Origin: Pseudomonadota bacterium
GTDB lineage: Bacteria; Pseudomonadota; Gammaproteobacteria; Acidithiobacillales; Acidithiobacillaceae
DNA: 32,433 nucleotides
Reading direction: 5' to 3'
NCBI GenBank assembly: GCA_021827445.1
Contig: JAKAVW010000002.1
Coordinates: 1 to 32,433 of the forward strand
Part shown: one piece after another, positions 1 through 32,433 of the stretch
Layout: every line of letters starts with the position of its first letter
How positions within the stretch are numbered: the stretch's first letter is position 1
Notes under the pieces: generated by a model
Seen by the model: only the letters and a program-made list of their open reading frames with translations
Told to the model about the DNA's origin: nothing
Database searches by the model: none
Position numbers and translations under genes: made by a program

Positions 1-1
1 G

Positions 2-865
2 ACCGTGTTTATTTCCGCAACACCCGGTCCCTACGAGCTGGAGCACTCCGGGCAGGTGGTGGAGCAGGTGGTACGGCCCACTGGTCTGGTCGATCCGGCT
101 GTGGATGTCCGCCCGGCGAAAGGGCAGGTCGATGATCTGATCAGCGAAATCAACATTGTTGTGGGTACCGGTTGGCGCATTCTGGTGACGACGCTGACCA
201 AGCGGATGGCCGAAGATCTGGCCGATTATCTCCATGAACTGGGTATCAAATGCCGTTACCTGCACTCTGATATCGAGACGGTGGAGCGGGTGGAGATCAT
301 CCGCGATCTGCGCGCCGGGGTGTTCGACGTGCTGATCGGGATTAACCTGCTGCGGGAAGGCCTGGATATGCCGGAGGTGGCATTGGTCGCCATTCTGGAT
401 GCGGATAAGGAGGGCTTCCTGCGCTCGGAGCGGTCGCTGATTCAGACCATCGGGCGCGCCGCGCGCAACCTGCACGGACGGGCCATTCTCTACGCGGACA
501 GCGTCACCAAATCCATGGCCCGGGCCATAGCCGAAACCGACCGCCGCCGCGAGAAGCAGTTGCAGTTTAATGCGGAGCATGGCATCACCCCGCGCGGCAT
601 CATCAAGCCGGTGTCAGACATGATTGAGGGTGTCTACCGACGCAATGCCCAACCGGCCGCGCGCGCTGCGGAAAAAAACGCGGATTATCGTGTGCTCAAT
701 GAGCCTCAAGCCGTTTCTAAAAAAATCAAGGAGCTGGAGGAGGCTATGTACCGTCACGCCCGCAACCTGGAGTTTGAACAGGCAGCGGCGCTGCGGGACG
801 ACATCAAAAAACTGGAAACCCGCCTTCTGGGAACCGATTTGCCGGTATCTCTGGAAGAGGACTGA
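2..865 (+). CDS. uvrB: UvrABC excision nuclease subunit B, C-terminal part (5' end outside window)
   Basis: UvrB is the DNA-damage-verifying helicase-like subunit of nucleotide excision repair; it is loaded by UvrA and recruits UvrC. The frame is open to the left edge and begins in the conserved [10 protein letters not shown] segment. The listed ATG-type start is therefore internal and the N-terminal half, including Walker A, lies outside. Visible are the C-terminal helicase domain ([14 protein letters not shown] and QTIGRAARN, motifs V and VI) and a terminal UVR motif ([29 protein letters not shown]) that contacts the matching motif in UvrC. The end is complete. A uvrC gene lies about 6.6 kb downstream on the same strand. 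Identity is secure. Confidence 0.97.
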
Positions 866-963
866 AGGGGCAACCCTCGGGGAATTGCGGTTGGCGCCTT
901 GACGCCACCTTGGGCATTGCCTATCCTGTAAACCAACCGGACGGTATGCAATGACAGGAGAAC

Positions 964-5993
<5,030 letters not shown>

Positions 5994-6047
5994 AAAGAAT
6001 TCAATGGGGTGTTTTCTGAGCCATTAAATTTTTGGGGATTTTTCGGC

Positions 6048-6413
6048 ATGGGCTATTGGGCGCGCGTAAAGAGTAGCGTAGTCTCTGCTAAGGCAGAGAT
6101 GCGTCTTGTAGACTTTATGCTTTTAGCCGTGTTGTGCGCCTTGCAATATCTGCTTTGGTTTGGTTCTGGAAGCTGGTGGAATGTCGTGGACCTGCACCAT
6201 AAACTGGAAACCAAGCAGGTGGTTTTGAAGCGCTTAGAGGATCGCAATGATCTTTTAACTATGCAGGTGACGAGCCTGCAAACGGGGAGTCATGCTGTTG
6301 AAGAGTTGGCCCGACGTCATTTGGGGATGATCAGTAAGGGAGAGGTGTTTGTCTGGGTGATCCCGGCCAAAGATACTCCCAACCGCGTGAATACCATTAC
6401 CCAGGTGTCCTGA
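6048..6413 (+). CDS. ftsB: Cell division protein FtsB (DivIC/septum formation initiator family)
   Basis: Small bitopic inner-membrane protein that pairs with FtsL and FtsQ to activate septal peptidoglycan synthesis. The ATG at 6048 gives 121 aa; the ORF-track GTG at 6009 adds 13 unlikely residues, and the ATG at 6099 would give a typical FtsB of about 104 aa. A GGGG about 10 nt before 6048 supports the middle choice. One transmembrane helix (FMLLAVLCALQYLLWFGSG) is followed by a coiled coil (LHHKLETKQVVLKRLEDRNDLLTMQVTSLQ) and the conserved EELARRHLGMISKGEVFVWV tail. Its position directly after eno is the classical proteobacterial location. Identity is strong by architecture and synteny; the exact start is uncertain. 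Confidence 0.88.
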   Translation: MGYWARVKSSVVSAKAEMRLVDFMLLAVLCALQYLLWFGSGSWWNVVDLHHKLETKQVVLKRLEDRNDLLTMQVTSLQTGSHAVEELARRHLGMISKGEVFVWVIPAKDTPNRVNTITQVS

Positions 6414-6462
6414 GTTGTACCGGGCGGTGCGCAGGTCTGGCGATCTATCCGTTGATGCTCTG

Positions 6463-7023
6463 TCAGGCACGGTCGATGTAACTGCCATCTACCGTATTCA
6501 CTCGGATTTTTTCACCCGCATTCACAAACTGCGGGACCATAACCGTAATGCCGGTTTCCATACGTGCGGATTTGTAGGAGCCAGTAGCGGTTTGTCCCTT
6601 AATGGCGGGGTCGGCTTCACTCACCTCTAAAACGACCACAGGCGGCAATTCAACGCCAATGGGTCTTTCGTTATGCAGGTTGACCTGGATTTCGGTATTG
6701 GGCAGGAGATAGCCGGTTTGTCCTTCGAGCAGATCCTCACTGAGAATGAGCTGCTCAAAGCTCTCGTTATCCATAAAGACATAGCCGGTGGCATCTGCAT
6801 ACAGATACTGCATGGTACGCGGCTCGACGACGGCCTTCTCCATACTTTCTCCGGAGCGGAAGCGTGTATTGGATTTGGTACCCGTCTCAATATTCTTCAT
6901 CTCGACCTGCACGAAGGCGCCGCCTTTGCCGGGCTTCACGAAATCGGTTTTGAGTACACGCCAAAGCCCTTTTTCATGTTCCAGAATATTGCCGGGGCGG
7001 ATATCAAAGGCGGAAATCTTCAT
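6463..7023 (-). CDS. efp: Translation elongation factor P
   Basis: EF-P binds between the ribosomal P and E sites and rescues ribosomes stalled on consecutive prolines. At 186 aa it has the normal three-domain length. The N-terminal KOW-like domain carries the loop KPGKGGAF; Lys33 is the residue beta-lysylated in species with EpmA/EpmB. The OB-domain signature (IGVELPPVVVLEV) and the C-terminal TGITVMVPQFVNAGEKIRVNTVDGSYIDR are intact. It is convergent with ftsB and divergent from the DUF971 gene. The modification genes are not in the window. Confidence 0.97.
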   Translation of the reverse strand: MKISAFDIRPGNILEHEKGLWRVLKTDFVKPGKGGAFVQVEMKNIETGTKSNTRFRSGESMEKAVVEPRTMQYLYADATGYVFMDNESFEQLILSEDLLEGQTGYLLPNTEIQVNLHNERPIGVELPPVVVLEVSEADPAIKGQTATGSYKSARMETGITVMVPQFVNAGEKIRVNTVDGSYIDRA

Positions 7024-7061
7024 ACTGTAGTCCTTCTGGGCATTCCCTTTAGAGGGCGTGA

Positions 7062-7090
7062 ATTGTACTCTAGAGGCTTATTTCTGACCA
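7062..7090 (-). promoter_or_regulatory. Predicted sigma-70 promoter of efp
   Basis: On the minus strand, TGGTCA and TACAAT are separated by 17 bp, about 40 nt upstream of the efp ATG. The -10 matches the consensus at five of six positions and the -35 at four. No better candidate was seen in the short divergent spacer. Confidence 0.5.
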
Positions 7091-7112
7091 GCCCGGTCCC
7101 TGAGAGGTAATC

Positions 7113-7415
7113 ATGTCTGAGCCCCGTACCCAGCCCCTGGAGATTCGTCCCCTCATGATCAGTCGTATCATGGAGGTCGATTGGGCCGATGGTCACACCA
7201 GTTGCCTGACCTTTGAACACCTGCGGGTGGAATGTCCCTGTGCGGAGTGTAAAGGGCACACCCCCGATCAGGCACAGATCATTACCGGTAAGGAAAATGT
7301 GAGTGTTGTGGATGTGGTGCCGGTGGGTAACTACGCGGTGCAGCTGCATTTCAGTGATGGCCATAATACCGGCATTTTCACTTGGGAGTATCTGCGTAGG
7401 CTGGATGGTGCGTGA
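7113..7415 (+). CDS. DUF971 (GBBH-like N-terminal domain) small protein
   Basis: A 100-aa protein of the DUF971 family, related to the N-terminal zinc-binding domain of gamma-butyrobetaine hydroxylase. The cysteine-rich motif LRVECPCAECKGH and the C-terminal HNTGIFTWEYLRRL are diagnostic. The molecular role of stand-alone DUF971 proteins is not established; iron-sulfur or zinc binding through the clustered cysteines is plausible. A GAGAGG sequence precedes the ATG. It lies between efp (divergent) and uvrC (same strand, 31 nt downstream). Confidence 0.85.
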   Translation: MSEPRTQPLEIRPLMISRIMEVDWADGHTSCLTFEHLRVECPCAECKGHTPDQAQIITGKENVSVVDVVPVGNYAVQLHFSDGHNTGIFTWEYLRRLDGA

Positions 7416-7446
7416 GCGTTTCTGGAGTTAAAAATTCTGAAATTTC

Positions 7447-9318
7447 ATGGATGCTGAACCGATAGAAGACACGCAGAGAACTATTGAGGCGGCGGAAACA
7501 TCTTTCGTTCTTGGCGACTTTCTGCGCACGTTAACCAGCCAGCCTGGTATTTACCAGATGGTTGGCCCAGGGTGCCGCCTGCTCTACGTGGGCAAGGCCC
7601 GCAATCTCAAGCGCCGTGTCAGTTCTTATTTTCAAAAGCAGCGCCACAGTCCGAAAACATTGGCGATGCTGGCACAGGTAAAGCGGGTCGAAGTGGTAGT
7701 GACCCACACCGAAACTGAAGCGCTGGTGTTGGAAGCCAATCTCATCAAGCGCCACCTCCCACCTTATAATATCCTGCTGCGCGATGACAAGAGTTACCCC
7801 TACTTGTTTATCGAAAGCAGTCACGACACGCCGCGCATGAGCTTGCATCGGGGTGCCCAAAAGGTTAAAGGGCACTATTTTGGTCCGTATCCTGCTGTCA
7901 CCGCGCTGCGTGAGAGCATGGTGCTCTTACAAAAAGCCTTTCGCTTACGGACCTGCGAGGATCATACCTTTTACCATCGTAGCCGGGCTTGTTTGCAGTA
8001 TCAGATTCGCCGTTGTAGTGGTCCCTGCGTGGGGCATATCAGCGGGGAGGATTACGCGCGCGATGTGACGGACGCTATCCGCTTTCTGGAAGGGAAAAAC
8101 GACGACGCGATCCGGAATCTGGGGGCGAGGATGCAGACGGCGGCGGAGCAACTGGATTTCGAGGAGGCAGCGCGGCGCCGTGATCAGATCGCGGCGTTGT
8201 CCAAGATTCAGGAGCGTCAGTATGTGGCGCAAGCGGGTGGGGGCGATTTTGATGTGCTGGCGGCCGCAGCAGAGAATGGGCAGTGGGTAGTATATGTCAG
8301 CTTCATCCGTAATGGACGGCAATTGGGCGGACGCTCTATTTTTCCGCGCCACACAGAGGAAGTACGGGCACCGGACGTTCTCGCGGCATTCCTCATGCAG
8401 TTCTACAGTCATAAAGAGGTGCCGGGGAATCTGCTGGTCAATGTGCTGCCGCGTTCGCCGACCTCACTCGCGGAGGCTCTGAGCAGCGAAGCCGGGCACC
8501 GGGTCATGATTGACCAGCCGCAGCGCGGTCCACGCAGGCGCTGGATGGCATTGGCGTTCACCAACGCCGTGGGAGCGTTGCGCCAAAGGGCGCAGACCGC
8601 CACCGCTGGACAGCGGCGTATGTTGCTGTTGCAGGAGCTTTTTGATCTCGCGGAAGCGCCGCAACGGGTGGAGTGCTTTGATATCAGTCACACCCGAGGC
8701 GAGGCGGCGGTGGCATCTTGCGTGGTTTTCGGTGAAGATGGAGCACTGAAAACTGAGTATCGCCGCTTCAATATCCGGGATATCCAGGGCGGGGACGATT
8801 ACGCGGCTATAGAGCAGGCTGTGCATCGCCGCTATGCACGCTTGCAAAAAGAAGGTTTGGCCTTGCCGGAGATCGTCCTTATTGACGGTGGCCCCGGACA
8901 AGTGGCCAGGGCGCAGGTGGCTTTGGATGCATTGGAGATAGAGTGTATTCATCTGTGTGGAGTAGCGAAAGGGACGACGCGGCGTCCGGGGATGGAGATG
9001 CTGCATATCCCCGGAATGGCCGCTGCGCGACAATTTGACGATGACGACCCGGTATTGCTGGTGATTCAGGAAATACGCGACGAAGCCCATCGTTTTGCCA
9101 TTACTGGTCATCGGGCGCGACGCGGTAAGGCACGGCAGGAGTCTGATCTGGATGGCATCGCCGGGATCGGACCCCGACGGCGAGCCACGCTGTTACGTGC
9201 ATTTGGCGGTTTACGGGGGATTCGTGACGCCGGTATAGAGGATTTGCAGCGCGTAGAAGGTATCCATTTGGAGCTTGCGCAGCGGATATATGATTTCTTT
9301 CACGTAGGACGTGCCTGA
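7447..9318 (+). CDS. uvrC: UvrABC excision nuclease subunit C
   Basis: UvrC makes the 3' and 5' incisions flanking a lesion in the UvrB-DNA complex. At 623 aa it is close to E. coli UvrC (610). In order: an N-terminal GIY-YIG nuclease domain (PGIYQM...LLYVGKARNLKRRV, about residues 35-60); a cysteine-containing segment (CLQYQIRRCSGPCVG); the UVR motif around residues 228-260 that binds UvrB; an RNase H-like 5'-incision domain (VECFDISH, IDGGPGQ); and tandem helix-hairpin-helix motifs near the end (LDGIAGIGPRRRATLLRAF). The ATG at 7447 lacks a close Shine-Dalgarno, so the start is less certain. pgsA follows after 2 nt. Confidence 0.97.
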   Translation: MDAEPIEDTQRTIEAAETSFVLGDFLRTLTSQPGIYQMVGPGCRLLYVGKARNLKRRVSSYFQKQRHSPKTLAMLAQVKRVEVVVTHTETEALVLEANLIKRHLPPYNILLRDDKSYPYLFIESSHDTPRMSLHRGAQKVKGHYFGPYPAVTALRESMVLLQKAFRLRTCEDHTFYHRSRACLQYQIRRCSGPCVGHISGEDYARDVTDAIRFLEGKNDDAIRNLGARMQTAAEQLDFEEAARRRDQIAALSKIQERQYVAQAGGGDFDVLAAAAENGQWVVYVSFIRNGRQLGGRSIFPRHTEEVRAPDVLAAFLMQFYSHKEVPGNLLVNVLPRSPTSLAEALSSEAGHRVMIDQPQRGPRRRWMALAFTNAVGALRQRAQTATAGQRRMLLLQELFDLAEAPQRVECFDISHTRGEAAVASCVVFGEDGALKTEYRRFNIRDIQGGDDYAAIEQAVHRRYARLQKEGLALPEIVLIDGGPGQVARAQVALDALEIECIHLCGVAKGTTRRPGMEMLHIPGMAAARQFDDDDPVLLVIQEIRDEAHRFAITGHRARRGKARQESDLDGIAGIGPRRRATLLRAFGGLRGIRDAGIEDLQRVEGIHLELAQRIYDFFHVGRA

Positions 9319-9320
9319 TT

Positions 9321-9911
9321 GTGATAAAACGGCTGCCCAATTTCCTGACAGTTCTGCGCATCTTATTGGTGCCTATTTTTGTGGCGCTTTTTTACTGGGG
9401 GAGCGATGTGCGTACTTTTGGTGCCACCGGCGTTTTTGCGGTGGCGGCAATTACGGATTGGGCCGATGGCTATCTGGCTCGGCGCTATCAGGGGGTGTCC
9501 CCCTTTGGTACCTTTCTGGACCCGGTTGCAGATAAGATCATGGTGGTCACTGCGCTGGTGCTCATCGCGTCTTCGGGAGAGATGCCCAAGATTCTGGCGG
9601 GTATTCTGATCAGTGTGATTGTTGGCCGGGAAATCACTGTGTCTGCGCTGCGTGAGTGGATGGCGGAGCTGGGGGAGCGTAAAATGGTAGCGGTTTCTTG
9701 GCTGGGCAAGGCGAAAGCGACTACACAGATGATTTCGATCCTGCTCCTGGTCTACGAACGACCTCTGTTTAGCCTGTCAGGACGGAATCTGGGCATGGTT
9801 CTCCTGGTCGTGGCGGCAGCGATGACACTCTGGAGTATGGTAGGCTACTTGCGTGCCGCTTGGCCCAGCTTGATGGCCAGCGGCGGCGTTCGTCTTGACA
9901 GGGACCGGTGA
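9321..9911 (+). CDS. pgsA: CDP-diacylglycerol-glycerol-3-phosphate 3-phosphatidyltransferase
   Basis: Integral membrane enzyme making phosphatidylglycerophosphate, the committed step to phosphatidylglycerol and cardiolipin. It has 196 aa with several hydrophobic helices. The CDP-alcohol phosphotransferase motif is complete: DWADGYLARRYQGVSPFGTFLDPVADK, matching D-x2-DG-x2-AR-x8-G-x3-D-x3-D. It begins with MIKRLPNFLTVLRILLVPIF at a GTG 2 nt after the uvrC stop, so the two are probably co-transcribed. The uvrC-pgsA-tRNA-Gly-tRNA-Cys order is the same as in E. coli, which supports orthology. Confidence 0.96.
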   Translation: MIKRLPNFLTVLRILLVPIFVALFYWGSDVRTFGATGVFAVAAITDWADGYLARRYQGVSPFGTFLDPVADKIMVVTALVLIASSGEMPKILAGILISVIVGREITVSALREWMAELGERKMVAVSWLGKAKATTQMISILLLVYERPLFSLSGRNLGMVLLVVAAAMTLWSMVGYLRAAWPSLMASGGVRLDRDR

Positions 9912-9923
9912 TCCCGGTAGTCT
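9895..9923 (+). promoter_or_regulatory. Predicted promoter of the tRNA-Gly gene
   Basis: A perfect -35 TTGACA lies 17 bp from TAGTCT, a weak -10, with a GC-rich discriminator typical of stringently controlled stable-RNA promoters. The tRNA begins about 10 nt further on. The promoter overlaps the last codons of pgsA. Confidence 0.6.
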
Positions 9924-9933
9924 TTGCGGCCAT

Positions 9934-10008
9934 GCGGGAATAGCTCAGTGGTAGAGCACAACCTTGCCAAGGTTGGGGTCGCGAGTTCGAGCCTCGTTTC
10001 CCGCTCCA
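9934..10008 (+). tRNA. tRNA-Gly (anticodon GCC)
   Basis: Complete cloverleaf: acceptor GCGGGAA with TTCCCGC, D arm GCTCAGTGGTAGAGC, anticodon arm CAACC-TTGCCAA-GGTTG with GCC at 9966-9968, T arm GCGAG-TTCGAGC-CTCGT. CCA is encoded. It is equivalent to E. coli glyW in position next to pgsA. Confidence 0.97.
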
Positions 10009-10015
10009 CAATCGA

Positions 10016-10046
10016 GGGAAAGCGTTCAGTCTTTCCCTTTTCTTTT
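10016..10046 (+). terminator. Intrinsic terminator between tRNA-Gly and tRNA-Cys
   Basis: A perfect 7-bp stem GGGAAAG/CTTTCCC with an 8-nt loop is followed by TTTTCTTTT. It sits 8 nt after tRNA-Gly and ends about 3 nt before tRNA-Cys. It would attenuate or stop the transcript between the two tRNAs. Confidence 0.75.
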
Positions 10047-10048
10047 AA

Positions 10049-10122
10049 GGCTGGGTGGCAGAGTGGTCATGCAGCGGCCTGCAAAGCCGTGGAAGCCGGT
10101 TCGATTCCGGCCCCAGCCTCCA
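10049..10122 (+). tRNA. tRNA-Cys (anticodon GCA)
   Basis: Complete cloverleaf: acceptor GGCTGGG with CCCAGCC, anticodon arm GCGGC-CTGCAAA-GCCGT with GCA at 10081-10083, T arm GCCGG-TTCGATT-CCGGC, discriminator T and encoded CCA. It resembles E. coli cysT, which also follows glyW. No leucine tRNA (leuZ in E. coli) was found in the next 200 nt. Confidence 0.96.
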
Positions 10123-10240
10123 ATATCGCTGAAATATTTTGCACGGTGAGCGCCCTGTTCCTGTGTGTCTACGTCGCCAACAGGCGACCTAGCGATTCTT
10201 CTTATTGTTCTGGTCATCTGTCGGCTAACGGTTTCAGGGG

Positions 10241-10275
10241 GCACCAGAGATCATATTCCCACTTTCTCTGGGTGC
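10241..10275 (+). other. Hairpin upstream of the DUF202 gene
   Basis: GCACCAGAGA and TCTCTGGGTGC pair over ten positions with one bulged base and a 14-nt loop. There is no T tract, so it is not an ordinary terminator. It is followed closely by TGGTATAAC, an extended -10-like element, so it could be an operator or 5'-leader structure for the next gene. Confidence 0.35.
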
Positions 10276-10330
10276 GTGGTATAACGATGCCGAAGCATCT
10301 TGTCCCCGCGAACATCCTTGGTATTCGCCC

Positions 10331-10993
10331 ATGCTGCTGATGAAATCTCTCCCGACTGTTCGTGAGCCCAGACTTTATCTGAGCATGGAGAGGTCGTATC
10401 TGGCCTCTATTAAATTTCTTTTTGTGGCTTTTGGTACGGGCATTCTTTCCAAGAAGCTCACTCTGCTGCTGGGTGCCCTGCACTTTGATTTGCTGGTCCC
10501 GTTTTTTCAGGACCTTTATTATCTGCTGACATGGCCTGTTCTTGCGCTGTTGTTTCTTGTCTTTTATTTGTTCATTTCAGACTTGCGTTATGTCAATAAA
10601 GGGGCTCCAGTGACGGCCCGCGAGATTCAGGACCCCCGCATTTATCTGTCAGCGGAGAGGACTTTTTTAGCATGGATACGCACGGGCATCAGTATTGTGA
10701 TATTTGGGTTTGTCATTGCGAAGTTTAATTTCTTCCTGAGCAATCTTGCCCTGATACTGCATACCAAGATTACGTTGCAAATGACCTTCGCTGGTATGGA
10801 TGTGGTGTTCGTCGTGTTGGGGGTGATCAGTATCAGCATGGGTACCGTAGGTTTTTTTCTGACGCTGCATCAGGTAGATCATGGGGCCTATCGCCCGCAT
10901 GTCACCCTCTATGCGGCGTATGGCTTATCTTTTTTTGTCGCCATGGCCATTTTGGGCTATCAGCTTTTCCAGGTCGGGGTAGTGCATGGCTGA
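10331..10993 (+). CDS. Membrane protein with two DUF202-like modules
   Basis: A 220-aa integral membrane protein, not assignable to a known function. The second module (about residues 99-215) is a standard DUF202 domain with DPRIYLSAERTFLAWIRTGISIVIFGFVIAKF. The first (residues 11-85) carries a degenerate copy of the same start, EPRLYLSMERSYLASIKF. Each module has hydrophobic stretches and about five or six TM helices are predicted in total. DUF202 proteins are usually about 110-130 aa with one module, so this is a tandem duplication with divergence. It overlaps dusA by 8 bp. Start choice is open: ATG codons at 10331 and 10340 are both possible. Confidence 0.8.
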   Translation: MLLMKSLPTVREPRLYLSMERSYLASIKFLFVAFGTGILSKKLTLLLGALHFDLLVPFFQDLYYLLTWPVLALLFLVFYLFISDLRYVNKGAPVTAREIQDPRIYLSAERTFLAWIRTGISIVIFGFVIAKFNFFLSNLALILHTKITLQMTFAGMDVVFVVLGVISISMGTVGFFLTLHQVDHGAYRPHVTLYAAYGLSFFVAMAILGYQLFQVGVVHG

Positions 10994-11963
10994 GTTAAAC
11001 AGGCATATCGCAATGGATAAAATCCTATCCGTGGCCCCCATGCTCGACTGGACAGACCGTCATTGTCGGCATTTTCTGCGCTTGGTATGCCCTTCCTGTG
11101 TGCTTTATACGGAGATGATCACCACCAGTGCGCTGCTTCTGGGGCGTGACCCTGGGCGATTTCTCGAATTCTCTGCAGCAGAGCACCCCCTGATTTTGCA
11201 GTTAGGGGGGGATGATCCTGTGGCGATGCGTGCGGCCGCGGCGATGGGGCATGCCTATGGCTATGACGGCCTCAATTTGAATGTGGGCTGTCCCTCGCCG
11301 CGGGTGCAGCAAGGCCGCTTTGGGGCCTGTCTGATGACGACGCCTGAACTGGTCGCCGAGTTGGTGGCAGCGATGGGAGAAAGTGGCTTGCCTGTTAGTG
11401 TGAAACATCGTCTCGGTCTGGATCGGGAAGAGGACTACGCGACGCTGCGTGCTTTCATCGAAACCGTCGCGATGGCGGGATGCCGACACTTCATTGTTCA
11501 TGCGCGTAATGCCTGGCTGAAGGGTCTCAGTCCGGCTGAAAACCGTGACGTGCCGCCCTTGCGCTGGGATTGGGTGCATCAGTTGAAAAAAGAGTTGCCA
11601 CATCTGACCATTGAGATCAATGGAGGCTTTAACGATTTGACGGCGGTGACGGCGCAGTTTTCCGCAGTGGATGGGGTTATGATCGGGCGTGCTGCCTATC
11701 ATCATCCCCTACTGCTGGCGGAAATTGAACGTGCCATGGGGCGCAGGGAGACCCTGCCAGTGCCCGAAGTGATCTTGTCGGGGTTGATAGAATATGCGGA
11801 ACAATGGGGAGAGGCGTTGCCTGCACCGCGTTTGAGTCGCCATTTGCATGGGTTGCGCTTTGGGCAAAATGGCGCGGGAGCATGGCGTCGCTTTCTGGGT
11901 ACCGCTGAAACCGGCGAGAGCGCCGCAGAGTTCCTGCGGCGCGGTATGTCGCTGTTGGATTGA
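10986..11963 (+). CDS. dusA: tRNA-dihydrouridine(20/20a) synthase, DusA type
   Basis: FMN- and NADPH-dependent enzyme reducing uridines in the D-loop of tRNA. Dus hallmarks: the N-terminal TIM-barrel entry SVAPMLDWTDRHCRHF and the catalytic-cysteine motif LNVGCPSPRVQQGRFGACLM. VKHRLG and HARNAWLKGLSPAENRDVPPLR are characteristic of DusA rather than DusB or DusC. NGGF and MIGRAAYHHP form the FMN phosphate site. It has 325 aa from the ATG at 10986, which overlaps the DUF202 gene; an internal ATG at 11013 (MDKILSVAPM) is an alternative. It converges with the ArsR-type gene, with only 3 nt between stops. Confidence 0.93.
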   Translation: MAELNRHIAMDKILSVAPMLDWTDRHCRHFLRLVCPSCVLYTEMITTSALLLGRDPGRFLEFSAAEHPLILQLGGDDPVAMRAAAAMGHAYGYDGLNLNVGCPSPRVQQGRFGACLMTTPELVAELVAAMGESGLPVSVKHRLGLDREEDYATLRAFIETVAMAGCRHFIVHARNAWLKGLSPAENRDVPPLRWDWVHQLKKELPHLTIEINGGFNDLTAVTAQFSAVDGVMIGRAAYHHPLLLAEIERAMGRRETLPVPEVILSGLIEYAEQWGEALPAPRLSRHLHGLRFGQNGAGAWRRFLGTAETGESAAEFLRRGMSLLD

Positions 11964-11966
11964 AAG

Positions 11967-12260
11967 TCAGGCGAAGACGTGGTGGCTCATGGCCAGCAGA
12001 CGCAGGGTGCGCTGATCGCGGATGCGAAAGTACACACGACTGGCTACCCGTCGTACCAGTACCAAGCCGCTGTCCTGCAACAGGGCAAGATGCTGCGATG
12101 CATTGCTGTGGCTGGTATTGATGGCTTTCACGAGGTTTTGCATGCTCATTTCGCCGCGTCCCAGCAGGCAGATAATCTTGTAGCGCAAGGGGTGAGACAT
12201 GGCTTTGATCACCCCGGAAAGCTGCTGAATTTCGCGTTCGGGAAGAATGGGATTTTGCAT
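11967..12260 (-). CDS. ArsR/SmtB-family winged-helix transcriptional regulator
   Basis: A 97-aa one-domain regulator. The winged helix covers about residues 14-90 (IKAMSHPLRYKIICLL...NASQHLALLQDSGLVLVRRVASRVYFRI). The ELCVCDL metal site of classical ArsR is absent (GEMSMQNLV here) and there is a single cysteine, Cys31, so a two-cysteine metal or persulfide switch as in BigR/SqrR is not evident. No obvious target gene is co-directional downstream. It probably controls its own promoter, where a palindromic GCATG-GAT-CATGC sits. Confidence 0.85.
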   Translation of the reverse strand: MQNPILPEREIQQLSGVIKAMSHPLRYKIICLLGRGEMSMQNLVKAINTSHSNASQHLALLQDSGLVLVRRVASRVYFRIRDQRTLRLLAMSHHVFA

Positions 12261-12306
12261 GGTTAAGCTCCTATTATCAGGTTTTGATCTTCGCTCTCAG
12301 CTATTA

Positions 12307-12372
12307 GCATGGATCATGCCATATTGCTTTAGTATCATGAAATTATTATAGAAAGTGAAAAAATATTCAGAA
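12307..12372 (-). promoter_or_regulatory. Candidate promoter and operator of the ArsR-type gene
   Basis: On the minus strand an exact TATAAT lies at 12350-12345 with a weak -35 (TTCTGA, 16 bp away). A perfect interrupted palindrome GCATG-GAT-CATGC at 12307-12319 follows downstream, before the start codon at 12260. That arrangement suits an autorepressor. Confidence 0.4.
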
Positions 12373-12523
12373 AAATGAGGCGCCACATCGGGCCAGACTG
12401 TAGACTGCTGGCTACGCTTTTCAGCGGGGCGTATTAGAATTATTGATTTTTATATGGTTTTTTCTGTTTGCAACGGGCGACAAGCAGATGATGGCAGAGC
12501 ACATGTGGCCTCCGCCAGTCGAT

Positions 12524-13987
12524 TCAGGTTTGATTACGCCAGTAATGGTCTTCTTTGTCCATGATCCGGGTGGCTTCGTCTGGTCCCCAGGAGCCGGCGG
12601 GGTAGGTGAGGATATAGTCGGTCTCCCGTCCCCAGGACTTGATGATAGGGTCGACGACGCGCCAAGCCCACTCGACCTCGTCAAAACGAATGAACAGGGC
12701 TTTGTCGCCCTCCATCACATCCAGCAGCAGGGCTTCATAAGCATCCAGTTCCTGCTCCCCTTCTTTGCGGTAGGATGCGTTGAGTTGTACGGGTCGAACA
12801 CGCATCTCTAATCCTGGTTCCTTGATCTGGATTTCAATTTTCAGACTTTCCGGTACTAAGGAAAGCAGTATCCAGTTAGGCTCAATACGTTCGATACTGG
12901 TTTCGCGAAAGAGTTGTTGCGGTGTATGACGGAAGCGGATGGCTACGCTGGAGGTTTTGGCGGTAAGACGCTTGCCGGTACGCAAATAAAAGGGCACCCC
13001 GCGCCAGCGCCAGTTATCGATGTAAAACTTGGTGGCGACAAAGGTTTCTGTCACCGAGTTGGGCTCCACACCCGCCTCGTCCTGATAGCCGGGGACGTGT
13101 TTGTCGTGGACAACGCCAGGCCCATACTGCGCGCGCATGGCATAGGCGGTAACGGCCGATTTGGGAATAGGGCGGATTGAGCGTAGGACTTTGACTTTTT
13201 CGTCGCGCAGGCTATCTGCCTCCAGAGAAGGTGGTGGTTCCATGGCGACCAGGGTGAGAATCTGCATCAGGTGATTTTGCAGCATATCGCGCAGAGCACC
13301 GGCCTGATCATAATAACCCGCCCGATTTTCAATGCCGATATCTTCGGCCACGGTGATCTGAACGTGGTCGATGTAATTGCGGTTCCAGATCGATTCAATG
13401 GCCAGGTTGGCGAAACGGAAGACCAGCAGGTTCTGGACAATTTCTTTGCCGAGATAATGATCAATACGGTAGATCTGGTCTTCGTGGAAGTGACGATGCA
13501 ATTGCTCATTGAGCTGTACGGCACTTTCCAGCCCATCACCGAAGGGCTTTTCAATCACAATGCGGTAATCGCCATCCTGATTAAATCCGGCCTCAGAAAG
13601 GTGCTGTACTACCGGGACGAAATCGGCCGGACGAATGGCGAGATAAAAAATGGTGCCTGCCGGCTTTTCGGCCCCCTCCGGGGTCAGCAGGTTGCGGAGT
13701 TTGGCGTAAGATTCCGGCTCATGGATTTCACCGTGCACATATTCAAAATGCCTGCAGAAATCGGCAAAGTGGTCCTCGTGATAATTGCTGGCATAGGTTT
13801 CCAGTTGCTCCTGAAGAAAGTTTTGCCAAGCCTCACCATCCCAAGGGCGACGACCAAAGGCGATAATACGCATTTCATCAGGCATCATGCCCGCGCATTG
13901 TAAGTGATACAGGGCGGGGAGCAACTTCTTGCTGGCGAGATCACCGGTGGCCCCGAAGATGACGAACTGACAATTACAGTTGCTCAT
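12524..13987 (-). CDS. zwf: Glucose-6-phosphate 1-dehydrogenase
   Basis: Oxidises glucose-6-phosphate to 6-phosphogluconolactone with reduction of NADP+, the entry to the oxidative pentose phosphate pathway. It has 487 aa, normal for Zwf. The N-terminal coenzyme motif FGATGDLASKKLLPALY (residues 11-27), EKPFG (146-150) and the active-site signature RIDHYLGKE (174-182, with His177) are all intact. It is the second gene of a gnd-zwf unit: its ATG directly abuts the gnd stop. In an autotroph this supplies NADPH and pentoses when glycogen or hexose phosphate is drawn down. No pgl gene is seen beside it. Confidence 0.97.
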   Translation of the reverse strand: MSNCNCQFVIFGATGDLASKKLLPALYHLQCAGMMPDEMRIIAFGRRPWDGEAWQNFLQEQLETYASNYHEDHFADFCRHFEYVHGEIHEPESYAKLRNLLTPEGAEKPAGTIFYLAIRPADFVPVVQHLSEAGFNQDGDYRIVIEKPFGDGLESAVQLNEQLHRHFHEDQIYRIDHYLGKEIVQNLLVFRFANLAIESIWNRNYIDHVQITVAEDIGIENRAGYYDQAGALRDMLQNHLMQILTLVAMEPPPSLEADSLRDEKVKVLRSIRPIPKSAVTAYAMRAQYGPGVVHDKHVPGYQDEAGVEPNSVTETFVATKFYIDNWRWRGVPFYLRTGKRLTAKTSSVAIRFRHTPQQLFRETSIERIEPNWILLSLVPESLKIEIQIKEPGLEMRVRPVQLNASYRKEGEQELDAYEALLLDVMEGDKALFIRFDEVEWAWRVVDPIIKSWGRETDYILTYPAGSWGPDEATRIMDKEDHYWRNQT

Positions 13988-14908
13988 TCAGTCCTCCTTT
14001 TGCACGGTGTGGCCACCAAACTGGTTACGCATCATCGCCAGGAGCTTGGCGGCGTAGTCGTCGCGCCCCTGAGAGGCCCAACGCATTTGCAAGGCGAGGG
14101 TGATGACCGGTGCGGGAATTTTCAGTGCGAGAGCGGCTTGAGCCGTCCACAAGCCTTCGCCGGAGTCCGCCACTACGGGCGCGATATCGGCGAGCACCTG
14201 ATCTTTGGCGAGGGTGTCGGCGGTGAGGTCGAGGAGCCAGGAGCGGACGACGCTGCCGTAGCGCCACATTTCGGCCACCCTAGCGAGGTCCAGCCCGAAT
14301 TCGGTTTTGCCCTGCAGGATGGCGAAACCTTCGGCGAGGGCCTGCATCATGCCGTATTCGATGCCGTTGTGGACCATTTTAACAAAGTGACCGCTACCAA
14401 CCGGCCCGCAGTGTAGCCAGCCCCTGTCGGCGCCCGGTGCCAGTGCCTCCAGAAAAGGTGTTACCTGAGTTACGGCTTCCTGGCTACCACCGACCATCAA
14501 GGCATAACCTTCTTGCAAGCCCCAGACACCGCCCGAAACACCGGCGTCTATGTAATGTACCCCGGCCGCCTCCACTTTTTTGGATTGGGCGACGGAGTCC
14601 TCATAAAAGGCATTCGCGCCGTTAATCAGTATGTCGCCCTTGCTCAATAAGGGAAGAATGGAGTCGATATGACTCTGGGTGGCTTCTCCAGCGGGAAGCA
14701 TGAACCAGATGATCCGGGGGCTGGGCAAGGCTTGAACGAGGGCTTCCAGACTATTGGCAGCGTGCATGCCTGTTTCTTTAGCCAGATCCGTGGCTTTTTC
14801 GGTATGGCGATTGTAAATAGTAACTTCCAAACCCTTGAGATGCAGACGCCGCGCCATATTGGCACCCATTCGACCTAAACCGACCATCCCGATGCTTTTG
14901 TTACTCAT
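13988..14908 (-). CDS. gnd: 6-phosphogluconate dehydrogenase, short (decarboxylating) form
   Basis: Oxidatively decarboxylates 6-phosphogluconate to ribulose-5-phosphate. At 306 aa it belongs to the short-chain form, not the 470-aa form of E. coli. Motifs: Rossmann GLGRMGANMARRL; GVSGGVWGLQEGYALMVGG; and the catalytic helix GPVGSGHFVKMVHNGIEYGMMQALAEGF with the conserved lysine and His-Asn pair. The residue after strand 2 is Asn-Arg (YNRHTEK), so coenzyme preference is not obvious. It is first in the gnd-zwf unit, with a GGAGTA-like ribosome site before the ATG. The name gndA/YqeC-type is sometimes used for this form. Confidence 0.92.
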   Translation of the reverse strand: MSNKSIGMVGLGRMGANMARRLHLKGLEVTIYNRHTEKATDLAKETGMHAANSLEALVQALPSPRIIWFMLPAGEATQSHIDSILPLLSKGDILINGANAFYEDSVAQSKKVEAAGVHYIDAGVSGGVWGLQEGYALMVGGSQEAVTQVTPFLEALAPGADRGWLHCGPVGSGHFVKMVHNGIEYGMMQALAEGFAILQGKTEFGLDLARVAEMWRYGSVVRSWLLDLTADTLAKDQVLADIAPVVADSGEGLWTAQAALALKIPAPVITLALQMRWASQGRDDYAAKLLAMMRNQFGGHTVQKED

Positions 14909-15032
14909 TATTTACTCCTCTGCGTACAGGCCTGACCGAAACTGCTACTATCAGTATAGGCGCATAAAGGGTGGGCATCTCTAACCTGCGGCGGTCTGCG
15001 CGAAAATTTTCTGTTTTGACAAGGGAGATCCA

Positions 15033-16217
15033 ATGATACTTGGTACACCGCTCTCTGCTTCCGCTACCCGTCTACTCATGCTCGGTGCGGGTGAACTGGG
15101 CAAGGAAGTCCTCATCGCTGCACAACGTTTGGGGGTAGAGACTATTGCGGTAGATCGTTACGCCGATGCCCCGGCTATGCAGGTAGCCCATCGTGCCCAT
15201 GTACTGGATATGACCGATCCAGAGGCCATTCTGGCACTTGTCAAACGCGAGCGCCCGCATTTTGTGGTGCCGGAAATTGAGGCCATTGCGACCTCCGCGC
15301 TGGCGGAAATTGAGGCGGCAGGCTGGGCGACGGTGGTGCCTTCGGCACGCGCGGTGCAGTTGACCATGGATCGCGAGGGTATCCGCCGCCTTGCTGCGGA
15401 AGAATTGGGCTTGCTGACGTCGCCTTATCGCTTCGCCGGTACACTGGCAGAGTTAGAAGAAGTAGCGGCGGTGCTGGGCTTTCCCTGTGTGATCAAGCCC
15501 GTCATGTCCTCTAGTGGTAAGGGGCAGTCCGTAGTACGCGACGCGGCGGAACTGGCGCTGGCATGGCAGGAGGCACAGACGGCGGGACGGGTCGGTGGCC
15601 AGCGGATCATTGTCGAAGGCTTTGTCGACTTCGACTTCGAGATTACCCTGTTGACGGTGCGTTCTGCCTTTGGGACGACATTTTGTGCGCCTATCGGGCA
15701 TCGTCAAGAGGCCGGTGATTATGTGGAGTCCTGGCAGCCACAGCCCATGAGTGAGGCCGCTTTGCAACAGGCGGAAAAGATGGCGCAATTGGTGACTGAT
15801 GATTTGGGCGGGCGGGGGCTGTATGGGGTGGAGTTTTTCGTGCGCGACGAAGAGGTCATCTTCAGTGAGATCTCACCCCGGCCCCATGATACGGGGCTGG
15901 TGACTTTGGTCAGTCAGCGGCAGAACGAGTTTGACCTGCACTTGCGTGCTATTTTGGGTTTACCGGTGCAGCCGGGCTTTCGGCGCCCGGCGGCTTCTGC
16001 GGTAATTCGTGGGAGGGATCTGGGTTGGGGACCGGTGTATTCAGGACTGGAGGAGGCGCTGGCGGTGCCGGAAAGCGATCTGCGGCTTTTTGGCAAGCCG
16101 ACGGCCAGCAAGCTCAGACGCCTCGGGGTGGGTATTGCTGGCGCCGATGATGTGGAGGAAGCCCGGAAGCGCGCCTGCCGGATAGCTGCGGCGATAATGA
16201 TCAGCCCCGCGTCCTGA
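15033..16217 (+). CDS. purT: Phosphoribosylglycinamide formyltransferase 2 (formate-dependent)
   Basis: ATP-grasp enzyme that formylates GAR to FGAR with formate and ATP in purine synthesis, an alternative to the folate-dependent PurN. It has 394 aa, the family length. The N-terminal domain starts [15 protein letters not shown]. The ATP-grasp core carries [17 protein letters not shown] and [19 protein letters not shown]-type segments. The metal-binding region is [28 protein letters not shown]. The ATG is preceded by AAGGGAG. It is divergent from gnd and convergent with the aminotransferase gene. Confidence 0.96.
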
Positions 16218-16267
16218 TCGGGGTTAATCCCGCGGTAACGCAATGCGATCTCAGTTTTTGGGGTGAT

Positions 16268-17449
16268 CTAGCCGTTTATAAAAGCGCTGATGCGGTCCAG
16301 TGCCATCTCCAGATTCTTATCGCTGGTCGCAAAGGACAGGCGGATATGGCTAGGCGTGCCGAAGGCCGAGCCGGGTACTACTGCCACTCCGGCCTCCAGC
16401 AAGGCTTCAGCCAGGGCAAGATCGTCACGCAGGCCTTTCGCCGCTATGACTTCGCGAAATCCCGGAAAGCTGTAAAAGGTACCATCGGAGGGCATGGCGG
16501 CGACACCGGGCAGCGCTTTCAGGCGGTTGTAAACGTATTGGTGGCGCCGCTTGAAGGCATGCACCATTTCGTGGATGGCGCTGTCGCCACCTTCCAGTGC
16601 TGCCTGGGCGGCCACCTGGGCGATGGAGGTGGGATTGGAGGTGCTCTGGGACTGTACCGTATTCATCGCGGTGATCAGCGCTTTGGGGCCAGCACAGTAG
16701 CCGATGCGCCATCCGGTCATGGCATAGGCTTTGGACACGCCATTCATGATGATGCAGCGCGGGATCAGATCCGGGCAGGCATTGGCGATGTTGACGAAGT
16801 CTTCATCGTAGAAACGAATTTTCTCATACATGTCATCGCTGGCGATGAGGATATGCGGATGATGGCGAAGTACTTCACCCAGGGCTTCCAGTTCGGTGCG
16901 GCTGTAGACCACGCCAGAGGGGTTGGATGGGCTGTTGATGACCAACAGACGGGTACTGGGGGTAATCGCCTCTTCCAGTTGCTCCGGGTTGATCTTGAAA
17001 CGCTGGCTGGCGTCGGTGCCGATGATGACGGGACGCGCTTCTGCCAGTAGCACCATGTCCGGATAAGATACCCAGTAGGGTGCGGGAATGATAACTTCGT
17101 CGCCTGCATCCAGAAGAGCCTGACAAAGATTGAAGAAGCTTTGCTTGCCGCCGACGGAAACGAGAATTTCGTCGGGATGGTATGACAGATAATTGTCGCG
17201 GGCGAATTTGCCGATGATCGCGGCTTTCAGCTCCGGCGTGCCGCCGACAGCGGTGTATTTGGTGAAGCCCCGGTGGATGGCGGCGATGGCTGCTTCCTTG
17301 ATGTACTCCGGGGTGTCGAAGTCCGGTTCGCCTGCACCCAGACTGACAATGTCCTTCCCTTCGCGGCGCAGTTGTTGGGCACGGGCAGTGACCGCAAGCG
17401 TGGGGGAGGGGCGCACCGCATTCACGCGGCGGGAAAGGCGGATATCCAC
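16268..17449 (-). CDS. Aspartate aminotransferase, class I/II, PLP-dependent
   Basis: Interconverts aspartate/oxaloacetate and glutamate/2-oxoglutarate; family members of this subgroup (Ib) may also accept prephenate or aromatic acids. The GTG at 17449 is chosen because it gives the family N-terminus (M)DIRLSRRVNAVRPSPTLAVTARA and has GGAG 9 nt upstream. The ORF-track start adds 19 non-family residues. The result is 393 aa. Visible motifs are SLGAGEPDFDTP, NSPSNPSGVVY, the PLP-binding lysine in NGVSKAYAMTGWRIGYCAG (Lys240) and the C-terminal arginine segment HIRLSFATS. Typical symbols are aspC or aatA; which one applies cannot be decided. Confidence 0.94.
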   Translation of the reverse strand: MDIRLSRRVNAVRPSPTLAVTARAQQLRREGKDIVSLGAGEPDFDTPEYIKEAAIAAIHRGFTKYTAVGGTPELKAAIIGKFARDNYLSYHPDEILVSVGGKQSFFNLCQALLDAGDEVIIPAPYWVSYPDMVLLAEARPVIIGTDASQRFKINPEQLEEAITPSTRLLVINSPSNPSGVVYSRTELEALGEVLRHHPHILIASDDMYEKIRFYDEDFVNIANACPDLIPRCIIMNGVSKAYAMTGWRIGYCAGPKALITAMNTVQSQSTSNPTSIAQVAAQAALEGGDSAIHEMVHAFKRRHQYVYNRLKALPGVAAMPSDGTFYSFPGFREVIAAKGLRDDLALAEALLEAGVAVVPGSAFGTPSHIRLSFATSDKNLEMALDRISAFING

Positions 17450-17564
17450 GATTATCAACTCCAGGAGCAATCTCATCGGGCGCGGGAAATGCGCGCAAGA
17501 GCGCAAATGATAAGCATCCTTCGACTAAAATCAACTATTTTGCGTAAGGCAGGTATTTCACGGG

Positions 17565-17773
17565 ATGTGGGGTGTGAAGGATTGGTATTACACCCCGACT
17601 AAAAGAGTACGGTTTTCATCACATAACTATCTGGAAGATCTGGCGAATGGGAGGACTTCCGTGCCATCAAGCAATTGCTGGGTTTGCAGGCAATGGAAGC
17701 GCAGGTGCTGCGCGACGGCGAGGAGTTGTGGGTGGCGATCAGTACCGTGATCCGCTGGTCGGCGGCACGGTGA
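17565..17773 (+). pseudogene. Possible frameshifted small gene upstream of the ABC exporter
   Basis: Two coding-like stretches in different frames join near 17640. The first begins at an ATG (MWGVKDWYYTPTKRVRFSS, continuing HNYLEDLA). After a one-base shift comes GEWEDFRAIKQLLGLQAM, then EAQVLRDGEELWVAISTVIRWSAAR and a stop at 17771-17773. A single base change would make one protein of about 69 aa. I do not recognise the family. It could be a decayed gene, a sequencing error, or chance. It lies on the same strand as the ABC gene and fills most of an otherwise empty gap. Confidence 0.35.
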
Positions 17774-17866
17774 ATGCGAGGCCCCTGCTGACTTGGGCGA
17801 GCAACCTGAGCGCCAGGCGGGTGAATGGGGTATGCTGTGGCATTCTTGGTGCATTGAAGGTGAGTT

Positions 17867-19708
17867 GTGGCGCAAAATCCCTGGCAACGTCCGGTCAACA
17901 AGAATGTCTGGGTGTTGTGGAAACTGAAGCCGTTTTTGCAGGCACATCGTGCTTTGCTGCTTCTGTATGTGCTGGCTCTGTTGCTCAGCGCCGCGAGTTC
18001 GCTGGTGCTGCCGCAAGGCGCGCGCTGGATTCTCGATAAAGGGTTTCATAGTTACTCCGCGCTGATGTGGATCAGTATCGCCCTGCTGGGGCTGGGACTG
18101 TTCACCGTCGCCATGCGCGCCTTACGTGATGCCCTGGCCACTTGGATCGGACAAGGGGTGGTGGCGGACCTCCGTACCGCAGTGTTCAGTCATGCCTTAC
18201 GTTTGCCAGCGGTTTTTTATGAGGCTTTTCGCACTGGAGAGGTGATTTCCCGGCTCAGCAGCGATGTGACCATCCTGCGCTTTGGGTTGACGGGGGTGTT
18301 GGGGCGCAGCCTGCAAAGCGGTATTACCCTGATCGGGGCGCTGGCACTCATGGCCGCCACCATGCCACGACTGATCATACCCGGTATGGTCGTTTTACCT
18401 TTGCTGGTGTTCATCAACCTGAAATCCGGGCGCCTGCAACGTCGCTATAGTCGTAAAGAACAGGATTATCTGGCTGATCTGAGCGCGCATACGGAAGAGT
18501 CGGTTAATGGTATACGGGTGATTCAGTCATTGACCATGGAGCCGCAGACGGAAGAACATTATCGGCGCGATATCCGGTTTTTGCTGGAGCAAGTTTGGTC
18601 CCGGGTGATGGTGCAATTGTGGTCCACCTTTTGGACTGGTGGGCTGGTGTTTCTGGCGCTCAGTGTGATGCTCTATTGGGGTGGTTTGGCCGTGTTGCAC
18701 CACGAAGTGGGGATCGGGGTGCTGGCGGCTTTTCTGCTCTACGCGCTGATGGCAGCGACTTCGCTGGCCGCCCTCGGTGAGTTGTGGGGTAGTATGGCAC
18801 GTCTGGCCGGAGCGACGGAGCGACTGTTGGCGCTGCTGGATGAGATGCCGGAGGCAAGCTTTCCTGTTTCCCCTGTGCAGGATTCAGCGCCAACGCTTGT
18901 CGACGGCGGACTGCCGGCGCAGTGGGTAAGGCCCGCCAGTATGTATCTGGACAAGGTATCTTTCAGTTACCCGTCACGCCGCGATTTCAATGCGATTGAA
19001 AATATCACGCTCGACATTGCCGCAGGAGAAACGGTGGCTTTTGTGGGTTCCTCGGGTGCTGGTAAAAGTACGGTTTTTTCCTTGTTACTGCGCCATTATC
19101 AGCCGAGTCAGGGCCGCATTTTTCTGGATGGTGTGGATGTCAATGCCTTACCGCTCCGCTCGTTGCGTCAACAACTGGCGATGGTGCCTCAGCATCCGGT
19201 GATTTTCTCCATGAGCATTGCGGAAAACATCATGATGGCCCGTCCGGACGCAAGCGAGGCTGCCCTTCAGGAAGCGGTGCGTGCGGCGAGGGTGGATGAA
19301 TTTTCTGATCGCCTGGAGGGGCGACTGCAGACCCATGTGGGGGAGAAAGGCGTTACTTTGTCGGGCGGGCAACGCCAGCGTATCGCCATTGCCCGCGCTA
19401 TTTTGCGTAATCCGCGCGTGCTGATTCTGGATGAGGCCACCAGTGCTCTGGATGCGGAAAACGAACGCATTATTCAGGAGGCGCTGGGCAATCTCACCGC
19501 ACAACGCACTACCCTCGTTGCGGCACACCGGTTGGCGACGGTTATTCATGCGTCACGTATTGCGGTGTTGGATAAGGGTAGGCTGATCGCTGTGGGGAAT
19601 CACAGAGAGCTTCTGAATGCCTGTCAGATTTATCGTCAGTTCGCCCAATTGCAGCGTTTGTATGAGGGAGCGGAAGCTGGGTCGGAACTTCAAAAAATTC
19701 GTGCGTGA
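17867..19708 (+). CDS. ABC exporter, fused permease-ATPase, MsbA-like
   Basis: A 613-aa half-transporter of the lipid and multidrug exporter family, acting as a dimer in the inner membrane. The N-terminal TM domain (about residues 25-320, six helices) is followed by a nucleotide-binding domain with Walker A GSSGAGKST (about 393-401), signature LSGGQRQRIAIARAIL (about 498) and Walker B VLILDEATSALD (about 518), then the H-loop AAHRLAT. The intracellular loop SRLSSDVTILR is typical of MsbA/LmrA types. Length and layout fit MsbA, but no lpxK follows, so the substrate is uncertain. The GTG start has AAGGTGAG just upstream. Confidence 0.88.
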   Translation: MAQNPWQRPVNKNVWVLWKLKPFLQAHRALLLLYVLALLLSAASSLVLPQGARWILDKGFHSYSALMWISIALLGLGLFTVAMRALRDALATWIGQGVVADLRTAVFSHALRLPAVFYEAFRTGEVISRLSSDVTILRFGLTGVLGRSLQSGITLIGALALMAATMPRLIIPGMVVLPLLVFINLKSGRLQRRYSRKEQDYLADLSAHTEESVNGIRVIQSLTMEPQTEEHYRRDIRFLLEQVWSRVMVQLWSTFWTGGLVFLALSVMLYWGGLAVLHHEVGIGVLAAFLLYALMAATSLAALGELWGSMARLAGATERLLALLDEMPEASFPVSPVQDSAPTLVDGGLPAQWVRPASMYLDKVSFSYPSRRDFNAIENITLDIAAGETVAFVGSSGAGKSTVFSLLLRHYQPSQGRIFLDGVDVNALPLRSLRQQLAMVPQHPVIFSMSIAENIMMARPDASEAALQEAVRAARVDEFSDRLEGRLQTHVGEKGVTLSGGQRQRIAIARAILRNPRVLILDEATSALDAENERIIQEALGNLTAQRTTLVAAHRLATVIHASRIAVLDKGRLIAVGNHRELLNACQIYRQFAQLQRLYEGAEAGSELQKIRA

Positions 19709-19729
19709 TCGGGCCTGGCGAACTAAAGT

Positions 19730-19746
19730 TGAGACGAAGAGTCTCA
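19730..19746 (+). repeat. Short perfect inverted repeat before the PspA-YbjQ cluster
   Basis: TGAGAC-GAAGA-GTCTCA, 6-bp arms around 5 nt, lies 21 nt after the ABC exporter stop and about 90 nt before the next gene. It is followed by TTTC only, so it is a weak terminator at best; an operator is equally possible. Confidence 0.35.
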
Positions 19747-19833
19747 TTTCTAGTAGCAGGGCGTTTTTTATAAGCACGAGTGAGGTACCATATATCGGGT
19801 ATATTGGTGGCAATCTAGGGAGGGAGGCCCCGT

Positions 19834-20214
19834 ATGAGTACGGATTTTGAGCAAAATACGGCCTGGATCAGGCGGGCACAAACAGACATGAAGGCTTTTG
19901 TGGAAGGATTGGCGGCACGTCTGGAGGGTGACGTGCCGGGTTTTGTAGAAGTGGAACGCAAAAAGGATGGATTCTTTGCGAAAAGCAGTCACATCGAATC
20001 AATCATTATCCACACCAATAATAACGACTATATCCTCAAAAAAGAAGGCGCCCATATCAGCACGGTGCGCGCGAAAACCGTACGCGGCGTAGTGCTCAAA
20101 CATGAAGATTTATCGTTAGCCGTCTGGCTGGAAAGCTTGGTCGCTGATCTGGCTGATCTCTCCGGTGAAATGCAGGGTGCCAGCAATACCTTGCATGACT
20201 TTCTTATGGGGTAA
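19834..20214 (+). CDS. Uncharacterised 126-aa protein, first gene of the PspA-YbjQ cluster
   Basis: I do not recognise a named family. The protein is soluble, with no signal peptide or TM segment. An amphipathic N-terminal helix (residues 8-30) is followed by a beta-rich middle (GFVEVERKK, IESIIIHTNNNDYILKK, HISTVRAKTVRGVVLKHEDL) and a C-terminal helix that begins AVWLESLVADLADLSGEM. This layout suggests a small alpha-beta domain, perhaps for protein-protein contact. The ATG has a strong GGGAGGGAGG ribosome site. The next gene starts 15 nt after its stop. Context suggests a partner of the YbjQ-like and PspA proteins downstream; function is unknown. Confidence 0.8.
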   Translation: MSTDFEQNTAWIRRAQTDMKAFVEGLAARLEGDVPGFVEVERKKDGFFAKSSHIESIIIHTNNNDYILKKEGAHISTVRAKTVRGVVLKHEDLSLAVWLESLVADLADLSGEMQGASNTLHDFLMG

Positions 20215-20229
20215 TTTGAAGGAGGGTTT

Positions 20230-21207
20230 ATGTCCATTTGGGACAAGATCAAACAGGGTATCGAGGAAGTCGCACATGATGCCCAGCGTGCCGCAGAAAA
20301 TATTGGTCAGAATGCCAGCAAAGGTATCCGCTCACAAACCCCCGAAGAAATGCAGCGTTACTCTGAATGGGAGCTGGCGCTGCGCCAACACCGCCTCCCT
20401 TCTTTTGTACAAAGCCGAATGTTTCAGACCAGTCAGGGGCAATTGCCCTGGATCAGTACGGCGCGAGCGTCTGAGTTGCTGTTGCAGCGCAGTCACGGTG
20501 TACAACCCATTGGTATGGTGACCGGTAACTGCTGGTACCATTTTGGTTATTCATGGACGCAAGGGCACTATGATGGCTGGCATACGGCAGTGGAACGTAT
20601 GCGCCTGGAGGCACTCGCCCTGGGAGCGAATGCGATCGTCGATGTGCGGATGAAAGTGCATCATGGTGAGCACGAAGATATGGATTATGGCGTTACCGGC
20701 ACCGCTATCCGCATTCGCGGTTTGCCGCCGTCTGCGGAGCCGGTCGTGGCTACTGTCTCGGCACTGGAGTTCGTACGGTTGCTGGAAGATGGGGTGGTGC
20801 CTGTGGGCATCGCTATCGGTGCCAACTTTGATTGGTACAGCCCGTGGATGGGTACCATGGCTGAGCAGGCCGCGCAGTCCTCTCCCTTTGCGGCGCGCTA
20901 CTGGAATATGGAAATCTCCGATCTGTCTACATTCCAGGAAAATGTCCGTCGTCGCGCTCTGTACGATTTACGTGAAGATGGGCGGCGTATGGCGGCCGCG
21001 GTATTGGCGCATACCAGCACCACTCAGATGTTTCGGGTTGCCGCCGATCAGGATAACCCGGAACGCTTTCTGTGCCGTCACATCAGTATTGGCACAGCCA
21101 TCAGTTATTTGCCGAAAAACGCCCCTCAGCACGAATTGATTCCGATGATTTCACTCCTTGACCATCCATTGAAAAGTGCCGCCACGGCACGAAAGGATCT
21201 CATATGA
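20230..21207 (+). CDS. Protein with two YbjQ/UPF0145-like modules (first of two)
   Basis: A 325-aa soluble protein. An N-terminal helix (residues 1-30, [23 protein letters not shown]) resembles an amphipathic membrane-surface segment. Module 1 (about 80-160) has [36 protein letters not shown] and [10 protein letters not shown]. The ALGA(N/D)A(I/V)V(D/G)V and GTA elements match YbjQ, annotated as putative heavy-metal-binding. Module 2 (about 170-300) is more degenerate ([22 protein letters not shown]) and lacks the Cys and His of module 1. The start has GGAGGG upstream. The stop overlaps the next ATG (ATGA-type 4-bp overlap). Metal binding is a family-name suggestion, not shown here. Confidence 0.8.
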
Positions 21208-22028
21208 CCGATACCGCTGAACAACTGGCTCCCCATGCCGTCGAACGTCTGAAGGGTTTGCGATCGCAGGGCAGCCACGAAGGCATATTTACCTCCGATC
21301 TCTCCGTCAATGAATTTGTTATGGTTCGTAAGGCCAATTTTGAGCCTTTAGGGCTGGTGGTAGGATCCTGCATTTACCATATGGGTATTCAGTATGGTAA
21401 CTGGAATCAGAACATGGAGATGGATGTACTGTCCCAGGCGATGTATCAGGCCCGCGAACTGGCTATGAGTCGCATGGAACAGGAGGCTATCCTGCTACAG
21501 GCGGATGGTATTGTCGGTGTGCGCCTGGAAGTCAAACGCATGGAATGGGATCAGGAGATTCTCGAATTCATGGCGATTGGTACGGCTATCGCGCATCGCA
21601 GCGGCGCCTCTGGATTCAAGGGAGTAGGGGGTAAACCTTTTACCAGCGATCTCAGCGGGCAGGATTTCTGGATGTTGCTGCAGGCGGGTTATCGGCCGAT
21701 GGAAATGGTAATGGGCTCCTGTGTATATCATGTGGCCCACCAGGGTCTTTTGAAATCCATGGGCAATGTGGGGCGCAATACAGAAATGGAGCAATTTACG
21801 CAGGCCATGTATGACGCGCGTGAACTGGCCATGGAGCGTATGCAGCATGAGGCCCAGGAGGCCCAGGCGGATGGAATTACCGGCGTGCAACTGCATGAAG
21901 GTAGCCACAACTGGAAGCCGCATATCATTGAGTTTTTTGCGGTGGGCACGGCAGTGAAGGCCATGGAAAACGCCGACGCACTGGTCGATGGTCTGAGACC
22001 ACAACTGGTGATTCCGGTTAACGATTGA
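21204..22028 (+). CDS. Protein with two YbjQ/UPF0145-like modules (second of two)
   Basis: A 274-aa soluble protein made of two clear repeats. Both begin FTSDLS (about residues 29 and 147). Both carry the motif GSC(I/V)YH (Cys56/His59 and Cys173/His176), the helix QAMY-ARELAM-RM--EA followed by QADGI-GV-L, and end with EF(M/F)A(I/V)GTA. The helix-ADGI-GV and GTA elements match YbjQ. Repeat similarity inside this protein is higher than to the paralogous upstream gene, indicating separate duplications. Its ATG overlaps the upstream stop by 4 bp, so production is coupled. Function unknown; likely acts with the PspA-like protein encoded 39 nt downstream. Confidence 0.82.
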
Positions 22029-22067
22029 TGCAATGAGCATCGCGATGCTGTCGCAAGGAGTGATCTG

Positions 22068-22802
22068 ATGTCGATATTTAAACGTGCCGCAGAAATACTG
22101 GAAGGCAAGGTGAATCATTTTCTCGATAACGCGGAGGATCCCGGAGAAAGCCTGGACCTGTCTTATGAGAAAATGATTACGAATTTGCAGGATACCAAAA
22201 GACATCTTGCTGATGTGGTGACCGAGCGGGTGTCTCTGGAAAATCAGATGGCGCAGGCGCAGAAGGCCGCCGACAAAGCGGATGCGGATGCGCGAACGGC
22301 GCTGGGTGCCAACCGGGAAGATCTGGCGCGCGCTGAGCTGGCCCAGAAGCAGTCCGAATTGCAGAAGATCGCTTCTCTCAAGGAAGCGCATGACACGGTG
22401 GCGGCACAGGCGCAGAAGCTGACGGATTATGAGAGCAAGCTGCAGGACCATATCGAACAGTTCCGGACCCAGAAGGAAGTCACCAAAAGTGAGATGACCG
22501 CGGCGCAGGCGGAAGTTAAAGCTGGAGAGTCGCTCACGGGCATCGGCCAGGGTATGAACGACGCCGGTGAGGCCATGCGCCGCGCCGAGGATCGTACCCA
22601 GCAGATGGAATCCAAGGCGTCGGCCTTGGATGGTCTGATGGAGTCCGGTGCGTTGAATGATCCCCTGGATAGTCGCAGCCAGACTGAAAAAGAGCTCGAC
22701 AAAGTGCGTGCGACGAGTGGTGTGGATGATGATCTCGCTAAGCTCAAGGCGGAAATGGCGAAGGATAAGGGCACATCGGGGAGCGGCATTACCGGGAGTT
22801 GA
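22068..22802 (+). CDS. PspA/IM30 (Vipp1) family coiled-coil protein
   Basis: A 244-aa ESCRT-III-like membrane-remodelling protein. The family start is present: an amphipathic helix MSIFKRAAEILEGKVNHFLDNAEDPGESLDLSYEKMI that inserts in the inner membrane, then a long coiled coil (about residues 40-170) rich in Ala, Gln, Lys and Glu. The tail ends in GTSGSGITGS and lacks the extended helix of Vipp1. In E. coli PspA responds to proton-motive-force loss and inhibits PspF; here no pspF, pspB or pspC gene is adjacent, and I saw no sigma-54 promoter. The AAGGAGTGATCTG ribosome site supports this start. It closes the four-gene cluster. Confidence 0.9.
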   Translation: MSIFKRAAEILEGKVNHFLDNAEDPGESLDLSYEKMITNLQDTKRHLADVVTERVSLENQMAQAQKAADKADADARTALGANREDLARAELAQKQSELQKIASLKEAHDTVAAQAQKLTDYESKLQDHIEQFRTQKEVTKSEMTAAQAEVKAGESLTGIGQGMNDAGEAMRRAEDRTQQMESKASALDGLMESGALNDPLDSRSQTEKELDKVRATSGVDDDLAKLKAEMAKDKGTSGSGITGS

Positions 22803-22831
22803 GGGCTCTGGTAGGTGCTTTGGGCAGAGGA

Positions 22832-22860
22832 TTGACCGACTCCCCGTCTGTAGGTATAGT
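22832..22860 (+). promoter_or_regulatory. Predicted promoter of the tRNA-Arg gene
   Basis: TTGACC and TATAGT are separated by exactly 17 bp, each one mismatch from consensus. Transcription would begin a few bases before the tRNA. This is the best sigma-70 match in the window. Confidence 0.75.
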
Positions 22861-22871
22861 ACGCCCTCCAC

Positions 22872-22948
22872 GCGCTCGTAGCTCAGCTGGATAGAGCAAC
22901 TGGCTACGAACCAGTAGGTCGGCGGTTCGACTCCGTCCGAGCGCACCA
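22872..22948 (+). tRNA. tRNA-Arg (anticodon ACG)
   Basis: Complete cloverleaf: acceptor GCGCTCG with CGAGCGC, D arm GCTCAGCTGGATAGAGC, anticodon arm ACTGG-CTACGAA-CCAGT with ACG at 22906-22908 (read as ICG after deamination), T arm GGCGG-TTCGACT-CCGTC. CCA is encoded. It borders a region of accessory character, and tRNA 3' ends are common integration targets. Confidence 0.97.
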
Positions 22949-22955
22949 ATAAATC

Positions 22956-22991
22956 AGGCACTTAGCGCAGCAAGCTAGTGCCTTTATTTTT
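22956..22991 (+). terminator. Intrinsic terminator of the tRNA-Arg gene
   Basis: AGGCAC-T-TAGC pairs with GCTA-GTGCCT around a 7-nt loop, giving a ten-pair stem with one bulge, followed by TTTATTTTT. It begins 8 nt after the tRNA. Confidence 0.75.
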
Positions 22992-22992
22992 C

Positions 22993-23012
22993 GGGCTAAC
23001 CCAGGGCTAACC
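22993..23012. repeat. Tandem direct repeat GGGCTAACC
   Basis: Two exact copies of GGGCTAACC start 11 bp apart, just past the tRNA-Arg terminator. The remaining bases up to the mazF stop at 23215 show no supportable gene. The repeat could be a recombination-arm or attachment-site remnant, but no integrase is present. Confidence 0.5.
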
Positions 23013-23214
23013 GCAGAAAGAAAAACGGCGCTGTCGGCAGGGAGGAGTAGAGTGGTTTTTGAGGTACCCTGAAAAAAGATCGGAAGCAGGATCGAATCAG
23101 ATCGAGCCCGCCCCATAATGGTGGGTCTGTACCAAAAGCAATCATTATAAAATGAAAAATGATAGCGAGTGTTTATGCGTAAAAAATGGCCCCATAAGAA
23201 TAATGAACGCTTAT

Positions 23215-23523
23215 CTAACTCAGCATTTCAAGCAATACGGAGTGCCACTCCGAAAGGGCTATCTCGCCCATTTTTCCAGCCAGGCGGTGCTTGTCTACTG
23301 CACGAATCTGGTCGAGCAATATGCGGGCTGGTTTACCCGTAAACACCAATTCCGGCCTGCAACCCAGTGGTTGCCCTGCGCTGGTCAGCGGGGCCACGAT
23401 GACACGAGGTAATGCTGAATTGAGATCGTCTGGAGACACAATCAAAGCTGGTCGCGTCTTTCTGATTTCAGTGCCCACAGTGGGATCGAGATTCACCCAG
23501 TACACCTCACCACGCTTTACCAT
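23215..23523 (-). CDS. mazF: MazF/PemK-family endoribonuclease toxin
   Basis: mRNA interferase toxin of a type II toxin-antitoxin pair. It has 102 aa from the ATG at 23523; the ORF-track start is a GTG two codons earlier. Family motifs: VKRGEVYWVNLDPTVGTEIRKTRPALIVS (with the catalytic arginine), VIVAPLTSAG (with the catalytic threonine) and DQIRAVDKHRLAGKMG. All are intact, so the toxin looks active. It overlaps the antitoxin stop by 7 bp, the usual coupled order antitoxin-toxin. Cleavage specificity cannot be predicted. Confidence 0.93.
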   Translation of the reverse strand: MVKRGEVYWVNLDPTVGTEIRKTRPALIVSPDDLNSALPRVIVAPLTSAGQPLGCRPELVFTGKPARILLDQIRAVDKHRLAGKMGEIALSEWHSVLLEMLS

Positions 23524-23753
23524 GCCCACTCTTCAACACCTTCATCTACAGGTATCTGGTTTAGAGGTTCCACGTCCATATCTGACCGATAGCCCTCAAA
23601 CCACCCTGCGCGCATCGCGCGCAGGGGCCTTATAACCAAAGCGTTACCTTCCACGGCAATATCTACGTCATCATCCATCCCGCAGGCCGCCAGAAATGGT
23701 GCTGGAATGAGAATGCCACGTGAATTACCTATCTTCCGTATGGTGGATCGCAT
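23517..23753 (-). CDS. mazE: MazE-family antitoxin (AbrB-like swapped-hairpin)
   Basis: A 78-aa antitoxin that neutralises MazF and represses the operon. The ATG at 23753 is chosen because it gives the family start MRSTIRKIGNSRGILIPAPFLAACGMDDDVDIAVEGNALVIRP, an AbrB-type DNA-binding hairpin, and has GGGGGAG upstream; the ORF-track start adds 26 unrelated residues. The acidic C-terminal tail (DMDVEPLNQIPVDEGVEEWAW) is the typical unstructured toxin-binding segment. Confidence 0.92.
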   Translation of the reverse strand: MRSTIRKIGNSRGILIPAPFLAACGMDDDVDIAVEGNALVIRPLRAMRAGWFEGYRSDMDVEPLNQIPVDEGVEEWAW

Positions 23754-23775
23754 ACAATATCTCCCCCGCAATGAA

Positions 23776-23796
23776 ATTATAATAATGTTATAACAT
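23776..23796 (-). promoter_or_regulatory. Promoter and candidate MazE operator
   Basis: An exact TATAAT on the minus strand (23781-23776) lies 22 nt before the mazE ATG. Immediately upstream is a perfect 12-bp palindrome ATGTTATAACAT (23785-23796), lying within the spacer of the promoter. A MazE-type repressor bound there would block transcription. No good -35 is visible. Confidence 0.5.
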
Positions 23797-24139
23797 GTGA
23801 GCGATGGAACGCAAGCCGTGTTGTGAATCACTCATCTGCGACGTTGGTGATACGAACAGATACAGGGAGGTCGCATAGTCCAATATCTGGACATTCGCTA
23901 TCGTTCTCACCGCCTCGTCTAAGGTAACCGTCTCTTTTCCGCAGTTCTGTTCGCCGATCGCAAGGGATGCGGTGTCGAGACTGTTGGTCAATTTCAATGC
24001 CGGCGCTTTTTGTCAACATCGTCATTGGCCCCTTTCTAAACTTGTTCCGGCTGCATGCCATAGAGTTAGCCATTCAATCATGATTTGGATATTCACGCCG
24101 TGCGTATTGCTCTGTGCGTTGCACGATCATCTACTAGTA
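23797..24139. other. Gap with coding-like debris between mazEF and the sugar kinase
   Basis: Two overlapping minus-strand frames (23788-23997 and 23828-24073) give protein-like stretches such as LDEAVRTIANVQILDYATSLYLF, but no recognisable domain, no convincing ribosome site, and the first runs into the mazEF promoter. I read them as remnants of a lost gene rather than functional genes. No transposase motif is legible. Confidence 0.4.
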
Positions 24140-25555
24140 CTAGATCTCCGTTGAGAAAAAGGGCGTGGATAGCGCCTCAAAGTGCTCGCGGAACTGATGG
24201 TAATATTCCCGGTACTGCGAGGCGGCTGTGGTCTCTGGCAGGAACACCTGCTCCGCTGCGGGCTGGCGGGTCTGCAGGGTTTCCAGTTCGCCGAGATCGA
24301 TGCTGGCGGCGAGGAGCGCGCTGCCGAGGGCGGGATCACCGTGGGCAATGACTTGCACGGGCTTGTCGAGAATGTTGGCGCGCATTTGCATCCAAGGCAA
24401 ATTGGCTGTACCCCCACCGGTGCTGCGGATGGCACCGACGATGGCGATCTGCTGTTCCTCAAGCGTGGCGTAACACCAGGCTTCGATATAGCTGAGCCCT
24501 TCGAGCAAGGCTTGAAAGCGCACTTCGGCAGCGAGAGGGGGGATGCTGCTGCCGGGCCATTGGGGGGCGTTGAGGGGATAACGCTCGCCGGTGGTCGGCA
24601 GCGGATACAGGAGTTGGCCGCTGGGCGTCGCGGGTTTGAGGGCGGCACTCAGTGCCACCATTTGTGGGCGGCTGAAGTGGCGGAGTAGCGCGGCGCCACC
24701 GCTGTTGGAGGCGGCGCCCACCAGCGTATGCCGACCCAGATAATGGCTGTAAAGACCCTTCCCGGCATAGGGACGCGTATGGACGACCTTGATGGCGAGG
24801 GTCGAGCCGAGACTGCTGAGTGCCTGTCCGGGGCTATGAAGTCCGGCGGCGATGGCGGCGGCGACGCTGTCGGTACAGCCAGCGCGCACTACGGTATGCG
24901 CCGGTATCTGTAAACGTCGTGCCCAGTCCGGCCGCACGGTTCCGTAGTTTTCTCCCTCGCGTAGCGCGTGCGGCAACAGGGCGGGATTCACGTCGGCAAT
25001 TTTAAGCAGCCCTAACAGCGCCGGCGGGTAACTGAGCCGCGCCCCATCTAACCCCAGTTTGAGCAGATTGCCGCGATCCGCTTGGCCAAAGAGGCCAGTC
25101 AGCTGGGCGGCCACCCAGTCAGCCTGATGATGGAGGTAACGCAGGCGTGGATAGTGCGGATCGTGACGGCGTAGCCAGAGGAGCTTGCTGAGCGAGCTGG
25201 CGGCACCCAGCGCGGCGTCACCTGCGGGCCATTCGCGCGCCAGCCACGTCGCTTCTTCCTGGGCGCGTTGATCGGAGTAGAGCAGAGCAGGGCCGAGGGG
25301 AGCACCTCGGGTATCACAGGGCAACAGGGTCGCAGAGGTGCCATCGATGCTGATGGCAGTCAAGGCCCGCCAGCCAGTAGGGGACTGCCGTATTAGCGTG
25401 GCGGCGAGCTGCTCGATGCCCTCGAGCCAGACTGTGGCTTCGGTGAGGGGACCAGGGTAGGGAAGTGCCGCGTGTGCGACGATCTGCAGGCCGTCGTCGA
25501 TGAGCACTCCGCGCACGCCGGAGGTGCCGAGATCAATCCCCAGGTAGGTGGGCAT
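24140..25555 (-). CDS. FGGY-family sugar kinase (xylulokinase/D-ribulokinase-like)
   Basis: ATP-dependent sugar kinase of 471 aa. The N-terminal phosphate loop YLGIDLGTSGVRG holds Asp8. The first FGGY domain includes ISIDGTSAT and LLYSDQRA. The catalytic-base motif is AGCTDSVAAAIAAG (Asp229). The C-terminal domain has SSLGSTLAIK, RSTGGGTANLPWMQM and DPALGSALLAA. The Asp8 and Asp22x pair and compact length resemble the cyanobacterial/plant XK-1-like D-ribulose kinases more than E. coli XylB, but the substrate is not certain. In an autotroph it could return free ribulose or xylulose to the pentose phosphate pool. It is strikingly GC-rich compared with both flanks. Confidence 0.85.
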   Translation of the reverse strand: MPTYLGIDLGTSGVRGVLIDDGLQIVAHAALPYPGPLTEATVWLEGIEQLAATLIRQSPTGWRALTAISIDGTSATLLPCDTRGAPLGPALLYSDQRAQEEATWLAREWPAGDAALGAASSLSKLLWLRRHDPHYPRLRYLHHQADWVAAQLTGLFGQADRGNLLKLGLDGARLSYPPALLGLLKIADVNPALLPHALREGENYGTVRPDWARRLQIPAHTVVRAGCTDSVAAAIAAGLHSPGQALSSLGSTLAIKVVHTRPYAGKGLYSHYLGRHTLVGAASNSGGAALLRHFSRPQMVALSAALKPATPSGQLLYPLPTTGERYPLNAPQWPGSSIPPLAAEVRFQALLEGLSYIEAWCYATLEEQQIAIVGAIRSTGGGTANLPWMQMRANILDKPVQVIAHGDPALGSALLAASIDLGELETLQTRQPAAEQVFLPETTAASQYREYYHQFREHFEALSTPFFSTEI

Positions 25556-25565
25556 CCGGGTGTCG

Positions 25566-25631
25566 TCAGTATTCGAGGGTCTGTTGGCTGGCCCAGTGCA
25601 GGGGCGGAAGCTGGTTTTGAGTGGTGGGCAC
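25566..25631 (-). CDS. Possible 21-aa leader peptide upstream of the sugar kinase
   Basis: GTG-initiated frame MPTTQNQLPPLHWASQQTLEY, with a consensus AGGAGG exactly 8 nt upstream, ending 10 nt before the kinase ATG. The kinase itself has no good ribosome site, so translational coupling through this frame is plausible. A TATAAT on the minus strand (25667-25662) gives it a likely transcript. Too short for the ORF track; no family recognised. Confidence 0.4.
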   Translation of the reverse strand: MPTTQNQLPPLHWASQQTLEY

Positions 25632-25661
25632 CGGGAGCGCCTCCTGTTTAAACGTGCTTAA

Positions 25662-25667
25662 ATTATA
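25662..25667 (-). promoter_or_regulatory. Candidate -10 element for the sugar kinase unit
   Basis: An exact TATAAT on the minus strand, about 30 nt before the leader ORF. A matching -35 at 17 bp is poor (GGGCAC), so an activator or an alternative spacing may be needed. Confidence 0.35.
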
Positions 25668-25770
25668 CTATAGCAAAAACTCTCGTGCCCCATGAGTCTC
25701 TCTCCACCATCGTCCTCTTGGCCTTCAAGTGTTCTCGCGAGTGTTTGGCAATGCTCGCCGACGAGCCCCC

Positions 25771-25800
25771 TATAATATTTAATCTTGATTAAATATTATA
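25771..25800. repeat. Perfect 13-bp inverted repeat
   Basis: TATAATATTTAAT-CTTG-ATTAAATATTATA. The 30-bp element is pure A/T in both arms and can form a hairpin or bind a dimeric regulator. It contains TATAAT on both strands, so it could also hold divergent -10 elements. It is not followed by a T tract. Confidence 0.6.
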
Positions 25801-26089
25801 GTAATTATATTTAACTTTTGTTAACTAGAAGCCTCCCCTATACTACACTTCAGTTATCGCCACTCTGTGCGCGCCGATAAATCTCTATGGGGAGAGGGGA
25901 CGAGCTATGAGGTTTTGTGGCAAATCCAATAAGTATTCGCGAACTGGGCTAGCTCTGCGTCCAAAGCGATCTGCGACAATAGTATCACATTCAGCCGATG
26001 GGTACGAAGAAGAAATCGTTCTCTGCTGTTCGGTGTTGCTGCATCGGAAAAGAGCGGTGTACGGGTTCTGACCATAGCAAAAAATGACA

Positions 26090-26103
26090 ATAAATATATT
26101 TAT
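26090..26103. promoter_or_regulatory. 14-bp palindrome before the two-TM gene
   Basis: ATAAATATATTTAT is a perfect palindrome ending 21 nt before the ATG at 26125. Location and AT content suit a promoter or operator. Chance is not excluded in AT-rich sequence. Confidence 0.35.
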
Positions 26104-26124
26104 CCAATACAGTGGGGTTATGCG

Positions 26125-26976
26125 ATGTCAAAGGCTATGTTTCTACGAATATTTATTGGGTTATTTGGTATGGTATTTATCGTGCTAACATTCTGGTTGA
26201 GCGCATACTTTCATTTGAACATTTCGATAAAGCTGGTAATTGTTTTGGCTTTTGCGTTGGCGACATTTTTTGCAGAAGTGATAATAGCCATCGATAATCT
26301 AGAAAAAAGATTAAAAAATGCTTTCCCGTCATTGGAGCTTTCTCTTAAGGATCAGATTGCACTCAATGAAACCATAAAGCTATATAATAAACTAAAAAAG
26401 AATAACACGGGTATTTCTACCAGAATAGCTCTTGCGGATTTTGAGAAAATACATCATGTATTAAGTCAGGCAGAAAAAAATGGAGACTTTGTTTTTCATG
26501 ACATTTATTCAGCTTCGATGATCTTGCTAGCGGCATTAGAGCCAGGACAGTCATTTAAAGTTGTAAGCAACCTTACCAAAAGGTTTTATTGGAAATCAGG
26601 GAAGGACATGTCTGAACATGCAAAGCTAAACTATCGGCAGGCAAAAAGAGGTGTCCACATTGAACGTATATTTATTTTAAACAACAAAGATGATTTATCT
26701 GAAATAAAAGAAATCATGGAAGAACAGGAAGAAAATAATATCAACGTATCGTACGCTTTTAGAAGCGATTTAGACAAGCTGTTGCCATATGCTAGCTTTG
26801 CCATATCAGAAGAACAAACAGCAGGGATAATATCACACAGGGAGGATTCTTTGGGAAAAGTGACTATCACATCGAATAATGAAATAATCACTGATCTTGC
26901 CACAAAATTTGATGATATAAAAAGACAAGCACAAACTGTCAAGCTTGCATCAGAAATTCACCAGACTAATACCTAA
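26125..26976 (+). CDS. Two-TM protein of unknown function with a PLD-like C-terminal region
   Basis: A 283-aa protein with codon use much richer in A and T than its neighbours, a sign of transfer. Two TM helices at the N-terminus (about residues 7-29 and 33-56) leave a short loop outside and a large cytosolic part. Residues 60-115 are helical and charged. Residues 125-265 contain SASMILLAALEPGQSFKVVS, HAKLNYRQAKRGVHIERIFIL and EIKEIMEEQEENNINVSYAF, a pattern I associate with catalytically dead phospholipase D-like sensor domains; no HKD motif is present. GGGG lies upstream of the ATG. It stands alone. A role in membrane stress or phage defence is only a guess. Confidence 0.75.
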   Translation: MSKAMFLRIFIGLFGMVFIVLTFWLSAYFHLNISIKLVIVLAFALATFFAEVIIAIDNLEKRLKNAFPSLELSLKDQIALNETIKLYNKLKKNNTGISTRIALADFEKIHHVLSQAEKNGDFVFHDIYSASMILLAALEPGQSFKVVSNLTKRFYWKSGKDMSEHAKLNYRQAKRGVHIERIFILNNKDDLSEIKEIMEEQEENNINVSYAFRSDLDKLLPYASFAISEEQTAGIISHREDSLGKVTITSNNEIITDLATKFDDIKRQAQTVKLASEIHQTNT

Positions 26977-27327
26977 ATTCGTGTGTTTCTCATCGCTGTA
27001 ACCCCACTAGCGGTAAAAGCTCGCAGCACTCACGGATACTTTGCGGCAATAAGGCACCAACGCTCAATTCGCTGACAGTCTGCTTATCCACAGCGCCTGC
27101 TGCGCAGGCTTCCGCACTGCGCCGTCGGCATTCTTCCCTGTGACTGATTGCATCTCTAAGACTCTCCTTGATCACCATCGGGAACCTAATTGTCTATATT
27201 CTAAGAATCAGAAATATAATACTGCTGAGTTACCCGTTGCCTGGAATCCGCTGGTTCCGAGCATGCCTTGTTGGCTGACTCCGACACTGAAATGCTCCAC
27301 GAAGCCTCCGGGGGCTTACTTTGAAAG
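26977..27327. other. Gap between the two-TM gene and the PDC-like gene
   Basis: About 350 bp. A minus-strand frame at 26990-27178 (62 codons, with CAAGAVDKQTVSELSVG) looks like the end of a lost gene but has no recognisable domain. A short hairpin AAGCC-TCCGGG-GGCTT near 27305-27320 could help stop the minus-strand transcript from the next gene, but there is no T tract. No real gene is supported. Confidence 0.5.
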
Positions 27328-28356
27328 TCAGCCATTATTCCACAAAGAATGATCCCTTTTGAGGAACTCGTCATATGGAATATAGTGAGAGCAATCGGAG
27401 GAAAATGTCAATCCTACTGTACCGTTAAAGATATTGATCGATCCAGAGCGAAGATAAAACATTCCTTTCATGAGTCTCAACGTTCGCAAATTACTCAATA
27501 TAGCCCGAATCTCTTGGTGGGTTACCACAGTTCCGTCTGGATAGGAGCGCTTGGGATACGCCAAACAAATAGCCGGATCAATTAGTTCTTCCATGGTCAG
27601 CAGACGATACCGATACGGATCATCCATCACCCAAAGTATGGCCTGGCTGCTGGAGAAATGCAGAATTACATGATACACCCCATGTACGAGTATCAATTCT
27701 TCCACCACACTAAGCACGGTATCCAGATGCCGATCCATTTTGCTTTCCGAGCGCATCTTCGTAACGACCGTATCTGAAATGAACGGGTCTCCTTCGAACC
27801 GCCGGGAATACCGGGGCTCTTCGTATATTTCGCCTGGCTGAGGCAAGTCCCTCAAAGCAAAATCGGCACCTATGAAACCGAGAAGCATTCCGTCACTGTC
27901 ACGTACAAATTGGACAGCGGTTAATGACGGCCGTAGCGCCCGCAGACTGATGTAAGCTTCGCATAACAGAAAATCGACAGCTTGGACGCCTTCTCGGATG
28001 TAGGGCCATTGCTGATACTGCGCCTCGCGATTTTTGTCAGAATACTCGGCGGCCAGCAAGGCTTCTCTGGTGTACGGCCGGTCTGATCGATCCCGGCCAA
28101 AGTGCTCGCCGAGCAGACCTTCACGGCTGATGTTGGACGTTATCTGCACTCCACCGGTGTCCAACGCATATAGAAATTTACAGTGCGGCACAGTGGAGAA
28201 GGCCTCGTTCAATGCAGCCTCCATTTTCGGACGGTCACCCCACACATGACTGCATGCATCCGCCAGGTGTCGCAACGGGTCGTACAGCAACCCGGTAAGC
28301 AACGCACGTTGCTGAAATACCCGTCTGGGCAGAGAAGAGTCTTCGTGCGTACTCAT
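27328..28356 (-). CDS. Cytosolic protein with a Cache/PDC-like sensor domain
   Basis: A 342-aa protein without TM helices or signal peptide. Residues about 58-172 resemble a PDC/Cache ligand-sensing domain: KFLYALDTGGVQITSNIS, GRDRSDRPYTREAL, YISLRALRPSLTAVQFVRDSDGMLLGFIGADFALRDLP. This fold usually senses small molecules outside the cell; a soluble version is less usual. Residues about 185-342 match nothing I recognise. GGAGGG about 8 nt before the ATG supports the start. It is encoded on the same strand 127 nt after dabA, so it may belong to the dab transcript and sense carbon or pH state. That link is inference. Confidence 0.65.
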   Translation of the reverse strand: MSTHEDSSLPRRVFQQRALLTGLLYDPLRHLADACSHVWGDRPKMEAALNEAFSTVPHCKFLYALDTGGVQITSNISREGLLGEHFGRDRSDRPYTREALLAAEYSDKNREAQYQQWPYIREGVQAVDFLLCEAYISLRALRPSLTAVQFVRDSDGMLLGFIGADFALRDLPQPGEIYEEPRYSRRFEGDPFISDTVVTKMRSESKMDRHLDTVLSVVEELILVHGVYHVILHFSSSQAILWVMDDPYRYRLLTMEELIDPAICLAYPKRSYPDGTVVTHQEIRAILSNLRTLRLMKGMFYLRSGSINIFNGTVGLTFSSDCSHYIPYDEFLKRDHSLWNNG

Positions 28357-28427
28357 AAAAAAGTACCCTCCATGGTTGCTGGTCTCTCCCGCCGACGTTG
28401 GTCAGATCTCCCACACATGGCTTCCAT
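28353..28427 (-). CDS. Possible 24-aa ORF coupled to the PDC-like gene
   Basis: MEAMCGRSDQRRRERPATMEGTFL, with GGAGG 4 nt before the ATG, and a stop that overlaps the next start (ATGA). It lies between dabA and the PDC-like gene and would couple their translation. An earlier in-frame ATG at 28445 is possible. Could be chance. Confidence 0.3.
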   Translation of the reverse strand: MEAMCGRSDQRRRERPATMEGTFL

Positions 28428-28483
28428 ATTTCCTCCAATGGCCATCTCGGGCGAGTTCTTGGTGCGCAATGCAGCAGGATTTT

Positions 28484-30958
28484 TCACGTCATCCGTTGCC
28501 ACTGCTTGTCGAATACGCGTCGATAAACACTTCCAGCATCATCGATTTGGAAGAGATAAAGCCAACCATTATCCACCAGTTCTCGGACGAGAGCGTGGCG
28601 GGAAATGACGCTTTCCATCTCCGCCTGTGGTGCCTCAATCAACACGTTGAGACGGACCGGTTCATGGACCCAACGATTACCGTCGTGCAGAGACTGCAAG
28701 GCAAACCCGACACGCAAGTCCCCTCCATTCCCCTCAAGAACGCCGATAGATCCCCCAACGACATTATGTAGCACTTTATTGCCACTACCGAAACGCAAAT
28801 TGTCTACCATGGAGCCGTAGTATTGCATATTGATCCAGTTTGCCACCACCATGGGTGCGGTCATAATCAATTCCAATGTGGAGAAGCCCGCGTCTTTTTG
28901 CCAGTCATAATCATGCAAAAAAGCCCTACCCTCCAAATCAACACCCCTTGTCCTCTGGCGGGGTGCCGCAATAAAAGCGGCGTTGCCAGCTAGTGCCCAT
29001 TCAGGTCTGACCTCGGCCCAGTCCCGAGTGCGTCGTTGCATATCGCGCGTGACTACATCAGGAGCTTGAGAGGCCGTACCCAGCAGGGTGGCGCGCTCCA
29101 TCCGCGTAAGTGCCCCAGCATCGGCCAACCATTGGCGGAGTTGCGCCAGATCTTTGGCGTGTGTTGCCGGCAAATCCTGCGTATCGAAGAGCATCACTTC
29201 ATCTGTTGTGGTGTCATGCAATCCGGCGATAAAATAGGTATCTTCCGGAATTCTGAGCCCTTTCTCTTCAAGACCTCGACGGGTTGCCGGATCGTTTAGC
29301 AAGGTTACCGCAATCCTGGCACTGGCTTCTCCCGTCTGTCCGGCGCAAGCGCCGCAATCGAGTCCAGTCCCCTGCGGATTATTGACCGTAGTGCTGCCAT
29401 GGCCCGCCAACAAGATCAGGCGTGCGAATGTCTGCGTCAGCCCCATGTTTTTTAGAATGAATTCACCGACCCCCGCCCGCTCACCCTCTGGAATTCCGGT
29501 GCTTTTCGCACTGGATTTACAGTTACCACTAGCGACCAACTGTGGGCGCAGTCTCTGTTTCATCTCAATATTAAGGCCCCTTTCGTCTGGATGGGGTACG
29601 GTGCGGGTCCAACCCATGCTGTCACCGAAAAGCTTCGGGGCATATAGCAATCCGGTGGCTTCTACAAAGGTGAAAGTCGACACCGCTGATGTTTTGAAAC
29701 TCTTCCAGGCGGTGGCTACCCGGAGATGCAATTGCCTTTTTGCGACCTGCCGTTGCGTTTCATCCTCGCCCGCATGACTCAGGTCCTCGCACACCCGATA
29801 AGGAGGATTGAAAATGACAGGGAGATGCCCTTTAGGCGCATTTGCACCGAACGGAACGTACTCCATGAGCACGCCAAAGAAGCCCGCAAACCCCAAGGTT
29901 TGAATGCCTGGTGCCACTGTTTCTAGCGCTCGTCGGATGATTTCGGAACGTACGTCTATGCAAAACGCAGCCTGCACCACAGGTCGCTCAGTGGCCGCAT
30001 TGGTTGACTTCGATGCTTTTAGTGATTTAAACAATGAACGCTGATAGCCGATCTCCAGTGCGGTCTGCAAAATGGCATCAACGTGCTCCGACGGTTTTCC
30101 TGTCGCCCTATTTTGTTGGGTGTGCAGCATCAGGCGCCATTGCTTTTGTACGGCGATATCGGCGCAGGTCTTGTGAAGAATGGCATCCCAACACACGCGG
30201 ACGGCGAGGAGATCGCGCAAGGAATGGTTGGTCTCCCCCTTCAACTCGGCCTGCCAACGCACATATCTAGCCCAACCCGCCCAGCCTCCGATACTCAGGA
30301 GTGCTGCAAAGAGATAATCATCAATCAGATCGAACGGGACGGAGAGTTCCTTCAGAGCCCAGGCAACGGCTGTTTCAGGGGCTGCCGGGAGTGCAGCTGT
30401 AGCCTCTCCAATCCCGCGCAAACCAATCATCCGCGGGCTCTTGTCGAAATGCATGAACTTTAACCAGCCCTGATACAGAGGGCCATCGCGCCACGGCATG
30501 CTCCATGCGGCCTGCCCCTCATCAAAGTAAGCTGCGCAATATTGGCTAATCCTTTCCACAACGAAGCCCGGCCAATCCCGATGATCGTCAGCAAATATGG
30601 CATCCGCGAAGACTGGGAATGGCACATTTCGGCTTGCCGATCGTTGTTTCATCGCCTGCTTGAGCTGGGTCACATCCCAAATACTGTGCATCTCCTGCAG
30701 TGCCGCGTTCAAATCCTCTTGGGTGATCCGTCCGTTGGCGATCTGTTCTTCATAATATGGCCGTGGCATTGTCAGCCCTTCGCCGGTCATCTTGCGAAGC
30801 GTCTGATCCGCTTGCCAGAAAGGTTGATCGCGCAACCCAAAGTAGGGATTTACCGCAACAAAGTGCTTGAGCGGCCAGAGGGGAGCAATTCTCTGGCAGG
30901 CGCCTTCAATGTTCGCTTTGATGTCCTGATGCGGGGCGGATGTCTCTGGTGCTTTCAT
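28484..30958 (-). CDS. dabA: Inorganic carbon accumulation complex, carbonic-anhydrase-like subunit DabA (DUF2309)
   Basis: An 824-aa subunit of the DAB energy-coupled inorganic carbon pump. In the described system DabA is a cytosolic-face, beta-carbonic-anhydrase-like protein that hydrates CO2 to bicarbonate one way, driven by the cation flux through DabB. The predicted zinc site is complete: Cys333 and Asp335 in AFCIDVRSE, His520 in LAGHGSTT, and Cys535 in GLDCGAC. Spacing (2 and 15 residues) matches the Halothiobacillus enzyme (C351, D353, H524, C539). The family start ACQRIAPLWPLKHFVAVNPYFG is present. The ATG follows GGAGGAG and lies 2 nt after the dabB stop, so the pair is one operon. 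Bicarbonate would feed Rubisco. Confidence 0.95.
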   Translation of the reverse strand: MKAPETSAPHQDIKANIEGACQRIAPLWPLKHFVAVNPYFGLRDQPFWQADQTLRKMTGEGLTMPRPYYEEQIANGRITQEDLNAALQEMHSIWDVTQLKQAMKQRSASRNVPFPVFADAIFADDHRDWPGFVVERISQYCAAYFDEGQAAWSMPWRDGPLYQGWLKFMHFDKSPRMIGLRGIGEATAALPAAPETAVAWALKELSVPFDLIDDYLFAALLSIGGWAGWARYVRWQAELKGETNHSLRDLLAVRVCWDAILHKTCADIAVQKQWRLMLHTQQNRATGKPSEHVDAILQTALEIGYQRSLFKSLKASKSTNAATERPVVQAAFCIDVRSEIIRRALETVAPGIQTLGFAGFFGVLMEYVPFGANAPKGHLPVIFNPPYRVCEDLSHAGEDETQRQVAKRQLHLRVATAWKSFKTSAVSTFTFVEATGLLYAPKLFGDSMGWTRTVPHPDERGLNIEMKQRLRPQLVASGNCKSSAKSTGIPEGERAGVGEFILKNMGLTQTFARLILLAGHGSTTVNNPQGTGLDCGACAGQTGEASARIAVTLLNDPATRRGLEEKGLRIPEDTYFIAGLHDTTTDEVMLFDTQDLPATHAKDLAQLRQWLADAGALTRMERATLLGTASQAPDVVTRDMQRRTRDWAEVRPEWALAGNAAFIAAPRQRTRGVDLEGRAFLHDYDWQKDAGFSTLELIMTAPMVVANWINMQYYGSMVDNLRFGSGNKVLHNVVGGSIGVLEGNGGDLRVGFALQSLHDGNRWVHEPVRLNVLIEAPQAEMESVISRHALVRELVDNGWLYLFQIDDAGSVYRRVFDKQWQRMT

Positions 30959-30960
30959 GT

Positions 30961-32433
30961 CTACTCCTCCGGGAACTGAACTTGTGGATTTGCCGCATCC
31001 AGTGTTTTCCCTCTCTTCGATGCGTGAAGAAAGGCCATCTGGCTAAAAACCAGATCAACATACAGTCCATTGTATAGGTCCACATATACGGCCTGCCAAA
31101 AAGGCGACTTCTGCAGACGGGGTAAAAGTTGCTGAATGTGTAACAAGGAAAGAAAAGCCACGACGATAAGCGCCAGTAACCAGCTTGGAATATGATCAGC
31201 CTGCACGGTATCACTGGGAATGCTGGTTCCCAGCAAGTCGGTAGACAGATCATGCAGCCCAAAATAGGCTGAACAGACAATGATGCTTAACAGCGCCACT
31301 CGCGAAAACAAGGTGCCGGCACCGACCCCAGACCTATTCATGGCTTGCAGCAGGAGCTGGCCCATCGCAATGGCGACGATGACGCCGATCGTCAGCAAAG
31401 TGGGCTGCTTTTGCAAATCAATGCCAAATGCCATGGCAACCCCAAAGGTGACTAGCCCTGATATAAGAATTGCCAATTCCGCGCGTCCGAGCGTTTGTTT
31501 AGTATTGAGCTTCTGGATCGTCGGCCCACGGAAATTGTCTACCACGCTTCCGGAAGACAGGAACGCATGCGCCTTATAGACGGAGTGGGCGACAATATGG
31601 AGTACGGCTATACTGTACAAACCTAAACCGCATTCCATAAGCATGAAACCCAATTGCGCAGAAGTGGAATACGCCAGTGATTCTTTGATATTAGTTTCCG
31701 TCATCATCATGAGAGATGCCACTGTCGCAGATAAAAGCCCCGCGAGAATGAGTACGGTCCAGGCCCAACTTACGTGGGTGATCATGGGACTGACACGCAA
31801 GAGCAGGAATGCCCCGGTATAAATGAGTCCCGCATGTAATAGCGCCGAAACCTGTGTGGGAGCCTCCATAACCTGAATAAGCCAACCCTGCAGCGGGAAT
31901 GTCCCGCTCTTTAAAATTGCACAGAGCACAATCAGGCCCGTTGCAATCTGCAAGCTTGCAGGAAGACTGCCGTGCCACGCGTGCATCCACTGTGCGATCC
32001 CTGAAAAGCCTGTCCTTCCGGTGGTCCGTGCCATCAGCAGAAAAGCAGTGAAAAGGCTCACGTCGGCGATGCGCGAAAACAAATATTTTTTGCGTGCGGC
32101 TATCACGGCGAGCGGACGTTCGCGATAGAATATCAATAACTCATGTAAAAACAGGCTGGCGGCGATAAATGAAATCCAGAATCCCCAGCTATTATCTGTC
32201 ACAATCAGCACTAGAAATGCGCCAACCGTCAGACTCAGCCACCTGTGAAAGCGTCCCTCATGAGCATCCCCTACCATATACGTGGCGGAGTATCGAGAGA
32301 CAATCATTCCCATAAAGGAGACCAACGTGAACATGACGAGCGTCAATGGATTAACCAGCGTTCGGACGGCAAATGAACCTAATTTCCAAGGCAGATGGGT
32401 CGACAGATAGGTCTGTGAATGCTGTATTATCGT
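30961..32433 (-). CDS. dabB: Inorganic carbon accumulation complex, membrane subunit DabB (5' end outside window)
   Basis: Membrane subunit of the DAB pump, homologous to proton-translocating NuoL/MrpA subunits, thought to move cations inward to drive DabA. The frame is open to the right window edge: there is no stop between 32346 and 32433, and the residues SFAVRTLVNPLTLVMFTLVSF continue it. The TTG start in the ORF track is therefore not real. 490 residues are visible. Antiporter motifs include YSATYMVGD, the lysine-containing helix ILKSGTFPLQGWLIQVMEAPTQVSALLHAGLIYTGAFLLLR, and HSVYKAHAFLSSGSVVDNFRG. More than ten TM helices are evident. It precedes dabA with a 2-nt gap. Confidence 0.93.
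   Translation of the reverse strand, partial: TIIQHSQTYLSTHLPWKLGSFAVRTLVNPLTLVMFTLVSFMGMIVSRYSATYMVGDAHEGRFHRWLSLTVGAFLVLIVTDNSWGFWISFIAASLFLHELLIFYRERPLAVIAARKKYLFSRIADVSLFTAFLLMARTTGRTGFSGIAQWMHAWHGSLPASLQIATGLIVLCAILKSGTFPLQGWLIQVMEAPTQVSALLHAGLIYTGAFLLLRVSPMITHVSWAWTVLILAGLLSATVASLMMMTETNIKESLAYSTSAQLGFMLMECGLGLYSIAVLHIVAHSVYKAHAFLSSGSVVDNFRGPTIQKLNTKQTLGRAELAILISGLVTFGVAMAFGIDLQKQPTLLTIGVIVAIAMGQLLLQAMNRSGVGAGTLFSRVALLSIIVCSAYFGLHDLSTDLLGTSIPSDTVQADHIPSWLLALIVVAFLSLLHIQQLLPRLQKSPFWQAVYVDLYNGLYVDLVFSQMAFLHASKRGKTLDAANPQVQFPEE

Follow-up and report, generated by a model that had tools for sequence, protein, structure and literature searches.

The gene at positions 26125-26976 of the window, the whole 32,433-nucleotide stretch of Acidithiobacillaceae DNA analysed here, encodes a protein in which two N-terminal transmembrane (TM) helices are joined to a domain of phospholipase D (PLD) fold lacking the catalytic HKD motif. 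The gene is a genuine protein-coding gene under purifying selection, and the two-TM pseudo-PLD proteins are a new, unnamed family of known fold. It is tentatively proposed that the protein is a membrane-tethered ligand sensor or adaptor.

26125-26976, forward strand: coding sequence of the 283-residue two-TM pseudo-PLD protein (open reading frame call, orthologues, purifying selection)

The first-pass annotation had described a reading frame of this exact position and length and of low GC content, and both descriptions hold. The gene starts with ATG, with GGGG about nine bases upstream, and has a GC content of 35% (GC3 34%) in a region of 50-60% GC. The window genome belongs to the same genus as A. 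ferrivorans DSM 22755, whose copy of the protein is 89-90% identical. Comparison of these two copies gave a dN of 0.057 and a dS of 0.85, a dN/dS of about 0.07 (0.067), and such conservation indicates that the frame is a real protein-coding gene. The dN/dS of family pairs with usable dS ranged from 0.04 to 0.15, and the pair from genomes G010 and G028 had a pN of 0.12 with saturated pS. Moreover, 61 residues are invariant over family members spanning 40-90% identity which, together with the purifying selection, indicates that a function has been kept without the catalytic motif. A chimeric assembly was rejected because gene order is unchanged in G002, the genome of a close relative, with 94-96% sequence identity.

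26149-26211, forward strand: TM1, residues about 9-29 (hydropathy; helix 3-29 in the models)
26230-26292, forward strand: TM2, residues about 36-56, in a long helix that runs on to residue 66 (hydropathy; helix 33-66 in the models)
26482-26928, forward strand: PLD-superfamily domain, residues about 120-268 (Foldseek matches to TrmBL2, PLD, NucT, Nuc, Zucchini, FAM83 and PLD3)

Hydropathy peaks at residues ~1-29 and ~30-60, together with helices 3-29 and 33-66 of the AlphaFold models, indicate two TM segments. K3 and R8 precede TM1 and the charged stretch EKR-K follows TM2, so that by the positive-inside rule the C-terminus would be cytosolic; a cytosolic location of the PLD-like domain fits this pattern. 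The linker, residues ~60-120, is helical and poorly modelled. From about residue 120 to 268 strands and helices alternate in the models, with a run of strands and a helix at the end.

Two AlphaFold models were made, the first from 8 sequences and the second from 20, and their mean pLDDT was only 68-74 (68 and 73.5, respectively). The leading Foldseek matches of the first model were TrmBL2, phospholipase D, NucT, FAM83, PLD3, Zucchini and Nuc. The second model gave PLD3, polyphosphate kinase, FAM83 and F13 with weaker E-values, the best being 9e-4; polyphosphate kinase, too, has the PLD fold. Every match with E<=0.001, 36 for the first model and one for the second, belongs to the PLD superfamily or has the PLD fold, and the leading matches of both models thus place the domain in this fold. 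The two TM helices and the PLD-like region recognised in the first-pass annotation are both upheld. At the level of sequence, the PLDc profile of Pfam did not match the protein, and hhalign of the family profile against PLDc_2 proteins was not significant (probability about 1%). Assignment to a known family by sequence was rejected, as searches of Pfam, PHROGs, NCBIfam, PADLOC and PDB returned nothing above threshold. A literature search found no described equivalent of the two-TM pseudo-PLD family.

26788-26811, forward strand: degenerate HKD position, Y222-x-S224-x4-E229 replacing H-x-K-x4-D (profile alignment to genuine PLDc_2 proteins)
26836-26847, forward strand: invariant HRED, residues 238-241, adjoining the GSxN position of active PLDs (23-member alignment; PLDc_2 mapping)

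The HxKx4D motif, which the first-pass annotation had already found wanting, is absent from all 23 members examined. With Y-x-S-x4-E aligned over H-x-K-x4-D, the domain is a pseudoenzyme by the standard criterion and is predicted from these residues to be catalytically dead. The PLDc_2 proteins used for the alignment come from related genomes; the alignment, which has a non-significant score, agrees with the predicted strands 224-228 and 233-237 and places I236-S237-H238-R239 over GSxN. Y222 and H238-R239-E240-D241 are invariant in 23/23 members, and the conserved polar residues of the PLD-fold domain are D121, Y155-W156, N169, Q172, R181, Y222 and HRED 238-241.

TrmB has a PLD-like fold without HKD and binds ligand with it, and the DUF1669 domain of FAM83 uses the PLD fold as a non-catalytic scaffold. 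In Foldseek the first model matched the C-terminal domain of the archaeal regulator TrmB/TrmBL2 (PDB 5bpi/5bpd) better than any other structure (E 4e-7), but TrmBL2 is missing from the leading matches of the second model and there is no sequence match. Furthermore, TrmB has an N-terminal DNA-binding helix-turn-helix, whereas the pseudo-PLD protein has no N-terminal winged helix-turn-helix and carries its two hydrophobic helices there instead. FAM83 DUF1669 (PDB 5lzk, 4urj) superimposes with a TM-score of about 0.6 over the domain, but FAM83 is a eukaryotic, soluble scaffold with no detected sequence similarity to the pseudo-PLD protein. The single-HKD nucleases NucT, Nuc and Zucchini (6ehi, 1byr, 4gel) likewise consist of one PLD-fold domain of comparable size (TMt 0.49-0.67); unlike the present family, with its Y-x-S-x4-E, they carry HKD.

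The reading favoured here, although tentatively, is that of a pseudo-PLD protein tethered to the membrane as a ligand sensor or adaptor in constitutive envelope or acid-niche physiology, with expression that perhaps tracks inorganic carbon in the window lineage. On the computed anatomy and fold, the two TM helices would tether the PLD-fold domain to the cytosolic face of the inner membrane. We infer that a ligand is most likely bound in the old active-site groove, either a sugar or a molecule bearing phosphate, such as a phospholipid headgroup, a nucleotide, polyphosphate or a nucleic-acid end. The protein is probably a dimer, by analogy with its single-HKD relatives, and ligand binding may be relayed to the membrane helices or to a partner.

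The possibility was considered that the protein is a membrane-acting anti-phage or abortive-infection effector, in which the pseudo-PLD domain would sense infection and the TM helices would permeabilise the membrane. The architecture of two TM helices and a sensor fits, and two-TM defence effectors such as the SLATT-like proteins and PDC-M50A likewise combine two N-terminal TM helices with a cytosolic part. In contrast to these, the pseudo-PLD protein matches no PADLOC profile and, above the cut-off, no Pfam family, and the main branch of the family has no partner gene. The main-branch gene stands alone and monocistronic in many different chromosomal settings, among neighbours that read from sequence as TauE-like, formate dehydrogenase-like, DUF445-like, cobalamin-related and RecB-like, and synteny is common to close species only. 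In the window, a MazF/PemK toxin gene and a MazE-like antitoxin gene lie at 23215-23831 on the reverse strand, about 2.3 kb to the left of the pseudo-PLD gene. HicAB-like genes are found near the main-branch copy at locus L081 and VapBC-like genes near that at L085, again as read from sequence. This proximity of some main-branch copies to toxin-antitoxin genes speaks for an effector, but a PADLOC scan (1e-10) of 69 main-branch neighbour proteins found no family matching more than one protein. Moreover, searches of phage, plasmid and viral-contig collections gave no match to the protein, and mobile carriage was rejected. The low dN/dS and the broad carriage in one order also suit a constitutive role better. 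The defence role that the first-pass annotation had suggested for the window gene is not borne out by its ordinary, non-recurrent neighbours, and an anti-phage effector is considered unlikely, and less probable than the sensor or adaptor proposed above.

The first-pass annotation had named housekeeping neighbourhoods as the outcome that would speak against defence. The main branch is largely found in such settings, but this does not extend to a divergent branch of 40-41% identity (L091, L092, L094), so that members of the wider family may yet act in defence. All three divergent loci have a GNAT acetyltransferase gene directly downstream, 6-13 bases apart. Two of the three have in common a further small protein and one of SocA/Panacea type, and two of the three adjoin restriction or Thoeris-like genes. 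These last are defence islands (L092 with a type IIG restriction enzyme; L094 with Thoeris ThsB-like TIR proteins, a PDC-M50 candidate pair and a Z1/type II restriction helicase), and the presence of divergent copies there beside Panacea proteins favours an anti-phage effector. The pseudo-PLD and GNAT arrangement (L091 4504-5805, L092 1247-2913, L094 4373-6203) may be an undescribed module. It is rather improbable that the whole family supplies the membrane effector to a defence or stress module not described so far. On this reading the effector, encoded in the divergent branch in an apparent operon with GNAT (and, at two of three loci, the small protein), would act alone in the main branch, where ligand binding by the pseudo-PLD domain would switch the TM helices.

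Scanning 84,980 species genomes with a sequence pattern turned up seven loci, which belong to Acidithiobacillus and to acid-mine MAGs, Candidatus Acididesulfobacter among them. Whole-genome searches found the family in 20/30 genomes of the Ca. Acididesulfobacter order and in 6/29 Acidithiobacillaceae genomes, where two of the six copies are broken; 399 genomes drawn from the phylum held no further genome with the family. A match in G126 was rejected because it covers the hydrophobic N-terminus inside a long transporter-like frame. Published genomes of Ca. Acidulodesulfobacterales have 29.9-37.4% GC (PMC6776010), which the 35% GC of the gene matches. The intact Acidithiobacillaceae copies, four in number, group in a single supported clade (96/92), making transfer from Acidulodesulfobacteriota likely. 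Transfer from Acidulodesulfobacteriota to Acidithiobacillaceae is the simplest reading, its direction being taken from GC and breadth since the root of the tree is not firmly placed. The earlier suggestion of horizontal transfer is thus supported by GC contrast, distribution and the single clade.

25738-25933, forward strand: leader or promoter element common to dab-type operon leaders of the genus (sequence comparison)
25778-25792, forward strand: LysR/CbbR-type box TTTAATCTTGATTAA (TTA-N7-TTA), inside the inverted repeat 25770-25801 (motif scan, leader alignment)
25810-25824, forward strand: second box TTTAACTTTTGTTAA (TTA-N7-TTA; motif scan, leader alignment)

The dab operons serve inorganic-carbon uptake. 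The sequence flanking the gene had been described as debris, but not all of it is, as 25738-25933 is a ~74% copy of a dab-type leader found in several Acidithiobacillus genomes. Elsewhere this leader precedes a small reading frame and dabB-like genes (L045, L049) or another gene (L046, L048, L050). It recurs in many Acidithiobacillus genomes with two LysR-type boxes, and often with a small reading frame (MSFFRQLE...), at L045 2725-2940, L046, L047, L048, L049, L050 and L052, and some of the genomes hold several copies. Contig C53 of the window genome, which shares a 161-base overlap (99%) with the end of the window, carries one such leader, and the leader upstream of the A. ferrivorans pseudo-PLD gene is a diverged form. 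The window leader has its boxes and its core in common with the dab-type leaders. The two TTA-N7-TTA boxes are kept in most homologous leaders and are of LysR/CbbR type; the motif TTTAAYNTTNNTTAA occurs at two sites in the window, both inside the leader, against 0 expected. CbbR sites of A. ferrooxidans have the same motif form, TNA-N7-TNA (PMC2942843). A structured RNA in the leader was rejected, since Rfam gave only chance-level matches, and a short frame at about 25908-26071 was not taken as a gene because it is not conserved in A. ferrivorans.

The gene, probably acquired from Acidulodesulfobacteriota, now stands in the window lineage behind this leader, and its expression may follow inorganic-carbon status. 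Such CO2-linked expression, suggested by the computed leader homology, may apply to the window gene. The start codon is some 300 nt downstream of the boxes, a sigma-70-like match at 26084-26113 is nearer to it, and inspection of the 120 nt preceding the G010 and G028 copies showed no leader of this kind, which together argue that CO2 control is not a family trait.

The presence of the gene in only 6/29 Acidithiobacillaceae genomes, with two broken copies, suggests that its role is dispensable there. It could also be a captured low-GC gene that is functionless in this host and heading for decay. The G002 copy is broken by a nonsense change and the loss of 2 bp, and an 84-bp deletion (25744-25827) takes out both of its boxes, as if promoter and gene had decayed together; the G012 copy is a fragment and most Acidithiobacillaceae are without the gene. 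However, the gene is intact both in the window and in A. ferrivorans, the two copies having a dN/dS of 0.067, and the G010/G028 pair has a low pN against saturated pS, so decay is judged improbable.

That the protein was recruited beside dabBA, under control of CbbR, as part of the inorganic-carbon (dab) apparatus is more doubtful still. The common leader with LysR boxes and the adjoining dabA/dabB speak for this, as does the G012 fragment, likewise beside dabA, but the copies in Acidulodesulfobacteriota and in G010/G028 have unrelated neighbours, which indicates that the function of the family is not dab-specific. Several other features of the dab surroundings were observed. A 342-residue protein without Pfam match (window 27328-28356, reverse strand), which reads like a Cache-type sensor, is encoded beside dabA in several Acidithiobacillus genomes and has a relative in L095. 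An IS21-like element (IstA/IstB-type, read from sequence) at L013 12582-15024 interrupts dabA in the G002 relative with the broken pseudo-PLD gene. In A. ferrivorans, two further genes, globin-like and roadblock-like (read from sequence; L009 4066-5022, reverse strand), separate the pseudo-PLD gene from the dab cluster; the window lacks them.

Least probable of all is a still active hydrolase or transferase using the non-canonical residues H238, E240/D241, Y222 and H125 in the PLD fold, for although HRED adjoining the GSxN position is invariant, as are D121, R181 and N169, the H-x-K of active PLDs is missing at the aligned place and H125 is replaced by Q or N in some members.

The preferred sensor or adaptor reading gives the family its interest. 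A selected, unnamed family joins a two-TM anchor to a PLD domain that appears catalytically dead, and through it the idea that dead PLD domains act as membrane-side ligand sensors in bacteria can be clearly tested. The family was seen here only in two unrelated acid-mine bacterial groups, apparently passed between them, and in the window lineage the captured gene is now situated behind a carbon-uptake-type promoter.
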